This document shows, in pieces, positions 1 to 64,000 of a stretch of 64,000 nt of DNA. The notes beneath the pieces are model-generated. The model saw nothing but the letters and a program-made list of their open reading frames with translations. It had not been told where the DNA came from and did not search any database. This DNA comes from an uncultured Jannaschia sp. (GTDB lineage: Bacteria; Pseudomonadota; Alphaproteobacteria; Rhodobacterales; Rhodobacteraceae): the NCBI GenBank assembly GCA_947494145.1, contig CANLTZ010000007.1, positions 62,001 through 126,000 of the forward strand, in the 5' to 3' direction. Position numbers and translations under genes: made by a program. Positions within the stretch are counted from its first letter, which is position 1. Each line of letters begins with the position of its first letter.

Positions 1-1152
1 GATTACAGGTTTCGCACCCGGCTGGTGGCAACGGGACCCATTCGGAACGGGCGGCTGGATGGCGATCTGATCCTCGTGGGCGGGGGGGACCCGGCCATGG
101 ATACGGATGGGCTGCACAGCCTGGCAATCCAGGCGAAAGCCGCGGGTCTGCTTGAAGTGGGCGGTCGCCTTCTGGTGGATGGCAGTGCTTTGCCGAATTT
201 TGACCGGATCGACAGAAGCCAACCGGATCATGTCGGATACAATCCGGCCGTGGGCGGGCTGAACCTGAACTTCAACCGGGTCCATTTTTCTTGGAAACGC
301 GGGGGAAATGGGTATTCCACGACCCTCGACGCCCGGACCGGTCGGTTTCGCCCGGATGTGACCACGGCGCGGATGCGCGTCGCGGATCGGTCGCTGCCCG
401 TCTATACCTATGAACGCGATGGCAATGTGGATGCCTGGACCGTGGCGCGCCGCCAGCTTGGCGGGTCAGGTGCGCGGTGGCTGCCGGTGCGCAACCCGGC
501 GCTTTATGCGGGTGATGTGATGCGGACGATGCTGCGCGCAAATGGCATTACGGCGCCCGCAGCGCAGCGCGGCACGGGGCAGGGCACGACAATCGCCGTT
601 GAGGAAAGCGCCACGCTCGACCGGGTGGCCCGGGCAATGCTGCGCTTTTCCAACAACTTGACGGCAGAGGTTCTGGGCCTGTCCGCATCCAAGCGGCGGG
701 TCGGGCTGCCGCGTTCCTTGGATGCATCGGGTGCGGCCATGGCCGCTTGGCTGGCGGAACGGAGCGGCATTCGGCGCCCCGATTTCGACGACCATTCCGG
801 CCTGAACGGCACGACACGCGTTTCGGCCAGCGACATGGTGCAGGCTTTGACGGCACAAGGCGCCATGTCGCGACTGCGCCCGATCTTGAAGGAGCTGACG
901 CTTGAGGGGCCGCCGCGCCAAGCGGTTCAGGCGAAGACCGGAACTCTGAACTTCGTTTCGGGACTGGCGGGCTATTTCGATGCACGCTCAGGCCGACCAT
1001 TGGCCTTTGCCACCTTTTGCGCCGATACCGAGCGCCGCGCCGGCCTGTCGGTGGCCGAGCGCGAGCGTCCACAGGGCGGGCGTGCCTGGTCGCGTCGGGC
1101 ACGGTCACTGCAATTCGACTTGATTGAGCGCTGGGCGGTCGTCCACGCGTGA
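1..1152 (+). CDS. dacB: D-alanyl-D-alanine carboxypeptidase/endopeptidase, PBP4 family (5' end outside window)
   Basis: The frame is open from the first base, so the gene begins upstream of the window. The visible part carries a segment near the left edge (DLILVGGGDP) typical of PBP4/DacB proteins, the second penicillin-binding motif SNN (in RFSNNLTAEV) and the KTG triad motif (AKTGTLNF) near the C-terminus. The catalytic SxxK motif would lie in the missing N-terminal part. Family role: periplasmic removal of the terminal D-Ala and cleavage of peptide cross-links in peptidoglycan. The last 4 bases overlap the GTG start of the next gene, so the two are probably translated together although their functions are unrelated. 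Confidence 0.9.
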   Translation, partial: DYRFRTRLVATGPIRNGRLDGDLILVGGGDPAMDTDGLHSLAIQAKAAGLLEVGGRLLVDGSALPNFDRIDRSQPDHVGYNPAVGGLNLNFNRVHFSWKRGGNGYSTTLDARTGRFRPDVTTARMRVADRSLPVYTYERDGNVDAWTVARRQLGGSGARWLPVRNPALYAGDVMRTMLRANGITAPAAQRGTGQGTTIAVEESATLDRVARAMLRFSNNLTAEVLGLSASKRRVGLPRSLDASGAAMAAWLAERSGIRRPDFDDHSGLNGTTRVSASDMVQALTAQGAMSRLRPILKELTLEGPPRQAVQAKTGTLNFVSGLAGYFDARSGRPLAFATFCADTERRAGLSVAERERPQGGRAWSRRARSLQFDLIERWAVVHA

Positions 1153-1607
1153 GGCCGGCCATCGTTCTGGTCCAGCCTGAAATCGCTGGAAATACCGGAT
1201 CGGTGGGGCGCACCTGTGTCGCGTTGGACCTCGATCTGTGCCTGGTCAAGCCGTATGGGTTCGAGATTACCGACCGTAATGTGCGCCGCGCGGGGCTGGA
1301 TTATTGGAAACATGTCAGCCTGCATGAATTCGACGATTGGGCTGATTTCCTAACGCGGCGGGCGCCGCCCATGGATAGCATTTTTCCATTTGAGGAGTTC
1401 GGGGGGCAGAGCGTCTACGACATAGACTTCCCCAATGATTTTCACCTCGTCTTCGGGCAGGAGACGTCGGGGTTGCCACCCGAGATTGTCGAGCCGCATG
1501 CGCACCGCCTTATTCGTCTGCCCATGCGGTCGCCCCATATTCGGTCGCTCAATCTCGCCAATGCGGCGACGGCGGCTGCATATCAGGCGCTGCGTGGCGT
1601 ACTTTGA
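1149..1607 (+). CDS. trmL: tRNA (cytidine(34)-2'-O)-methyltransferase TrmL
   Basis: A 152-residue SPOUT (SpoU-type) methyltransferase of the minimal TrmL length with no extra RNA-binding domain. The three SPOUT motifs are visible: NTGSVGRTC near residue 15, FGQETSGLP around residue 100, and the C-terminal knot segment RSLNLANAATAAAY. Family role: 2'-O-methylation of the wobble nucleotide (C/U34) of certain leucine tRNAs using SAM. The GTG start overlaps the dacB stop in a GTGA arrangement, suggesting translational coupling. Confidence 0.92.
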   Translation: MRPAIVLVQPEIAGNTGSVGRTCVALDLDLCLVKPYGFEITDRNVRRAGLDYWKHVSLHEFDDWADFLTRRAPPMDSIFPFEEFGGQSVYDIDFPNDFHLVFGQETSGLPPEIVEPHAHRLIRLPMRSPHIRSLNLANAATAAAYQALRGVL

Positions 1608-1642
1608 CTGGACGCGCTTGCACGGGGGGTTAGGGTCGGCGC

Positions 1643-1921
1643 ATGATGCCAAATGAACTTACTGACGAAGTGGCAAGCCTACGGCGCGAAGTGGCGCGGC
1701 TGAATGAGCATCGCTTCATCCAAGTCCATAACTCTATGCCAAGGTTGATCTTTTTTCAACTCGCCCGTGGTTTGGCCTTTGGGCTGGGCACGGTTTTGGG
1801 CGCGACCGTGGTCCTGTCATTGGTGGTATGGTCGCTGAGCCAAATCAACTTCATCCCGGTGATCGGTGATTGGGCAAATCAATTGTTGGAAACCATCGAG
1901 CCCGCGGGCTCGGCGGAGTAG
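1643..1921 (+). CDS. DUF5665-type small membrane protein
   Basis: A 92-residue protein with a short charged N-terminal helix, then HRFIQVHNS and one hydrophobic segment (about residues 40-68) followed by a short tail. The pattern ELxxEVxxLxxHRFI before a single membrane helix matches the DUF5665 family of short membrane proteins common in Rhodobacterales. Two in-frame ATG codons (1643 and 1646) could both serve as start. It lies 35 bases after trmL in the same direction and may share its transcript. No function is known. Confidence 0.75.
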   Translation: MMPNELTDEVASLRREVARLNEHRFIQVHNSMPRLIFFQLARGLAFGLGTVLGATVVLSLVVWSLSQINFIPVIGDWANQLLETIEPAGSAE

Positions 1922-1964
1922 GCAACACATCTCGGTCTAAGCCTCTTTGCTGTGGTTGACGGCA

Positions 1965-2657
1965 CTAGAACGTTCGCGCCAGGCCAAGGAAGACCCGTGT
2001 CTCACCCGTTGATTTGAAGCGAACACCGACTTGCGCTTCGCCCAGAATGGGAATTTCGATGGAAATTGCGGGACTGATAGCGGCAGTGATCTCGTCTTCT
2101 GCTTCTCCCGCGACGGCGAATGAGAATGTCACCCTGTCCCACGGGCGAAAGCCGACGACGGACGCAATGCTGTAGCGTGTCTCACCCGCACCGGGTTCGA
2201 CGCGCGCATCTAAGTTGAGCCATCCGTTCCCGAAGGGTGTTTCTAATCCTCGGCCGACCGACAGGCCAACGCGCAGGCGGTGCCCGGTCTCGGAGGCGTC
2301 GTCCAAATCGAAATCGAGGCCTGCGCCAAGCTCAAGCGCCGCTTCCCACCGCGGGTAGCGCACACGGCCATCTTCTGGGCGCAGCGGGATGCGGACGAAG
2401 GCGATGGCGCGTCCTTGCATGCGGGGGGTGTCTGCCTGCCCGCGCGCGAGACCGGCGGCTGTTCCCGCGACCCGGCCCCCCGCATCGATCCCGAAGGTCA
2501 GGCGTCGCGGCCCGCCATGTTCCAGATAGAAACCCGTCCAGCCATCTTCGTCGCCTTCGTGGGAAACGGCGATGAATGTTTGCCCCTGCTGGCGTGGCCA
2601 AGCGCCGCCCAAGGCGACAGAAGGGATAAGCAGGAAGAGAATCACCGCAAGCCGCAT
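1965..2657 (-). CDS. Exported protein of unknown function, possibly a small beta-barrel
   Basis: A 230-residue protein with a clear signal peptide (MRLAVILFLLIPSVALGGA). The rest alternates polar and hydrophobic residues with many glycines (for example WEAALELGAGLDFDL and EAQVGVRFKSTGETRVFLG) and ends in an aromatic residue (LARTF). This pattern is compatible with a small outer-membrane beta-barrel, but that is inference from composition only. It stands alone on the minus strand between two plus-strand genes. Not recognised as a named family. Confidence 0.6.
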   Translation of the reverse strand: MRLAVILFLLIPSVALGGAWPRQQGQTFIAVSHEGDEDGWTGFYLEHGGPRRLTFGIDAGGRVAGTAAGLARGQADTPRMQGRAIAFVRIPLRPEDGRVRYPRWEAALELGAGLDFDLDDASETGHRLRVGLSVGRGLETPFGNGWLNLDARVEPGAGETRYSIASVVGFRPWDRVTFSFAVAGEAEDEITAAISPAISIEIPILGEAQVGVRFKSTGETRVFLGLARTF

Positions 2658-2716
2658 GCCTAAAGCTGCCTCGGCCTTGGTTAATGTCAGCTTAACCTTG
2701 GTTTACAGGAGGAAAG

Positions 2717-3190
2717 ATGCCCGATCTCCCAATTGAAAACGTTCAAGATTATCCCCGCCCACCCGCGTTGGAGCGCGTGGGAGCGCGCGTACAGGTCTGG
2801 CTTGGCGGTAAGGAAATCGTATCGACGACAGATGCGCTGCGTGTGCTGGAGACGCATCACGCGCCGACCTACTACATCCCGCGAGACGCCGTGACGGCGG
2901 ACATGGTGCCTGCCAGGGGGACGTCTTTTTGCGAATGGAAGGGGCGCGCGCGCTATTGGACCTTGCATGCTGGGGATGCCGTCGCGCCAAGGTGCGCCTG
3001 GGATTATCCATCCCCGACACCGTCCTTTGCTGCCCTACGAAACCATATCGCGATCTATGCCCATTCGATGGACGAATGCCGAGTTGGTGGCGTTGAGGTG
3101 GAGCCACAGCCAGGTAATTTCTATGGTGGCTGGGTCACGCCGAACCTGCGTGGCAGGGTGAAAGGTGCCGCTGGGACGGAAGGTTGGTAA
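2717..3190 (+). CDS. DUF427 domain protein
   Basis: A 157-residue protein matching the DUF427 family: an N-terminal part with VxVxLGGxxIVSTTDALRVLET, then PTYYIPRDAV, a CEWKGRARYW segment, and a C-terminal GGWVTPNLRG segment. The family has a small beta-rich fold and no established function. A strong ribosome binding site (AGGAGGAAAG) sits a few bases before the ATG. The 5' region is shared with the divergent exported-protein gene at 1965-2657. Confidence 0.85.
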   Translation: MPDLPIENVQDYPRPPALERVGARVQVWLGGKEIVSTTDALRVLETHHAPTYYIPRDAVTADMVPARGTSFCEWKGRARYWTLHAGDAVAPRCAWDYPSPTPSFAALRNHIAIYAHSMDECRVGGVEVEPQPGNFYGGWVTPNLRGRVKGAAGTEGW

Positions 3191-3363
3191 CGCGCAACCG
3201 GTTCCCAAAACGCCGCGACACCGGTGCGATCGCGAAACAATGTACCGCGACAGACAGGATAATATGACTGTCCGGTACCTGATGGTCAGCCTGTCTTTTA
3301 GGTCATGTTGACAAGATTTTTCTTCAAAATAATTTGGCGCAGTTATTTCATAGGGGGAACGTT
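3191..3363 (+). promoter_or_regulatory. Intergenic region with a sigma70-like promoter for the RTX gene
   Basis: A consensus -35 box TTGACA at 3308-3313 is followed after 16 bases by TAATTT at 3330-3335. Transcription would begin near 3342, downstream of the possible TTG start at 3334, which supports translation from the ATG at 3364 (preceded by TAGGGGGAA). Boxes were read by eye; activity is inferred. Confidence 0.55.
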
Positions 3364-4401
3364 ATGTTCTTTTTGCGGTTTATGAACATGAGCAATTCCA
3401 GCTACGGAGATGGTGGGGGCCATTCTTCGAATCTGAATTGGTTGTACGATGCGATTTGGAAGTGGTTGGACCACGTCCGGCATCAGAACAAGGAAAATGA
3501 CGGACCGACCGGGTCTGGTGGTGATGATTGCGGGTGCGACGGGACCCATGTCGAGAAACTGATTTATGGTCGTCGGTCCGATGATCATATTCAGGGCGAT
3601 CATCGCAATGAAAAGATCTTTGGCCGAAATGGTGATGATACCATTGATGGCGGTGGAGGCGCTGACCGTATCTACGGTGGTCGCGGCGATGACAGCCTAG
3701 ACGGCGGTGCTGGCAACGACACGATCGATGGTGGCAGCGGCAACGACTATGTTGGCGGGGGCGATTGTAACGATCTGCTCACCGGTGGGCGCGGGCACGA
3801 CAGCCTCCATGGGGGCGAAGGTCACGACCGCGTCTTTGGTCAGTACGGCAACGATTTCGTCGTCGGCGGCGGGGGCAATGATCTCGTCCGCGGCGGCTCT
3901 GGCCACGACGACGTGAATGGCGGTGTCGGCAGCGACACGGTTTATGGTGACAGCGGCAACGACACTGTGCGTGGCGGCGGCGGCGAAGGCGACGACCTGA
4001 TGTTCGGCGGTACCGGCGACGATTACATGCTGGGTGGCGTCGGGGATGACACCATATTTGGCGGGTCTGGTGATGACTTGATCAACGGCGCAGCCGGCAA
4101 CGACGAGATCTACGGCGGCACCGGCGATGACACGATCATCGCGGCTCCGGGCGAAGCGACGATCACCGGCGGCGACGGCGCCGATGTGTTCCGTTTCACT
4201 GGGATGACGGGTGTCGACCAGAATGTCGTGACGGACTTCGATGTGGTCGAAGATTCCATCGATTTCGACGGAATTCGGGCAAGCAGTGTTGTGGCTTCTG
4301 ATGCGGCCGACGGACTGCTGCTGACAATCGGCGCGACTGGTGAGACGATCTTGCTGCAGGGTCTCAGCCTTGACGATTTTGGCGATGTGAATTTCGTCTG
4401 A
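3364..4401 (+). CDS. Short RTX (hemolysin-type calcium-binding repeat) protein
   Basis: The 345-residue product has about 60 non-repeat residues followed by consecutive RTX nonapeptides (GGxGxDxUx type, such as GGRGDDSLD and GGTGDDTII) that form a calcium-bound beta-roll, then a non-repeat C-terminal tail of about 70 residues where type I secretion signals usually lie. There is no N-terminal signal peptide and no recognisable enzymatic domain. ATG 3364 was chosen over TTG 3334 because of the ribosome binding site and the promoter position. Family knowledge suggests export by a type I ABC system, but none is encoded here. A terminator hairpin follows. Confidence 0.88.
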   Translation: MFFLRFMNMSNSSYGDGGGHSSNLNWLYDAIWKWLDHVRHQNKENDGPTGSGGDDCGCDGTHVEKLIYGRRSDDHIQGDHRNEKIFGRNGDDTIDGGGGADRIYGGRGDDSLDGGAGNDTIDGGSGNDYVGGGDCNDLLTGGRGHDSLHGGEGHDRVFGQYGNDFVVGGGGNDLVRGGSGHDDVNGGVGSDTVYGDSGNDTVRGGGGEGDDLMFGGTGDDYMLGGVGDDTIFGGSGDDLINGAAGNDEIYGGTGDDTIIAAPGEATITGGDGADVFRFTGMTGVDQNVVTDFDVVEDSIDFDGIRASSVVASDAADGLLLTIGATGETILLQGLSLDDFGDVNFV

Positions 4402-4414
4402 ATAGGAGTGTCAG

Positions 4415-4450
4415 AAATTCGGTCCCATCCAGGTGGGGCCGAATTTTATT
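4415..4450 (+). terminator. Rho-independent terminator of the RTX gene
   Basis: A 14-bp stem (4415-4428 with 4433-4446, allowing G-U pairs) closes a CCAG loop and is followed by a short T-rich run (TATT). It begins 14 bases after the RTX stop codon. Confidence 0.85.
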
Positions 4451-4787
4451 CCGATGTTTGATTTCGGTAGTTTTCCGTAGCATTCGGTCGATACTTGAAG
4501 TCGTCACCTCGGAGTATTCGACCTTACCTAGTCGGATATTTTGCCAACAACCCTTGCCCTCGACATGATTAAAACCGCCGATTGCGAATCGTCATCCAGT
4601 GCCAGTAGGGCGATTTTCCGAAAGCAGTGTTTCCATTTCTGTAACACTGTCTTGAATTCTTGGGTAATTTGCGCTCTCTCCCGTTTCCAGCCCGAAGAAA
4701 CACTGTTCACCGGTGCGTCTAGGGGTATCTTTAAGACGGAGACAGAAGTTGGGCTGCCAGCGCTTTCGATCCGGTCTATGCTAGGCC
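4451..4787. other. Intergenic stretch with CAGTGTT/AACACTG half-sites
   Basis: No convincing gene was found. An inverted pair CAGTGTT (4625-4631) and AACACTG (4643-4649) is followed by a third half-site within GAAACACTGTT (4697-4707). Either a regulator site for the downstream hemerythrin gene or chance; no clear promoter boxes were recognised. Confidence 0.3.
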
Positions 4788-5336
4788 ATGCATCAAGCGG
4801 ACCTTGACCTAACCACCCGCACCGGTCTGCCGGATACCTTACGGACGCTTTTCGCGACCCACCCTCGGGAGGGCTGGGCCCAGCACCCGGAATTTGGCCC
4901 GCTGACGCAATTCTGGTTGGAGCGGCATCTCGGCTTTCGCCAGATTCTGGGCACTCTGACCGCCGATTTGGCCGAGTTTCAGGCTGGCCGTTTGGATCCC
5001 GAAGCCTATGCCCCACGTCTGTCGCGGCTGGGCGGGATCTTCATGCAAGAGCTACACATGCACCACAGCATCGAAGATGACGTCTACTTCCCCAAGCTCG
5101 CTGTCCTGGCGCCAAAGCTGGAACGAGGTTTCGCGCTGCTAGACGCGGACCACCACCGCTTGCACGACGCCCTCGACGGCTTTGCCGCTGCGGCCAATGC
5201 CGCGCTGTGCGATGAGGGCGTCGGTTCGCTTGGAGAGAGCTTAGAGCAGATGACCGCCTTCCTGGATCGGCATCTAACCGATGAGGAAGAGTTGGTGGTG
5301 CCTGTGATCCTGAGCGTGGGAGAGGGACGGTTGTAG
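4788..5336 (+). CDS. Hemerythrin-like (HHE) domain protein
   Basis: A 182-residue all-helical protein with the four-helix HHE cation-binding pattern: a His in the LERHLGF helix, the HMHHSIEDDVYFP segment, DADHHRLHDAL, and FLDRHLTDEEE in the last helix. These His, Glu and Asp residues would bind a di-iron centre. Proteins of this type bind oxygen or act in iron or NO/oxidative stress responses; the role here cannot be told from sequence. The gene is alone between two gene-poor stretches, so context gives no help. Confidence 0.85.
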   Translation: MHQADLDLTTRTGLPDTLRTLFATHPREGWAQHPEFGPLTQFWLERHLGFRQILGTLTADLAEFQAGRLDPEAYAPRLSRLGGIFMQELHMHHSIEDDVYFPKLAVLAPKLERGFALLDADHHRLHDALDGFAAAANAALCDEGVGSLGESLEQMTAFLDRHLTDEEELVVPVILSVGEGRL

Positions 5337-5949
5337 GAGCAGGTGGTAATTTTCTTAGGTAATACGTCCGCTGCTGCTTTGTTAGTTCATGTTGGGCAGA
5401 TCGTCAGAGCAATTTTCGACTATTCACCAAGATAGCAGTGCCGTCTGGCACGTCTTGGTGCCAATTTGTGGTGTTTGTGCTTGTCTTTAAATAGATCTTT
5501 GGGGTTCCCGGGTTATGAGAATATGACGTCGCCGATCTCGTGATAAATGCCAAGACGGCTCAGCCCATCCACCAGCGCAATCAAGACAACTGCTGACGTG
5601 CCGGGGAAGATAGATACTGGGATGCTCGTCCAGGCCCACTAAAGCGGTTTTCGGAAAACCTGAATCAGCATTTCCGAAAAACGTCCCGCCATCGCACTGA
5701 TGTTGCACCGTTTCTCGAAAAGCTGATGCTTCAGGTTTTTCGAGAACCGCTATAGGCAAGAATGCCGATAAAGGTGGCAGCCATGACCGATGAGACGATC
5801 AGATCTCGTCTGACCGCCGGTTGCCGTTCATAGTGATCGCGAGACGGTCGATTGCTGTCTCATATTCTGTCTTGAAGTCTCTGCTCGACATCGGACTTCC
5901 TGAGTAAATCAAAGACCTTCAATCTGCCGAATATGCAGTGCTGCCTTGT
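5337..5949. other. Gene-poor region around a palindromic repeat
   Basis: About 600 bases without a supportable gene. Apart from the palindromic repeat at 5641-5753 the region is noticeably poorer in GC than its neighbours and has stop codons in all frames over most of its length. The short minus-strand open frame at 5487-5759 runs through the repeat and lacks a ribosome binding site. Confidence 0.6.
5641..5753. repeat. Long imperfect palindrome, intergenic repeat (MITE/REP-like)
   Basis: The left arm begins AGCGGTT at 5643 and the right arm ends AACCGCT at 5751. Between them the arms pair over about 45 bases each with a few mismatches (AAAACCTGAA on the left against TTCAGGTTTTT on the right; TTCCGAAAAACG against CGTTTCTCGAAA), leaving an apical region of about 20 bases. 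Transcribed, it would form one long hairpin. It contains no gene. Such palindromes recur in many Rhodobacteraceae genomes, but only this copy is visible here. Confidence 0.65.
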
Positions 5950-8175
5950 TTAGCGCTTCTTCCGCCGTTTCACATTCCCCCCACGTTGCCCAGGCCGCCC
6001 GGCCGTCGAGCGCCCCTCGGCCTTGCGCGCATCCTCCACCGCTTGGGCGACCGCTGACTGACGCGCCAGGGGGTCGTCGGACACCACCAAGTCCACCTGT
6101 TCCAGCCGTTTGACCTCGTCGCGCAACCGCGCGGCTTCCTCGAATTCCAGGTTCTCGGCGGCCTTGCGCATCTGTTCGCGCAGGGCATCCAGATGGGCCA
6201 TGAGGTTTGCGCCCGCCATGGGCTTGTCGACCTTGGCGGTCACGCGGTTCATATCCACGTCGCCTTGGTAGAGCCCGGCCAGCACGTCCTCGACGTTCTT
6301 CTTCACTGTCTCAGGCGTTATCCCGTGTTCCTCATTATAGGCGATCTGCTTGGCGCGGCGTCGGTTGGTCTCGCCCAGGGCGCGTTCCATGGAGCCGGTC
6401 ATGCGGTCGGCATACATGATGACGCGGCCGTCGGCGTTGCGGGCGGCGCGGCCGATGGTTTGGACAAGGGAGGTTTCTGAGCGCAGGAAGCCTTCCTTGT
6501 CGGCATCCAGAATGGCCACCAGCCCGCATTCGGGGATGTCGAGGCCTTCGCGCAGCAGGTTGATGCCCACCAAAACGTCGAACGCGCCAAGGCGCAGGTC
6601 GCGGAGGATCTCGATCCGCTCGATCGTATCGATGTCGGAATGCATGTAGCGGACCTTGATGCCCTGTTCGTGCAGGTATTCGGTCAGGTCCTCGGCCATG
6701 CGCTTGGTCAGTGTGGTGACCAGGGTGCGGTAGCCATCGGCGGAGACGCGGCGGATTTCGTCCAGCAAGTCGTCCACCTGCATGTCCACGGGGCGGATTT
6801 CGACCTCTGGGTCCAGAAGGCCAGTGGGGCGGATGACCTGTTCGGTGAAGACGCCGCCGGTTTGTTCCAACTCCCAGGCGGCGGGGGTGGCGGAGACGAA
6901 GACGGATTGGGGGCGCATGGCGTCCCATTCCTCGAATTTCAGGGGGCGGTTGTCCATGCAGGAGGGCAAGCGGAAGCCATGTTCGGCCAGCGTAAATTTG
7001 CGCCGGTAGTCGCCGCGATACATGCCACCGATCTGCGGCACAGAGACGTGGGATTCGTCGGCGAAGACGATGGCGTTGTCGGGGATGTATTCGAACAGGG
7101 TGGGGGGTGGCTCACCCGGGGCGCGACCCGTGAGGTAGCGGGAATAGTTCTCGATGCCGTTGCAGACGCCCGTGGCCTCCAACATCTCCAGGTCGAAATT
7201 GGTGCGCTGTTCCAGGCGTTGGGCTTCCAGCAGCTTGCCTTCCCCGACCAGTTGATCGAGGCGGACCTGCAATTCGGCGCGAATGTTCTTCATCGCTTGC
7301 TGCATAGTGGGCCGCGGCGTGACGTAGTGGCTGTTGGCGTAGACGCGGATCTTGTCCATGTCCGCAGTCTTGGAGCCAGTGAGCGGGTCAAATTCGGTGA
7401 TGCTTTCGAGTTCCTCTCCGAAAAAGCTGAGCTTCCAGGCACGGTCCTCCAAGTGGGCGGGCCAGATCTCCACGCTGTCGCCGCGCACCCGAAACGAGCC
7501 GCGGGCGAAGGCGGCGTCGTTGCGGCGGTATTGCTGCGCCACCAAATCGGCCATGACCTTGCGTTGGTCGTATTCATGCCCGGTGATGAGGTCTTGTGTC
7601 ATGGCGCCGTAGGTCTCGACCGAACCGATGCCGTAGATACACGACACCGAGGCGACGATGATCACATCGTCGCGTTCCAGAAGCGCCCGCGTGGCGGAAT
7701 GGCGCATCCGGTCGATCTGCTCGTTGATCTGGGATTCCTTCTCGATGAAGGTGTCCGACCGGGGCACATAGGCCTCGGGCTGGTAGTAGTCGTAGTAGCT
7801 GACGAAGTATTCGACAGCATTGTCGGGGAAGAAGCCCTTGAATTCGCCGTAAAGTTGAGCGGCGAGCGTCTTGTTGGGCGCTAGGATGATGGCGGGGCGC
7901 TGGGTTTCCTCGATCACCTTGGCCATGGTGAAGGTCTTGCCGGTGCCAGTGGCGCCTAGCAGGACTTGATCCTGCTCGCCATCCAGCACGCCTTGGGTCA
8001 ATTCCCGAATGGCGGTTGGCTGGTCGCCTGCGGGGGAAAACGTCGTCTCCATCCGCAGTCGCTTGCCACCCTCCAGCTTGGGGCGCGCCGCTGGTGCGCG
8101 GGAGGTCATGGGCACATCGTCCAACGTCGCGATATCGGCGCCCTTGGGCGGCTGATTTGTGTTGTTGTGGGCCAT
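5950..8175 (-). CDS. uvrB: Excinuclease ABC subunit UvrB
   Basis: A 741-residue UvrB, longer than the roughly 670 residues usual for the family because of an N-terminal extension of about 35 residues and a basic C-terminal tail (NVKRRKKR). The Walker A motif GATGTGKT, the damage-probing beta-hairpin segment [10 protein letters not shown], the helicase motif FADESH and the C-terminal UVR helix pair that contacts UvrA/UvrC ([18 protein letters not shown]) are all present. It is the DNA-binding helicase-like core of nucleotide excision repair. The gene is monocistronic. No GTTC-N7-GTTC LexA box of the alphaproteobacterial type was found upstream, so SOS control is not evident. Confidence 0.97.
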
Positions 8176-8475
8176 GGTCCCTCGCGCAATGTGAGCTCAG
8201 GACAGTATCTATATTGGAGACAGGAGGCCACAAGCCTGCTGTTGTCAGCGTCCTGACAGTCCAAGTGTTTCAACTTACGTGATAACTTCGCTTGTTATAT
8301 CGCTTCTGCGGCGATACGCTCAAACTCCATGCAGCGGCGTGGCTGCTGACTTGTGCCGGGTATCCACCCCACCCCTCTTTATCCGGGGCTTGCCAGCAGC
8401 CACATCTGAGACCCTTGTCAGGCCGTGCCGAGAACGGATATCCCCTGCTAAGTGAACGATCCGGCGGAGTTTTCC
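8176..8475. other. Structured intergenic region between uvrB and the NDUFS4-like gene
   Basis: Three small inverted repeats are seen: TGTCAG-CGTC-CTGACA at 8243-8258 in the uvrB leader, a pair of neighbouring hairpins ATAAC/GTTAT and ATCGC/GCGAT at about 8282-8315, and a perfect 10-base pair GTGGCTGCTG (8339-8348) with CAGCAGCCAC (8394-8403). The last encloses a GC-rich loop of 45 bases and could be part of a small RNA or a long leader. No tRNA or known RNA family was recognised. Confidence 0.35.
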
Positions 8476-8787
8476 ATGCGCGCACGAATCTACAAGCCCT
8501 CGAAGACTGCGATGTCGTCGGGTACGGCCAAGACCCGCGATTGGGTGCTAGAATTCGTGCCTGAAACCCCGCGAGAGCTTGACCCTCTGACAGGATGGAC
8601 GGGTTCGCGCGATACGCAGGCCCAAGTCCAAATTCGCTTTGACAGTCAGGCCGAAGCGGAAGACTACGCGCAAGATCACGCGATCGAATACGTGGTGCTG
8701 CGGCCACAGGGGCGGAAGCCTAACCTCCGGGCGGGTGGCTATGGCGAGAACTTTGCCACCAACCGGCGCGGGGCTTGGACGCACTAA
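8476..8787 (+). CDS. NDUFS4-like accessory subunit of respiratory complex I
   Basis: A 103-residue protein with the ETC complex I subunit pattern: it opens with MRARIYKPSKTAMSSG and continues with WVLEF, DPLTGWTGSRDTQAQVQIRF and the conserved C-terminal GYGENFATNR. This is the alphaproteobacterial homologue of mitochondrial NDUFS4, a peripheral subunit of NADH:ubiquinone oxidoreductase on the cytoplasmic side. ATG 8476 is preferred over GTG 8452 because GGAG lies just before it and because homologues begin with this motif. The gene is solitary, away from the nuo operon. Confidence 0.9.
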   Translation: MRARIYKPSKTAMSSGTAKTRDWVLEFVPETPRELDPLTGWTGSRDTQAQVQIRFDSQAEAEDYAQDHAIEYVVLRPQGRKPNLRAGGYGENFATNRRGAWTH

Positions 8788-9044
8788 GCCCCCATCGGTC
8801 ACATAACTCACATGAAAGCTGACTTTTCGGCGATTTGGATTGTGCCGAATCGTATGCAGTCGTGCGGCCAAGTTGATGGTAAACCGGCTCTGATTAAGTG
8901 CGATCAAATCGAGTGACTTGCTTGAAATACTCGTGTCATAGCGCAAAGTTTATCTGGAAAACATTTTCAAATCAGTGTTTTAATCGGAGATCAGGCGGTT
9001 TCGTGGAAAATTGTCTACAACCCGTTTCCGCCATAGGTTGTAGC

Positions 9045-9072
9045 CTGACAATTAACACTTTCATGCTACGAT
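9045..9072 (+). promoter_or_regulatory. Candidate promoter of the hemolysin-III gene, possibly leaderless
   Basis: CTGACA at 9045-9050 and TACGAT at 9067-9072 are spaced by 16 bases. The expected transcription start falls almost on the ATG at 9080 and no Shine-Dalgarno sequence precedes it, so the mRNA may be leaderless. An inverted repeat TACAACC/GGTTGTA (9016-9022, 9036-9042) lies just upstream. Confidence 0.35.
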
Positions 9073-9079
9073 TATTGGC

Positions 9080-9754
9080 ATGGCAGACCAAAGGACACGC
9101 ATAGTGCACGGGACGTCCCGCTCTTATGACCGAACGGAACTGGTCAGTGATGCTGTTATCCACTTGGCTGGTCTGGTCTTTGCCTTGGCTGCCGTTCCCG
9201 TCCTAATCACGCTTGCAATATTCTGGCGCGATGACCTCGCTGGCATCGTCGGTGTGTCGATCTATGGGGCGACGCTCATCGCTATGCTCTCCGCCTCGCT
9301 CGCTTACAACCATATCTATCGCCCCGAGTGGACGGATCGGCTGCGCAAGATCGACATGTCAGCCATCTACCTGAAGATCGCCGGCACGGTGACGCCCTTC
9401 GCGCTCCTATCGGGCACAGGGGCGACCTTCGTTGCAGTCATGTGGACGGCGGCTGTGCTGGCCACTGCAACCGTTTTCTTGCGCAAGCGCAGATCCAGCG
9501 CCTTTTCGATCGGAATTGGGCTGGCCATGGGGTGGGCTGTGCTGTTCGCTGGCGGCGATGTGATTGCTGCCACGTCTTGGCCTGTCTTCGGGCTCATGGT
9601 GACTGGTGGTATTCTTTATTCCTTGGGCACACCGTTTTTGTTGTTGGGTCATATGCGTTTTCACAACGCGATCTGGCATGCATTCGTTGTGGTCGCGTCA
9701 TTGGTCTTCTTCGTCGCGATCACCTGGCATCTCGCCGCCACGACGATTGTCTAA
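9080..9754 (+). CDS. Hemolysin III family (PAQR) membrane protein
   Basis: A 224-residue protein with about seven hydrophobic helices and the PAQR/HlyIII signature residues: SDAVIHLAG in the first helix, SLAYNHIYRP, DMSAIYLKI, and FHNAIWHAFVV near the end. The conserved His and Asp residues form a metal site in this superfamily. In bacteria the family (YqfA/TrhA) is linked to membrane energy homeostasis; the hemolysin name is historical. Its 3' end overlaps the convergent MarR gene by 57 bases. Confidence 0.87.
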   Translation: MADQRTRIVHGTSRSYDRTELVSDAVIHLAGLVFALAAVPVLITLAIFWRDDLAGIVGVSIYGATLIAMLSASLAYNHIYRPEWTDRLRKIDMSAIYLKIAGTVTPFALLSGTGATFVAVMWTAAVLATATVFLRKRRSSAFSIGIGLAMGWAVLFAGGDVIAATSWPVFGLMVTGGILYSLGTPFLLLGHMRFHNAIWHAFVVVASLVFFVAITWHLAATTIV

Positions 9755-10195
9755 CGCGCGGCGTACGCGTTCCAAGTTCACCCGCAGTTCAGCAAAGCCC
9801 GCCTCCCCAAATTCCGTGCCGACACTGTCATGAAGGCCTCGTTTGATCGCAACCAGATCGCGCATCAAGGCTTCGCCTTTTTTTGTAAGCGTCACACGCT
9901 TGGCCCGCCGATCCATCGGGTCAGGGGCTAAATCGAGGTAACCGCGGGCCACCAGGCGTTTTACCTGTTCCTGCGCGGCTTGCTTCGAAATCCGCCTGTT
10001 CTTCGCGAGTTCCACGGAGCGGGTGCCATCGGGTCCCACGAATGCGAGTACATCGCTGTCGGCCAAGGTGACATCGGCATAGCCTGCTTCGACCAAAGCA
10101 GAGAACATGGCTTCTTCAAAGGCGCGGAATGCGCGCCAGAGGTCCACCCCCACATGGTCCACAAGCATCAAGGCCCGCGTCGCGTCATTTACCAT
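9698..10195 (-). CDS. MarR family transcriptional regulator
   Basis: A 165-residue winged-helix protein. A helix-turn-helix of MarR type spans about residues 55-85 (RRISKQAAQEQVKRLVARGYL) and is followed by the wing DPMDRRAKRVTLTKKGE. The family binds palindromic operators as a dimer and often releases DNA on binding a small molecule. A candidate operator with TGACTA/TAGTCA arms lies at 10244-10271 between this gene and the divergent exported-protein gene, suggesting it controls that gene and itself. The C-terminal coding end overlaps the hemolysin-III gene on the other strand. Confidence 0.88.
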   Translation of the reverse strand: MVNDATRALMLVDHVGVDLWRAFRAFEEAMFSALVEAGYADVTLADSDVLAFVGPDGTRSVELAKNRRISKQAAQEQVKRLVARGYLDLAPDPMDRRAKRVTLTKKGEALMRDLVAIKRGLHDSVGTEFGEAGFAELRVNLERVRRALDNRRGGEMPGDRDEEDQ

Positions 10196-10243
10196 GGGTC
10201 GGACCTATTTCGTTTCAACACAAATCACAATCGTCAGAGTACT

Positions 10244-10271
10244 TGACTACTTATAGTGCCTTATATAGTCA
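10244..10271. promoter_or_regulatory. Candidate MarR operator over a divergent promoter
   Basis: The dyad has perfect outer arms TGACTA (10244-10249) and TAGTCA (10266-10271) with AT-rich, partly symmetric inner bases. It overlaps a possible promoter for the rightward gene (TTGACT at 10243-10248, TATAGT at 10264-10269, spacing 15), so binding would block transcription. The link to the adjacent MarR gene is by position. Confidence 0.5.
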
Positions 10272-10297
10272 GGCGACATGACCAAATGGAGAATATC

Positions 10298-10699
10298 ATG
10301 AAAGGACTTGCTATGGTGACCATGATTAGTGGGCTTGCCGGAGGCGCGGTTTCGGCGGAAACGACCCTGGACGCGGCCCAGCTCGATGGGCTTCTGACTG
10401 GAAATACGGTCTATATCGCTGTGCCACCGGGCGGACCCGGTGGCGAAAATGGTGGAATGGCTCCGTTCAAATACGGTGGTGACGGCACTGCTTCAGCCAG
10501 GCTGCCGGCCGGTCTCACGCTGGTGGGAAGCTGGACGATCGACGGCGACCAGTATTGCGTCGATTGGGACAATGGGCCGAGAAACTCCTGTTCGCGACTG
10601 GTGAAAGATGGTGAGGCCATCCGTATCGTTGATGCGGCTTCTGGCGAGCCGCGGGGGGCCATCGACCATATCCGTCCCGGCAATCCCGAGGGCTTATAG
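10298..10699 (+). CDS. Small exported protein of unknown function
   Basis: A 133-residue protein with a signal peptide (MKGLAMVTMISGLAGGAVSA). The mature part has the pattern LTGNTVYIAV, a glycine-rich loop (PPGGPGGENGG), and GSWTIDGDQYCVDW followed by a second Cys (NSCSRL), so one disulfide bond is possible. ATG 10298 is chosen because GGAG lies six bases before it and the signal peptide begins there. Not assigned to a characterised family. Expression is probably controlled by the divergent MarR protein. Confidence 0.7.
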   Translation: MKGLAMVTMISGLAGGAVSAETTLDAAQLDGLLTGNTVYIAVPPGGPGGENGGMAPFKYGGDGTASARLPAGLTLVGSWTIDGDQYCVDWDNGPRNSCSRLVKDGEAIRIVDAASGEPRGAIDHIRPGNPEGL

Positions 10700-10706
10700 G
10701 CCGCAA

Positions 10707-10757
10707 GCGGGGGGTCGGCCCCCCGCACCCCCCGGAGTATTTCTACCAGGATGAAGG
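10707..10757 (+). terminator. GC-rich terminator hairpin within a recurring intergenic motif
   Basis: A perfect 8-bp stem GCGGGGGG / CCCCCCGC (10707-10714, 10719-10726) closes a TCGG loop. It is followed by a CCCCCCGGAGTATTT stretch and a GATGAAGG tail, a combination recalled as a frequent intergenic motif downstream of Rhodobacteraceae genes. It ends transcription of the exported-protein gene. The ATG at 10751 lies inside this motif and is not a likely polA start. Confidence 0.7.
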
Positions 10758-10825
10758 GGCGTCACAGCAGTGGTGCACTTGCGTCGTTCGTGGCATGGAA
10801 CGCCAGAACGACGGAGGGACGCGCG

Positions 10826-13618
10826 ATGACATTCGGCAAGGGCTGCCACCTGCATCTGATCGACGGATCGGCCTACATCTTCCGCGCGTTCCATGCCTTG
10901 CCGCCGCTGACACGCAAGTCAGACGGGTTGCCCATCGGCGCGGTCAGTGGCTTCTGCAACATGCTGGACCGCTACGTTCAAACAAATGCTGGGCCTGACG
11001 CGGCGACCCATGTGGCGGTGATTTTCGACAAGGGTTCCCACACGTTTCGCAACGACCTTTACGACCAGTACAAGGCCAACCGATCCGAAATGCCGGAGGA
11101 TCTGCGCCCCCAGATCCCGCTGACACGTGAAGCTACCACCGCCTTCAACATTGCCTGCAAGGAGATCGAGGGCTGGGAGGCCGACGATATCATCGCGACG
11201 CTATCGTGCATGGCGCGGGATGCGGGGGGGCGCGTCACGATCCTGTCGTCTGACAAGGACCTGATGCAGCTTGTGGGCGACGGGGTCGAGATGCTTGACC
11301 CTATGAAGAATGTGCGCATCGATGTGGATGGCGTGCGTGACAAGTTTGGCGTCGACCCCGACCAAGTGGTGGATGTGCAGGCCTTGGCGGGCGATTCCGT
11401 AGATAACGTGCCTGGTGCCCCCGGGATCGGCGTGAAGATAGCGGCGCAGCTTATCGACGAGTATGGATCGTTGGAGGAGCTTCTGGACCGGGCCGAAGAG
11501 ATCAAACAGCCTAAACGGCGCCAGACATTGATCGACAACCGGGCGCAGATTGAGCTGTCCAAGCGCCTCGTGCAGCTTGATTGTGAAACACCGCTGGAAT
11601 TCGGGCTTGATGAGTTGGAAATCCGTGAAGCTGATCCCGAAGCGTTACTCGATTTCCTCAACAGGATGGAATTGCGGACGATCACCCGCAAGATCGCCGC
11701 GCGCTTCGACCGCGAACCGCCTGCTTTGCCCGAGGCAGCTGTCGCGGCGGACGCACCGCAGACGGTGGATGTGCCACCGATTGACCATGCAACTTATGAA
11801 ATTGTGCGCGACGCCGCGGCGCTACAAACCTGGATCGACCGTATCAACGACACGGGCACCGTGGCGGTAGATACGGAGACGACCTCGCTTGACGAGATGC
11901 AGGCCGAATTGGTGGGCATCAGCCTTGCCACCGCGCCCGGCCAAGCCTGCTATATCCCGCTGGGCCATCGAAGCGGCGGTGGCGATCTGTTCGATGCCGA
12001 CGCCCATGCCGAGGGCCAGATGCCTTTTGCCGATGCGCTGTCGATGCTCAAGCCCGTGCTCGAAGACCCGGCGGTGCTGAAGGTCGGGCAGAACATGAAA
12101 TACGATTGGAAAATCTTCTGCGCGCACGACATCGACGTGGGCCCGATCGATGACACCATGTTGCTGAGCTACGCGCAGCATGGGGGCCTGCATGGTCACG
12201 GGATGGACATGCTGGCCGACCGCTACCTCAACCACCAATGCATCCCGATCAAGGAGTTGATCGGCACGGGCAAATCGAAGGTCACGTTTGACCGCGTCGA
12301 AATCGACCGCGCCGCGCCCTACGCCGCCGAAGATGCCGACGTGACGCTGCGGCTGCACGCGCTGTTCAAGCCGCGCCTGCATACGGCCCGCGTCACCCAG
12401 GTTTATGAGACCCTTGAACGCCCCCTCGTTCCCGTCCTCGCCCGGATGGAGCGGACGGGCATCAAAGTGGACCGCGACGTGCTCAGCCGCATGTCGGGTG
12501 CCTTTGCCCAGAAGATGGCCGGCTTGGAGGAGGAGATCCACGCCAAGGCGGGCCGCCCCTTCAATGTGGGCAGCCCCAAGCAACTGGGGGAAATCCTGTT
12601 CGACGAATTGGCGCTGCCCGGCGGCAAGAAAGGCAAGACCGGGGCCTATTCCACCGGGGCCGACGTCCTAGAAGATCTGGCGACGGAGCATGAATTGCCG
12701 CGCCTTATCCTCGATTGGCGCCAGATCTCCAAGCTGAAATCGACTTATACCGACGCACTGCAAGACCACATCAACCCCCATACAGGGCGCGTTCACACGT
12801 CGTATTCCATCGCGGGGGCCAATACCGGCCGCTTGGCCTCCACCGACCCGAACTTGCAGAACATCCCCATTCGCACCGAAGAAGGCCGCCGCATCCGCGA
12901 AGCCTTCGTGGCGCCCGACGGGCGGGTGCTCGTGGCGCTCGACTACTCCCAGATCGAGCTGCGCATCCTGGCCCATATCGCCGATATCGACGCACTCAAG
13001 CAGGCCTTCAAGGAAGGCCAAGACATCCACGCCATTACTGCAAGCCAGATGTTCGGCGTCCCCTTGGAAGACATGACGCCCGAGGTGCGCCGCCAGGCAA
13101 AGGCCATCAATTTTGGTGTCATCTATGGCATTTCGGGCTTCGGCCTAGCGCGCAACCTGCGTATTCCGCGTGACGAGGCGCAGGCCTTCATCGACACCTA
13201 TTTCGAACGCTTCCCAGGTATTCGCGACTACATGGACGACACCGTGGCCTTCGCGAAGAAACATAACCGCGTTGAGACACTGTTCGGTCGTCGCATCCAT
13301 ACGTCCGAGATCAACGCCAAGGGCCCGGCCGCGGGTTTTGCCAAACGCGCCGCCATTAACGCACCCATCCAGGGGACGGCGGCAGATGTGATCCGCCGCG
13401 CCATGGTGCGGATGGAGGCCGCGATCGAAGGGCTTGATGCTAAGATGCTGCTGCAGGTCCATGACGAACTCCTGTTCGAAGTGGCCGAAGACGATGTGGA
13501 TCCGCTCATCACCCGCGCCCGTGACGTGATGGAGGGCGCGAATATGCCCGTGGTGAACCTATCGGTCCCCCTCACCGTCGATGCGGGGCAGGGGGCAAAC
13601 TGGGCGGAGGCGCATTGA
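10826..13618 (+). CDS. polA: DNA polymerase I
   Basis: A 930-residue, full-length three-domain enzyme. The N-terminal 5'-3' exonuclease begins LHLIDGSAYIFRAFHALPP and contains the helix-hairpin-helix DNVPGAPGIGVKIA. The 3'-5' proofreading domain has an intact Exo I motif (AVDTETTSL), so proofreading is probably active. The polymerase domain shows motif A (LDYSQIELR), motif B (RRQAKAINFGVIYG) and motif C (QVHDELLFEV). It fills gaps in repair and removes Okazaki RNA. ATG 10826 with an upstream GGAGGG is chosen over ATG 10751, which falls in a terminator repeat. Its stop overlaps the start of the next gene. Confidence 0.97.
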   Translation: MTFGKGCHLHLIDGSAYIFRAFHALPPLTRKSDGLPIGAVSGFCNMLDRYVQTNAGPDAATHVAVIFDKGSHTFRNDLYDQYKANRSEMPEDLRPQIPLTREATTAFNIACKEIEGWEADDIIATLSCMARDAGGRVTILSSDKDLMQLVGDGVEMLDPMKNVRIDVDGVRDKFGVDPDQVVDVQALAGDSVDNVPGAPGIGVKIAAQLIDEYGSLEELLDRAEEIKQPKRRQTLIDNRAQIELSKRLVQLDCETPLEFGLDELEIREADPEALLDFLNRMELRTITRKIAARFDREPPALPEAAVAADAPQTVDVPPIDHATYEIVRDAAALQTWIDRINDTGTVAVDTETTSLDEMQAELVGISLATAPGQACYIPLGHRSGGGDLFDADAHAEGQMPFADALSMLKPVLEDPAVLKVGQNMKYDWKIFCAHDIDVGPIDDTMLLSYAQHGGLHGHGMDMLADRYLNHQCIPIKELIGTGKSKVTFDRVEIDRAAPYAAEDADVTLRLHALFKPRLHTARVTQVYETLERPLVPVLARMERTGIKVDRDVLSRMSGAFAQKMAGLEEEIHAKAGRPFNVGSPKQLGEILFDELALPGGKKGKTGAYSTGADVLEDLATEHELPRLILDWRQISKLKSTYTDALQDHINPHTGRVHTSYSIAGANTGRLASTDPNLQNIPIRTEEGRRIREAFVAPDGRVLVALDYSQIELRILAHIADIDALKQAFKEGQDIHAITASQMFGVPLEDMTPEVRRQAKAINFGVIYGISGFGLARNLRIPRDEAQAFIDTYFERFPGIRDYMDDTVAFAKKHNRVETLFGRRIHTSEINAKGPAAGFAKRAAINAPIQGTAADVIRRAMVRMEAAIEGLDAKMLLQVHDELLFEVAEDDVDPLITRARDVMEGANMPVVNLSVPLTVDAGQGANWAEAH

Positions 13619-14196
13619 AGGCGGGGCCCCTATTCATCTTTGGTACGTCTTTGGCGGGCAAGTCGACCCTGGCTGCGCAGGTCGGGGGCGGGCTTGGATG
13701 GCAGCCGCTGTCCACCGATCAGTTCGGGCGTCATCTTGGTCGGCCATGGACAGGGGTGCCGCAGGCGGTTTTGGACTTTTACACCAACCTGTCCGACGAC
13801 GCCGTGCATTGGTTTCTGCGCGTCCACCACGACAACATCTGGCCGCTCTTGCGGGCGCGTCTCGACGCGATGGTCGCGGCGCAGACAGGCATTTTGGAAG
13901 GTGCGGCCCTGCGGCCCGAAAAGCTGGCCCAAATCCAACTTGACGGGTCAATCGTGTTGGGGTTGTGGCTGGACCCCGATCATCTTCAGCGGCGCATCCA
14001 GCGTGAAAGCCAGGCGCAGACCCATGATGGCCCGATCCGCGCCGCTATTGATCGTTTCACCACACGGTGCCTTCGCGAGAACGATGCCTTGGCCGATGCT
14101 GGGCGTGCCTACGGCTTTGAGGTCCATGATGTATCGGACCCGCGCGCAGCCGATGCCCTTGCCGCAGGCGTCACCGCAAGGTTGGAGGCGGCATGA
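13615..14196 (+). CDS. P-loop kinase-like NTPase
   Basis: A 193-residue protein with a clear Walker A motif ([10 protein letters not shown], residues about 9-18), a [13 protein letters not shown] segment after the second strand, an [10 protein letters not shown] segment where small-molecule kinases have their Walker B region, and an arginine-rich lid-like stretch ([10 protein letters not shown]). It resembles P-loop kinases acting on small metabolites, but the substrate is not recognisable. A TTG start overlaps the polA stop (TTGA), and the stop overlaps the next start (ATGA), so it is chained between polA and rluE. Confidence 0.7.
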
Positions 14197-14723
14197 TCGT
14201 CCTCCTCAACAAACCGATGAACATGCTGTCTCAGTTCACGTCGGAAGGCGGTTGGCTCAGCTTGGCGGCACTAGGTCTGCCCAAAGGTGTCTACGCCGCT
14301 GGCCGCCTGGATCGGGATAGCGAGGGGCTGTTGGTGCTGACCGATGATGGCAAGCTTCAAGCGCGGATCACGGACCCGAAGGCCAAGACGGCGAAGTCCT
14401 ACTTCGCCCAGGTGGAAGGTACGCCCAGCAATGACGCGCTCACCGCGCTCTGCCGGGGTGTGCCGCTCAAGGATGGGCCGACGAAACCCGCCAGGGTTGA
14501 GGAGGTCGCCGCCCCGGACTGGCTCTGGCCACGCGACCCGCCGGTCCGCATCCGCAAGACCGTGCCTGATGCCTGGCTGCGGCTGACCATCACCGAAGGC
14601 CGCAACCGACAGGTGCGCCGCATGTGTGCCCATGTTGGCCTGCCCGTGTTGCGGTTGATCCGTTGCTCAGTGGGTGACTGGACGCTGGACGGTCTCGCCC
14701 CCGGGGAATGGCGGCAGCTATGA
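14193..14723 (+). CDS. rluE: 23S rRNA pseudouridine synthase, RluE-like
   Basis: A 176-residue RsuA/RluB/E/F family synthase without the N-terminal S4 domain, which matches RluE. The catalytic segment [17 protein letters not shown] contains the essential Asp, and the C-terminal part has the family motif [20 protein letters not shown]. Family role: isomerisation of a uridine in 23S rRNA (U2457 in E. coli) during ribosome maturation. The start overlaps the preceding kinase-like gene by 4 bases and its stop overlaps the next gene in the same way. Confidence 0.9.
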
Positions 14724-15280
14724 CCGAGATGGTGACCTTTCGGTCCCGTGCCGAATTGCGCGACTGGCTCATGCACCATCACGGCCAGTCTGAGGCCATC
14801 CATCTGGCCACCTACAAAAAGCATCATCCCAGCCATGTGCCATGGGTCGAGGTGGTGGAAGAACTGCTATGCTGGGGTTGGATCGACGCGGTGGTCCGCC
14901 GCGTGGACGAAGACCGCTCTGCCCATCTGGTGGCGCCGCGCAAGCCTGGATCTGCCTGGTCTGCGGTGAACAAGGGCCTGGTGGAAAAGGCCCGTGCCTC
15001 GGGCGCCATGACTGCCCATGGTGAGGCTACCATCGCCGCGGCCCAGGCCAACGGCATGTGGAGCTTTCTGGACGATGTGGAAGCGGGCATCGTTCCCGAT
15101 GACTTGGCCCGCGCCTTGGGTGACCTGCGCCGCGTCTGGGATAGCTGGCCGCGCAGCGTCATCCGCGGGACCTTGGAATGGATCAAAACTGCCAAGACGG
15201 ACGCCACCCGCGCCCGCCGCATCGCCGATGTGGTCGACAGCGCCGCGGCGGGCCTTCGCCCGGCTCCGTTTCGGCGCTGA
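14720..15280 (+). CDS. YdeI/OmpD-associated family protein
   Basis: A 186-residue protein of the YdeI (bacteriocin-protection/OmpD-associated) family: [28 protein letters not shown], then [15 protein letters not shown], TPRKPGSxWSxxN-like [12 protein letters not shown] and a C-terminal helical [15 protein letters not shown]. The family is widespread and its biochemical role is unsettled. ATG 14720 overlaps the rluE stop (ATGA), making it the fourth gene in the polA chain. Confidence 0.82.
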
Positions 15281-15306
15281 TGTCCCGCTAAGGTAACCGC
15301 CAGAAG

Positions 15307-15561
15307 CTACCGCTCGGCTACGTCCCCTTGGCTGGTTTCCTGAGCCGTCAAGCGCGCAACCAATCGACGCGTGAGCGGTGCGACGACCAAGACCGCCGGG
15401 AAGGCCACCGCCCAACCCGACAGCCAAGCCCCGAGCCACAGGAAGGGGAAATCTGAGGTCAAGCCGACCGCCCGCAGCGTTGCGATGCCGGATACGAGAA
15501 GTGACATCAGACCCGATAAGATCAGGCCAAAGATCACCGGCGCGAAGCGGGCGGGGATCAT
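15307..15561 (-). CDS. DUF2798 small membrane protein
   Basis: An 84-residue protein with two membrane helices (about residues 8-30 and 42-64) and the DUF2798 pattern: a PARFAPVIFGLILSGLMSLLVSG helix, then FLWLGAWLSGWAVAFPAVLVVAPLTRRLVARL. The family has no known function. It lies one base after the SDR gene in the same direction, so they are probably cotranscribed. Confidence 0.85.
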   Translation of the reverse strand: MIPARFAPVIFGLILSGLMSLLVSGIATLRAVGLTSDFPFLWLGAWLSGWAVAFPAVLVVAPLTRRLVARLTAQETSQGDVAER

Positions 15562-15562
15562 G

Positions 15563-16234
15563 TCAGAACCTCTCGTTCATCGGGCGGAGTGTCAGTTCTT
15601 CGGACCACGCCGAAATCGGCTGGTCGATCAGGCTCAGATAGGCGTCGGCGATGGCATCGGGGTTCAGGCGATCCGGTGTTTCATCACGTCCCCCGATGGC
15701 GCCGTCGATATTGACCCAGGCCACGTGAATTCCCTGGGGGTGCAATTCCCGCGACATGGATTGCGCGAGCCCGCGTTGAGCGAACTTCCCCATGGCGAAC
15801 GGGGCCGATTGCGGAAAGCCCTTCACACCCGCACTGGCCCCCGTGAAAAGGATCGTGCCGCGGTGGGGGCCGTCATTCTGCGCCATGGCGCGTGCGGCCT
15901 GCTGGCCCATGAGGAACGCACCGAAAGCCGTGACCTCCATGGCTTTGCGCACCTGTTCCGGGTCAAGCTCCGTGATAGGGCCGCGCTGGCGGGCCGACGG
16001 GTTGTAGATGGCGACCTCCACCGGGACGTCGAGACCTGCGAACAAGGCTGCCATGGCTGCAGGGTCGCTGCCATCCATGTCGACGGTACGCGCCCCGGTC
16101 TCGTCCACCAAAGCGCCGAGGTCGGATGTGTCGCGGGCTGCCAAGGTCACCTGGTGGCGGGGCGCCAAGCGGCGGGCCAGGCTGGCCGACAGGCCAGCGC
16201 CGGCCCCGATGATGATTGCGTGGGTTTTTGACAT
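15563..16234 (-). CDS. SDR family protein lacking the catalytic tyrosine
   Basis: A 223-residue short-chain dehydrogenase fold protein. The N-terminal cofactor motif is GAGAGLSASLARRL and the strand before the active site reads ILFTGASAG. Where classical SDRs have YxxxK the sequence has FAMGK (in APFAMGKFAQRG), so the general-base Tyr is replaced by Phe while Lys is kept. This points to a distinct SDR subgroup with altered or no dehydrogenase activity. Substrate unknown. It forms a two-gene unit with the DUF2798 gene. Confidence 0.83.
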   Translation of the reverse strand: MSKTHAIIIGAGAGLSASLARRLAPRHQVTLAARDTSDLGALVDETGARTVDMDGSDPAAMAALFAGLDVPVEVAIYNPSARQRGPITELDPEQVRKAMEVTAFGAFLMGQQAARAMAQNDGPHRGTILFTGASAGVKGFPQSAPFAMGKFAQRGLAQSMSRELHPQGIHVAWVNIDGAIGGRDETPDRLNPDAIADAYLSLIDQPISAWSEELTLRPMNERF

Positions 16235-16322
16235 GGGGGTCTCCGCTCATGGATCGGCGCAAGTTTGCATGGCAAAGACGCGCCGTGAACCTGCACCCAT
16301 GCACAGATGCCTTGCGCTGGGA

Positions 16323-16883
16323 TCAGCGCAGCGCGTCGGCGGCGATGAACGGAAAGAACATCCCGGAGGAGCGGAGGCCAAACATGCCATCCTCTTCTTC
16401 CCCGATGTCGACGAGGCGATAGAAGGACTTGCGGTCGATCAGCGCCTCTAGCCCCGCGCGCACCATGACGTAGGGCGCGGGCTCTCCCCCCTCAGACATT
16501 TCGACGCGGATGGGGTTGTCCGGCCCTGCAACCACGGTGTCGTCCACATTGGTGGTGAAGGTGATCACACCGCCCGCGACCTCGAAGTCTATGGCCACAA
16601 AGGGCGCATCTTCGACTTGCAGGCCGACTTTCTCGACCGGCGTGACGAGAAAATATCTGTCGCCCTCGCGCTTTAATATCGACGCAAAAAGCTGCACCAA
16701 ACCGGGCCGCCCGATGGGCGTGCCTTCGTGAAACCAGGTTCCGTCCCGGCGGATCACGATGTCGATTTCTCCGCAATAGGGCGGGTTCCACAGGTGAACG
16801 GGCGGTTTCCCGCGTTTTCCTTCGTTGCGTGCCGCCGTCAGAAGTGAGGTCGCAGACGTCTTCACATCAGTTTGTCCGGTCAT
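16323..16883 (-). CDS. DUF1285 domain protein
   Basis: A 186-residue protein with the DUF1285 features: PPVHLWNPPYCGEIDIVI, RDGTWFHEGTPIGRPGLVQLFASIL, FLVTPVEKVGLQVEDAPFVA and a C-terminal region ending in FFPFIAADALR. The family has no established biochemical function. ATG 16883 (MTGQTDVK) is taken as start because the longer reading frame is low-complexity and would run into the promoter space of the divergent MoxR gene. Genes for DUF1285 proteins often neighbour MoxR/DUF58 clusters in Rhodobacterales, as here. Confidence 0.82.
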   Translation of the reverse strand: MTGQTDVKTSATSLLTAARNEGKRGKPPVHLWNPPYCGEIDIVIRRDGTWFHEGTPIGRPGLVQLFASILKREGDRYFLVTPVEKVGLQVEDAPFVAIDFEVAGGVITFTTNVDDTVVAGPDNPIRVEMSEGGEPAPYVMVRAGLEALIDRKSFYRLVDIGEEEDGMFGLRSSGMFFPFIAADALR

Positions 16884-16948
16884 TGCCCTTTGCCCTCGGT
16901 CACTTCCACCATACTTAGGGGTTAGATAAGGCGGCAGGGAGCGAAGCA

Positions 16949-17965
16949 ATGGCAGAGACCGACAGCGCAGAGGCGCTTCTGGATGAAATCGAGAAGCTTG
17001 GCACCTCGCTGGCTGACGCGCGGACACAGATTGCTACGCGCATCATCGGCCAGGACCGCGTGGTCGAGTTGACGCTTGCGGCAATGCTGGGCGGCGGCCA
17101 CGCGCTGCTGATGGGCCTGCCCGGTCTGGGTAAGACACGACTGGTGGAAACGCTGTCCACCGTCATGGGCCTTACCGGTAACCGCATCCAATTCACGCCA
17201 GACCTGATGCCGTCGGATATTCTGGGCTCTGAGGTGCTCGAAACTGCGCAGGACGGGTCGCGCGCCTTCCGCTATATCGAGGGGCCGATTTTCGCGCAAC
17301 TTCTGATGGCAGACGAAATCAACCGCGCCTCGCCTCGCACGCAATCGGCCTTGCTTCAAGCGATGCAGGAAAGGGAAGTGACCGTGGCGGGCCATACCCA
17401 CCGCCTGCCTGCGCCGTTCCATGTGCTGGCCACGCAGAACCCCATTGAACAGGAAGGCACCTATCCGCTGCCCGAAGCGCAGTTGGACCGCTTTCTGGTG
17501 AAGGTGGATGTGGAATACCCCGACCGCGACACGGAACGCGCCATCGTCCTGGCCACCACCGGTGCCGAGGAAGTCGAGGCCAAGACCGTCTTTTCAGCAG
17601 AGGCCCTGATGGCCGCGCAATCGGTCGTGCGCCGGATGCCGGTGGGCGACAGCGTTGTGGAGTTGATCCTGGATCTGGTGCGCGCCTGCCGTCCCGAAGA
17701 CCCGGACGCGCCCGACATCGTGCGCCAGCACGTGGCCTGGGGCCCGGGCCCGCGGGCGGCCCAAGCCATGATGCTGCTGGTGCGCGCCGAAGCCTTGCTG
17801 AGCGGACGTTTGGCGCCTGACCCCACCGACGTGGCGCGGCTGGCACGCGCGGTGCTGGGCCACCGGATGGCGCTGTCCTTCGCGGCGCGGGCCGAAGGGA
17901 TATCGCTTGAAGACGTGATCGACGAAGTGACCGCCCGCGTCACCCATATCGAACAGGCGGCTTGA
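16949..17965 (+). CDS. MoxR family AAA+ ATPase
   Basis: A 338-residue MoxR ATPase: Walker A GLPGLGKTRLVE, Walker B LLMADEINRASP, sensor region VLATQNPIEQEGTYPLPEAQ and a C-terminal lid domain. MoxR proteins act as chaperone-like ATPases that help assemble or activate protein complexes together with DUF58 and VWA/BatA-type partners. It is the first gene of a four-gene cluster; its stop overlaps the DUF58 start by 4 bases. Confidence 0.93.
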   Translation: MAETDSAEALLDEIEKLGTSLADARTQIATRIIGQDRVVELTLAAMLGGGHALLMGLPGLGKTRLVETLSTVMGLTGNRIQFTPDLMPSDILGSEVLETAQDGSRAFRYIEGPIFAQLLMADEINRASPRTQSALLQAMQEREVTVAGHTHRLPAPFHVLATQNPIEQEGTYPLPEAQLDRFLVKVDVEYPDRDTERAIVLATTGAEEVEAKTVFSAEALMAAQSVVRRMPVGDSVVELILDLVRACRPEDPDAPDIVRQHVAWGPGPRAAQAMMLLVRAEALLSGRLAPDPTDVARLARAVLGHRMALSFAARAEGISLEDVIDEVTARVTHIEQAA

Positions 17966-18846
17966 GCGAGGCACTTCATACTCCCGCCTCGCTTCGCGCG
18001 CGGTCCGAGGGCGTTGCAGCCGGCTTGCCCGGCTTGCTGGTGGATGCGCAGCGTTTGGCCGCGACCATTCTGCTGGGCGAACATGGCCGCAAGCGGGCCG
18101 GGCCGGGGGACAATTTCTGGCAATACCGCCCAGCCCAACCCGGCGATTCCCGCCGATCCATCGATTGGCGGCAATCGGCCCGTGGTGACGGGCATTTCGT
18201 GCGCGAAACCGAATGGCAGGCGGCGCAGACGCTGACGCTTTGGGTGGATGACGCGGCTTCCATGCGGTTTGCAGGGGATAAGCGGCCGTCGAAGCTGCGC
18301 CGGGCGCAGACCCTGGCGCTGGCTTTGGCCGTTCTGGCGGTGCGTGCGGGCGAGCGAACGGGCCTGTCGGCCTTGGCCGAGCCGCCGCGCGGCGGGCGCG
18401 GCCAGCTTATCCGCATGGCGGACGCGCTTATGGAAGGCGGTGACGTGCCCGATTACGGCACCCCCCGGCCAAAGGTGATGCCCCCCGGATCGCGCGCCGT
18501 GTTCGTGTCGGATTTTCTAGGGGAGCCCGAGGCTGTCATCGCGGCCCTGACCGCAGCGGCGGATCGCGGCGTGCGCGGCGTGCTGCTGCAAGTGTTAGAC
18601 CCTGAAGAAGAGGCCTTCCCCTATGATGGCCGCACTATATTCGAAAGCATGTCGGGCACCGTCCGCTTCGAGACATTGAAGGCTGGCCGCCTGCGCGAAG
18701 ACTATCTGGAGCGTTTGGCCGGGCGGCGTGCGGCGCTGCGCGACCTATGCGCCCGGACAGGCTGGCGATTCCAGCTGCATCACACGGATATGCCAGCGGA
18801 ATCCGCGCTTCTGCCAATGTATACCGCGTTGGAGAGGACGCGATGA
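17962..18846 (+). CDS. DUF58 domain protein
   Basis: A 294-residue protein with the DUF58 signature WQYRPAQPGDSRRSIDW and SARGDGHFVRE, followed by a VWA-like region (LTLWVDDAASMRF and later AVFVSDFLGE). There are no membrane helices. DUF58 proteins partner MoxR ATPases; the VWA-like fold may bind a metal or a partner. It overlaps both neighbours by 4 bases (starting with TTG at 17962 and ending in ATGA at 18843). Confidence 0.9.
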   Translation: MSEALHTPASLRARSEGVAAGLPGLLVDAQRLAATILLGEHGRKRAGPGDNFWQYRPAQPGDSRRSIDWRQSARGDGHFVRETEWQAAQTLTLWVDDAASMRFAGDKRPSKLRRAQTLALALAVLAVRAGERTGLSALAEPPRGGRGQLIRMADALMEGGDVPDYGTPRPKVMPPGSRAVFVSDFLGEPEAVIAALTAAADRGVRGVLLQVLDPEEEAFPYDGRTIFESMSGTVRFETLKAGRLREDYLERLAGRRAALRDLCARTGWRFQLHHTDMPAESALLPMYTALERTR

Positions 18847-21689
18847 GCGGTCTCGCCTTCACCGCGCCCCTGTTGCTGTTGGGCCTGATCCTGTTGCCGA
18901 TCCTGTGGTGGTTGCTGCGCGCCGTGCCGCCCGCTCCGATCCGGCGGCGCTTCCCCGGCATTGTCCTTTTGCTGGGTCTGAAGGACGACGAAAGCCAGAC
19001 GGCGACAACGCCGTGGTGGTTGCTTTTGTTGCGGATGCTGGCGGTGGCGGCGGTGATCGTGGGCTTTTCGGGGCCGGTCTTGAACCCGCGTTCTGCCGGG
19101 ACGGGGACGGGCCCGTTGCTGATTGTGATGGATGCGTCTTGGGCGTCGGCCCGGGACTGGCCCGCGCGCATGGCGAAGGTGGAAAGCCTGCTGCGGGACG
19201 CGGCGCGGGCCGGGCGCGTGGCGGCAGTGCTGCCCCTGACGGAGCCTTTGCCGGATGAGGTGCCCTATCAGGGCGCCAACGCTTGGATCGAGCGGCTGCC
19301 ATCCCTGCGGCCCCAACCTTGGGCGCCGGACTATGCCGCTTTGGCTGAGCTTGAGACCAACGGCGCGGAACTGATCTGGTTTTCCGACGGGCTGGAGCGA
19401 GAGGGGCGCGACGCTGTATCGGCCCGCGTCATCCAGAGCGCGCGGCCTGTTCTGGGCCTGACGCCCGCCACCTATGAAGACGGCCTGATCGCGTTGCGCG
19501 CGGTCCGTCTTGGCGACGATACAGAACGCAGCGTGGAATTGCGCGCCATCGGGCCTGGCCCCAGTGGGGCATTGGCGCAACTGGGCGTCGTGAGCGCAGA
19601 TTTTGTTGCAGGTGCCACCGAGGCGGAGGTTGAGCTTTCGCTACCGCCAGAACTGCGGAACCGCGTCACCCGGTTCGAAATCGGCGGCGAACGCTCCGCC
19701 GGGGCGGTGACGTTGACCGATGACAGCTTGGCGCGGCGCGAAGTGGCGTTGCTTACGGCGGCGGGGGATGAGGCCGAAGATCTGCTGTCGCCGCTCTATT
19801 ACCTGCGCCGGGCGTTGGCACCCACGGCAGACCTGATCGAAGGCGACCTGGAAACCATCCTGCCCGCAACGCCTGACGTGCTGGTGCTGGCCGATGTGGC
19901 CCAGCTTGCCCCGTCCGAGACGGAAGCCGTCATCGAATGGGTCGAAGCGGGTGGCCTGCTTCTGCGGTTCGCAGGGCCACGCGTGGCGGCATCCGACCTC
20001 TCGCGCGACGTCGAGGACCCGTTGATGCCGGTGCGCTTGCGCTCGGGCGGGCGCACGGTGGGTGGTGCGCTATCCTGGGGGGAGCCGAAGACGCTGCGGC
20101 CCTTCGACGACGCTTCGCCCTTCTTCGGGTTGGATGTGACCGACGAAGTCGATGTGACCAGCCAGGTTGTCGCCCAGCCCGACCCGACCCTATCGGACAG
20201 GGTGATTGCGGCCTTGGCCGATGGCACCCCGCTCGTGACGCGCAAGCCGCTGGGACAGGGCCAGGTGGTATTGTTCCATGTCACGGCCAATGCCGAATGG
20301 TCGTCGTTGCCATTGTCGGGTCTGTTCGTGCGCATGTTGGAGCGGCTGGCCGTGTCCACGCGCCCCTCGGCCCCCGACGCCGACGCGTTGGAGGGCACGA
20401 CCTGGGTGCCGCGCACCGTGCTCGATGGCTTCGGCGATATACGCGATGCGGGTACGATGGCAGGTGTGCCGGGCGAAGACCTGGTGGAGCCTGTGCCGTC
20501 CCGTGACCTGCCACCGGGGCTTTACGACGGGCCGGGGCAATCCCTGGCCGTGAACGTGTTGGGAAATGATGCCACGCTGTCTGCGGCGTCCTGGCCTACG
20601 GGGACCACCGTTGAAGGGCTGACCACCGCTGAGGAGACCGACTTGATGCCATATCTGCTGGCCTTCGCGCTGCTGCTTTTGGCGGTCGACCTGATCGCGT
20701 CGCTCTGGCTAGGTGGACGTTTGCGGCGGGGCGTCACTGCAATGGTGGGATTGCCCCTGGTTGCCGCCATTCCGGACCCGGCGGCGGCCTGCTATCTGTG
20801 TCCGTTGCCCGATGCCGCAGGCGTGCCAGGTGGGGTCGAGATTGCACTGGCCGCCCTGGTACTTACCGCCTTTGTGGTGCTTCGCCGTGCTAGGGTCTTG
20901 GCCATCCTGTTGGCTGCGACGTTGCCAGCGCAGGCCCAGGATGCGCCCCCCTATGTTTCTGACGAAGTGTCCTTGGCCCATGTCATCACCGGCGATGCGC
21001 GCATCGACGAAGTGGCCGAAGCCGGGCTTCGGGGGTTAAGCGAGGTCCTCACCCGCCGTACCTCGGTCGAGCCATCGCCGCCCAGCGGTGTCGACCTGGA
21101 ACGCGATGAACTGGCCTTCTTCCCCCTGCTCTATTGGCCGATTTCGGAAAACCAGCCCATTCCGTCCTCAGATGCCTATGCCAAGCTAAACCGCTACCTG
21201 CGCGGCGGCGGCATGATCGTTTTCGACACGCGCGACGCCGATCTGGGTGGCTTCGGGTCAAACTCCCCAGCCAGCTTGCGGCTTCGAGATCTGGCTGCGC
21301 CCCTCGATATCCCCCCGTTGGAGCCGTTGCCTTTGGACCATGTCGTGACACGCAGCTTTTATCTGCTGCAAGACTTTCCGGGCCGCTACAACTCACCCGA
21401 GATCTGGGTGGAGGCCAGCCCCAATGTCGAACAGGTGGAAGGCATGCCCTTCCGCAACCTCAATGACGGGGTCACGCCCGTGGTCATCGGGGCCAATGAC
21501 TGGGCCGCAGCCTGGGCCGTTGACCAGAACGGCCGCGCGCTTCTGCCCGTGGGTCGTGGCTATGCGGGTGAACAGCAACGCGAAATTGCCAACCGCTTTG
21601 GCGTGAACCTGGTGATGCATGTGCTGTCGGGTAACTACAAATCCGACCAAGTCCATGTGCCCGCCCTTCTGGACCGGCTGGGGAATTGA
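18843..21689 (+). CDS. Large membrane protein with BatA-like N-terminus and DUF4159 C-terminus
   Basis: A 948-residue protein. It begins with two membrane helices of the BatA/aerotolerance type (PLLLLGLILLPILWWLLRAV, then a helix near residue 65), continues with a VWA-like periplasmic or cytosolic region (LLIVMDASWASARDW) and a glutamine-amidotransferase-like region, has further membrane helices around residues 600-690, and ends in a DUF4159 domain (from about DEVSLAHVITGDARIDEVA). ATG 18843 overlaps the DUF58 stop. It is probably the membrane scaffold of the MoxR system. What complex is served is unknown. Confidence 0.85.
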   Translation: MSGLAFTAPLLLLGLILLPILWWLLRAVPPAPIRRRFPGIVLLLGLKDDESQTATTPWWLLLLRMLAVAAVIVGFSGPVLNPRSAGTGTGPLLIVMDASWASARDWPARMAKVESLLRDAARAGRVAAVLPLTEPLPDEVPYQGANAWIERLPSLRPQPWAPDYAALAELETNGAELIWFSDGLEREGRDAVSARVIQSARPVLGLTPATYEDGLIALRAVRLGDDTERSVELRAIGPGPSGALAQLGVVSADFVAGATEAEVELSLPPELRNRVTRFEIGGERSAGAVTLTDDSLARREVALLTAAGDEAEDLLSPLYYLRRALAPTADLIEGDLETILPATPDVLVLADVAQLAPSETEAVIEWVEAGGLLLRFAGPRVAASDLSRDVEDPLMPVRLRSGGRTVGGALSWGEPKTLRPFDDASPFFGLDVTDEVDVTSQVVAQPDPTLSDRVIAALADGTPLVTRKPLGQGQVVLFHVTANAEWSSLPLSGLFVRMLERLAVSTRPSAPDADALEGTTWVPRTVLDGFGDIRDAGTMAGVPGEDLVEPVPSRDLPPGLYDGPGQSLAVNVLGNDATLSAASWPTGTTVEGLTTAEETDLMPYLLAFALLLLAVDLIASLWLGGRLRRGVTAMVGLPLVAAIPDPAAACYLCPLPDAAGVPGGVEIALAALVLTAFVVLRRARVLAILLAATLPAQAQDAPPYVSDEVSLAHVITGDARIDEVAEAGLRGLSEVLTRRTSVEPSPPSGVDLERDELAFFPLLYWPISENQPIPSSDAYAKLNRYLRGGGMIVFDTRDADLGGFGSNSPASLRLRDLAAPLDIPPLEPLPLDHVVTRSFYLLQDFPGRYNSPEIWVEASPNVEQVEGMPFRNLNDGVTPVVIGANDWAAAWAVDQNGRALLPVGRGYAGEQQREIANRFGVNLVMHVLSGNYKSDQVHVPALLDRLGN

Positions 21690-21695
21690 CCTGAC

Positions 21696-23753
21696 ATGCG
21701 CCAGATCGTCTTCGACCCGCTCTTCCCCTGGCCCGTGGTGGCTGCGCTGGCCGCTTTGGTCATCTTGCCGTGCCTTTTTGCAGCCTTGCGGGGCCTGCCT
21801 GGCTGGTGGCTGCGGACGCTGGCAGCTGTTGTGTTGGCCATAGCCCTGGCTGACCCGTCGCTTCAGACCGAAGAGCGAGAGCCTTTGTCCGACATCCTGC
21901 TGATCGCCGTGGATGACAGCGCCAGCCAGCGCCTGTCTGACCGGGCCGAGCAGACGGAGGGCGCACTCGCCGATCTGTTGGAACAGGCCGAAGCCGATGG
22001 CCTCGCCACCCGCGTCACCCGCGTGCCGGACGGCGAGGGCGATGCAGGGACCGAAGTGGCCGCAGCCCTGTCGGAGTTGTTGGCCGAGGTGCCGCGCGAC
22101 CGCGTGGCCGGGGCCGTCATCATCTCGGACGGGCGGGTCCATGATGCCGACGCGATGCCCGACCTGCCCGCGCCACTGCATCTGGTGCAGACCGGTCGAT
22201 CCGAGGATTGGGACCGCCGCCTTATCGTGTCCAACGCGCCCGCCTTTGCCATTTTGGATGAAGAGTTCACCATAACCTTGCGCGTGGAAGACCAAGGCAA
22301 TGTGCCCGATGACATGCCCGCCGAGGCCGATATCGAACTGGCCATCGATGGCGGCCAACCCCGGGCCTATCGCATTCCCGTGGGTCAAGACTTGCAATTG
22401 CCCGTGGCGCTGGACCATGGCGGGCTCAACGTCATCGAATTCCGCCTGCCCGAAGCGCCGGGCGAGTTGACCACGCGCAACAATGCCGCCGTCATCCAGA
22501 TCAACGGTGTCCGCGATCGGCTGCGCGTCCTGCTGGTTTCCGGTGAGCCGCATCCCGGCCAGCGCACGTGGCGCAACCTGCTGAAGGCCGATGCTTCGGT
22601 CGATCTGGTGCATTTCACGATCCTGCGCCCGCCGGGCAAGCAGGATGGCGTGCCGGTGACGGAGCTTTCGCTGATCGCCTTTCCCACGCGCGAGCTGTTT
22701 TCGGATAAGATCGACGAGTTCGACCTCATCATCTTCGACCGCTACCAACGGCGCGGCATTCTGCCGTCCATCTACCTCGACAATGTACGCCAATATGTCG
22801 AACAGGGCGGGGCTTTGCTGGTGGCGGCGGGCCCTGATTTCGCCTCCGCCGACAGCATCTTCCGGTCGCCCCTATCTTCCATCATGCCTGCCGCACCCAC
22901 GGCCATCGTCATTGACGAACCCTTTGCGCCAGGCATCCCGGAACTGGGTGAAAAGCACCCGGTGACCGAGGCCTTGCCTGATGATTACGGCCTTGACGGG
23001 GAACCCTGGGGCCGCTGGTTCCGCCAAATCCAACTTCAGGCCGGGCCGGATGCCGAAGTGGTCATGACGGGGGTGGAAGATGAACCGCTTCTGGTGCTGG
23101 ATCGCGTGAAGGCTGGGCGCGTGGCGCTTCTGGGCTCCGACCATGTGTGGCTCTGGGATCGCGGCTATGAAGGCGGCGGGCCCCAGGCAGAGCTGCTGCG
23201 CCGACTGGCCCATTGGCTTATGGGTGAGCCTGAGTTGGAGGAGGAGGCGCTGATCGCTTCGGCCTTGGGTCAGGAAATCACCGTGACGCGGCGGACGTTG
23301 GGCGACGCGCCCGGCGCGGTCACGATCACGGCACCTGACGGAACAGAGACGTCGCTGGACCTGGAAGAAGAAACCCCCGGCCGGTTCACGGCGCGAATGA
23401 TCGGAGACGAACAGGGCCTTTACCGCCTGGCCGAAGGCGACCGCGAGGCGGTGATCGGGTTGGGCCCTGCGGCCCCGCGCGAATTTGTGGAAACCATCGC
23501 CACAGACACCGTGCTGGCTGCCGCCATCGAGGCGCGGGATGGGGGCAGTGTGGCCGTGGAAGACGGCTTCCCGGACTTGCGCCCCGTGCGCGAAGGGCGT
23601 CAGGCCGCGGGCCGCGGATGGCTCGGCTGGACGCCGCGGGAGGCGTATCTGACCACGGATGTGCGTCTTCTGTCGCTTGTACCGGCTTGGCTTTTCCTGG
23701 CTTTCGCGGCGGCATTGACCGTGGCCGCCTGGTTGCGGGAAGGCCGCCGCTAA
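21696..23753 (+). CDS. Membrane protein with glutamine-amidotransferase-like domain, MoxR cluster
   Basis: A 685-residue protein with two N-terminal membrane helices, a VWA-like stretch (ILLIAVDDSASQRLSDR), an immunoglobulin-like region, a class I glutamine-amidotransferase-like region (RVLLVSGEPHPGQRTW and VEQGGALLVAAGPDF) and a final membrane helix (LVPAWLFLAFAAALTVAAWL) with a basic tail. It follows the DUF4159 gene by 6 bases and completes the MoxR/DUF58/DUF4159 cluster. No catalytic Cys of a true amidotransferase was recognised, so it is probably structural. Function unknown. Confidence 0.8.
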   Translation: MRQIVFDPLFPWPVVAALAALVILPCLFAALRGLPGWWLRTLAAVVLAIALADPSLQTEEREPLSDILLIAVDDSASQRLSDRAEQTEGALADLLEQAEADGLATRVTRVPDGEGDAGTEVAAALSELLAEVPRDRVAGAVIISDGRVHDADAMPDLPAPLHLVQTGRSEDWDRRLIVSNAPAFAILDEEFTITLRVEDQGNVPDDMPAEADIELAIDGGQPRAYRIPVGQDLQLPVALDHGGLNVIEFRLPEAPGELTTRNNAAVIQINGVRDRLRVLLVSGEPHPGQRTWRNLLKADASVDLVHFTILRPPGKQDGVPVTELSLIAFPTRELFSDKIDEFDLIIFDRYQRRGILPSIYLDNVRQYVEQGGALLVAAGPDFASADSIFRSPLSSIMPAAPTAIVIDEPFAPGIPELGEKHPVTEALPDDYGLDGEPWGRWFRQIQLQAGPDAEVVMTGVEDEPLLVLDRVKAGRVALLGSDHVWLWDRGYEGGGPQAELLRRLAHWLMGEPELEEEALIASALGQEITVTRRTLGDAPGAVTITAPDGTETSLDLEEETPGRFTARMIGDEQGLYRLAEGDREAVIGLGPAAPREFVETIATDTVLAAAIEARDGGSVAVEDGFPDLRPVREGRQAAGRGWLGWTPREAYLTTDVRLLSLVPAWLFLAFAAALTVAAWLREGRR

Positions 23754-23788
23754 GCGGGGACAACAAATCTGACCGCTTGGACGGTTTT

Positions 23789-23814
23789 ACGTTTTGCATC
23801 CTGTGACAAAACGT
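23789..23814. promoter_or_regulatory. Inverted repeat upstream of the TRAP operon
   Basis: Perfect arms ACGTTTTG (23789-23796) and CAAAACGT (23807-23814) flank 10 bases. It sits about 70 bases before dctP in the only sizeable gap of the region and is a reasonable operator or leader hairpin. The cognate regulator is not encoded nearby. Confidence 0.4.
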
Positions 23815-23882
23815 GCATCGTACCCCCCAGAGAGCGGCCGGGGAGTCCGCGCTTAACCAATGTCATTCTGGGAGGATGATCC

Positions 23883-24911
23883 ATGATCCATCGCCGCACC
23901 CTTGTGGGCTTGCTATCCGGCGCCGCGCTGGCGCTGGGGGCGCTGCCCGCGGCCGCGCAGGACGTCACGCTGAAGCTGCACCATTTCCTGCCTGCGCAGG
24001 CCAATGTGCCCAAGCAAATTCTCGACGTCTGGGCCGACAATGTCGAAGAAGCCTCGGGCGGGCGGATCGAGGTGGAACGCTTTCCGTCCATGCAGCTCGG
24101 CGGCAGCCCGCCGCAACTGATGGACCAGGCCATCGACGGTGTGGCCGATGTGGTCTGGACCGTCATCGGCTACACGCCGGGCCGATATCCGCGCACCGAA
24201 GTCTTTGAATTGCCCTTCATGGTCGAAGATGCGGGCGCCGCTTCGGCCGCTTATTGGGAGATCTTTCAAAGCGATATGCAGGAGGAATTCTCCAACGTGC
24301 AGATCTTGGGCACATGGGTCCATGGCCAGGGTCTGATCCATGCCGACAAGGAAATCCGCACGCCGGACGACTTGCAGGGCGTGAAAGTTCGCGGCGCATC
24401 GCGTATGGTGAACCAGTTGATGGAAACCCTGGGTGGCACCCCCGTGGGCATGCCCATCCCCGCCGTGCCGGAGGCGTTGTCGAAGGGCGTCATCGACGCG
24501 ACAACGATGCCCTGGGAAGTGACCGAAGCGCTCAAGGTGCCTGAACTGGTGACCTATCACACCGAATTCGACGGCCCGATGCTTTATACGGTGACCTTCG
24601 TGCTGGCCATGAACAAGGCCAAGTATGACAGCCTGCCCGATGATCTACGCCAAGTGATCGACGACAATTCCGGGCTGGAATTCAGTGTCTTCGCGGGTTC
24701 CACCCAGGCGGCCGCGGACGGCCCGTCGCGGCAATTGGCAGTGGATGCGGGCAACACCATCCTGACGCTCGCAGGCGATGACGCACAGGTTTGGCGCGAC
24801 GCCGCCCAGCCCGTCTATGAGGCTTGGGTTGCCGAGATGGAAGGCAGAGGCATCGACGGTCAGGCCCTGATCGACCGGGCGCGCGAGTTGATGGCGGCCC
24901 ACGGCTCCTGA
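23883..24911 (+). CDS. dctP: TRAP transporter substrate-binding protein, DctP family
   Basis: A 342-residue periplasmic binding protein. The N-terminus has a signal peptide with an RR pair (IHRRTLVGLLSG) that could use the Tat route, cleaved after AAAQ. The DctP fold is shown by LKLHHFLPAQANVPKQ, the conserved central region LQGVKVRGASRMVNQLM with the substrate-carboxylate-binding Arg, and VTFVLAMNKAKYD. It captures an organic acid or related anion and delivers it to DctQM. GGGAGGA precedes the ATG. A terminator-like hairpin after the stop probably allows higher expression of this subunit. Confidence 0.93.
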   Translation: MIHRRTLVGLLSGAALALGALPAAAQDVTLKLHHFLPAQANVPKQILDVWADNVEEASGGRIEVERFPSMQLGGSPPQLMDQAIDGVADVVWTVIGYTPGRYPRTEVFELPFMVEDAGAASAAYWEIFQSDMQEEFSNVQILGTWVHGQGLIHADKEIRTPDDLQGVKVRGASRMVNQLMETLGGTPVGMPIPAVPEALSKGVIDATTMPWEVTEALKVPELVTYHTEFDGPMLYTVTFVLAMNKAKYDSLPDDLRQVIDDNSGLEFSVFAGSTQAAADGPSRQLAVDAGNTILTLAGDDAQVWRDAAQPVYEAWVAEMEGRGIDGQALIDRARELMAAHGS

Positions 24912-24929
24912 CCCTGGAATAACGGATCC

Positions 24930-24964
24930 GGGGCCGCGCCTTGCCAGGCGCGGCCCCGTCTTTT
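24930..24964 (+). terminator. Hairpin between dctP and dctQ
   Basis: A perfect 11-bp stem GGGGCCGCGCC / GGCGCGGCCCC (24930-24940, 24947-24957) with loop TTGCCA is followed by GTCTTTT. It should partly terminate or stabilise the dctP message, giving an excess of binding protein over permease. Confidence 0.85.
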
Positions 24965-24977
24965 CGAGGACGGCACC

Positions 24978-25556
24978 ATGTTGCGACGCATCATTGAGGC
25001 ACTGGCTCGGGTCATGGCCATTCTGGGTGGGCTCGTCCTGACCGGCCTGATCGTGATGACCTGCCTGTCCATTACGGGGCGCTGGTTGAACGGCATGCTG
25101 AACGCCGATGCCTTGGACGGCGCGGGTTGGGCGGCATGGCTACTGGCCTTGGGCATCGGCCCGATCAACGGTGATTTTGAGTTGGTGGAGGCGGGCATGG
25201 CTTTCGTCATCTTCGCCTTCCTGCCCCTTACACAATTGTCGGGCGGCCATGCCAGCGTCGACATCTTCACCCGTATCCTACCGGACGGCGTGAACCGCTG
25301 GCTGACGGTCGCTTGGGCTGTGCTGTTTGCCGCGGTGCTTATCTTGATCGCGCGGCAGCTATGGCTCGGCACGTCGGACAAGATGCGCTACGGCGAAACG
25401 ACTTACCTGATCCAGTTTCCCATTTGGTGGGCCTATGCCGCGGCGCTGGTGGGGGCCGGTGTCGCCGCGATCACCGCTGTCTTCGTGGCCCTGGCCCGCA
25501 TCGCAGAAGCCGTGACTGGCGCTGCCATCCTACCCACCGAAGGGGCGGAGCATTGA
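24978..25556 (+). CDS. dctQ: TRAP transporter small permease subunit, DctQ family
   Basis: A 192-residue membrane protein with four hydrophobic helices and the DctQ features: SITGRWLNG after helix 1, an EAGMAFVIFAFLP helix, HASVDIFTRILP, and a final helix after IQFPIWWAYAAAL. DctQ supports the large permease and couples it to the binding protein. Its stop overlaps the dctM TTG start. Confidence 0.92.
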   Translation: MLRRIIEALARVMAILGGLVLTGLIVMTCLSITGRWLNGMLNADALDGAGWAAWLLALGIGPINGDFELVEAGMAFVIFAFLPLTQLSGGHASVDIFTRILPDGVNRWLTVAWAVLFAAVLILIARQLWLGTSDKMRYGETTYLIQFPIWWAYAAALVGAGVAAITAVFVALARIAEAVTGAAILPTEGAEH

Positions 25557-26863
25557 CCGACCTCGCCATTGGCCTGTGGTCCTTCCCGGCGCTGCTTTTG
25601 ATGATCTTCCTGCGGGTGCCCATCGGGCTTGCCATGTTCGTGACGGGGCTTGTTGGCCTCTATCTCGTGAACGGGTCGAATCTGATGGCGCTGAGCCGCC
25701 TGAAGAATGAGACCTATTCCACCTTTTCCAGCTATTCGCTGTCCATCGTCCCGATGTTCCTGCTCATGGGCCATTTTGCGACGCTGGGCGGCATGAGCCA
25801 GGCTTTGTTCCGTGCCGCCGAAGGCTTCCTGGGCCACCGGCGTGGCGGCGTGGCCATGGCGGCCGTGGGTGCCTGTGCGGGCTTTGGCGCCATCTGCGGG
25901 TCGTCCCTGGCGACGGCGGCCACGATGGGTCGCGTGGCCCTGCCGGAACTACGCCGCTACGGTTATGATGGCGGGTTTTCCACCGCCACCCTGGCGGCGG
26001 GCGGGACGCTGGGTATCCTGATCCCGCCATCGGTGGTGCTGGTCATCTACGCGATCCTGACCGAGCAGAACATCGCCAAGCTGTTCCTTGCGGCTTTCAT
26101 CCCGGGCATCCTGGCGGCCATAGGCTATGTCATCGCCATCTCGATCTATGTGCGCCTGAACCCCGCTTCGGCGGGCACGCGCGAACCCATCCCAATGGCC
26201 GAACGCTTCCGCCTGCTGGCCGCCGTTTGGCCAGTCTTGATCGTCTTCATCGCCGTAGTTGGCGGCATCTATGGCGGCATTTTCACACCCACCGAAGGCG
26301 CAGCCGTGGGCGCGCTTGGCACCGGGTTGATCGCATTGGCCAATGGGGGCCTGAACGGCCGCACGCTGATCGAAAGCTTCACGGTTACGGCGAAATCCTC
26401 GGCCATGATCTTCTTCATCGTCCTGGGTGCGGCCTTCTACAATGGCTTCCTGGCACTGACCCAGGTGCCGCAGGAACTGTCCAACTGGGTGGTTAGCCAG
26501 GGTTTCGCGCCGCTGACGGTGCTGGTCGTGATCCTGGTGTTCTACCTGATCTTCGGCTGCCTGATGGATTCGCTGTCCATGATCTTGCTGACCATCCCAA
26601 TCTTCTTTCCGGTGATCTCCGTCCTCGATTTCGGGATGAGCGCAGAGGAGGTGGCCATCTGGTTCGGCATCCTGACGCTGATCGTGGTGGAGGTGGGGTT
26701 GATCACCCCGCCCGTGGGGATGAACCTGTTCGTCATCAACGCCATGGACCGATCGACGCCCATGTTGCAGACCTATCGGGCAGTGCTTTACTTCATTGGC
26801 TCCGACATCGTGCGTGTGGCCATCCTGGTGGCGTTCCCTGCGATCACGCTGTTCTTGATCTAG
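25553..26863 (+). CDS. dctM: TRAP transporter large permease subunit, DctM family
   Basis: A 436-residue membrane protein with about 12 helices and the DctM motifs: FLRVPIGLAMFVTGL near the start, SIVPMFLLMGHFA, GAICGSSLATAATMGRVALPE, GTLGILIPPS and ITPPVGMNLFVINA. It is the ion-coupled channel component. TTG 25553, overlapping the dctQ stop, gives the usual family length; longer readings of this frame run back into dctQ. Confidence 0.93.
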   Translation: MTDLAIGLWSFPALLLMIFLRVPIGLAMFVTGLVGLYLVNGSNLMALSRLKNETYSTFSSYSLSIVPMFLLMGHFATLGGMSQALFRAAEGFLGHRRGGVAMAAVGACAGFGAICGSSLATAATMGRVALPELRRYGYDGGFSTATLAAGGTLGILIPPSVVLVIYAILTEQNIAKLFLAAFIPGILAAIGYVIAISIYVRLNPASAGTREPIPMAERFRLLAAVWPVLIVFIAVVGGIYGGIFTPTEGAAVGALGTGLIALANGGLNGRTLIESFTVTAKSSAMIFFIVLGAAFYNGFLALTQVPQELSNWVVSQGFAPLTVLVVILVFYLIFGCLMDSLSMILLTIPIFFPVISVLDFGMSAEEVAIWFGILTLIVVEVGLITPPVGMNLFVINAMDRSTPMLQTYRAVLYFIGSDIVRVAILVAFPAITLFLI

Positions 26864-26909
26864 AAGGGTGCCCGGTGGGGCGCCCGTATCACCAAGATAG
26901 GGGGGTGAG

Positions 26910-27878
26910 ATGTTCACGCGGGATGAATTGGAAGCGGCGGCGGCTCTGGTGCATCGTAGCGTGCCGCCCTCACCGCAATTGCGCTGGCCCATGTTGGACG
27001 CGGCAACGGGCGCGCGGGTCGTGGTCAAGCATGAAAATGCCAACCCCACCGGCGCCTTCAAAGTGCGGGGCGGGGTTACGTTCATCGACTGGTTACGCCG
27101 CACGCAGCCGGACAGCCCGGGCATCATCACTGCCACGCGAGGCAATCATGGGCAAAGCCAGGCCCGCGCGGCGGTGGCTGCCGGGCTCCGGGCGGTTGTC
27201 TATGTCCCCCGGGGCAACTCGCCCGAGAAGAACGCAGCCATGGAGGCCTGGGGCGCCGATCTGCGCGTCCACGGCGACGATTTCGATGAGGCGCGGGAGG
27301 AAGCGTTTCGCGTGGCCGAGGCGGAGGGGTTGACCATCGTACCGCCCTTCCACCCGGAATTGGTGCGTGGCGTCGCGACCTATGCCTATGAATTGCTGTC
27401 GGCGGAGCCTGGGATCGAGGTGCTTTACGTGCCCATCGGTTGCGGGTCGGGCATTTGCGGCTGCATCGCGGCCCGCGATGCGTTGGACCACGGGGCCGAG
27501 ATCGTCGGCGTCGTGTCCGAGAACGCGCCGGTGGCGAAGTTGTCGGCCGAGGCGGGGCGGGCGATGTCGACCAACGCGGGGTCGACCTTTGCCGACGGGA
27601 TGGCGGTGCGCGTGGCCGTGCCCGAGGCGTTGGAGATCTATGCCAAGGGGGCGGCGCGGATCATCACCGTCTCGGACGCGGAAATCGCAGAAGCCATTCG
27701 CCTGCATTGGCGCGCGACCCACCATGCTGCCGAAGGGGCCGGGGCGGCGCCGTTGGCTGGTCTGCTGCAGGAACGCGCGGCCATGGCGGGGCGCGAGGTC
27801 GCCATCATCCAATGCGGCGGCAATATCGACGCAGGCAAGATGGCGCAGGTGTTGCAAGGCGGTGTGCCTGCGCCCTGA
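26910..27878 (+). CDS. PLP-dependent threonine/serine dehydratase-like enzyme
   Basis: A 322-residue fold-type II PLP enzyme. The Schiff-base lysine lies in GAFKVRGG (about residue 51), the cofactor-phosphate loop is the glycine-rich VPIGCGSGICG, and ATRGNHGQSQA is the substrate Asn loop. It has no C-terminal regulatory ACT domain, so it is a catabolic type. Family members eliminate water or another group from beta-substituted amino acids, giving a 2-oxo acid and ammonia; EutB of hydroxyectoine breakdown is one relative. It follows the TRAP genes by 46 bases, so it probably degrades the imported compound. Exact substrate unknown. Confidence 0.82.
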   Translation: MFTRDELEAAAALVHRSVPPSPQLRWPMLDAATGARVVVKHENANPTGAFKVRGGVTFIDWLRRTQPDSPGIITATRGNHGQSQARAAVAAGLRAVVYVPRGNSPEKNAAMEAWGADLRVHGDDFDEAREEAFRVAEAEGLTIVPPFHPELVRGVATYAYELLSAEPGIEVLYVPIGCGSGICGCIAARDALDHGAEIVGVVSENAPVAKLSAEAGRAMSTNAGSTFADGMAVRVAVPEALEIYAKGAARIITVSDAEIAEAIRLHWRATHHAAEGAGAAPLAGLLQERAAMAGREVAIIQCGGNIDAGKMAQVLQGGVPAP

Positions 27879-27881
27879 GGG

Positions 27882-28043
27882 TCAGAAAAGGTCCGGGAAG
27901 GCCGCCTGCATTTCGGGCGAAGCGTGGCTATTGGGGGCCGCAAATGGCGGCAGGTCCAGCTTGTTGGCCAGGCTTACGGTGCCGATGATGCTTGCCGCGA
28001 CCAGCACGAAGACGAAGGCGATCTTGTTCTTGCGTTGGGACAT
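27882..28043 (-). CDS. 53-residue single-span membrane protein at the end of the RND operon
   Basis: A small reading frame with a convincing ribosome binding site (AAGGAAAGAG a few bases before ATG 28043). The product starts MSQRKNKIAFVFVLVAAS, with a basic N-terminus and one hydrophobic helix (residues about 8-26) running into ANKLDLPPFAAP, and ends in PDLF. It begins 27 bases after the RND pump stop codon in the same direction. The helix may be a membrane anchor or an uncleaved signal. By position it could be an accessory peptide of the pump (as AcrZ is for AcrB, without sequence similarity); this is inference. Confidence 0.6.
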   Translation of the reverse strand: MSQRKNKIAFVFVLVAASIIGTVSLANKLDLPPFAAPNSHASPEMQAAFPDLF

Positions 28044-28070
28044 GGACTCTTTCCTTTCGGCTGGTGGTCT

Positions 28071-31000
28071 TCATTCAGCCGCCTGAAGCGGCCGGAGCGG
28101 GACGGGGTCTTGCGCCGCTTCCGTCGGTGCCTTGGCGGGGCGCGCATAGACGAGGCGGAAGGCGGCGGGGGTGAAGTAGAAGGCGACCACGGTGGACAGC
28201 GCCACGCCGCCCGCGACCGCCATGGCGAAGGGCGGCCAGAAGCCGCCGCCCGCCAGGATGAGCGGCAGGAACCCCCCGACCGTCGTGATCGTGGTGGAGA
28301 CGATGTGGCGCGTGCTGTCCATGATCACATCGGCCATGGCCTCGGGGTTGCCGGTGCGGGCCGCGGCGTTGTCCTGCAAGGCCGTCATGAGGATCAGCGC
28401 CGCATTGATGCTGACCCCGATGGAGCCGATCAGCCCGATGATCGCGTTGATCCCGAACGGGTAGTCGAAGATGGCCAGGGCCAGCATGGATAGCCCCGCC
28501 GACAGCCCCGCCACGACCAGCGCGACGCCGGCCAGGCGGAATGACCCGAAGGTCAGGACCACGACCGCGATGGACAGGGTCACGATCAAGCCCAGCGGGG
28601 CCAGCAAGTTGTCGAGCACCGATGACCGTGCATCGCTGTCGCCGCCAATTTGCAGCGTCAAACCGGGGGCCAGGGCGAAGCCTTCGGCCTCCATGGCGGT
28701 TTCGACTTGGGCAAAGGCCTCGGACGGCAGAACGCCGCGTTGGATGAAGCCTTGGATGGTGTTCGCGCGTTCCCCATTGCGGCGTGTGATCACGCCTTGA
28801 CCGGGGATCAGTTCGATATCGGCCACGGCGGACAGGGGCAGGGCGGGGAAGGGCGCGCCTTGGGCTGCGGGGGCCACGATGGGCATATCGCGGATCAGCG
28901 CAGGGTCGGCGCGGCGCGCATCGCCCAGCCGCACGCGGACGGGCAGTTCTTCGGTGCCTTCCAATAGGCTGCCGCCGGTCACACCGGTCAAGGCGGCCTC
29001 CAACTGGCGGCCCACGGCGCCTGCATCGAGGCCCAATTGGCGGACCCGGTTTTCATTCAGAACGACCGACAGTTTGGCTGCGCCCCCGGTGATCGAACTG
29101 CGCGACAGCGTGATCGCATCCTGCGCGGCCAAGAGCTTGCGAAACCGTTCGCCTTCTGCCTGCAACACCGCGACGTCGTCGCCGACGATCCGCAACTCCA
29201 CCGGGGCATTGACCGGCGGGCCTTGGACCAGCCCGCGGATGAGAAGCTGTGCGCCCGGTGATTGGCTGGGCAGGTCACGCTGCAGACGGGGCAGCAACGC
29301 CTCGGTCGCCTCGGGCGAGGTGGTGCGCACCAGGGCCTGGGCATAGCGGGGCGCGCTGTCGCGGCCGCCGGTGATGTTGTAGTAGAAGGCCGGGGCGGAG
29401 CGGCCGAGCGTCCAGGTGACTTGCTCGATCTCTGGCTCGTCGCGTAGAACGGCATCCAGCGCAGCGACCACATCCGACGTGCGGGCGATGCCAGTGCCGG
29501 GGGCCATGTCGACCTCGATATGAAATTGGTCGCGGTCCACGCCGGGGAAGAATTGCTGTGTCAGCAATGGCAGGGACAGAAAGCCAACCACCGGCAGCAC
29601 CAGCGCCAGGGCGATGGACCGCACCGGGTTGCGCACCGACAGGGTCAGCGTCGCGCGGAAGGCCTGGCCCAGCGGACCGGAGGGAATGCCGCCTCCGGAC
29701 CCGTCCTTCAGCAGCCAGCCCGTCAGAGCCGGGGTGATCGTCACGGCCACGATGAACGACCAGCACAGCATGATGACCACGGCCAAGGCGATGGAGCCGA
29801 CGAAATCCCCTGCCGCCCCCGGCAGCAGGATCATCGGTGTGAAGGACAAGGCCGTCGTCGCGGTGGAGGCGAAAAGCGGCATGGCCAGGCGCTGCACCGT
29901 GGCGCCCACGGCTTGGCCCCGGGGGGTGCCGCGCCGCAACCGTCGGCCGATTTCATCGGTCATCACGATGCCCGCATCCACCAGGAGGCCCAGGGCCACG
30001 ATCAGTCCTGTGACGCTCATCTGGTGGATGGGCAGGCCGATTGCGTTCATTGTTGCGATGGAGGCCAGGCTCACCACGGGCAAGATGGTTGCCACGATTA
30101 GGGCGGCCCGTAGGCCAAGCGTGACCAGCAAGACGGCTACCACCAGCGCCACGCCCAGGGCCATGTTTCCCCCGACCTCTGACAGCCGGTCGGCGGTGTA
30201 GGTGGATTGGTCGAAAACCAAGTCGGCGGCGATGCCGCCCGGCAAGGTGGCGGTGAAGGCGTCCAACTCATCCCGGATCATGTCGGCCCAGACATCCACC
30301 TTCAGGCCGTCTTCCAGTTTGGCGGCCACCAGAATGGCGGGCGCGCCCTGATGCAGCGCGGCTTCGGCGACCGGCGTGCGGGCGCCGCGGCTGACCTGGG
30401 CGACGTCGCCTACGCGCAGTAGCGTGCCGTCTGCCCCTTCGCGCAACGGCACGTCGCGCACGCGGTCAAGCGTGGTGATTTCGCCCGTGACTTCCAGTAC
30501 GATGTCTTGGGCTGCGCCTGTTACACGGCCCGCGCGCACCTTGGCGTCGGCTTGCGTGATGGCGTCGGCCACTTCATCTGCGGTCAGGCCAAGGGCGGCG
30601 GCGCGTGGTGCATCCAGCGTGACGGTAATTTCCTCCTCCGGCTGACCGAAGCGGTCCACTTTTTTGGTGCCAGGCACATTGCGCAAGATGTCGGACAGCG
30701 CCTCGGCATAGCGGGCGGTGAGCGTCAGTTGCGGGTCGCCGACCCTCGGGGTCAGGGCCACGATGGCGGCGTAGGTCCCTGCGCCCTCGGTCTCTAGCTC
30801 GGGCGTCTGGGCCCCGGCGGGAAAGCGTGTTTCCGCCTCTGCCAGCGCATCGCGCAGTTCGGACCAGACCTGCTCGATCCGGGTCTCTTCCAAGGTGTCG
30901 AGCAGTTCGACCTGCACCACCGATATGCCGGTGGCCGACACGGAATCGATGGTATCGACCTCGGCCACTTCGCGGAGTGCTTCTTCCACCTCTGCGGTGA

Positions 31001-31187
31001 CCAACGCCTCGACCCGGCCCGGCTCCGCGCCCGGATAGGGCGTCGTCACCGTGGCAAAGAGGTTGGTAATCGTGGGGTCTTCCTGTCGCCCGATGGAGAC
31101 CACCGCCGAGGCGCCCGCCGCGATGACCACCAGAAGCGCCAGGGCGACGGCGCGGGGTTGGCGCCAGGTCCAATTGCTCCAACCCAT
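28071..31187 (-). CDS. RND multidrug-type efflux permease (HAE-like)
   Basis: A 1038-residue inner-membrane pump of the AcrB fold with twelve helices and two large periplasmic loops. It starts MGWSNWTWRQPRAVALALL and includes QEDPTITNLFATVTTPYPGA typical of this branch. In helix 4 the AcrB pair Asp407-Asp408 corresponds to LLVDAGIV, so only the first Asp is kept, and the helix-10 Lys940 position reads Asn (GVSINAALIL), so the proton relay differs from AcrB. ATG 31187 follows the adaptor stop by 2 bases. No outer-membrane channel gene is nearby. Confidence 0.92.
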   Translation of the reverse strand: MGWSNWTWRQPRAVALALLVVIAAGASAVVSIGRQEDPTITNLFATVTTPYPGAEPGRVEALVTAEVEEALREVAEVDTIDSVSATGISVVQVELLDTLEETRIEQVWSELRDALAEAETRFPAGAQTPELETEGAGTYAAIVALTPRVGDPQLTLTARYAEALSDILRNVPGTKKVDRFGQPEEEITVTLDAPRAAALGLTADEVADAITQADAKVRAGRVTGAAQDIVLEVTGEITTLDRVRDVPLREGADGTLLRVGDVAQVSRGARTPVAEAALHQGAPAILVAAKLEDGLKVDVWADMIRDELDAFTATLPGGIAADLVFDQSTYTADRLSEVGGNMALGVALVVAVLLVTLGLRAALIVATILPVVSLASIATMNAIGLPIHQMSVTGLIVALGLLVDAGIVMTDEIGRRLRRGTPRGQAVGATVQRLAMPLFASTATTALSFTPMILLPGAAGDFVGSIALAVVIMLCWSFIVAVTITPALTGWLLKDGSGGGIPSGPLGQAFRATLTLSVRNPVRSIALALVLPVVGFLSLPLLTQQFFPGVDRDQFHIEVDMAPGTGIARTSDVVAALDAVLRDEPEIEQVTWTLGRSAPAFYYNITGGRDSAPRYAQALVRTTSPEATEALLPRLQRDLPSQSPGAQLLIRGLVQGPPVNAPVELRIVGDDVAVLQAEGERFRKLLAAQDAITLSRSSITGGAAKLSVVLNENRVRQLGLDAGAVGRQLEAALTGVTGGSLLEGTEELPVRVRLGDARRADPALIRDMPIVAPAAQGAPFPALPLSAVADIELIPGQGVITRRNGERANTIQGFIQRGVLPSEAFAQVETAMEAEGFALAPGLTLQIGGDSDARSSVLDNLLAPLGLIVTLSIAVVVLTFGSFRLAGVALVVAGLSAGLSMLALAIFDYPFGINAIIGLIGSIGVSINAALILMTALQDNAAARTGNPEAMADVIMDSTRHIVSTTITTVGGFLPLILAGGGFWPPFAMAVAGGVALSTVVAFYFTPAAFRLVYARPAKAPTEAAQDPVPLRPLQAAE

Positions 31188-31189
31188 GA

Positions 31190-32332
31190 TCACGCTCCTT
31201 CGATCGCGGCGAGGCGTTCGCCCGGGACGACGCGGTGGATGCCGTCTGGCAGATAGCGCATGCCATCCGAGAAGGTGCCGCGAATGAAGGCGCGGTCTGC
31301 GTCGAGGCGCAGCACTTCGACCGCTTCCGTACCCGCCACCAAGCCGTCCGCCCCATCGGCCACGGTCACGATCTGCCATGTGCCGCGCGGACCTTGGCGC
31401 AGGGCCGAGAGGGGCACCCAAGCGCCCCGACCAGCGACCTGCCGCATCAGGGTGATCTCCCCGGTGCTGAGCGCGGGCGGGGCCGCGCCGCCCACGTCGA
31501 AGAAGAGCGTGCGGCTGCGCGTGGCCGGGTCCAGTTCCGGTGCGATCTGGGCCAGAACAGCGGTCAGACGCCCGGTTTCCGTTTTGATCGTGGCCGTCTC
31601 GCCTAAGGTCAGGGCATTGGCAAGTTGGGGCGCAACGCCCACGCGGAAGCGGGCGGGGCCGTCTTCCACCAGCGTCAGCGCAGCGGTGCCCGGGGAAACC
31701 ACAGCGCCTGCATTGAGCATCCGCATTCCAATCTGACCGGGGTAGGGCGCGCGCAATTCGGCCTTGGAAAGCCGCACATCCAGCGCCGCAATAGCGGCGT
31801 CCGCCTCGGCAATGCGGGCGCGCAGTTGCATCAGCGCCAGCGACGTGTCGTCCACGCGCTGATCGGTGGCGAAGCCCCGTTCGCGAAGTTCAGATTGGCG
31901 GTCATTGGTGCGGCGCGCCAGCTCCGCCTGGGCGTCCAGCGCGTCGCGCGCGGCCACCAGGCGCGCCCGTTCGGCCACCAAGAGCCGCGTGTCGAGCCGC
32001 GCCAACACGTCGCCAGCCGCGACCCGGTCGCCTTCGCGCACGGTGATGTCCAGGATCGCGCCGCCTTCCTCGAAACCCAGGGCCGTTTGCTGGGGCGCTT
32101 CGAACTGACCGGCGAAGCGGCGGGGGACAATGTGGCTGTCTTGGAGTGCCAGGGTCGCAATTTCCACCGGCAGCGCGGGTGCCGGTGCAGGCGCGTCGGA
32201 AAGCGCGGCACGACTGGCCAAGGCACCGTGGGTCACGGCGCCGGTGCCGACGGCAACCAGCAGAACGGCCGAGGTCATTGACAGCGTCAGGACACGGGCC
32301 GCAAAACGTCGAATGGGGTGGGGTCTGGACAT
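31190..32332 (-). CDS. RND periplasmic adaptor (membrane fusion protein)
   Basis: A 380-residue adaptor with an N-terminal signal/anchor (about residues 12-32), a lipoyl-like half motif (GGAILDITVREGDRVAAGDVLARLD), a helical hairpin of about 70 residues rich in Ala, Arg and Glu, and the second lipoyl half (SKAELRAPYPGQIGMRMLNAGAVVSPG). It bridges the RND permease to an outer-membrane channel. ATG 32332 is chosen because GGAGG lies just before it; longer readings run into the tetR promoter region. It is the first gene of the operon. Confidence 0.9.
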   Translation of the reverse strand: MSRPHPIRRFAARVLTLSMTSAVLLVAVGTGAVTHGALASRAALSDAPAPAPALPVEIATLALQDSHIVPRRFAGQFEAPQQTALGFEEGGAILDITVREGDRVAAGDVLARLDTRLLVAERARLVAARDALDAQAELARRTNDRQSELRERGFATDQRVDDTSLALMQLRARIAEADAAIAALDVRLSKAELRAPYPGQIGMRMLNAGAVVSPGTAALTLVEDGPARFRVGVAPQLANALTLGETATIKTETGRLTAVLAQIAPELDPATRSRTLFFDVGGAAPPALSTGEITLMRQVAGRGAWVPLSALRQGPRGTWQIVTVADGADGLVAGTEAVEVLRLDADRAFIRGTFSDGMRYLPDGIHRVVPGERLAAIEGA

Positions 32333-32342
32333 CGCGGCCTCC

Positions 32343-32386
32343 AAGTTAGCATTGCTCACATATGTATGTGTCGCTAACTTTGTCAA
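32343..32386. promoter_or_regulatory. TetR-type operator in the divergent tetR/RND promoter region
   Basis: Outer arms AAGTTAGC (32343-32350) and GCTAACTT (32373-32380) enclose an inner dyad CACATA-TG-TATGTG (32357-32370). For the leftward RND operon a -35 TTGACA reads on the minus strand at 32381-32386, with a -10-like ATATGT at 32358-32363. The dyads thus cover the spacer and -10, where a repressor would block the pump genes. Confidence 0.65.
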
Positions 32387-32410
32387 ACTCATTGTTGACG
32401 TGAGGGAAGA

Positions 32411-33025
32411 GTGTCTGAACCAACTACTTTGAAAAAAAATGAAAAAAAGTATCATCACGGCGATCTGCGTGGCGCGCTTCTGGAAGCGATCCGGCAATTG
32501 ATCGAACGGGAAGGTGCGGATTCGTTTTCCATTGCCGAAGCCTGTCGCATCGCCGGGGTCAGCACAGCTGCGCCCTACAAGCACTTTCGTGACCGGGGTG
32601 AAATGCTGCGTGGCGTGGCGCTTCTGGCGATGGACCGGCTGCGCGCTGACATGCAGGACGCCGTGAATGCCCACGCGCCGCGCACCCCCGAACGCGTCGT
32701 GGCGTTGGGGCAGGCCTATGTCGATTTCGCCCGCCGCGAACCGGGGGTTTTTCGGCTGATGTTCGGGCTCAGCGGCGATCACGCCGAAGATGCCGAACTA
32801 ACGGAGGCGGGGGAAAAAGCGAACCTGATGGTGGAAGGTGTGGTCTCAGATCATCTGGACCTGCCCGTTGGGAGCGATGAAGTCCGGCTGCGGGCCTATG
32901 CGCTTTGGTGCTTTGTCCACGGTCACAGTTTCTTGGTTTTGGACGGAAAACGCAGCGATGCGGAAGCTGCGCTTCCCGAACATGCGCTGCTCGATCTGGT
33001 GGGGCGGGCCATCCTGCCGGTGTGA
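32411..33025 (+). CDS. TetR/AcrR family regulator
   Basis: A 204-residue regulator. An N-terminal helix-turn-helix (FSIAEACRIAGVSTAAPYKH) follows a basic stretch (KKNEKKYHHGDLRGALLEA), and the C-terminal ligand domain contains the WCFVHGHSFLV segment typical of the WHG subgroup. Start is GTG 32411 with GGGAAGA upstream. It is transcribed divergently from the RND operon across a matching dyad, so it probably represses the pump and itself until a ligand binds. Confidence 0.9.
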   Translation: MSEPTTLKKNEKKYHHGDLRGALLEAIRQLIEREGADSFSIAEACRIAGVSTAAPYKHFRDRGEMLRGVALLAMDRLRADMQDAVNAHAPRTPERVVALGQAYVDFARREPGVFRLMFGLSGDHAEDAELTEAGEKANLMVEGVVSDHLDLPVGSDEVRLRAYALWCFVHGHSFLVLDGKRSDAEAALPEHALLDLVGRAILPV

Positions 33026-33089
33026 TGCGCTATCACGGTGTTCTCGCCTAAATCGGGTGGCGGCAAAGGCGCCGTTGAGAAAATAGTTG

Positions 33090-33105
33090 CAGAAACCGGT
33101 TTCTG
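33090..33105. promoter_or_regulatory. LacI-type operator
   Basis: CAGAAACCGGTTTCTG is a perfect 16-bp palindrome with the central CG step typical of LacI-family sites. It lies 18 bases before the LacI gene start, so the regulator probably controls its own operon, including the ABC importer. Confidence 0.75.
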
Positions 33106-33123
33106 AAATCAGTCTCTCACGCC

Positions 33124-34191
33124 ATGGGAGAGGCTTTGGCCAACAAGATGGGCACTGGGCGCGCGACAATTGCCGATGTCGCGACCGCCATTGGCGTGAC
33201 CAAGGGCACCGTGAGCAAGGCGCTTAACGGCCATCCCGATATCTCCGACACCACGCGCAGCCGCGCTTTGCGGGCCGCCGAACGGCTGGGGTATCGACCG
33301 TTGGGGTCAGCGCAGGCGATTCGCACAGGCCGGTGCCGCGCCCTTGGTCTGGTGATCGAAACCGGCGAACACGACGCCCACCGCCCCTTCCTGGCGGAGT
33401 TCCTGGCGGGCCTGTCCGAAGGCGCCGCCACCGAGGGTTGGACCCTCACGGTTGCCACTGCGCCCGAAGGCGGCGCGATCGACACCTATCGCCGCCTGAT
33501 TGATGAACGGAAGGCCGATGGCTTCGTCCTACCACGCACACGACGGGTAGATCGCCGGGTTGAAGTGCTGCGCGCGGCTGGCGTGCCGTTCGTGTTGTTT
33601 GGGCGTCATGATGACCCCACCGGCTGCGCTTGGTTTGACATCGACGGGACCGCCGCCATGGCCGATGCCGTGGCCCGTCTGGCCCGCGATGGCCATCGCC
33701 GCGTCGCCTTTATAGGCGGCAGTCAGGCCCACACATATGCCCATCTGCGCGAGGTCGGTTTCCGCGATGGCATGGCGGTCGCGGGTCTGCCGGTGGACCC
33801 GGCCCTGATCGCCCGTGACGCCCTGGACCGCGCCGCGGGCCAGCAGGCCGCCGCGTGCTTGCTGGACGCGCCTGACCCACCAACGGCCTTCATCTACGCC
33901 GTGGATGCTGCGGCCCTGGGCCTTTGGTCTGCCGCCCGTGACAAGGGCCTGACCATCGGGCGCGACATCGCCGTCATTTCCTATGATGGCATCCCTGAAG
34001 GTGCCCATTCCGAGCCGCCGCTTGCCACATTCGTGGTCGATAACCGCACTGCCGGATTGCGCTTGGCGGACCTGCTTATCCGGCGCGTGCGGGGCGAAGA
34101 CCCTGCTGATCTGCGTGAAATCGCGCCGGCCACTTATCTCGACCGCGGCTCCGCCCGCGCGAGCAATATCCAACTTACGGGAGGAAGATAA
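33124..34191 (+). CDS. LacI family transcriptional regulator
   Basis: A 355-residue LacI protein: DNA-binding headpiece ATIADVATAIGVTKGTVSKA with hinge helix (RALRAAERLGYRP), then a periplasmic-binding-protein-like ligand domain (LGLVIETGEHD to VISYDGIPEGAH). It would respond to a sugar or sugar derivative taken up by the operon it heads. ATG 33124 has no clear ribosome binding site; ATG 33148 is an alternative that still keeps the headpiece. The last base overlaps the start of the binding-protein gene. Confidence 0.92.
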   Translation: MGEALANKMGTGRATIADVATAIGVTKGTVSKALNGHPDISDTTRSRALRAAERLGYRPLGSAQAIRTGRCRALGLVIETGEHDAHRPFLAEFLAGLSEGAATEGWTLTVATAPEGGAIDTYRRLIDERKADGFVLPRTRRVDRRVEVLRAAGVPFVLFGRHDDPTGCAWFDIDGTAAMADAVARLARDGHRRVAFIGGSQAHTYAHLREVGFRDGMAVAGLPVDPALIARDALDRAAGQQAAACLLDAPDPPTAFIYAVDAAALGLWSAARDKGLTIGRDIAVISYDGIPEGAHSEPPLATFVVDNRTAGLRLADLLIRRVRGEDPADLREIAPATYLDRGSARASNIQLTGGR

Positions 34192-35531
34192 TGAATATGA
34201 AAACACTTCTGACGACCGGAACGGCTCTGGCCCTTCTGGCAGGTGCGGCGCATGCTGAAACGCTGCGCTTCTGGACGACCGAAGAACAGCCGGAGCGTTT
34301 GGCCAAGCAGGAAGAAATGGCCGCCGCGTTCGAGGCCGCCACCGGCACGGCGGTCGAGGTCATCCCGGTCACGGAAAGCGATCTGGGCACGCGTGCGACG
34401 GCGGCCTTTGCCGCGGGCGACCTGCCCGATGTGATCTATCACACGCTGCAATACGCCCTGCCATGGGCCGAGGCGGGTATTCTGGACATCGATGCCGCTA
34501 CGGACGTGATCGAAGATCTGGGCGCGGACACCTATGCCCCCGGCGCGCTGGCCATGGCTGCGACCGAAGACGGCTATGCGTCCGTTCCTGTGGATGGCTG
34601 GACGCAGATGATCGTCTATCGCAAGGACCTGTTCGACGAAGCGGGCCTGGACGCCCCCGACAGCTACGCCGACGTGTTGGCCGCCGTCGAGGCGCTGCAT
34701 AACCCGCCTGAGATGTATGGCTTCGTGGCCGCCACCAAGGTGGACGAAAACTTCATGTCCCAAGTGTTGGAGCACGTCTTCCTGGCCAATGGCGTGTCCA
34801 TCGTCTCTGAGGACGGCGTGGCCACCTTGGAAGAAGGCCCGACACTTGAGGTGCTGGATTTCTACAAGGCCATCGCCGAAGCCTCGCCCCCGGGGGAGCT
34901 TTACTGGGATCAGTCGCGCACGCTCTACTTCTCGGGCAATGCCGCGATGATCATCTGGTCGCCCTTCATCCTGGATGAACTGGCCGGCCTGCGCGATAGC
35001 GCCCCGCCCACCATCAACGACGACCCGACCTCGTCGGAACTGGCATCGAAAACGGGTATCGTGACCAATTTCTCGGGCCCATCGAACCCCGATGGCGCGG
35101 CTTGGGGCGACATCCGCTACTTCGGGATTACCTCGGACGCGTCCACCGATGCGGCCATGGAATTCGTGAAGTTCTCCATGGACGAAGGCTATGGGTCGAC
35201 CCTGTCCATCGCGCCCGAAGGCAAGTTCCCGGTGCGGCGCGGCAATGCCGACAGCCCGACCGCCTTCACCGACCTCTGGGCCACGCTGCCCGTGGGCGTG
35301 GATCGTAAGGCGCCGTTGGGTGACCTATACGAGGCGTCGATGATCCAAGAGATCGTCGGCGGCCTAGACGTGGCCCAGCGTTGGGGCGTGGATGAAGGCC
35401 AACTGGCGTTGGCGTCCAAGATTATCAACAGCCAGGGCATCAACCGCGTTGTGCGGGAATATATCGACGGCGAGATCGAGGGCGCGGCGGCCGTTGCGGC
35501 GCTGAACGAGGCCATCGCCTCGGTCGAATAA
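34191..35531 (+). CDS. ABC transporter solute-binding protein (family 1, sugar type)
   Basis: A 446-residue periplasmic binding protein with a signal peptide (MNMKTLLTTGTALALLAGAA, cleaved near HAE). Family 1 features are LRFWTTEEQPERLAKQEEM, DLPDVIYHTL, the YASVPVDGWTQMIVYRKDLF region and FSGNAAMIIWSPF. It catches the substrate for the two permeases downstream. Operon context (LacI, MalF/MalG-type permeases, glycoside hydrolase, UgpC-type ATPase) points to a glycoside or sugar-derived solute. GGGAGGAAGATA precedes the ATG. Confidence 0.92.
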   Translation: MNMKTLLTTGTALALLAGAAHAETLRFWTTEEQPERLAKQEEMAAAFEAATGTAVEVIPVTESDLGTRATAAFAAGDLPDVIYHTLQYALPWAEAGILDIDAATDVIEDLGADTYAPGALAMAATEDGYASVPVDGWTQMIVYRKDLFDEAGLDAPDSYADVLAAVEALHNPPEMYGFVAATKVDENFMSQVLEHVFLANGVSIVSEDGVATLEEGPTLEVLDFYKAIAEASPPGELYWDQSRTLYFSGNAAMIIWSPFILDELAGLRDSAPPTINDDPTSSELASKTGIVTNFSGPSNPDGAAWGDIRYFGITSDASTDAAMEFVKFSMDEGYGSTLSIAPEGKFPVRRGNADSPTAFTDLWATLPVGVDRKAPLGDLYEASMIQEIVGGLDVAQRWGVDEGQLALASKIINSQGINRVVREYIDGEIEGAAAVAALNEAIASVE

Positions 35532-35541
35532 TGCCCCTGAA

Positions 35542-35578
35542 GCCGCCCCCAGCATCCTCGGGGGCGGCCCCCCTTTTT
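35542..35578 (+). terminator. Attenuator-like hairpin after the binding-protein gene
   Basis: GCCGCCCCC (35542-35550) pairs with GGGGGCGGC (35560-35568) across a 9-base loop, and a TTTTT run follows at 35574-35578. It should reduce transcription into the permease genes and favours the permease start at ATG 35597 rather than at ATG 35531. Confidence 0.75.
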
Positions 35579-35596
35579 CGCGAACCGGACAATGCC

Positions 35597-36856
35597 ATGA
35601 CCGACCGCGCCACCGACATCCAACCGACGCCTTCCATCGCCCCCCGCGGCCGCGGCCCCTTGGCCCGTGTTGAGGCGCGGCTGGCCTGGGGCCTGCTGGC
35701 CCCGACCATCGCCATTGTGGCGGCGGTCGTGATCCTACCGCTGCTGGCCATCTTCTGGATCAGCTTCAAGCCGGTGCAGCTGTCCGACCTGCGGGCGCCG
35801 GAACTGGTGCTGCGCGAAGACCTGCGCGGCGGGCCGGAAGCCGTGGGCGACGAAGGGACATGGCGCTTCCGGTTGCGAAACTCATCACCCGACCGGGAAA
35901 TCCGGGGCGTATCCTTCACCGATGCCATCCCGCCCGGATTGGCCCTCGGCCCGTTGCCTGAAGCCTGCACCGCCGATGCCAACACCTTGACGTGTGATTT
36001 CGGCGACGTGCCGGGCGGCTGGCGTGAACGCTTGGAGATCCCCGTCACCGTCACGGGGGATATCGGCGAGGTCGGCGCGACGGAGCCCGCGACCACGGGG
36101 GCGGCGTCTTCTGTGCTGACCGATACGACGTTCACGTTCAACAACTTCGTGCGCATCTTCGATGCCGACGAGTTTTGGGGCGTGCTGGGCGTGACCATGT
36201 TCTACACGGTCTTCGGCACGATCGGGGCCATCGTCATGGGTCTGTTTGCTGCGCTTTTGCTCGACAAGTCCTTCCGTGGCCAAGGCATCCTGCGCGGCCT
36301 GTTCCTGTTTCCCTATGTGGCCCCCGTCATCGCCGTGGCCTTCGCCTGGATCATCCTGTTCGACCCTTTCTCAGGTTCGGCCAACGCGCTTTTGATCCGC
36401 ATGGGCGTCACCAGCGAGGCCATAAACTTCTTTGGTGAACGCCCCCTGGCCCTGATCATGGTCACGGTGTTTGAAATCTGGCGCTACTTCCCGCTTAGTT
36501 TCCTGTTCATCCTGGCGCGGATGCAGTCGATCCCGTCGGATATGTACGAAGCCGCCGATATGGACGGCGCGTCGCCCTTCCAGCAATTCGCCTGGCTTTC
36601 GGTGCCCCAGCTTCTGGGCATCCTGAGCGTGCTGTTCCTGCTGCGCTTCATTTGGACGTTCAACAAATTCGACGACATTTTCCTGCTGACGGGGGGCAAT
36701 GCGGGCACGCGTACCTTGACCGTGAATGTCTATGAACAGGCTTTCGCGATTTCGAATATCGGGGCGGGCGCGGCGGTGGCGGTGGTCATTTTCGCCTGCC
36801 TGCTGATCTTTTCGGCGCTGTTCTTCCGCTTCATCTCGAAGGAGGATGGGCTATGA
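35597..36856 (+). CDS. ABC sugar permease, MalF-type, with a DUF11-like periplasmic insertion
   Basis: A 419-residue permease. Helix 1 is at about residues 32-56. It is followed not by helix 2 but by a soluble segment of about 110 residues (65-175) with FRLRNSSPDREIRGVSFTD, IPPGLALGP, two Cys (about 124 and 133) and NTLTCDFGDVPGG, which resembles the C-terminal half of DUF11 beta-sandwich domains. Then come the permease helices, with the EAA-type loop (YEAADMDGASPFQQFAWLSV). In E. coli MalF the same loop (P2) is also an extra domain that touches the binding protein. The stop overlaps the next start by 4 bases. Confidence 0.85.
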   Translation: MTDRATDIQPTPSIAPRGRGPLARVEARLAWGLLAPTIAIVAAVVILPLLAIFWISFKPVQLSDLRAPELVLREDLRGGPEAVGDEGTWRFRLRNSSPDREIRGVSFTDAIPPGLALGPLPEACTADANTLTCDFGDVPGGWRERLEIPVTVTGDIGEVGATEPATTGAASSVLTDTTFTFNNFVRIFDADEFWGVLGVTMFYTVFGTIGAIVMGLFAALLLDKSFRGQGILRGLFLFPYVAPVIAVAFAWIILFDPFSGSANALLIRMGVTSEAINFFGERPLALIMVTVFEIWRYFPLSFLFILARMQSIPSDMYEAADMDGASPFQQFAWLSVPQLLGILSVLFLLRFIWTFNKFDDIFLLTGGNAGTRTLTVNVYEQAFAISNIGAGAAVAVVIFACLLIFSALFFRFISKEDGL

Positions 36857-38058
36857 TCGCGCTTCGCCAGGGCTACGCCGCTGCCGCCCTGTTGGGGGCG
36901 GGCTGGATGGTCACGCTGTCGGTCACCATCGCCGTGGCCGTGGCCTTCGCCACGGGGGAAGCGACGCGGCCCCATATCACTCTGTCTCTGCTTTGGGGGG
37001 CGGCCCTGGGCGCGGGGCTTCTGCATCGGCGCGGCAACGTGGCTTTCGCGGCGCCAATGGGCCTGATGATTTTCGCTATCTTATCGGGGTTCGGTCCCTT
37101 GCAGGTGGCGACAGATGGGTGGCTGTGGTCTTTCATGGCGGCAGGCCTGGGCACGGCTTTTGCACAAGCCATGGTGAGCACGCTCGATGGCTTGGCGCCG
37201 GGGCCCAATGACCGGCACGCCTTCGAGGCGGCGGTGATCCGGTTCCTGACGGGCTTCGGCTACATCTTCTTCACGGCCATCGTCGCGATCCCGTTCTGGG
37301 TGATGCTGATGACCTCGTTCAAGAACCGGGCGGAGCTGACGGCCAATCCGCTCGACTTTTCAATTGACCTGTCCAAGGGGTGGGAGTTGTTCCGATCCTA
37401 CGAAGAGCTGTTCACCCAGTTCAATTTCGGCACCTATCTGGTCAACAGCTTCTTCATCTCGGTCGTGACCGTCGTCGTCACCCTGGCCTTCGCTATCCCC
37501 GGGGCCTATGCCGTCGCGCGGTTGCGGTTCTCGGGGCAGAAAGCGTTCAGCCGGGGCATATTGCTCATCTACATGGTGCCCATGATCGTGCTGGCTTTGC
37601 CGATCTATATCGCGTTTTCGGTGACGGGCCTGCGCAACTCCATCGCGGGCATCTTGATGATCTACCCGGTCACCACCATCCCCGTGGCGCTCTACATGCT
37701 GCAAGGGTACTTCCGCGGCCTTCCCGCCGAGGTGGAGGAGGCGGGCTTGATGGACGGTCTGAACCGCTTGCAAGTGATCTGGAAGATCACGCTGCCCCTA
37801 TCGCTGCCGGCGCTGGCTTCCGTCTCGCTTTATGTCTTCATGATCGCCTGGAACGAGTTTCTGCTGGCCTTCATGCTGCTGGATGACCCCTCCAAATTCA
37901 CGCTTACCCGCGGCATCGCCTCGCTCAACTCCTCCGAGATCCCGCGCCAGCACCTTATGGCAGGATCGGTCATCGCCACGGTGCCGATCATGGCCATCTT
38001 CTTGGGGTTGGAGCGGTTCATGACGAAGGGCCTCACCGCCGGATCGGTCAAGGGATGA
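36853..38058 (+). CDS. ABC sugar permease, MalG-type, with extended N-terminus
   Basis: A 401-residue permease. The C-terminal 270 residues are a normal MalG-type unit (FWVMLMTSFKNRAEL, YAVARLRFSGQKAFSRG, EAA loop EVEEAGLMDGLNRLQVIWKI). The first 110-120 residues are additional and form about four hydrophobic helices of unknown role. MalG-type proteins are usually about 280-300 residues. The start overlaps the preceding permease gene (ATGA) and the stop overlaps the hydrolase gene. Confidence 0.88.
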   Translation: MIALRQGYAAAALLGAGWMVTLSVTIAVAVAFATGEATRPHITLSLLWGAALGAGLLHRRGNVAFAAPMGLMIFAILSGFGPLQVATDGWLWSFMAAGLGTAFAQAMVSTLDGLAPGPNDRHAFEAAVIRFLTGFGYIFFTAIVAIPFWVMLMTSFKNRAELTANPLDFSIDLSKGWELFRSYEELFTQFNFGTYLVNSFFISVVTVVVTLAFAIPGAYAVARLRFSGQKAFSRGILLIYMVPMIVLALPIYIAFSVTGLRNSIAGILMIYPVTTIPVALYMLQGYFRGLPAEVEEAGLMDGLNRLQVIWKITLPLSLPALASVSLYVFMIAWNEFLLAFMLLDDPSKFTLTRGIASLNSSEIPRQHLMAGSVIATVPIMAIFLGLERFMTKGLTAGSVKG

Positions 38059-39311
38059 CGATGACACTGGATGAACGGGCCCGCGCGATCCTGACGGGCA
38101 ATGATCGGGGCGGCTATACCATCCCCACGGCTGGGCTTTATCCCTATCAGTGGAATTGGGATTCCGCCCTTGCTGCCTGGGGCTTCGCCACTTTTGATAT
38201 CGACCGCGCTTGGATGGAGTTGGAAACCCTGTTTTCGGGCCAATGGGCCAGCGGCATGGTCCCGCATATTCTATTCCACGCCGATGATCCGGGCTATTTC
38301 CCGGGGCCCGACATCTGGGCCAGTGGCACTACGCCACCCAGTTCCGGCATCACCCAGCCGCCTGTGGCGGCCAGCATGGCCCGCCTGGTGTTGGAAGCCG
38401 ACCCAGAGGCAGGGCGTTCCCGCATCGCAGCACTTTACCCAAGGCTGCTTGCCTGGCACCGCTGGTTCATGGCGCACCGTCTGCGCGATGGCGCCGTTTG
38501 CGTCACCCATCCTTGGGAATCGGGTCGCGACAATTGCCCCGATTGGGATATCGGCATGGCGGGCGTCGATGCGTCGGGCGTGGCGCCCTATACGCGGCGC
38601 GACACGGGCCATGTGGATGCCTCCATGCGGCCGGTGAAGTCGGAATATGACCGCTATGTCGCCATCCTGGAATGGGGTCGCGGCGCCGGGTGGGACGCCG
38701 ACCGCATCATGGCCGACGGCCCTTTCTTGATGGCCGACCCGGGCACCCATTTCCTGTTGATGCGCGCCAACGAAGACCTGGCCGCCATTGCCCGTGCCTT
38801 GGGTGAGGATACCGCGGAAATCGACGCTTGGGCGCCGATCCTCCGTGCTGGATGCAAAACAATCTGGAACTCCGATCTGGGCGCCTATGATGCGTGCGAC
38901 ATGCGCTCTGGCCGCTTTGCCGGTATCGTGGGCTCCGGCGCGTTTCTGGCCTATTGTGCGGGTGCCGCCCGCCCTGAACTGGACGCACATCTGACCCGCA
39001 TCTGGGATGCGGTGCGCTACGGCATCCCGTCCTCCGATCCGCAGGCAGCCCATTTCGATGCGCGCCGCTATTGGCGGGGCCCGTCCTGGCCCTTCCTCAA
39101 CGCGCTGATTGCGCGCGGCTTTGCGTTGTCGGGCCGACCCGACTGGGCGGAGCGTCTGCGGGCCGAGACCGCCGACCTGATCCGCCAGGGCGGCTTCAAC
39201 GAATATTTCGACCCGACCGACGGGACGCCTTGCGGCGGCAAGGATTTCACCTGGACCGCCGCCATCTGGCTTACCTGGGCGGGCCGGGGTGCAGCGAAAG
39301 GGGGAGGCTGA
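38055..39311 (+). CDS. GH63/MGH1-like glycoside hydrolase
   Basis: A 418-residue (alpha/alpha)6-barrel hydrolase with [17 protein letters not shown] near the start, the [11 protein letters not shown] segment (about residues 155-165) whose Asp is the likely acid, [18 protein letters not shown], and [11 protein letters not shown] (about 382-392) whose Glu is the likely base. This matches the mannosylglycerate/glucosylglycerate hydrolase-like group of GH63. It has no signal peptide, so it acts in the cytoplasm on the imported solute. Substrate assignment is by family resemblance only. ATG 38055 overlaps the permease stop; ATG 38061 is an alternative. Confidence 0.82.
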
Positions 39312-39312
39312 C

Positions 39313-40332
39313 ATGGCATCCATCGAACTGATCGGCGCCGAGAAATGGTTTGGTGATGTCCAAGTCATCAAGGGCGTGGACCTGGCCATCGAAGAAGGGG
39401 AGTTCATCATCTTCGTGGGCCCGTCAGGCTGCGGGAAATCCACCCTTTTGCGCATGATCGCAGGGCTTGAAGAAACGTCGCGCGGGCAGATCATGGTGGG
39501 CGACCGCGACGCCACGGCCGAGCCGCCGTCCAAGCGCGGCCTTGCCATGGTTTTCCAATCCTACGCGCTCTATCCCCACCTGTCGGTGCGCGAAAACGTG
39601 GGCTTCCCGCTTAAGGCTGCGGGTGTCGAGGCCGCCCAGATCGAGGCCAAGGTGCAAGAGGCCGCGCGCACCCTGAAGTTGCACGACTATCTCGACCGCC
39701 GCCCCAAGGACCTGTCGGGCGGGCAGCGCCAGCGCGTGGCCATCGGCCGCTCCATCGTGCGCGACCCCACGGCCTTTCTGTTCGATGAACCGCTGTCGAA
39801 CCTGGACGCCGCCCTGCGCGTCGAAATGCGGTACGAAATTGCCAAACTGCACCAGGCGCTTAAGGCCACCATGATCTACGTCACCCATGACCAGATCGAA
39901 GCGATGACATTGGCCGACCGCATCGTGGTGCTGGATGCAGGCCGCATTGCGCAGGTGGGCACGCCACGAGAACTGTACGAGCGGCCTGAAAATCTGTTCG
40001 TCGCGCAATTCATCGGGTCGCCCAAGATGAATGTCTTCCCCGCCTCGGCCGCGCCCGCCATCGATGCGCCAGCGGGCACCACCCATATCGGCCTGCGCCC
40101 CGAAGACCTGCGCATCGTCGCACCCGAGGCGGGCGCTTTGCCGGGGACGGTCGACGTGCTGGAATATCTGGGCGCCGACACGTTCGTAATCCTGGATTGC
40201 GCCGATGCCGGACAAATCACCGTCCGCGTGGTGGGCGATGTAAGTCTAGTACCGGGCCAATCCGTCGCCTTGGAATTCGATCGCCCGTCGCTTCACGCAT
40301 TCGACACGTCAGGCCAGAGTCTGCCGGTCTGA
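39313..40332 (+). CDS. ABC transporter ATP-binding protein, UgpC/MalK type
   Basis: A 339-residue ATPase: Walker [14 protein letters not shown], signature [13 protein letters not shown], Walker [14 protein letters not shown]-loop [11 protein letters not shown], and a C-terminal regulatory OB/TOBE domain (from about [11 protein letters not shown]). It powers the MalF/MalG-like permeases. ATG 39313 with GGGGGAGG upstream is chosen over GTG 39289. It is the last gene of the LacI-headed operon; the gene after it is convergent. Confidence 0.95.
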
Positions 40333-40363
40333 CGTGTCTTCGGACGATCTGTTCCGCTGAGTA

Positions 40364-41779
40364 TCAGATGATGAAGTCCACCCCGGTCCAATCGGCGAAG
40401 GCCATGTCATCGACGTAAATCACGCCGTCGCCGCCCGCCACCGTCAGGTCGATGATCGAGCCGGAGCCATTTTCAATAATACCGCCCGCATTGCGAAAGG
40501 CGCCGACGCTGGCGATGTCGAGGGCCGTCAGATCCAGTTGGTCAACGTTATTGCGGAAATCGACGATGATATCGTCATCGGTGCGCCGGTTGAACACGAA
40601 CACGTCGGACCCGGAATTGCCCGTCAGCACGTCATCTCCGCGCCCGCCAGTAATCGTATCGTCGCCAGAGCCGCCGCGCAGCGTATCGTCGCCACGATTG
40701 CCGAAAAGCGTATCGTCGCCCTGATTGCCGTCGACCCGATCATTACCCGTATTGCCTGCAACCAAATCGTCACCGTCGTCGCCTTCCAGGATATCGTCGC
40801 CGCCGCGCCCGCGCAGGTCATCGGCGCCGGTACCACCGTCGAACAGGTCCTCACCCGAGGCGCCGTACAAAGTGTCATCACCTGCTGCACCGCGGACCTC
40901 ACCGACAACGACGCCATCGCCGCGACCCTGATACGTATCGTCCCCTTGGCGCAGCAGGACATTGCCGTTCATCACGCCGCCATTGGTGACGCTTTCACCG
41001 CTTTCGTTGCCAATGAACGACCCGGCGCCACCAGAGATAGTGCCGTAATTCGTCAGTGTGGCGACTTCGTTGCTTTCCATGTCCAAGAAATCGACGCCGT
41101 AATTCTGGGTCGACGTGATCTCACCGTAATTCGTCACGACAGAGCCATCGCCGCTGGAGGTGCTTCCGGTCCCGATGTGAACACCGGCGCCGCCCTCCGA
41201 GGTGGCGAGCAACTGACCACCTGCAAGGTTGGTGATCAGCGCATCGTTGCCTTCGACATGGACGGCATTGGTGTAGCGAAGAGTCTGACCGCCAAAGCCA
41301 TTTGCGGAGATCGAGCCCGAATTGACCAACTGATCGCCAGCGCCGCTGTTCAGGCCCAAAAATACAGCGCTCGCGCCAGAAATACTACCGGTGTTAACAA
41401 CGAGATTGTCACCGCCAGATGTAAGTAATGCGATCGTTCGCTCGCCACTGATCTGGCCTGCATTGTTCAGGATGTTGTCGCCGGCCTGAAGCCAGACCGC
41501 GACGTCCCCGGATAGTGGATTGGTGCTCGCCACTACGCCATCAGAGCCCACCCGCATGGAGGCGCCGCCACCGGACAGGTTTACGGCGCGGTCCGAACCG
41601 TAAACATAGCCGTCTATCTCAAGCGAAACGTCCTCGAACGTGCTCAAGATGGTTGGTGAGAACTCGTCCGAGTTGGCGACAATCGCATCTGGCAACACAA
41701 AATAACTGTCACCTGCCGCTGCAAAGTCGAAGCGGGTTCCGCTGCCAATTGAATCGAACTGCTGAAATGTCGTGGTCAT
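40364..41779 (-). CDS. RTX-repeat (beta-roll) protein with beta-helix-like N-terminal part
   Basis: A 471-residue protein. Residues about 1-300 are Gly, Ser and Asn rich with repeated short strands (NNAGQISGERTIAL, VNTGSISGASAVFL, VNSGSISANGF), suggesting a right-handed beta-helix. Residues about 300-400 are RTX nonapeptides (GGTGADDLR, GNTGNDRVD, GNRGDDTLR), followed by a C-terminal non-repeat tail. There is no signal peptide, so type I secretion is likely. ATG 41779 has GGGAGACC upstream. It resembles the RTX protein at 3364-4401 only in the repeat region. Confidence 0.85.
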   Translation of the reverse strand: MTTTFQQFDSIGSGTRFDFAAAGDSYFVLPDAIVANSDEFSPTILSTFEDVSLEIDGYVYGSDRAVNLSGGGASMRVGSDGVVASTNPLSGDVAVWLQAGDNILNNAGQISGERTIALLTSGGDNLVVNTGSISGASAVFLGLNSGAGDQLVNSGSISANGFGGQTLRYTNAVHVEGNDALITNLAGGQLLATSEGGAGVHIGTGSTSSGDGSVVTNYGEITSTQNYGVDFLDMESNEVATLTNYGTISGGAGSFIGNESGESVTNGGVMNGNVLLRQGDDTYQGRGDGVVVGEVRGAAGDDTLYGASGEDLFDGGTGADDLRGRGGDDILEGDDGDDLVAGNTGNDRVDGNQGDDTLFGNRGDDTLRGGSGDDTITGGRGDDVLTGNSGSDVFVFNRRTDDDIIVDFRNNVDQLDLTALDIASVGAFRNAGGIIENGSGSIIDLTVAGGDGVIYVDDMAFADWTGVDFII

Positions 41780-42231
41780 GATAGGTCTCCCAATAAAATC
41801 AATAATATGGGAAATATTAACACTTTCGGTCAACTCGCACAAACGAGCGACATACTCGCGATCGCGGGCGACCGGCATGCGGTGCTGCGTTTCGTGGGTT
41901 TTTTCGAAGCTTGGCGGCGTGCAGATCCGGTTTTTGCATCGGGCAGGGCGGGGCGGCGAAGCTTCCGGCTTGATCGTCCTTTCTGCGGCCAAGCCACGCT
42001 TGTGTGCTCCGGTTCGATGCCAGGGCGTTGCCACGCGACCCGCGGCTACTGCCACCGCGCAACCCGCTTTGTTGTTGCCCATTCGTAGGGGGTGGCTTGG
42101 GGTTCACGGCGGCGGTCTGCGGGGGTATCTGTGCCTGAACCCGAGCGTTTTGCTCGTCATGTACCCGCAACACCCTGGTATGCACCGCCGTACTGCGTCG
42201 GTTCACACGCCTAAATCCGCCGGAGAAGACC
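41780..42231. other. Gap between the RTX gene and lpdA, with a leftward promoter
   Basis: About 450 bases without a supportable gene; reading frames here lack ribosome binding sites and run into lpdA in the wrong frame. For the leftward RTX gene, TTGACC reads on the minus strand at 41828-41833 and CATATT at 41804-41809, spacing 18. The AT-rich part near 41800 contrasts with the GC-rich lpdA leader, where GCCGGAGAAG precedes the lpdA ATG. Confidence 0.4.
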
Positions 42232-43626
42232 ATGGCCCAATACGACGTAATCATTATCGGCAGCGGCCCCGGCGGCTATGTCTGCGCTATCCGATGCGCG
42301 CAGTTGGGGCTGAAGACGGCGGTGGTCGAAGGGCGCGACACGCTGGGCGGCACCTGCCTCAATGTGGGCTGTATCCCGTCGAAGGCGCTGCTGCATGCGA
42401 GCCATCAACTCCATGAAGCGGAACACAATTTTGCGAAGATGGGTCTGAAGGGCAAGTCGCCTTCGGTCGATTGGAAGCAGATGCTGGCTTATAAGTCCGA
42501 AACCATCGAAGCCAATACCAAGGGCATCGAGTTCCTGTTCAAGAAGAACAAGATAGACTGGTTGAAGGGCTGGGGCTCCATCCCCGAGGCCGGGAAGGTT
42601 GCCGTGGGCGATGATGTGCATGAGGCCAAGCACATCATCATCGCGTCCGGTTCCGACTCTGCCAATGTGCCCGGTGCGGACGTCACAATCGACGAAAAGG
42701 TGGTTGTGACTTCTACGGGCGCGTTGGAGCTATCCTCGATCCCGAAAACCATGATCGTCATCGGCGGCGGCGTTATCGGGCTGGAGCTTGGCAGCGTCTA
42801 TACTCGGCTTGGCAGCGATGTGACGGTGATCGAATATCTCGACGCGATCACGCCGGGCCAAGACGGCGAAATCGCCAAGCAATTCCAGCGTCTTTTGCAA
42901 AAGCAGGGTTTGAAGTTCATCACTGGTGCTGCCGTCTCGAAGGTCGAAGCGAAGGGCAATAAGGCCGACGTGACCTATACGCTGCGCAAAGATGACAGCG
43001 AGCACACGCTCAAGGCCGACACCGTCCTTGTGGCGACGGGGCGCAAGCCATTCACAGAGGGCCTGAACCTCGACGGGCTGGGTATTGCGATGACCAAACG
43101 CGGCCAGATCGCCGTCGACGATCATTACCGAACCAATGTGCCCGGCATTTATGCCATTGGCGACGTCATCGAAGGCCCCATGCTTGCCCATAAGGCCGAG
43201 GATGAGGGCATGGCCATCGCTGAAATCCTGGCGGATCAGGCCGGTCACGTGAACTACGAGGTCATTCCAGGCGTCATCTATACCCATCCCGAAGTCGCCT
43301 CGGTCGGGGCCACGGAAGAGACGCTGAAGCAGGAAGGCAGGGCCTATAAGGTTGGCAAGTTCAGCTTCATGGGCAATGGCCGTGCAAAGGCGAATTTTGC
43401 GGCCGACGGCTTCGTCAAGATACTGGCCGACAAGGAAACCGACCGCATTCTGGGCTGCCACGTGATTGGCCCGATGGCGGGTGACCTGATCCACGAAGTC
43501 TGCGTGGCCATGGAATTTGGCGCCGCTGCCGAAGACCTGGCCCGCACCTGCCACGCGCATCCGACCTATTCTGAGGCCATGCGTGAGGCTGCGTTAGCCT
43601 GCAATGACGGACCCATTCACGCCTGA
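42232..43626 (+). CDS. lpdA: Dihydrolipoyl dehydrogenase (E3)
   Basis: A 464-residue flavoprotein. FAD site [17 protein letters not shown], redox-active disulfide [13 protein letters not shown] (Cys42, Cys47), NAD site [15 protein letters not shown], second FAD motif [22 protein letters not shown], and the C-terminal His-Pro-Thr motif ([11 protein letters not shown]) with the catalytic His. It reoxidises dihydrolipoamide of 2-oxo acid dehydrogenase complexes. The E1 and E2 genes (sucA, sucB) lie about 6 kb away on the other strand, so it probably serves that complex. A terminator follows. Confidence 0.96.
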
Positions 43627-43663
43627 CATCTGTCTCAAAAGACGCGAAGATTTCACGATGATG

Positions 43664-43693
43664 CGGCAGGGCCACCCCAGTCCTGCCGTTTTT
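43664..43693 (+). terminator. Rho-independent terminator of lpdA
   Basis: CGGCAGG (43664-43670) pairs with CCTGCCG (43682-43688) and TTTTT follows directly, 37 bases after the lpdA stop codon. Confidence 0.88.
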
Positions 43694-43739
43694 CCTTGGT
43701 TAATCGGAAACGTAATTAACTTGTTTCCGAGGCCACATC

Positions 43740-44363
43740 GTGCCGAAACCGTTCAAAATACTGCGCTTCGTCGTTGCACTGTCGCCCTTTGCGGCGCTGC
43801 CCGCCGCGGCTGAGCCACTTTTCGACAGGCCCATGCTCGGGACATTGCCCGGCCCGATCCAGAATTGGCTCGATAACGTCCAATTGCTGCCTTGGCTGGG
43901 CGGCGCACTGGCGATCTCCACCTTCACTTTCGTTGCTATTCACCGGTTCCGCTTGCGCCGCCGCAAGATGCGCCAGGACATTGCCGGCTTGCCCAATGGC
44001 CCACGCTTCCGGGTGGTCGATGCCATGTGTCATGCCGTTTGGCGCGGAGCAAAGATCAACGACGCTCGGCTTCACCGCGCCCATGAACTGGCCCGCGACA
44101 CCGTCGAGATGGACTATACGCCCGAACACATGCGCGAACAGGCGCTTCGGGCGGACAGGCTGATCATCCCGACCAACTTCCTGTGGATGCGGGACGGTCT
44201 GACCAAGGGCGAAAAGATGGTGATCTTCAACGCCACGCTCTCGGTCTTGCTGGCCGATGGACCTCTTACAAAACACGACCGCCGCTTCTTGAAGATCATG
44301 GCCCGTGGGCTTGGCTTGGGGCGTCATGAATTGCGCAATCTGGGCAAGCTCATCCCGGCTTGA
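43740..44363 (+). CDS. Membrane-anchored TerB-like protein (first of a pair)
   Basis: A 207-residue protein with a signal peptide (cleaved near AAAEP), a short periplasmic segment, a membrane helix (about residues 52-68) followed by RLRRRKMRQD, and a helical C-terminal TerB-like domain (RVVDAMCHAVWRGAKINDARL, then TLSVLLADGPLTKHDRRFL). TerB domains have a conserved acidic metal-binding core and occur in stress-related membrane complexes. Start is GTG 43740, which lacks a strong ribosome binding site. It is followed after 19 bases by a gene of the same architecture. Confidence 0.72.
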   Translation: MPKPFKILRFVVALSPFAALPAAAEPLFDRPMLGTLPGPIQNWLDNVQLLPWLGGALAISTFTFVAIHRFRLRRRKMRQDIAGLPNGPRFRVVDAMCHAVWRGAKINDARLHRAHELARDTVEMDYTPEHMREQALRADRLIIPTNFLWMRDGLTKGEKMVIFNATLSVLLADGPLTKHDRRFLKIMARGLGLGRHELRNLGKLIPA

Positions 44364-44382
44364 AAACGAAAAAGGACACGCC

Positions 44383-45219
44383 ATGAAATCCCGTCTTATG
44401 CTGACAGCAGCGGCCTTCACGCTTTGGGGCGCGACGCCGACTTATGCGGGTATTCCCCACATAACCGAGCAGGAGCTTTGGCCCGTGGCGTCAGTTGTGG
44501 ACGGATCGGGCCTGACCGTATGCCACTTGGTGGAGGAACGAAGCATCGCCTACGTGCCCTATTGGATCACGTCGCAGGGCTATGTGCTGTCCGATACCGG
44601 CTGTGCGGACGGCAGCTACCGTACTTTCACCGCCCCCATTTCCGAACTCAAGGGCGCAGGTCTATTGCCAGCCGATATGCCTGAGACACCAAGTTTCACG
44701 ACAGTCGAGCGGCTGAAAGGCCATGCAGCCCTGGTGATCGGCGGTGTGCTGGCTGCCTTCGGCGGTATCGCCACCGCCATGCGCGGTCGCCGCCGTTCCG
44801 TGCGGCTTGAAATCCTCGGAATCGAGGACGGCCCGGTCTTCAAGATGATCGACGCGATGTGCCACGCCGCCAAGGCCGATGGACACTGCGATCCCGCCGA
44901 AGTCGCCTATATCCGCGATGTAGCTCGTGAACTCACGCAGCTGGATTTCCAGGATGAGCATTTGGAAGCCGTGATCGAACGTGCTGATAAGCTAGGCCAC
45001 GCCAAGGATTTCCAGCAATTCGGCAAGGGTCTGACACCCAGCCAGAAGAGCATGATCCTTGAAGGCGTGTTGAGTGTGGTGCTGGCCGACGGAGAGATGG
45101 ATCGCCGCGAGAAGGTCTTCCTGGACCGTATGGTGATCGGCATTGGCCTGACCCAGCCGGATACGGATGCCGCCATCCAGCGTGTTCTCAGCCGGCGAGC
45201 AGCCGCAGTCCCTGCGTGA
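44383..45219 (+). CDS. Membrane-anchored TerB-like protein (second of a pair)
   Basis: A 278-residue protein with the same plan as its neighbour: signal peptide (MKSRLMLTAAAFTLWGATPT), a periplasmic region of about 85 residues with two Cys (in LTVCHLVEE and DTGCADGSY), a membrane helix (about 111-128) followed by RGRRRSVRLE, and a cytoplasmic TerB domain (MIDAMCHAAKADGHCDPAEVAY and VLSVVLADGEMDRREKVFLDRM). Here both acidic motifs are intact. ATG 44383 follows AAAAAGGA. Its 3' end overlaps the convergent GntR gene by 32 bases. Confidence 0.78.
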   Translation: MKSRLMLTAAAFTLWGATPTYAGIPHITEQELWPVASVVDGSGLTVCHLVEERSIAYVPYWITSQGYVLSDTGCADGSYRTFTAPISELKGAGLLPADMPETPSFTTVERLKGHAALVIGGVLAAFGGIATAMRGRRRSVRLEILGIEDGPVFKMIDAMCHAAKADGHCDPAEVAYIRDVARELTQLDFQDEHLEAVIERADKLGHAKDFQQFGKGLTPSQKSMILEGVLSVVLADGEMDRREKVFLDRMVIGIGLTQPDTDAAIQRVLSRRAAAVPA

Positions 45220-45835
45220 CATCGGCACGGACGGCTAGGCGCAACCCGGGTTCATCCCCGGCGCGCAGGGCTGCCACGATCAGGCGATGGTTTTTCGGCA
45301 ATTCCGTCCGGTTGAGCCGCCCATAAAGCGACCGCATCGTCGGTCCCAATTGCAGCCAGACGGTTTCGACCATGGCCAGCATCGCGGGCGCCTGGGCGCG
45401 CAGGTAAAGCGTGCGGTGAAATTCCAGATTGGTCCGGATATAGCCAGACGCGTCGTGCTTCACGATCTGTTCGGCGATGGCGGTGTTGATTGTCTCCATC
45501 CGGTCGAGCAGGGCCAAATGCGCGCGGGGCAGGGCGCGCACAGCCAGCTCCGGCTCTAGCAGTGAGCGCAGGGCGGCCAGCTCCTCGATCCGTTCATTCG
45601 ACAAGGCGGGCGTCGTCACACGCCCCGAAGACGAAAGCGACAACGCCCCTTCCGCCACCAACCGCCGCAGCGCTTCGCGCACGGGGGTCATCGAAACGCC
45701 ATAGTCGCGCCCGATGCCCCGCAGGGTCAATGCCTCGCCGGGCGCCAATTCGCCGTGCATGATCCGTGTGCGCAGCAGGCGGTAGAGCCGGTCATGGGCG
45801 GCACCCGCGCCTTCGGGAAGGGGGTTGAGCAACAT
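45188..45835 (-). CDS. GntR family regulator, FCD domain (FadR subfamily)
   Basis: A 215-residue regulator: winged helix at residues about 15-75 (LTLRGIGRDYGVSMTPVREA, then LRRLVAEGALSL) and an all-helical FCD ligand domain with metal-binding His residues (NLEFHRTLYLRA and ELPKNHRLIVAALRAGD). FCD proteins sense carboxylic acids. No operon partner is adjacent, so the target is unknown. ATG 45835 is used; longer readings lie in a stretch without gene-like composition. Confidence 0.88.
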   Translation of the reverse strand: MLLNPLPEGAGAAHDRLYRLLRTRIMHGELAPGEALTLRGIGRDYGVSMTPVREALRRLVAEGALSLSSSGRVTTPALSNERIEELAALRSLLEPELAVRALPRAHLALLDRMETINTAIAEQIVKHDASGYIRTNLEFHRTLYLRAQAPAMLAMVETVWLQLGPTMRSLYGRLNRTELPKNHRLIVAALRAGDEPGLRLAVRADVTQGLRLLAG

Positions 45836-45897
45836 GGCGCCTTTATTGCCGCAAAGTGCGGGGTGGAAAACCTGAAAACCCGTCTTGGCGTAGCAGG

Positions 45898-46635
45898 TCA
45901 GCTCGCGGCGAAGTCGATGGCGTGCAAAGCCGCCCCATGGGATCGCAGCCAATCGCGGCGCGGGGCATAGTCGGGCATCAAAGCGGCCACCTGGGCCCAG
46001 AACCGCGCGGAATGGTCCATGTGAACCAAATGCGCGACTTCGTGGGCGGCCACATAAGCCAGCACGTCCGGCGGCGCCATGATCAAGCGCCAGGAAAACA
46101 TCAGGTCCCCCCGCGACGAACAAGACCCCCAGCGGGAGCGGGTATCGCGCAGCGTCACCTTTGACGGCACGCGATCAATGGCTTCTGCATAGCGGTCCAC
46201 CGCGGGGATGAGATGCGTGCGCGCCATGGTCTGCAAAAGCGCCTTGATCCGGGGCCCCGCGCGGGCGTCGTCGGGCACGGCAATCGCTTCGCCCGTCCAG
46301 CGCGCAGACCGGCCCGGGCCTTCCACGACGGGAACATCGGCGCCTAACAACGGCAAGATTGCGCCCACCCGTGCCACGCGCGGCGCGGGCGCAGCGGCCA
46401 CTTGGCGGGCGATCCAACCAGCTTGTTCGGCTACAAAATCGCGGGCACGCGCCAGCGGCATCCGCGCAGGCAGCGACAGCGTGACCCGCCCATCGGCGCG
46501 GCCCACGCGCAGCGACAGCCGCCGCGCCCGTGCCGAACGGCGCACCAGAACCTCGATCCCGGGCGCGCCGGGAACCTCCAACCGCTCCGTCAAAGCTTTG
46601 CCAAAGGACTTGCCACCCCTTGCCCCCTGTGGCAT
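45898..46635 (-). CDS. YgjP-like metallopeptidase domain protein (M48-related)
   Basis: A 245-residue protein with LVRRSARARRLSLRVGR near the start, the family motif DTRSRWGSCSSRGDLMFSWR and the zinc motif HEVAHLVHMDHSARFW. The family (DUF45/YgjP) has the HExxH of zinc peptidases; substrates are unknown. ATG 46635 is chosen, consistent with family length. It is divergent from the FYDLN gene, with a CCGGGGG/CCCCCGG inverted repeat (46656-46671) between them. Confidence 0.87.
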   Translation of the reverse strand: MPQGARGGKSFGKALTERLEVPGAPGIEVLVRRSARARRLSLRVGRADGRVTLSLPARMPLARARDFVAEQAGWIARQVAAAPAPRVARVGAILPLLGADVPVVEGPGRSARWTGEAIAVPDDARAGPRIKALLQTMARTHLIPAVDRYAEAIDRVPSKVTLRDTRSRWGSCSSRGDLMFSWRLIMAPPDVLAYVAAHEVAHLVHMDHSARFWAQVAALMPDYAPRRDWLRSHGAALHAIDFAAS

Positions 46636-46690
46636 CCGACCCCAATTCCCGAGACCCGGGGGTGCCCCCGGACGAGATGAAGGAACCGAC

Positions 46691-47023
46691 ATGCCCAAGG
46701 AAGAATGGGGCGTCAAGCGGGTTTGCCCAACCACTGGCAAGCGCTTCTACGACCTCAACCGTGACCCAATCGTCAGCCCCTATTCGGGCGAAGTCGTCAA
46801 TGTGGATACCGGCACAAAGACCCGTGTTCTGGTGGCCGACAAGGACGATGCCGATTCCAAGCCCAAAGAAGACGAAGATCTGCTGCTCGACGATGATGAC
46901 GTCGATGTGGAAGACGAAGCCGAAGCTGCCGAAGCGGATGATGACGTGCTCGACGATGACGAGGACGATACCGTCTCGCTTGATGACCTCGCTGTGGGTG
47001 ACGACGGGGACGACGACGATTGA
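46691..47023 (+). CDS. TIGR02300 / FYDLN acidic protein
   Basis: A 110-residue protein whose N-terminal 45 residues contain WGVKRVCPTTGKRFYDLN and DPIVSPYSGE, and whose remaining 60 residues are almost entirely Asp and Glu with Val and Ala. The FYDLN family is conserved in alphaproteobacteria; function is unknown. The CPxTG pattern recalls half of a zinc ribbon. It is followed by tRNA-Ala in the same direction, a common neighbour of this gene in the group. Confidence 0.9.
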   Translation: MPKEEWGVKRVCPTTGKRFYDLNRDPIVSPYSGEVVNVDTGTKTRVLVADKDDADSKPKEDEDLLLDDDDVDVEDEAEAAEADDDVLDDDEDDTVSLDDLAVGDDGDDDD

Positions 47024-47093
47024 AGCCGACCGGCGGCAAGCGGATTTTCCGCTTGCGCCATTCCAGCCGCTCCCGTAGGACGCGGCACGTTAT

Positions 47094-47169
<76 letters not shown>

Positions 47170-47240
47170 CCCGCACTCATCTCTGTTTGATATCTCGTGC
47201 CGCAGCTGACGGCGCACGAACTTGGTGTGTCGAACCCTCG

Positions 47241-47651
47241 TCAAACCAATGCTGCGATGGCCATCAGGATCGTGGCAGCGAAGCCGGTAAACCAAATGAA
47301 CGACCGCCAGGGGCGCCACCCAAAGGCATAGGCTGGCACATAGACGATGCGCGCGGCCAGGTAGACCCACGCGCAGGCAGCCGTGAAACCGGTCGATTGT
47401 TCGGACAATGTGACGACGACCACAGCCGCGGTGAACAGGATCAGCCCTTCGAAATGGTTGTTCAACGCGCGGTAAAGACGTGCGGCGCGGTCAGAGAGTT
47501 GGTCCTCCAACGCGCCGCCCAGGCGCGCGCGGTCGCGGGGCGACATGGTCTTGGCCGGGCCAAGTTCCAGATTGGCGGGGATCGCCATGAGGACGAATTG
47601 GACCGCTTGCAGGATGATGGCGAGGGTCAGGGCGGTGAGTTCAGGGGTCAT
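47241..47651 (-). CDS. MAPEG family membrane protein
   Basis: A 136-residue protein with four membrane helices and the MAPEG-like pattern RARLGGALEDQLSDRAARLYRALNNHFEGLILF, then ACAWVYLAARIVYVPAYAFG. MAPEG proteins relate to microsomal glutathione transferases and eicosanoid enzymes; bacterial members are mostly uncharacterised. It lies opposite tRNA-Ala, and its start codon overlaps a partial copy of the tRNA 5' end. Confidence 0.85.
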   Translation of the reverse strand: MTPELTALTLAIILQAVQFVLMAIPANLELGPAKTMSPRDRARLGGALEDQLSDRAARLYRALNNHFEGLILFTAAVVVVTLSEQSTGFTAACAWVYLAARIVYVPAYAFGWRPWRSFIWFTGFAATILMAIAALV

Positions 47652-47669
47652 GGGGCCTTATCTTCAGTT
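47650..47669 (+). repeat. Partial direct repeat of the tRNA-Ala 5' end
   Basis: ATGGGGCCTTATCTTCAGTT here matches ATGGGGCCTTAGCTCAGTT at 47092-47110 (one mismatch, one gap), 558 bases downstream of the tRNA start. The two copies bracket the MAPEG gene. Confidence 0.55.
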
Positions 47670-47766
47670 CTTTGCGCAGACATCGGCTTTCGTCCGCTGC
47701 ACTATCCGATGGTAGATCAATAGCCAAAGAAGCCACGTAACGAAGCTGCGTCTCGCTCCAAGAAGT

Positions 47767-47946
47767 TTATTCCCGGTCTCGGCTGATCAGCACGATCGTC
47801 GTCAACAGCGACAGCAAGGCATAGCCCCCCGCCAGCCACCACAGGATCGGGTCCGGCCCGCGCCAGGCTTGAAGCGCGATGACCAGAAGCGCTGCGATGG
47901 CGACGCGAATGACCCAGAAGGCGAGGGCGCGGCGGGTGGGTGTCAC
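47767..47946 (-). CDS. Small two-helix membrane protein
   Basis: A 59-residue protein (GTG start) with two hydrophobic helices: FWVIRVAIAALLVIALQ and ILWWLAGGYALLSLLTTIVL, with a basic N-terminus and a charged end (SRDRE). It lies 34 bases after the L,D-transpeptidase gene in the same direction and may be cotranscribed with it. Unknown function. Confidence 0.55.
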   Translation of the reverse strand: MTPTRRALAFWVIRVAIAALLVIALQAWRGPDPILWWLAGGYALLSLLTTIVLISRDRE

Positions 47947-47980
47947 GGATTGACCTCGGCGGGTTGGGTGGCTGTCCGCA

Positions 47981-48532
47981 TCATGCCTCGATCTCAATCG
48001 GGGTGCCATTGGGCACGCGGGCCCAGATGTCACGCATTTCGGTGTTGGTGACTGCAATGCAGCCATCGGTCCAATCCCATAGTCGGTGTAGCGCGCCAAG
48101 CCAGCCCCAGCCATTGGCGATGCCGTGGATCATGATCAGGCCGCCCGGGTCTTGACCCTGGGCGGCGGCGCGTGCGGTGTCGACGTCGTTAGGGTAAGAG
48201 ATGTGTAGGCTCAGATGGGCGAAGCTGCCATCGTTTCGCCAATCGATGGCGTAGCGACCCTCGGGCGTGCGTTCGTCACCTTCGCGCTGCTTATGTCCGT
48301 CATCGCCCGCCGCGCCTAGGCTGATCGGGTAGGTAGCGATGGGGGCACCATCGCGCAGCAGGGTCAGGCGCCGTTCGGACTTGTTCACATGGATGAAGTC
48401 AGCTTGTTCGTCGGGCGGGGCCATCGCTGGCGCAGTCACAAGGTCGAGCCGGGCCATGACCATTGTGTAAACGGGCAGCGCGATCACGATTGCGGCGAGG
48501 GCCAGGAAGGTGCGTTTCAAGACTTTGCGCAT
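47981..48532 (-). CDS. L,D-transpeptidase (YkuD) family protein
   Basis: A 183-residue protein with an N-terminal membrane anchor or signal (about residues 7-28), a YkuD domain (FIHVNKSERRLTLLRDG, PISLGA) and the catalytic motif MIHGIANGWGW followed by TDGCIAVTN with the active Cys. Family members form 3-3 cross-links or attach proteins to peptidoglycan in the periplasm. Start ATG 48532 puts the hydrophobic helix at the N-terminus. Confidence 0.88.
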   Translation of the reverse strand: MRKVLKRTFLALAAIVIALPVYTMVMARLDLVTAPAMAPPDEQADFIHVNKSERRLTLLRDGAPIATYPISLGAAGDDGHKQREGDERTPEGRYAIDWRNDGSFAHLSLHISYPNDVDTARAAAQGQDPGGLIMIHGIANGWGWLGALHRLWDWTDGCIAVTNTEMRDIWARVPNGTPIEIEA

Positions 48533-48663
48533 GGGCTGGGCATCCGGGTCAGTGCGGGCTCCGACGCGCGGCACAGCATCAACAGGCCTGCCGCATCGGG
48601 AATTGCTAGGGTCGGCACCCCCCGTCTGCCCGGCGTGTCGGGTGGCGCCGCGCATCCTTGGAC

Positions 48664-48954
48664 TTAAGCCGTACCTTCGATGATGACGATATCACTGTCC
48701 GCGTTTGCGAGCCGGATGGCCGCGGCCTGTCGGTAGGCGTCGGATTTGTAGCAGGCGAGCGCGGTTGCGTAGTCTGGGAATTCGACAACGACGTGACGGT
48801 CTTTCTGCGGCGTCTCGGGCGTTTCATGCTGCCCGCCGCGGACGATGAACCGGCCACCGAAGCGTTCCACGACCGGGGTATCGAGGCGGATATACTCGGC
48901 ATAGGCGTCGGGTTTGGTGACGGTGACGTGGACGATCCAGTAGCCTTTGGGCAT
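48664..48954 (-). CDS. DUF1330 domain protein
   Basis: A 96-residue ferredoxin-like-fold protein: MPKGYWIVHVTVTKPDAYAEY, then RFIVRGGQHE, VVVEFPDYATALACYKSDAY and AIRLANADSDIVIIEG. The DUF1330 family is a dimeric alpha/beta-barrel group of unknown activity. It is followed by a palindromic repeat on its upstream side. Confidence 0.88.
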   Translation of the reverse strand: MPKGYWIVHVTVTKPDAYAEYIRLDTPVVERFGGRFIVRGGQHETPETPQKDRHVVVEFPDYATALACYKSDAYRQAAAIRLANADSDIVIIEGTA

Positions 48955-48973
48955 GGGGGTGGGGTTTCGGTCG

Positions 48974-49037
48974 TAGGGTGGATGGAACCCACCGTCTGTG
49001 AGTTTGGTTGCGGACGTGGTGGGTTTCGCCCACCCTA
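48974..49037. repeat. Palindromic intergenic repeat with GGGTGG...CCACCC arms
   Basis: TAGGGTGGATGGAACCCACC (48974-48993) is nearly the reverse complement of the segment at 49018-49037 (GGTGGGTTTCGCCCACCCTA), with 24 bases between. Arms of this kind recur between genes in Rhodobacteraceae. It lies just past the end of the next gene and may act as a terminator for it. Confidence 0.6.
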
Positions 49038-49042
49038 GCGGT

Positions 49043-49423
49043 CTAAATTTCTGTCGCACCGTAAAGAATGAATACAATGCCAAGAGCAAACGCGAGTACG
49101 GACGTTATGGCCAAGGCTGAGTTGATGCGGATCACATACGTATCCCACCATTGAGACCATGATGTTTCAGGGGCAGAAGCCGTGTATGCGTAACTCCCTA
49201 TTAAGGCCAAGAGGACAGCGACTATCCCAATGAGAAATGCACCCATTGATGACTTAATGGTGTTGAGCGGGATAGAAACATTTGCCTGAGCGTCAGCATT
49301 CCCGAGGAAAGTGAGTAGCGCCAAGATGGCGCCAGAATTCAGCAGAATTACCGTTCGAAGAAATGCAAGGCCTAAGGTATCCGACCTCTCAAGGCGTGAA
49401 ATTTCGGCAGCAGAATCTGACAT
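49043..49423 (-). CDS. Low-GC membrane protein of unknown function
   Basis: A 126-residue protein with three hydrophobic helices (about residues 18-40, 58-80 and 100-122) separated by polar loops, starting MSDSAAEISRLERSD and ending LYGATEI. Its DNA is visibly poorer in GC than the neighbouring genes and its codon use is less biased, which suggests recent acquisition. No family recognised. It is flanked by a palindromic repeat and by the end of the suc block. Confidence 0.6.
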   Translation of the reverse strand: MSDSAAEISRLERSDTLGLAFLRTVILLNSGAILALLTFLGNADAQANVSIPLNTIKSSMGAFLIGIVAVLLALIGSYAYTASAPETSWSQWWDTYVIRINSALAITSVLAFALGIVFILYGATEI

Positions 49424-49539
49424 CGAATCCTATCCAGTTTTTGCATGACATTTCTTTCCGCCTTGGGGTCAAGTTCGACGTGTTCGTCCCTCCAACGCGA
49501 TTTTTGATGCCAGCTAGTCGCATTTTGCTGAGCATTGCA

Positions 49540-51072
49540 TCACAAATCCATCAATAGTCGCCGCGGATCCTCCAGCGCTTCTTTCACCCGTACCAGGAAC
49601 GTCACCGCGCCTTTGCCGTCCACGATCCGGTGATCGTAGCTCAGTGCCAGATACATCATCGGGCGCACCACGATCTCACCGCCGATGACCATGGGGCGGT
49701 CTTGGATTTTGTGCATACCCAGGATGCCCGATTGCGGCGGGTTGAGGATGGGCGACGACATGAGCGAGCCGTAGACGCCCCCGTTGGAGATGGTGAAGGT
49801 GCCGCCCTGCATGTCCGCCATCGAAAGTTTGCCGTCGCGCGCGGCGCGGCCTTTCTCGGAAATGGCTTTCTCGATTGCGGCGAAGCCCATTTGGTCGACG
49901 TCGCGGATGACCGGCACGACCAGGCCCTGGGGCGTGCCCGCGGCGATGCCCATATTGACATAGTTGTGGTAAACCACGTCGGTCCCGTCGATTTCGGCAT
50001 TGACCTCGGGGACTTCCTGCAAGGCGTGCACGCAGGCCTTGGTGAAGAAGGACATGAAGCCCAGGCGGACGCCGTGCTTCTTTTCAAACAGGTCTTTGTA
50101 TTCGCTGCGCAAGGCCATGACCTCGGTCATGTCCACCTCATTATAGGTGGTGAGCATGGCGGCGGTGTTCTGGGCGTCCTTCAAGCGCCGCGCGATGGTC
50201 TGGCGCAGCCGGGTCATCTTGACCCGTTCTTCGCGGTCGGCCTGGTCGGCGGGCACGGGGGCGCGGGCCGCCGGTGCGGGCGCAGGGGCCGGGGCGGGCG
50301 CGGCGGCGGCTTTAAGGACGTCTTCCTTCATGACCCGACCGTCGCGGCCGGTGCCGGTGACTTGGTCGGCAGACAGGCCCTTTTCCGCCATGAGTTTGTT
50401 GGCCGAGGGGGCGTTTTCGACATCGGCGCCGCTGGTCGTGGCGGGCGCCGCGGTGGCGGCGGGTTGCGCCGCGGGGGCCGGGGCTGCGCCCGCATTGATG
50501 ATGGCAAGCTTGCCGCCCGCGGCGACCGTGTCGCCTTCTTTGGCGAGGATGTCGCCCAAGGTACCCGCGGCGGGCGCGGGCACCTCGACGGAGACCTTGT
50601 CGGTCTCCAATTCGCACAGCATTTCATCGGCGGCTACAGCATCGCCGGGCTGCTTGAACCAGGTCGACACCGTGGCTTCTGTCACGGATTCCCCCAAGGC
50701 GGGCACCATGACGTCGACCGCCGCGCCACTGCCTTCTCCGCTCGGTTGAGCGTCGGCGGCGGGGGCAGGGGCCTCCTCGGCCTTGGCCGGGGCGGTGGCG
50801 GCAGCGGGTTTGGCGGCGCCGTTCCCCGCGCCCGCGCCTTCCGAAATGGTGGCCAGCAGGGCATCGACCCCCACGGTCTGACCTTCGGAGGCGACGATTT
50901 CCGCCAGTTTGCCCGCCGAAGGGCTGGGCACTTCCACCGTCACCTTGTCGGTTTCCAACTCGCACAGCATCTCATCTGCGGCCACATCGTCGCCGGGCTG
51001 TTTGAACCAGGTGGCCACGGTGGCCTCGGTCACGGATTCGCCCAGGGTGGGGACTTTTACTTCGACGGTCAT
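49540..51072 (-). CDS. sucB: Dihydrolipoamide succinyltransferase (E2 of 2-oxoglutarate dehydrogenase)
   Basis: A 510-residue E2 with two N-terminal lipoyl domains, each with ELETDKV (lipoylated Lys about 43 and 159), Ala/Pro-rich linkers, a peripheral subunit-binding domain ([12 protein letters not shown], then [14 protein letters not shown]) and a catalytic domain ending in [15 protein letters not shown] with the active His and Asp. E. coli SucB (about 405 residues) has one lipoyl domain. It lies 7 bases after sucA and transfers the succinyl group to CoA. Confidence 0.95.
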
Positions 51073-51079
51073 TGCTTGG

Positions 51080-54049
51080 TTACTCCGTTCCCAGCGCTTC
51101 GTTCACCAGCGCGGCCTGTTGGGATTTGTGTTGGCTGGCCAGGCCCGTGGCGGGCGAGGCGGCGGCGGCGCGACCCGCATAGGCGGGTCTTGTGTGTTTG
51201 GCGCCGATGCGCGTCAGCACCCATTCGATATTGGGTTCCACGAAGGTCCAGGCACCCTGGTTCTTGGGCTCTTCTTGACACCAGACGATTTCGGCCTGCT
51301 TGAAGCGGCTGAGCTCATTGACCATCGACAAAGCGGGGAACGGATAGAATTGTTCGAGCCGCAGGATATACGTGTCGTCGCGACCGGCCTCATCACGCTT
51401 TTCGAGCAGGTCGTAATACACCTTGCCCGCGCAGATGACGACGCGCTTGATCTTGTCGTCGGGCTGCAGGGTCAGGTCCGAATTGCCCTGCTGCGCGTCG
51501 TCCCACAACACACGGTGGAAGCTGCTGCCGGTGGTGAATTCCTCGGCCTTCGAGATCGCCATCTTGTGGCGCAAAAGCGATTTCGGCGTCATCAGGATCA
51601 GCGGTTTTCGGAAGTCGCGGTGCAGCTGTCTGCGCAGGATGTGGAAGTAGTTGGCGGGGGTGGAGCAATTGGCCACGATCCAATTGTCCTGGCCGCACAT
51701 CGTGAGGAACCGTTCCAACCGGGCAGAGGAGTGTTCGGGCCCCTGGCCCTCATAGCCATGCGGCAGCAGGCACACGAGGCCGGACATGCGCAGCCATTTG
51801 CTTTCGCCCGAGGAGATGAACTGGTCGAACATGATCTGGGCGCCATTGGCGAAATCGCCGAACTGCGCTTCCCACATGGTCAGGGCGTTGGGCTCGGCCA
51901 GCGAATAGCCATACTCAAAACCCAGCACAGCGTATTCCGACAAGGCGCTATCGATTACTTCATAATGGGCCTGACCTTCCCGCACGTGGTTGAGCGGGTA
52001 GTAGCGTTCCTCGGTGTCCTGATTGATCAGCCCAGAATGGCGCTGGCTGAAGGTGCCGCGAGTGCTGTCCTGCCCGGCCAGGCGGACCTTATAGCCTTCG
52101 GTCAGCAGTGACCCGAAGGCCAGGGCCTCGGCGGTGGCCCAGTCGAAACCTTCGCCAGACTCGAACATCTTGGTCTTGGTTTCCAAAAGCCGTCCCACCG
52201 TCTTGTGCAGCGGGAAATCGGCGGGAGGCGTGGTCAGAGCGCGCCCGACATCGGCCAGTGTCTCGGGCGCGATGGCCGTCTCACCCCGGATATACTCGTC
52301 GGTATTGCGGCGATCCAAATGCGACCAACGCCCATCCAGCCAATCCGCCTTGTTGGGCTTGTAATCCTTCCCGGCCTCGAATTCCTGGGCCAGTTGGTCT
52401 TGAAAGGCGGCCTTCATATCTTCGATTTCGCCCTCAGGGATCAGCCCGTCCTTCACCAGCCGCTCGGTATAAAGCGACAGGGTCGTCTTATGACCCTTGA
52501 TGCGCTTGTACATGATCGGGTTGGTGAACATGGGCTCATCGCCCTCGTTATGGCCGAAGCGGCGATAACAGAAGATGTCGATGACCACGTCCTTGCCGAA
52601 CTTCTGGCGGTATTCCGTCGCGACGCGCGCGGCGTGGACGACGGCTTCGGGGTCGTCGCCGTTCACGTGGAAGATCGGGGCTTCCACCACCAGCGCGTTG
52701 TCGGTCGGATAGGGGCTGGAGCGTGAAAAGTGCGGCGCCGTGGTGAACCCGATCTGATTGTTCACCACGATATGGATCGTGCCGCCGGTGCGGTGACCGC
52801 GCACGCCTGAAAGCGCGAAGCATTCCGCCACCACGCCCTGGCCTGCAAAGGCCGCGTCACCGTGCAGCAGGATGCCGCAAACCTGTTGGCGTTCTGCATC
52901 GCCCAACTGGTCTTGCTTGGCGCGGACCTTGCCCAACACCACCGGGTTCACCGCTTCCAGGTGCGACGGGTTCGCGGTCAGTGAGATATGGACAGTGTTG
53001 CCGTCAAATTCCCGGTCCGAGGATGCGCCCAAATGGTATTTCACATCGCCCGAGCCATCGACCTCCTCCGGTTTGAAGCTGCCGCCCTGGAATTCGTTGA
53101 AGATGGCGCGATACGGCTTGCCCATCACATTGGCCAGCACACTCAGCCGCCCGCGGTGCGGCATGCCGATGACGATTTCCTGCAAGCCCAACTGTCCGCC
53201 GCGCTTGATGATCTGCTCCATCGCGGGGATGAGCGCTTCGCCCCCATCCAGGCCAAAGCGTTTGGTGCCCATATACTTCACATGCAGATACTTCTCGAAG
53301 CCCTCGGCCTCGACCAGCTTGTTGAGGATGGCGCGGCGGCCATTCTGCGTGAAGTGGATTTCCTTGCCGAACCCCTCGATCCGTTCCTTTAGCCAAGCGG
53401 ATTGCTCGGGGTCGGAAATGTGCATGTATTGCAGGGCGAACGTGCCACAATACGTTCGTTTCAAGATGTCGACGATCTGGCCCAGCGTCGCGACTTCCAG
53501 CCCCAGGACGTTGTCGATGAAGATGGGCCGGTTCATGTCCGCGGCGGTGAAGCCGTAAGATGTGGGCTCCAACTCCGGATGGGGTTCGGGGTTACGCATG
53601 CCTAGCGGGTCAAGTTCGGCCGCCAGGTGCCCCCGGATGCGGTGCGCCCGGATCAGCATGAGCGCGCGGATGGAATCGAGCACGGCACGGCGGATCTGCT
53701 CATCTGTGACGGCGATGCCCTTTTCGGCGGCTTTGGCGGCAATCTTCTGACCCGCGGCTTTGGCTTCCTTGGGGTCGGCGGCAGGCAGGGGCCATTCGCC
53801 CGTCAGCGCGGCTGTCAGGTCGTCGGCGGGCACAGGCGGCCAATCATTCCGCGCCCAGGACGGGCCTTCTGCTTCGGCACGGGCTGCCCCCGGCTCATCG
53901 GCAAGGGCCTCGAAGAATTGCCGCCAGCTATCGTCGACCGCCGACGGGTCGTTGGCATAGCGGGCATACATCTGTTCGAGGTATTCCGCATTGTGCCCCT
54001 GCATGAAGCTGGTGGAGCGGAACGCGTCGTTGGGGGATTGGTCGGTCAT
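51080..54049 (-). CDS. sucA: 2-oxoglutarate dehydrogenase E1 component
   Basis: A 989-residue thiamine-diphosphate enzyme. It has the E1o N-terminal motif ([18 protein letters not shown]), [14 protein letters not shown], the ThDP region [15 protein letters not shown] and [10 protein letters not shown], and a transketolase-like C-terminal part ending [17 protein letters not shown]. It decarboxylates 2-oxoglutarate and loads succinyl onto SucB. ATG 54049 overlaps the stop of the upstream unknown gene by 4 bases. The linker region at about residues 55-75 is Ala-rich and longer than in E. coli SucA. Confidence 0.97.
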
Positions 54050-54669
54050 TGATCTTCTTCCGGGTTCAGGACGGATACGGTCTCGACGATGGAAACGGTC
54101 GCGGTATCGGTCGTCAGGTCCGACAGCAGGGCAGGCTCAAGCGCGATGGCCATCAAGCGGCGCAGGGGTTCCTCGGCAAGGACCTCGAAGGTGGATGGGC
54201 CGAAGCCCTCGTCGGTGCCGGTGGTCGTCTCACCCTCGGGGGTCGCGATGCGGCAGATGACCTCGACGATGCCGAGCCTGCCTTGCTGTGGCAGCCCCCA
54301 GTTGAAGGTCATCGCGGCGTCGCCGCGGGTCAGGACACGCTGCTTGGCAAGGTCCGTGTCGACCCGCCGCGCGAGCCCGGGCACGGTCCGGCGTTGCAGG
54401 TCCATGATCTCGGGCAGGGTCGATCCGCCCCGGTCGGTGGAGGCATAGAAGATCGTCCGCGCAAGCGCGATCCGCTCGGCCGCGTCCGCGGGGACGGGGG
54501 CGCCGGGTTCGAGGGGCATCCAGCCCTCGGCCTCAAGCGAGGCCAACAGCACGTCGAAGTCGCGCTCGTCGGCCAAGCAGGCTTGCGGCGCGGTCTGCGC
54601 TGCGGCGGGTGCGCCAAATGCCGCAAGCATCACTGCCAGCAGCCCTGCTTTAGATCCCGTGGTTCTCAT
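54046..54669 (-). CDS. Exported protein translationally coupled to sucA
   Basis: A 207-residue protein with a signal peptide (MRTTGSKAGLLAVMLAAFGA, cleaved after AAAQ). The mature part has two Cys (in PQACLADERDF and EVICRIATPEG), so a disulfide is possible, and ends in acidic NPEEDQ. ATG 54669 is preferred because GGAGGA lies 7 bases upstream. Its stop overlaps the sucA start (ATGA). Not recognised as a family. The periplasmic location is odd for a gene coupled to a cytoplasmic TCA enzyme. Confidence 0.65.
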   Translation of the reverse strand: MRTTGSKAGLLAVMLAAFGAPAAAQTAPQACLADERDFDVLLASLEAEGWMPLEPGAPVPADAAERIALARTIFYASTDRGGSTLPEIMDLQRRTVPGLARRVDTDLAKQRVLTRGDAAMTFNWGLPQQGRLGIVEVICRIATPEGETTTGTDEGFGPSTFEVLAEEPLRRLMAIALEPALLSDLTTDTATVSIVETVSVLNPEEDQ

Positions 54670-54709
54670 CCTGCTGTCCTCCTTGGTAATGACCAACTCG
54701 GTCGACTGA

Positions 54710-54760
54710 GATTGCTTCCTTCACCGCCTCGCCCAAAGTCGCCAAACCGTCGGCAACGCC
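54710..54760 (-). pseudogene. Degenerate duplicate of the sucD 3' end
   Basis: Read on the minus strand the segment encodes [16 protein letters not shown], against [16 protein letters not shown] at the C-terminus of SucD (55424-55474). About 39 of 51 bases match, and over 17 codons 14 residues agree. There is no start codon and the sucD stop is not kept. The fragment lies 714 bases from the true sucD end, on the far side of the membrane-protein gene. Confidence 0.75.
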
Positions 54761-54876
54761 GCGTCTGCCCATTGAGGTCAGTGAGATAAGAGCGACCAGC
54801 TCTCACAACCCGGCTTCGAACACTATTGGAATGCCTTCGACGTGATCGTGTTCTGAGGTCGCGCATCACCATCCCA

Positions 54877-55413
54877 TCATGCCTTAGCGCCGTTGGAGTG
54901 GGATTTCATCAGGCGGAGTCCTGCGACATGCGCGATCATCATCGCGGTGATGAATGGGAGTATTGCGATAGCCAGCCAATAAGCGAAGAACCCGATCAGC
55001 AAGAGCAGCCCTGCTGCCGCGAAAGCGAAAAGGCCGACAGCGCTTCCCAAGAGCGATGCGGATAGAGCGGCAAACAGCGCGCCGATCAGGATGTAAACTC
55101 CGTAGGCCAAGAGCAGGGACCCTATGAGCGCGGGCGCGTAAGGCGCGAAGGCCAGAGACGCATCCTCTCTGGCGTCAAGGAGGCGTCGCTGAATTGCCAT
55201 GGCGAGCGGTAGACTGGAAAGGAAGAGTATTCCGATGCAAAGGAGCAGTTGCTCGAAGAATTCGAAGCCGAGAGCGCAAACCGCGAAGATGCCGGCAGCC
55301 TGAAGCGCAAGGCCGAGGGGGGCGAGGCGCCAGAAGTCACGTCTTCCGAGCCGAGCCTCTCCCTGGGCAACCCGACCCTCCCCTTCCCTGTCAGTCTGAT
55401 TTGGCCACGCCAT
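54877..55413 (-). CDS. Four-helix membrane protein inserted after sucD
   Basis: A 178-residue protein with a charged N-terminal 30 residues (DREGEGRVAQGEARLGRRDF) and about four membrane helices: LAPLGLALQAAGIFAVCALG, LLLCIGILFLSSLPLAM, LIGSLLLAYGVYILIGALF and AAAGLLLLIGFFAYWLAIAI. ATG 55413 lies 4 bases after the sucD stop; TTG 55425, overlapping sucD, is an alternative. No family recognised. Because a decayed copy of the sucD end lies beyond this gene, it appears to have been inserted into the operon with a replacement sucD 3' end. Confidence 0.65.
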   Translation of the reverse strand: MAWPNQTDREGEGRVAQGEARLGRRDFWRLAPLGLALQAAGIFAVCALGFEFFEQLLLCIGILFLSSLPLAMAIQRRLLDAREDASLAFAPYAPALIGSLLLAYGVYILIGALFAALSASLLGSAVGLFAFAAAGLLLLIGFFAYWLAIAILPFITAMMIAHVAGLRLMKSHSNGAKA

Positions 55414-55417
55414 CACA

Positions 55418-56299
55418 TCACCCAATCGCTTCCTTCACTGCCTCGCCCAGCGTGGCCGGGCTGTCGGCGACGACGATCCCGGCGGACCGCATGGCCTCGA
55501 TCTTGCTCTCTGCGTCGCCCTTGCCGCCTGCAACGATGGCGCCGGCATGGCCCATGCGGCGGCCCGGAGGGGCGGTGCGTCCGGCGATGAACCCGGCGGT
55601 AGGCTTCCAGCGGCCCTTTTTCTTTTCAGAGGCCAGGAACTCGGCGGCCTCTTCTTCGGCGGTCCCGCCGATTTCACCGATCATGATGATCGACTGGGTT
55701 TCGTCATCGGCCAGGAACATCTCCAGCACGTCGATATGTTCGGTCCCCTTGATCGGGTCGCCCCCGATGCCGACGGCAGTCGATTGGCCCAGCCCCATAT
55801 CTGTGGTCTGCTTGACGGCCTCATAGGTCAGCGTACCCGAGCGGCTGACCACCCCGACCGAGCCGCGCTTGTGGATGTGCCCCGGCATGATCCCGATCTT
55901 GCAGGCATCCGGCGTGATCACGCCGGGGCAATTCGGGCCGATAAGTTGCGTCGCCGAGCCGTCCAGCGCGCGCTTCACCTTCATCATGTCCAGAACCGGA
56001 ATGCCTTCGGTGATGCAGACGACAAGCGGGATCTCGGCGTCGATGGCTTCCAGAATGCTGTCGGCAGCGAAGGGCGGCGGGACATAGATCACGCTGGCAT
56101 CGGCGCCGGTCTTGGCGACGGCCTCATGGCAGCTATCGAAGACCGGCAGGTCCAGATGGGTCATGCCACCTTTGCCCGGTGTGACGCCGCCCACCATCTG
56201 GGTGCCATAGGCGATGGCCTGTTCGCTGTGGAACGTGCCCTGAGAGCCGGTGAGCCCCTGGCAGATGACCTTGGTATCTTTGTCGATGAGGATGGACAT
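55418..56299 (-). CDS. sucD: Succinyl-CoA synthetase subunit alpha
   Basis: A 293-residue CoA-binding subunit: [28 protein letters not shown], the CoA region [13 protein letters not shown], the [13 protein letters not shown] segment and [12 protein letters not shown] with the phosphorylated catalytic His. Works with SucC to make ATP (or GTP) from succinyl-CoA. In many bacteria sucD follows sucC directly; here five small genes separate them. Confidence 0.97.
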
Positions 56300-56322
56300 G
56301 TCGTCTCCGGGTAGTGGTCGAT

Positions 56323-56907
56323 CTAATTGTGCACGATCAGGATGACGGGATGATCGAAGATCACGTCGTCGCCTGTCGCGGGGTCGGTGAAGGTGGTTCG
56401 GGCCAGTGGGAGGGTCACGGCCAGGTTGTCGAAGAAGAAACCCGCGCCGCCATCGCGGTTGGTGCCAGCCCCGATGGGGGACAGAAGGGTATCACTGCCA
56501 TCCACCAACAGGGGCGCCAAGATTTCACCGGCCAAGCGGTTGGCCAGCCGCGTGCCAACGGCGGGAGAGCCCACGGAACAGCCGCTGCCACTGACCACGG
56601 TGCGATTGCCTGCCTCGTCGAAGACGGCCTGGTCGGGGGCTGGTCCGATGCGCAGAAAGGTCAGCGTACCGGGGTTCACGTAGACGATGGCATTGCCCTC
56701 GCGCTCCCGCACAGGGAAGTTGAGCGACCGCGCCGCGCGATCTTGCGACGTGCGCGTCCGGTTGTTGAGGCACACAGCCTCGGTCGCGAAACGCATCCGC
56801 TGGGCGGCGATGTCGGTCGCGCCCCGGCTAAAGCCTGTCTCGGTTGCGGGGACGCAGGCGCCCAAACCGATGGTGGCCGCTAGGGCAGCGATGAACATCC
56901 GGATCAT
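56323..56907 (-). CDS. Putative lipoprotein, suc operon cassette gene 4
   Basis: A 194-residue protein with a lipoprotein signal ([20 protein letters not shown]; lipobox LGAC, Cys18). Mature part: [20 protein letters not shown], a central [19 protein letters not shown] and a C-terminal [15 protein letters not shown]. It would be anchored in a membrane facing the periplasm. The start overlaps the previous gene's stop (ATGA) and the stop lies 23 bases before sucD. No family recognised. Confidence 0.65.
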
Positions 56908-57419
56908 TGCGCGACCTCACGGCGGGTGGCCTCGGGGTTGAGGCGTTCGACGCTCAGGAACGTCTCGGGGCCATCGGCGCCGGGCCGTGTGCCGGTGTGG
57001 ACCACGGCAATACGGCCGGGGTTCAGGAACCGCGCGGCCAGCAGTGTGGTGCCGGGCAGGCGGGCGTTTTCGTGCGAAAATGGTAGAGGAGCGTCCTTTT
57101 CGATGCCCTCTGCCTCCAGAGCGGCAATGGCACGTTGCGCGGCGATGTCCCCCCGGTCACCGTTAAACGCGACGGCGCAACGGCGGTCCGTGTTCGGCGT
57201 TGCCGTAAAGGATGCGGGCGAGGGTGGCACATCGGACACTGGATTGAGGTCGTAAAAGTCGTGCCGTGCCCGGATCGACTCAAAGGCCGACCTCGCCGTT
57301 TCAGCGGTCAAGAAGGGCGAAAAGCAATTCGCCGTGAAAGCCTTTATCGCGGCATCTTCCGCAAGGCAGGGCGTCGCAGCCAGCGCCAAGGTAAAGGGGA
57401 GGTGCGTATACATCGTCAT
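56904..57419 (-). CDS. Exported protein, suc operon cassette gene 3
   Basis: A 171-residue protein with a signal peptide (MTMYTHLPFTLALAATPCLA, cleaved near AED). Two Cys in the mature part (TANCFSPF and RRCAVAFNG) could form a disulfide. Start ATG 57419 overlaps the stop of the preceding lipoprotein gene (ATGA) and its own stop overlaps the next start. Longer readings of this frame run through the upstream gene and are not credible. No family recognised. Confidence 0.65.
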   Translation of the reverse strand: MTMYTHLPFTLALAATPCLAEDAAIKAFTANCFSPFLTAETARSAFESIRARHDFYDLNPVSDVPPSPASFTATPNTDRRCAVAFNGDRGDIAAQRAIAALEAEGIEKDAPLPFSHENARLPGTTLLAARFLNPGRIAVVHTGTRPGADGPETFLSVERLNPEATRREVAQ

Positions 57420-57910
57420 CCCTCCGGCCGGAATTCGAGGCTGTAGCGCTGGGCGTCGCCGCCAACCGGCTCGGGCCCCACCACACGGGTGACGGAGCCA
57501 CGGGCGCGGCCGACCCGTTCCCCCGGCGCGACTGATCGGTATGTGGCGATCTGCGCCAGTGCCGCGTCGACTGTGGCTCCATCGTCGCGTGTCACCACAT
57601 CGAGCGCGCAGATCGGCTCCCCGTCCGCCGCGCGCCCGAGACGAAGGGTTGCCCCTCCGTCCGGCAGGTCGAAGGTGCCCTCGCCTGCAGGGCGAAAGCC
57701 GTTGGCCTGCGCCAGATCCGGCGCCGTCGCGAAACCCGGCAGACTTGCGCCGCAGACCCCATCGAAAAGCGCCACGGCCCGGTCCATCGATAGGCTGACC
57801 ACCGGGCCCCCGGCTTCCGTCACGCACCCAGCCAGCGCCACCATTCCCGCAAGCGGCGGGGCGACGGACCGGCAGAGCCGCGAGGCGCGTGCTTTGGGGG
57901 CTGGGCTCAT
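57416..57910 (-). CDS. Putative lipoprotein, suc operon cassette gene 2
   Basis: A 164-residue protein with a lipoprotein signal (lipobox LAGC around residue 29 after the hydrophobic PPLAGMVALAGC). The mature part includes FDGVCGASLPGF and GEPICALDVVTR, two Cys that may pair. Both ends overlap the neighbouring genes by ATGA. No family recognised. Its length and general plan (signal, two Cys, 140-150 mature residues) resemble gene 3 of the cassette, but no sequence identity is evident by eye. Confidence 0.65.
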   Translation of the reverse strand: MSPAPKARASRLCRSVAPPLAGMVALAGCVTEAGGPVVSLSMDRAVALFDGVCGASLPGFATAPDLAQANGFRPAGEGTFDLPDGGATLRLGRAADGEPICALDVVTRDDGATVDAALAQIATYRSVAPGERVGRARGSVTRVVGPEPVGGDAQRYSLEFRPEG

Positions 57911-58071
57911 GACGCGTCTTGGTCTTCCGGCTGGCTAACGGGCGGGCCGCCAAAGGGGTCAAGGTCAAGCGACCAGCCTTGTTCCGGGGTCGGGCCATCG
58001 ACAGTTCCAGCGTTGTGGAAGTTGCAGGCGGAGAGGGCAGTGAGCATCGCCATCGCCGCCACCATTTTCAT
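57907..58071 (-). CDS. Small lipoprotein, suc operon cassette gene 1
   Basis: A 54-residue lipoprotein: MKMVAAMAMLTALSACNFHN with lipobox LSAC (Cys16), followed by a Pro-, Gly- and Asp-rich tail (PTPEQGWSLDLDPFGGPP). ATG 58071 is chosen because the hydrophobic core then sits at the N-terminus; the longer GTG-initiated frame from 58143 would bury it. The stop overlaps the next gene's start (ATGA). It heads the chain of four coupled exported proteins between sucC and sucD. Confidence 0.6.
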   Translation of the reverse strand: MKMVAAMAMLTALSACNFHNAGTVDGPTPEQGWSLDLDPFGGPPVSQPEDQDAS

Positions 58072-58130
58072 GATAGCGAAACAAGGCTCTATGCGCTCAA
58101 GACTCGCTGCGGCGCGCTCAATCGTCGGAG

Positions 58131-58664
58131 TTAGAGTGGGCATTCTGAGACGTCCATTGTCTGAATTTTCGCTGTGCGTCCGTGTATTTGAGCAAGGCGC
58201 CCGTCTCCGACCACTGAAAGGGTTACGCGCATTTCACCGTTTGGAAATGCAATATCCCAGAAGAAGTCGACCACATCCCTGGTCTCTCGGTCCGGCGTCG
58301 CGCGAGGCAGGTTCCAGATACCTGAGTAGGCTAATTCCAGTGCCGGACCAAAGTCTGAACCTACTTCGTACTGGCTTACCGAAACTGCCCGTTGCCGTCT
58401 TCCGTCGACCACCTCATCGGATACGACCATAAAAACCTCGTTGGAAGCTGATGCATATTCTCTGAGCGTGTAGTCGGGACGATCTTCCCCCCCATTCGTT
58501 TGGCTTAGAGAAAACTGCCGAGCGACGGCTTCGATGTTGGAGAGACACGGGAGATCGGCTCTAGCAGCTTCGAAAATGCGGACCATATCCTTAGCGGATA
58601 TCGGCGACGGATCTGCTGGCGTGCAGGAACACAGAACTGTCAGAAGTGTAAAGCAAAGGCGCAC
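58131..58664 (-). CDS. Putative lipoprotein after sucC
   Basis: A 177-residue protein beginning [20 protein letters not shown], a short hydrophobic lead with two possible lipobox Cys, which suggests a lipoprotein or exported protein. The remainder is mixed alpha/beta-like with further Cys (DLPCLSNIE and VSECPL). GTG 58664 starts 6 bases after the sucC stop. Its DNA, especially 58430-58600, is lower in GC than sucC and the cassette, a hint of separate acquisition. No family recognised. Confidence 0.6.
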
Positions 58665-58670
58665 CTCACC

Positions 58671-59864
58671 TCACCCCTTCACCGCCTGCACGATCTTCTG
58701 TGCGCCGTCTTTCAAGTCGTCGGCGGCGATGACGTTCAGGCCCGATGTGTTGATGATTTCCTTGCCCTTCTCGACATTCGTGCCCTCCAGCCGGACCACC
58801 AGTGGCACTTGGAGGCCCACTTCTTTGACGGCGGCCACCACGCCTTCGGCGATGACGTCGCAGCGCATGATGCCGCCGAAGATGTTGACCAGGATGCCTT
58901 TGACGTTGTCGTCGGACGTGATGATCTTGAAAGCCTCGGTCACCTTTTCCTTCGTGGCGCCGCCGCCCACATCCAGGAAGTTGGCGGGCTCGGCCCCGTA
59001 AAGCTTGATGATATCCATGGTCGCCATGGCGAGACCCGCGCCGTTCACCATGCACCCGATCTCGCCGTCGAGCGCGATGTAGTTCAGGTCGAACTTGGAC
59101 GCGGCGAGCTCCTTCGGGTCTTCCTCGGTCTCGTCGCGCAGCTCGGCGATATCCTTGTGGCGGTAGATGGCGTTGCCGTCGAAGCCCACCTTGGCGTCGA
59201 GCACCTTTAGATCGCCCGCATCGGTCACGATCAGCGGGTTGATCTCCAGCATCTCCATGTCCTTCTCGGTGAAGGCTCGGTAAAGTTTGCCCATCAGCGC
59301 GACACATTGCTTGATCTGCGCGCCTTCCAGACCCAGTGCAAAGGCCACGCGGCGACCGTGCCAAGGTTGATAGCCCGTGGCTGGGTCCACGTCGAAGCTG
59401 ACGATCTTTTCGGGGGTCGAGGCCGCGACCTCTTCGATGTCCATCCCGCCTTCGGTCGAGCAGACGAAGCCGATTCGGCTGGACTGGCGGTCTACCAAAA
59501 GCGCCAGATAAAGTTCGCGCGCAATGCCCGAGCCGTCTTCGATATAGATACGGTTCACGACCTTGCCTGCGGGCCCGGTCTGGTGCGTGACCAGCGTGCG
59601 GCCCAACATCTTCTTGGCTTCCTCGGCGGCCTCTTCCACCGACTTGGCCAGGCGCACGCCGCCTTTGTCGCCGGCATCGGGTTCCTTGAACTTCCCCTTG
59701 CCGCGCCCGCCCGCATGGATTTGTGCTTTCACCACCCAAAGCGGCCCGTCCAACTGACCGGCCGCATCCTTGGCATCGGCGGCTTTGGTGACAGGCACCC
59801 CATCGCTGACCGGAGCCCCATAGTCGCGCAAAAGGGCTTTGGCCTGGTATTCATGGATGTTCAT
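58671..59864 (-). CDS. sucC: Succinyl-CoA synthetase subunit beta
   Basis: A 397-residue ATP-grasp subunit: [19 protein letters not shown], the nucleotide-binding [50 protein letters not shown] and the C-terminal [16 protein letters not shown]. With SucD it carries out substrate-level phosphorylation. It is the first gene of the suc operon; mdh upstream is separated by a convergent gene, so sucC needs its own promoter in 59865-60109. Confidence 0.97.
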
Positions 59865-59976
59865 GGGAAGGTCCCCGTCTGGTCGTTATGCGTCACCGCC
59901 CGGCTTGGCATGGGCAGATGGGCCTGCAAATAGGAATCAAGTCTATTTGAACGATTGAGTGGGATATTCCGAAATC

Positions 59977-60007
59977 TGTGATCACACTTTATCGGAGTGT
60001 GATCACA
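59977..60007. promoter_or_regulatory. Twin palindromes TGTGATCACA spaced by 21 bases
   Basis: TGTGATCACA occurs at 59977-59986 and again at 59998-60007, start to start 21 bases, or two helical turns. With flanking bases the pair also forms a perfect larger inverted repeat (TGTGATCACAC / GTGTGATCACA). It lies between sucC and the divergent hydroxylase gene, and fits cooperative binding of two dimers of an unidentified regulator. Confidence 0.75.
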
Positions 60008-60109
60008 TTTGAAGCATGCACGCTGATGTGGCGAAATTTGGCTTGTACCGTTTTCGTCTCCGGACGATTCTCTGGTAACTTCGCTTCAGTAAGTTTTCGG
60101 AGTGCAGAT

Positions 60110-60877
60110 ATGGCCAATATCGTCGGCCGTCAGGGAAAAGACTTGAACAGATCGTGGATCGTCCGATTTGGGAAACGTCTGAGAAAGCGTATCAACCCCT
60201 ACCTAAAGCGTCATTCGAAAGTTGGTGACGATGCCTTTCTTGATCGGCAGCATTTCCCATGGATTTCCCGACTGGAGGAGGAGTGGGAGGCGATCCGGGA
60301 CGAGGCGTTGGCCGTCCTGCGCCACCGAGAAGCGATACCGCCGCTGGCAGAACTTTCACCGGATCACGGTCGCTTGGATGACCAGCGAAAATGGCGCTCC
60401 TTCTTTCTGTGGGGGTATGGATTTCGGATGGATCAGAACTGCGCGCGCTGCCCTGCGACGGCGCGGCTGGTCGAGCGCATTCCTGGCGTCAGGACTGTGC
60501 TCTTTTCCATTCATGAGCCTGGCATGGCCATCCCCCCGCACAAAGGTGTCACGGCGAGCATGTGCATCCTTCATCTGGGGCTCAAGGTTCCACGGGACAG
60601 CGCGAATTGTGCGATACGTGTCGGCACGGACGTGCAGCATTGGAAAGAGGGTGAGGCATTTGTCTTCGACGACACGCGCGAGCATGAGACTTGGAATCGT
60701 ACCAGCGATGACCGGGTGATCCTGCTGGTTCAATTCGACCGGCCGCTGCGCTTTCCCGCGTCGCTCGTTGCTTGGGTCTTTATGGAGAGCATACGCCGCA
60801 GTGCTTTTGTTAGCGACGCGCGCAGACGCCTCGGCAGTTGGGAGACGGCGTTTCAAAGGTTGGAGAAGGCGGAATAA
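60110..60877 (+). CDS. Aspartyl/asparaginyl beta-hydroxylase domain protein
   Basis: A 255-residue protein with the PF05118 features: a helical N-terminal part, then FSIHEPGMAIPPHKGVTASM with the first iron-binding His and the 2-oxoglutarate-region residues, LHLGLKVP, CAIRVG (Arg) and VFDDTREHETWN with the second His. Family enzymes are Fe(II)/2-oxoglutarate oxygenases that hydroxylate protein side chains or lipid acyl chains (LpxO). No signal peptide. ATG 60110 has GGAG upstream, and longer readings would cover the twin palindromes. It lies opposite mdh and sucC, between them. Confidence 0.82.
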   Translation: MANIVGRQGKDLNRSWIVRFGKRLRKRINPYLKRHSKVGDDAFLDRQHFPWISRLEEEWEAIRDEALAVLRHREAIPPLAELSPDHGRLDDQRKWRSFFLWGYGFRMDQNCARCPATARLVERIPGVRTVLFSIHEPGMAIPPHKGVTASMCILHLGLKVPRDSANCAIRVGTDVQHWKEGEAFVFDDTREHETWNRTSDDRVILLVQFDRPLRFPASLVAWVFMESIRRSAFVSDARRRLGSWETAFQRLEKAE

Positions 60878-60882
60878 TAGGG

Positions 60883-60908
60883 GCGGGGTACGCGAAAACG
60901 CACCCCGC
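60883..60908. terminator. Hairpin between the convergent hydroxylase and mdh genes
   Basis: GCGGGGT (60883-60889) pairs with ACCCCGC (60902-60908), with a partly paired interior. There is no long T-run on either strand, so termination is weak or factor-assisted. Confidence 0.45.
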
Positions 60909-60919
60909 TGGATGGTATC

Positions 60920-62188
<1,269 letters not shown>

Positions 62189-62518
62189 TCAGGCTTCGAT
62201 GTCGGAAAGATAGGCCAGATCGTCCATCTGATCTTCCCAATTCTGGCCCGACGCCACCAGGCACATGCGGCCATCGGGCAGGGTTACGGTAATCGTCCAG
62301 GTGCCCGTCGCCTCAGAGGCGAACACTTCGACCACACGGTTTTGCGTGCCGAGGCCCACACCGCGACGCGTTTCGCCGAACTGGCTGGCCAGGCGGTCCA
62401 AAATGGCGTCACGCACGCCGCACGACGGGCCAGCAGCCGCAGCGGGCAGGGCCAGAAGGGTAAGGGCCAGCGCGGTCAGCGTGGCAAAGAAGGCATTCAG
62501 AATATTCGTCTTCGTCAT
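62189..62518 (-). CDS. Small exported protein of unknown function
   Basis: A 109-residue protein with a signal peptide (TNILNAFFATLTALALTLLA, cleaved after AAAAG). Mature part of about 80 residues has two Cys (GPSCGVRD and RMCLVASG) that may form a disulfide, and SQFGETRRGVGLGTQN, which is typical of short periplasmic proteins common in Rhodobacterales. Monocistronic with its own terminator and a leader hairpin at 62571-62596. Function unknown. Confidence 0.7.
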   Translation of the reverse strand: MTKTNILNAFFATLTALALTLLALPAAAAGPSCGVRDAILDRLASQFGETRRGVGLGTQNRVVEVFASEATGTWTITVTLPDGRMCLVASGQNWEDQMDDLAYLSDIEA

Positions 62519-62570
62519 GGCACGATCCTTTCGAGAATGGCGGGCCGGGCACGACGGGAAGGACGCTGCA

Positions 62571-62596
62571 ACCGGCTCCCTCCCATCGGAGCCGGT
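62571..62596. promoter_or_regulatory. Perfect inverted repeat between the exported-protein gene and mcl2
   Basis: ACCGGCTCC (62571-62579) and GGAGCCGGT (62588-62596) form a 9-bp stem with an 8-base loop, 53 bases before the start of the leftward gene. It may be a leader hairpin or operator; no regulator can be named. Confidence 0.4.
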
Positions 62597-62781
62597 GGGT
62601 GCCGGGTCCGAAGTGATGAGAAGCACCCTGCCTCAAAGGTGCGAAAAAACCGTTAACGGAACGGAAGCTAAGAACTTGCTGCGAAGCAGCGGGCTCATTC
62701 GACATATTCATGCGGAAATTCGCCTTTCGACTTGCCAATCGTTTCTTTCGATGCTGCAACGCCGCGAACAGGAGACACGAC

Positions 62782-63639
62782 ATGACTGCCCAGGATCGCC
62801 CTTTCCGCTCCGTCCTCTACATCCCCGGCTCCCGCCCACGAGCCATGGAAAAGGCCAAGGGACTGGCGGTGGATGCGATCATCCTGGATCTGGAAGACGC
62901 CGTAGCGCCCTCCGAAAAGGCGACCGCGCGCCAGGCTGTCGCCGGGGCATTGGAGGCAGGCGGTTTCGGCCCCCGATACCTGATCGTGCGTGTGAACGGT
63001 GCCGATACGGAGTGGGGCGCGGACGACCTTGCAGCGTTTGGGTATGCCGGCGCCCATGCGATCTTGCTGCCCAAAGTCGCCGGTCCCCAAGACGTCGCAG
63101 CCGCCGCAACGCACGTGTCCGAGGGCGCGACCATCTGGGCCATGATGGAATCGCCCCGTGGCATTCAGAACGCCGCCGCTATCGCCGATGCGCCCCGGAT
63201 GGGCGGGCTCGTGCTGGGGACAAACGACTTGGCGAAAGACCTGGCGTGCCGCCCTGGCACAGACCGATTGCCACTGATGACGTCGCTGCAAACCTGCGTA
63301 TTGGCGGCGCGGGCCGCGGATATCCCATGTATCGATGGGGTCTACAACGCCTTCAAAGACGAAGAGGGCCTGCGCGTCGAGTGCAAGCAAGGCCGTGATC
63401 TCGGCATGGACGGCAAGACATTGATCCATCCCGCCCAAGTCGCCGTCGCCAATGAGGTGTTCGCCCCGACCGAGGCGGAGGCCGAGCTGGCCCGTCGCCA
63501 GATTGCAGCATACGAAGAGGCCGTCGCCGCTGGTCAGGGTGTGGCGGTTCTGGACGGTCGCATCGTTGAGAACCTTCATGTGGACACCGCCCGCAAGACC
63601 TTGGCAAAGCTGGATGCGATATCCGAGCTTGGGGGCTGA
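62782..63639 (+). CDS. mcl2: (3S)-malyl-CoA thioesterase / CitE-like lyase family
   Basis: A 285-residue HpcH/HpaI-CitE family TIM barrel: RSVLYIPGSRPRAMEKAKGL, ILDLEDAVAPSEK with the Mg-binding acidic residues, RVNGADTEWG, WAMMESPRGIQNA, LGTNDLAKDL, and GKTLIHPAQVAVANEVFAP. The length is close to that recalled for Mcl2 of Rhodobacter and shorter than the malyl-CoA lyase Mcl1, so hydrolysis of malyl-CoA in the ethylmalonyl-CoA pathway is likely; lyase activity cannot be excluded. AACAGGAGA precedes ATG 62782. Confidence 0.82.
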   Translation: MTAQDRPFRSVLYIPGSRPRAMEKAKGLAVDAIILDLEDAVAPSEKATARQAVAGALEAGGFGPRYLIVRVNGADTEWGADDLAAFGYAGAHAILLPKVAGPQDVAAAATHVSEGATIWAMMESPRGIQNAAAIADAPRMGGLVLGTNDLAKDLACRPGTDRLPLMTSLQTCVLAARAADIPCIDGVYNAFKDEEGLRVECKQGRDLGMDGKTLIHPAQVAVANEVFAPTEAEAELARRQIAAYEEAVAAGQGVAVLDGRIVENLHVDTARKTLAKLDAISELGG

Positions 63640-63642
63640 ACT

Positions 63643-64000
63643 ATGATGTTATTGATCGCAGGATTGCTGTTGTGGGTCGCGGCGCACATGTTCAAGCGCG
63701 TGGCGCCGGATATGCGGGCACCGATGGGGGACCCCGGCAAGGGGCTGGTTGCCGTGCTGATTGTGGGCTCCATCGTGCTGATGGTCATGGGCTACCGTCG
63801 GGCGGAATTTATCCCGCTCTGGTACACGCCGGGCGCGCTTGTGCACCTCAATAACCTTCTGATGGTGCTTGCTTTCTATGTCTATGGCGTGGGTGCGACC
63901 AAAGGATTGCTATCCGCACGTCTGCGGCATCCGCAACTGACCGCGGTCAAGATCTGGGCTGTCGCGCACCTTCTGGTGAATGGCGACGTTGCTTCGGTCA
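63643..64000 (+). CDS. nnrU: NnrU family membrane protein (3' end outside window)
   Basis: The visible 119 residues start MMLLIAGLLLWVAAHMFKRV, contain membrane helices and the NnrU landmarks HLNNLLMVLAFYVYGVG, LRHPQLTAVKIWAVAHLLVNGD. NnrU proteins were first described beside nitrite/nitric oxide reductase genes and are also present in non-denitrifiers; molecular function unclear. It begins 3 bases after mcl2 and is probably cotranscribed. Confidence 0.88.
   Translation, partial: MMLLIAGLLLWVAAHMFKRVAPDMRAPMGDPGKGLVAVLIVGSIVLMVMGYRRAEFIPLWYTPGALVHLNNLLMVLAFYVYGVGATKGLLSARLRHPQLTAVKIWAVAHLLVNGDVASV

What the first reader, a model, noticed from the sequence alone, without database searches (positions are those of the whole stretch)
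54710..55474. sucD 3' end is duplicated around an inserted membrane-protein gene
The minus strand at 54710-54760 encodes [16 protein letters not shown], nearly identical to the SucD C-terminus ([16 protein letters not shown], 55424-55474), and about 39 of 51 bases agree. The intact sucD end abuts the unknown four-helix gene at 54877-55413; the decayed copy lies beyond it. The simplest reading is that DNA carrying this gene and a replacement sucD 3' end entered at the end of sucD and left the old end as a relic, as some site-specific elements do. A tandem duplication followed by replacement is the alternative.
Basis: partly seen in the sequence, partly recalled or inferred. Interest (0 to 1): 0.72.

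Follow-up and report, generated by a model that had tools for sequence, protein, structure and literature searches.

The report
Leftover sucD end after gene swap
A scrap of the end of a core metabolic gene (sucD) lies behind a small membrane-protein gene, most likely a scar left when that gene was brought in, together with a new sucD end, at a spot where related bacteria carry many different genes.

Summary
54711-54761 (minus strand) matches the sucD 3' end (55425-55475) at 78% over 51 bases and 14 of 16 residues, far beyond shuffled controls. Of 99 relatives surveyed (19 of the genus, 80 of the family) none shows a second sucD end.

The two ends differ at 11 of 48 bases yet encode almost the same peptide, which is unlikely for a neutrally decaying self-copy (P 0.0002-0.0006; 0.033 if only 7 relic-specific changes count).

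Best reading: DNA carrying a sucD end plus the membrane gene paired with the resident sucD on one side and joined without homology on the other, stranding the old end before the old downstream gene (homology-facilitated illegitimate recombination). No recombinase-like gene or long identical core was seen, so a site-specific element is not supported.

The membrane protein is DUF805-like but below Pfam level. The sucD-sucA gap of this family (51-3484 nt) holds changing genes, DUF805-type in at least 25 of 99 relatives. A second truncated leftover lies in the same gap of G009. Polarity and donor remain unproven.

The parts
55418..56299 (-). sucD (succinyl-CoA ligase alpha subunit), intact, 293 aa
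   Evidence: ORF; best match 92-97% identical in each of 19 genus relatives
55425..55475 (-). intact sucD 3' end, upper copy of the repeat
   Evidence: the repeat finder D1
54877..55413 (-). membrane-protein gene (178 aa), DUF805-like, starting 4 nt after the sucD stop
   Evidence: No match in 19 of 19 genus relatives; profile of slot DUF805 proteins E 7e-5 against 0.13 for the best of 300 shuffles; no Pfam hit at E up to 1
54762..54876 (-). spacer between the membrane gene and the relic; no convincing homology found
   Evidence: Only short matches in the 20 genus genomes, the best 20 nt at E 0.002 apart from itself; those I looked at fall in unrelated reading frames
54711..54761 (-). sucD 3'-end relic
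   Evidence: 78% over 51 nt; 14 of 16 residues; no second case in 99 relatives
54046..54666 (-). gene for a secreted-looking protein (206 aa), downstream of the relic
   Evidence: Homologues by tblastn in the stretch of 14 of 19 genus relatives; no Pfam hit, NCBIfam only far below cut-off
51080..54049 (-). sucA, right border of the slot
   Evidence: ORF; found behind sucD in 98 of 99 relatives, the contig ending first in the other

Best explanation
The sucD-sucA gap of this family is a gene-turnover slot. In this genome a DNA piece carrying a diverged sucD 3' end and a DUF805-like gene behind it entered the slot. It was anchored by homology inside sucD, so sucD stayed functional with the incoming end, and its other end joined without homology inside or just before the resident's last 17 or so sucD codons. 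The resident end was thus stranded directly ahead of the resident downstream gene and has since drifted. Shown: the repeat, its absence from 99 relatives, the variability of the gap, codon-preserving divergence. Inferred: the one-sided homologous, one-sided illegitimate mechanism; the direction (membrane gene as newcomer); DNA entry by gene transfer agent or transformation.
For: Repeat far above chance and seen only here among 100 intervals. 11 differences in 48 nt keep 14 of 16 residues, P 0.0002-0.0006 under random substitution. At two codons the relic has forms common in the genus (GCG, 8 of 19; ATC, 18 of 19) where the intact end has GCA (0 of 19) and ATT (1 of 19, G013) (my reading). The membrane gene has no match in 19 of 19 genus relatives, while the gene behind the relic has 85% and 79% homologues in G003 and G019, also between sucD and sucA. 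8 of 19 genus relatives show sucD directly followed by a more distant homologue of it. The gap measures 51-3484 nt in 98 relatives, with changing content. Same kind of scar in G009: compared with its sister G013, a glycosyltransferase-like gene stands where the DUF805 gene and most of the next gene are, leaving that gene's last part (28 of 43 residues). The genome has an uninterrupted GTA_TIM gene and a ComEC-type gene. The published model for Vibrio cholerae effector loci describes the same geometry (PMC5361080, passages seen).
Against: No donor was found in genome contigs, viral contigs, plasmids or phages. No genome shows the 79-85% homologue of the downstream gene directly behind sucD. No import tract is visible: 250-nt blocks of sucD and sucA have no relative far ahead of the rest, though the block spanning the sucD end is nearest to G013 (0.888, next 0.852). 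If only the 7 relic-specific changes count, the codon test is weak (P = 0.033). Those 7 changes all lie in the 5' half of the relic, and at one codon (GCA before ATC) the relic has a form that only G006 shares while the intact end has the common one. The reverse polarity gives the same layout.
Confidence: 0.6

Rival explanations
1. Reverse polarity: the membrane gene is the older resident, and a piece carrying another lineage's sucD end, the downstream gene and part of sucA came in from the sucA side, joining without homology behind the membrane gene.
For: Same final layout; the membrane gene keeps its close coupling to sucD; intact sucD has no strongly anomalous block; DUF805 genes are common next to sucD.
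Against: The membrane gene has no match in 19 of 19 genus relatives, while the downstream gene type is shared with G003 and G019, which the sucD+sucA tree puts in this genome's larger clade (the node joining the two subclades has support of only 0.158). sucA has no strongly anomalous block either.
Confidence: 0.2
2. Tandem duplication of the genome's own sucD end, with later gain or loss of neighbours and neutral decay of one copy.
For: A simple event; the repeat is direct and in the same gap.
Against: Substitutions keep 14 of 16 residues (P 0.0002-0.0006 for 11 random changes, 0.033 for 7); at two codons the relic has forms common in the genus that the intact end lacks; the 115-nt spacer beside the relic matches nothing else in the window or loci beyond short chance-level hits.
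Confidence: 0.12
3. Insertion of a small site-specific element that restores the sucD end, as integrases do at some gene 3' ends.
For: The target is a gene 3' end; the repeat flanks the insert; the host gene is intact.
Against: No recombinase-like gene seen in 714 nt (antisense frames were not searched against families); longest identical run between the ends 11 nt (letters); no phage, plasmid or viral-contig relative of the gene; no sucD-end repeat in 99 relatives.
Confidence: 0.05
4. The relic is not a scar but is kept by selection, as part of a 40-codon reading frame or as a leader ahead of the downstream gene.
For: An open frame ATG...TAA runs through the relic (read) and the peptide is well kept.
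Against: No ribosome-binding sequence visible to me ahead of that ATG; no Rfam match at gathering level; no relative surveyed has it.
Confidence: 0.03

Closest known systems
Displacement by homology-facilitated illegitimate recombination (model for Vibrio cholerae T6SS effector-immunity arrays; PMC5361080, passages seen)
   Same: A conserved upstream stretch anchors incoming DNA, the far end joins without homology, and the old 3' end and old downstream gene are pushed behind the new gene.
   Different: There the locus encodes competing effectors; here the anchor is a TCA-cycle gene whose old end is only a 51-nt scrap.
Hotspots without recognisable mobile elements, with recombination at flanking core genes (PMC5635113, passages seen)
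   Same: Variable content between two conserved core genes; no mobile-element gene seen in the insert.
   Different: That work looks at hotspots in 80 bacterial species; here the comparison is between species and the spot lies between two genes of one metabolic operon.
DUF805 (PF05656) membrane proteins
   Same: The product aligns over residues 14-148 with slot DUF805 proteins, including R..R.DFW and P......RRL.D.
   Different: No Pfam hit at E up to 1; 29% identity to its best relative outside this genome.
Integrative elements at gene 3' ends that restore the host gene (recalled; e.g. elements in icd)
   Same: Intact gene end plus old end beyond the insert.
   Different: No recombinase-like gene seen, no long identical core, 714 nt only.

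Membership tests
Displacement by homology-facilitated illegitimate recombination | Intact anchor gene at one border, truncated old end at the other | tested here: met
   Intact sucD and a 51-nt relic, 714 nt start to start
Displacement by homology-facilitated illegitimate recombination | The two ends come from diverged lineages, not from a self-copy | tested here: inconclusive
   Codon-preserving divergence (P 0.0002-0.0006), but P = 0.033 on relic-specific changes only and no donor found
Displacement by homology-facilitated illegitimate recombination | Junction with at most micro-homology at the far side | not testable with these tools
   Needs a donor and a pre-insertion genome
Site-specific integrative element at a gene 3' end | Recombinase gene within the insert | tested here: not met
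   The membrane gene is the only same-strand ORF over 82 aa inside the insert and has no recombinase family hit; antisense frames were not tested
Site-specific integrative element at a gene 3' end | Identical core repeated at both ends | tested here: not met
   Longest identical run 11 nt (letters)
DUF805 (PF05656) | Score above the Pfam gathering cut-off (25.7 bits) | tested here: not met
   0 families at E up to 1
DUF805 (PF05656) | Detectable relation to a profile of DUF805 proteins from the same slot | tested here: met
   E 0.0016 against 0.22 for the best of 20 shuffles; enlarged profile E 7e-5 against 0.13 for the best of 300 shuffles; but hhalign probability only 14.8% over 31 columns

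The most novel reading that the evidence does not exclude
The junction between sucD and sucA in this family is an integrase-free gene-exchange slot inside a central metabolic operon. It favours DUF805-type membrane genes, several of which start at or next to the sucD stop, and one-sided recombination in sucD leaves readable scars (this relic; the truncated gene in G009) from which the order of swaps can be reconstructed.
Probability: 0.4. Interest if true: 0.5.

Novelty: new member of a known kind. Interest (0 to 1): 0.35.

Why it matters
It records one gene gain in an unexpected place, the operon of a core energy pathway, and points to a gap where about a quarter of the relatives surveyed keep a DUF805-type gene. 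That makes two questions testable: how genes are swapped there without visible mobile-element enzymes, and whether DUF805 proteins have a tie to the 2-oxoglutarate dehydrogenase / succinyl-CoA ligase step.

Tried and rejected
Donor search for the membrane gene: 3 of 393 other family genomes match weakly, none in genome contigs, viral contigs, plasmids or phages at the limits used. The best weak relative (29%, G057, L046) proved to lie between sucD and sucA in that genome.

The plus strand of the spacer can be read as LSQPGFEHYWNAFDVIVF, which reminded me of an ion channel. The genome's own channel (L136) has only WNLFDFVI in common, and the short spacer matches I looked at lie in unrelated reading frames, so I treat it as chance.

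Apparent second sucD ends in L129 and L132 (z 5.6 and 4.6 by DNA) do not encode the sucD peptide, so I count them as chance; by protein score the next best after this genome is 32 against 61. The DNA score leaves out 4 of 100 intervals under 60 nt; the protein score includes them.

Block scan along sucD and sucA for an import tract: no strong outlier. Alignment of the DNA ahead of the downstream gene between this genome and G019 showed no useful similarity; G003 dropped out because my pattern did not catch its start. A tblastn with eight homologues of the downstream gene missed the G009 leftover; the pairwise comparison with the sister G013 found it. A scan for second copies of the sucA start found nothing striking (best 30 of 51; no shuffle control was run). 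Papers: searches (175 papers, 20 listed, none of the 20 with the word DUF805; 2 papers) showed nothing on this slot; only listings were seen. Searches were also seen as listings, apart from the two papers whose passages I read.

Full report
Observation. The minus strand reads sucD (56299-55418), then an ORF starting 4 nt behind the sucD stop (55413-54877), a 115-nt spacer, a 51-nt stretch resembling the sucD end (54761-54711), a gene for a secreted-looking protein (54666-54046), then sucA. The repeat finder gives the pair 54711-54761 / 55425-55475 at 78% over 51 nt. Against the last 51 nt before the sucD stop the stretch scores 37 of 51; 100 base shuffles of the interval reach at most 27 and 60 Markov shuffles at most 29. 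The peptides agree at 14 of 16 residues.

Relatives. The window lies in a 4.9-Mb genome; 20 genomes were returned for its genus when 150 were asked for. The membrane gene has no match in the 39 other genomes of the first search, 19 of them of the genus, and in a draw of 394 family genomes only 3 others match, weakly (29-35% identity). I took the sucD-sucA stretch of 19 genus relatives and of 80 further family genomes from the top of the sucD list (160 of 179 genomes matched there), passing over two (G174, G166) whose sucD lies, or seemed to lie, at a contig end. sucA follows sucD in 98 of 99; in the other (L117) the contig ends first. The gap is 51 to 3484 nt, under 300 nt in 30 of those 98, and at least 432 nt in all 19 genus relatives. 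No relative shows a second sucD end: two stretches with raised DNA scores (L129, L132) do not encode the peptide.

The slot. The content differs between species even within the genus: DUF805-type membrane proteins, glycosyltransferase-like, hydrolase-like and sulfotransferase-like proteins, and small secreted-looking proteins (names other than DUF805 are my reading of the letters, not search results). A motif filter finds DUF805-type proteins in the gap of 25 of 99 relatives. Of eight proteins given to Pfam (seven from slots of relatives, one of them G057 which is outside the 99, and the window's own), five are DUF805 above the cut-off; three, including the window's, have no hit. The window's protein matches a profile of 28 slot DUF805 sequences at E 0.0016 against 0.22 for the best of 20 shuffles, but hhalign gives a probability of only 14.8%. 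With four more slot proteins added (a fifth was already in the profile and entered twice; one, from G057, had been found through the window protein) it scores E 7e-5 against 0.13 for the best of 300 shuffles; of 27 membrane-like ORFs of the window used as controls the only one among the 12 best is, by its position, the gene itself read from stop to stop. I call it DUF805-like, not a DUF805 member.

What the two ends tell. Over 48 nt they differ at 11 positions, 7 of them at third codon positions; 9 codons differ but only 2 residues change. If 11 random substitutions had hit one copy, 14 or more of 16 residues would be kept with probability 0.0002 to 0.0006; with 7 substitutions, my count of changes found in no genus relative, the figure is 0.033. 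At two codons the intact end has GCA and ATT where the relic has GCG and ATC; among the 19 genus relatives GCA occurs in 0, GCG in 8, ATT in 1 (G013), ATC in 18. At another codon the relic's GCA is shared only with G006 while the intact end has the common GCG (my reading). On balance this favours two sucD ends that diverged in different lineages while both worked. The 7 relic-specific changes all lie in its 5' half. The longest identical run is 11 nt, which does not suit a site-specific core. The insert region is somewhat poorer in G+C (0.55-0.63 in 150-nt windows between 54700 and 55299) than most of its neighbourhood, though sucD too dips to 0.57.

Direction. The gene behind the relic has homologues at 85% (G003) and 79% (G019) between sucD and sucA, and sucD sits directly ahead of a more distant homologue (34-45%) in 8 of 19 genus relatives: G015, G016, G004, G010, G014, G006, G001, G017. 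By parsimony the membrane gene and its sucD end are the newcomers and the relic is the old end still in its old place. The reverse is not excluded: no genome shows the 79-85% homologue directly behind sucD, and no block of sucD or sucA stands far out; the block spanning the sucD end is nearest to G013 (0.888, next 0.852), which may be a faint hint of origin or nothing.

A second scar. In the sucD+sucA tree G009 and G013 are sisters (support 0.963). G013 has sucD, a DUF805 gene, the secreted-protein gene and sucA. G009 shares 30 of 34 nt around the sucD end, then carries a glycosyltransferase-like gene, then only the last part of the secreted-protein gene (28 of 43 residues, E 4e-14; 76% over 198 nt including the start of sucA). 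This looks like the same one-sided replacement with another breakpoint.

Mechanism. The geometry is that proposed for Vibrio cholerae effector loci, where a conserved stretch anchors incoming DNA and the far end joins without homology, shifting the old 3' end and gene downstream (PMC5361080, passages seen). Hotspots without recognisable mobile elements and with frequent recombination at flanking core genes are known in general (PMC5635113, passages seen). A route for DNA entry is conceivable: the genome has an uninterrupted GTA_TIM gene and a ComEC-type gene; that gene transfer agents of this order carry about 4 kb is recalled. A consensus scan found no promoter- or terminator-like site in 53900-56400, in keeping with read-through from sucD, and the closeness of the sucD stop and the new start suggests translational coupling; both are inference.

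Verdict. Most likely a real scar of a gene gain next to sucD, by recombination that was homologous on one side and illegitimate on the other. The process is known; this place, a gap within a TCA-cycle operon often holding DUF805 genes, did not come up in the two paper listings searched for it.

Noticed in passing
51080-56299 and the same gap in 99 relatives: The sucD-sucA gap varies from 51 to 3484 nt with changing content; DUF805-type genes stand there in at least 25 of 99 relatives, which hints at a tie between DUF805 and this operon.
   Followed up: partly
L031 (G009), about 1225-1444 nt after the sucD stop: Truncated 3' end of the secreted-protein gene left behind a glycosyltransferase-like gene; the gene is whole in the sister G013.
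   Followed up: yes
56300-58670: About 2.4 kb with several short ORFs, some lipoprotein- or secreted-looking, also separates sucC from sucD, a possible second slot in the operon.
   Followed up: no
L022/L045 (G012 contig 34): G012 carries a second sucD-like gene, 71% identical to the window's, with no sucA match in the stretch fetched.
   Followed up: no
54800-54853 (+): The spacer can be read as LSQPGFEHYWNAFDVIVF, faintly like a voltage-gated channel segment (recalled); no supporting match.
   Followed up: yes
G011, G017, G019 gaps (L038, L040, L028): Two or more neighbouring genes for small secreted-looking proteins stand in one gap, suggesting local expansion of an undescribed secreted-protein family.
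   Followed up: no
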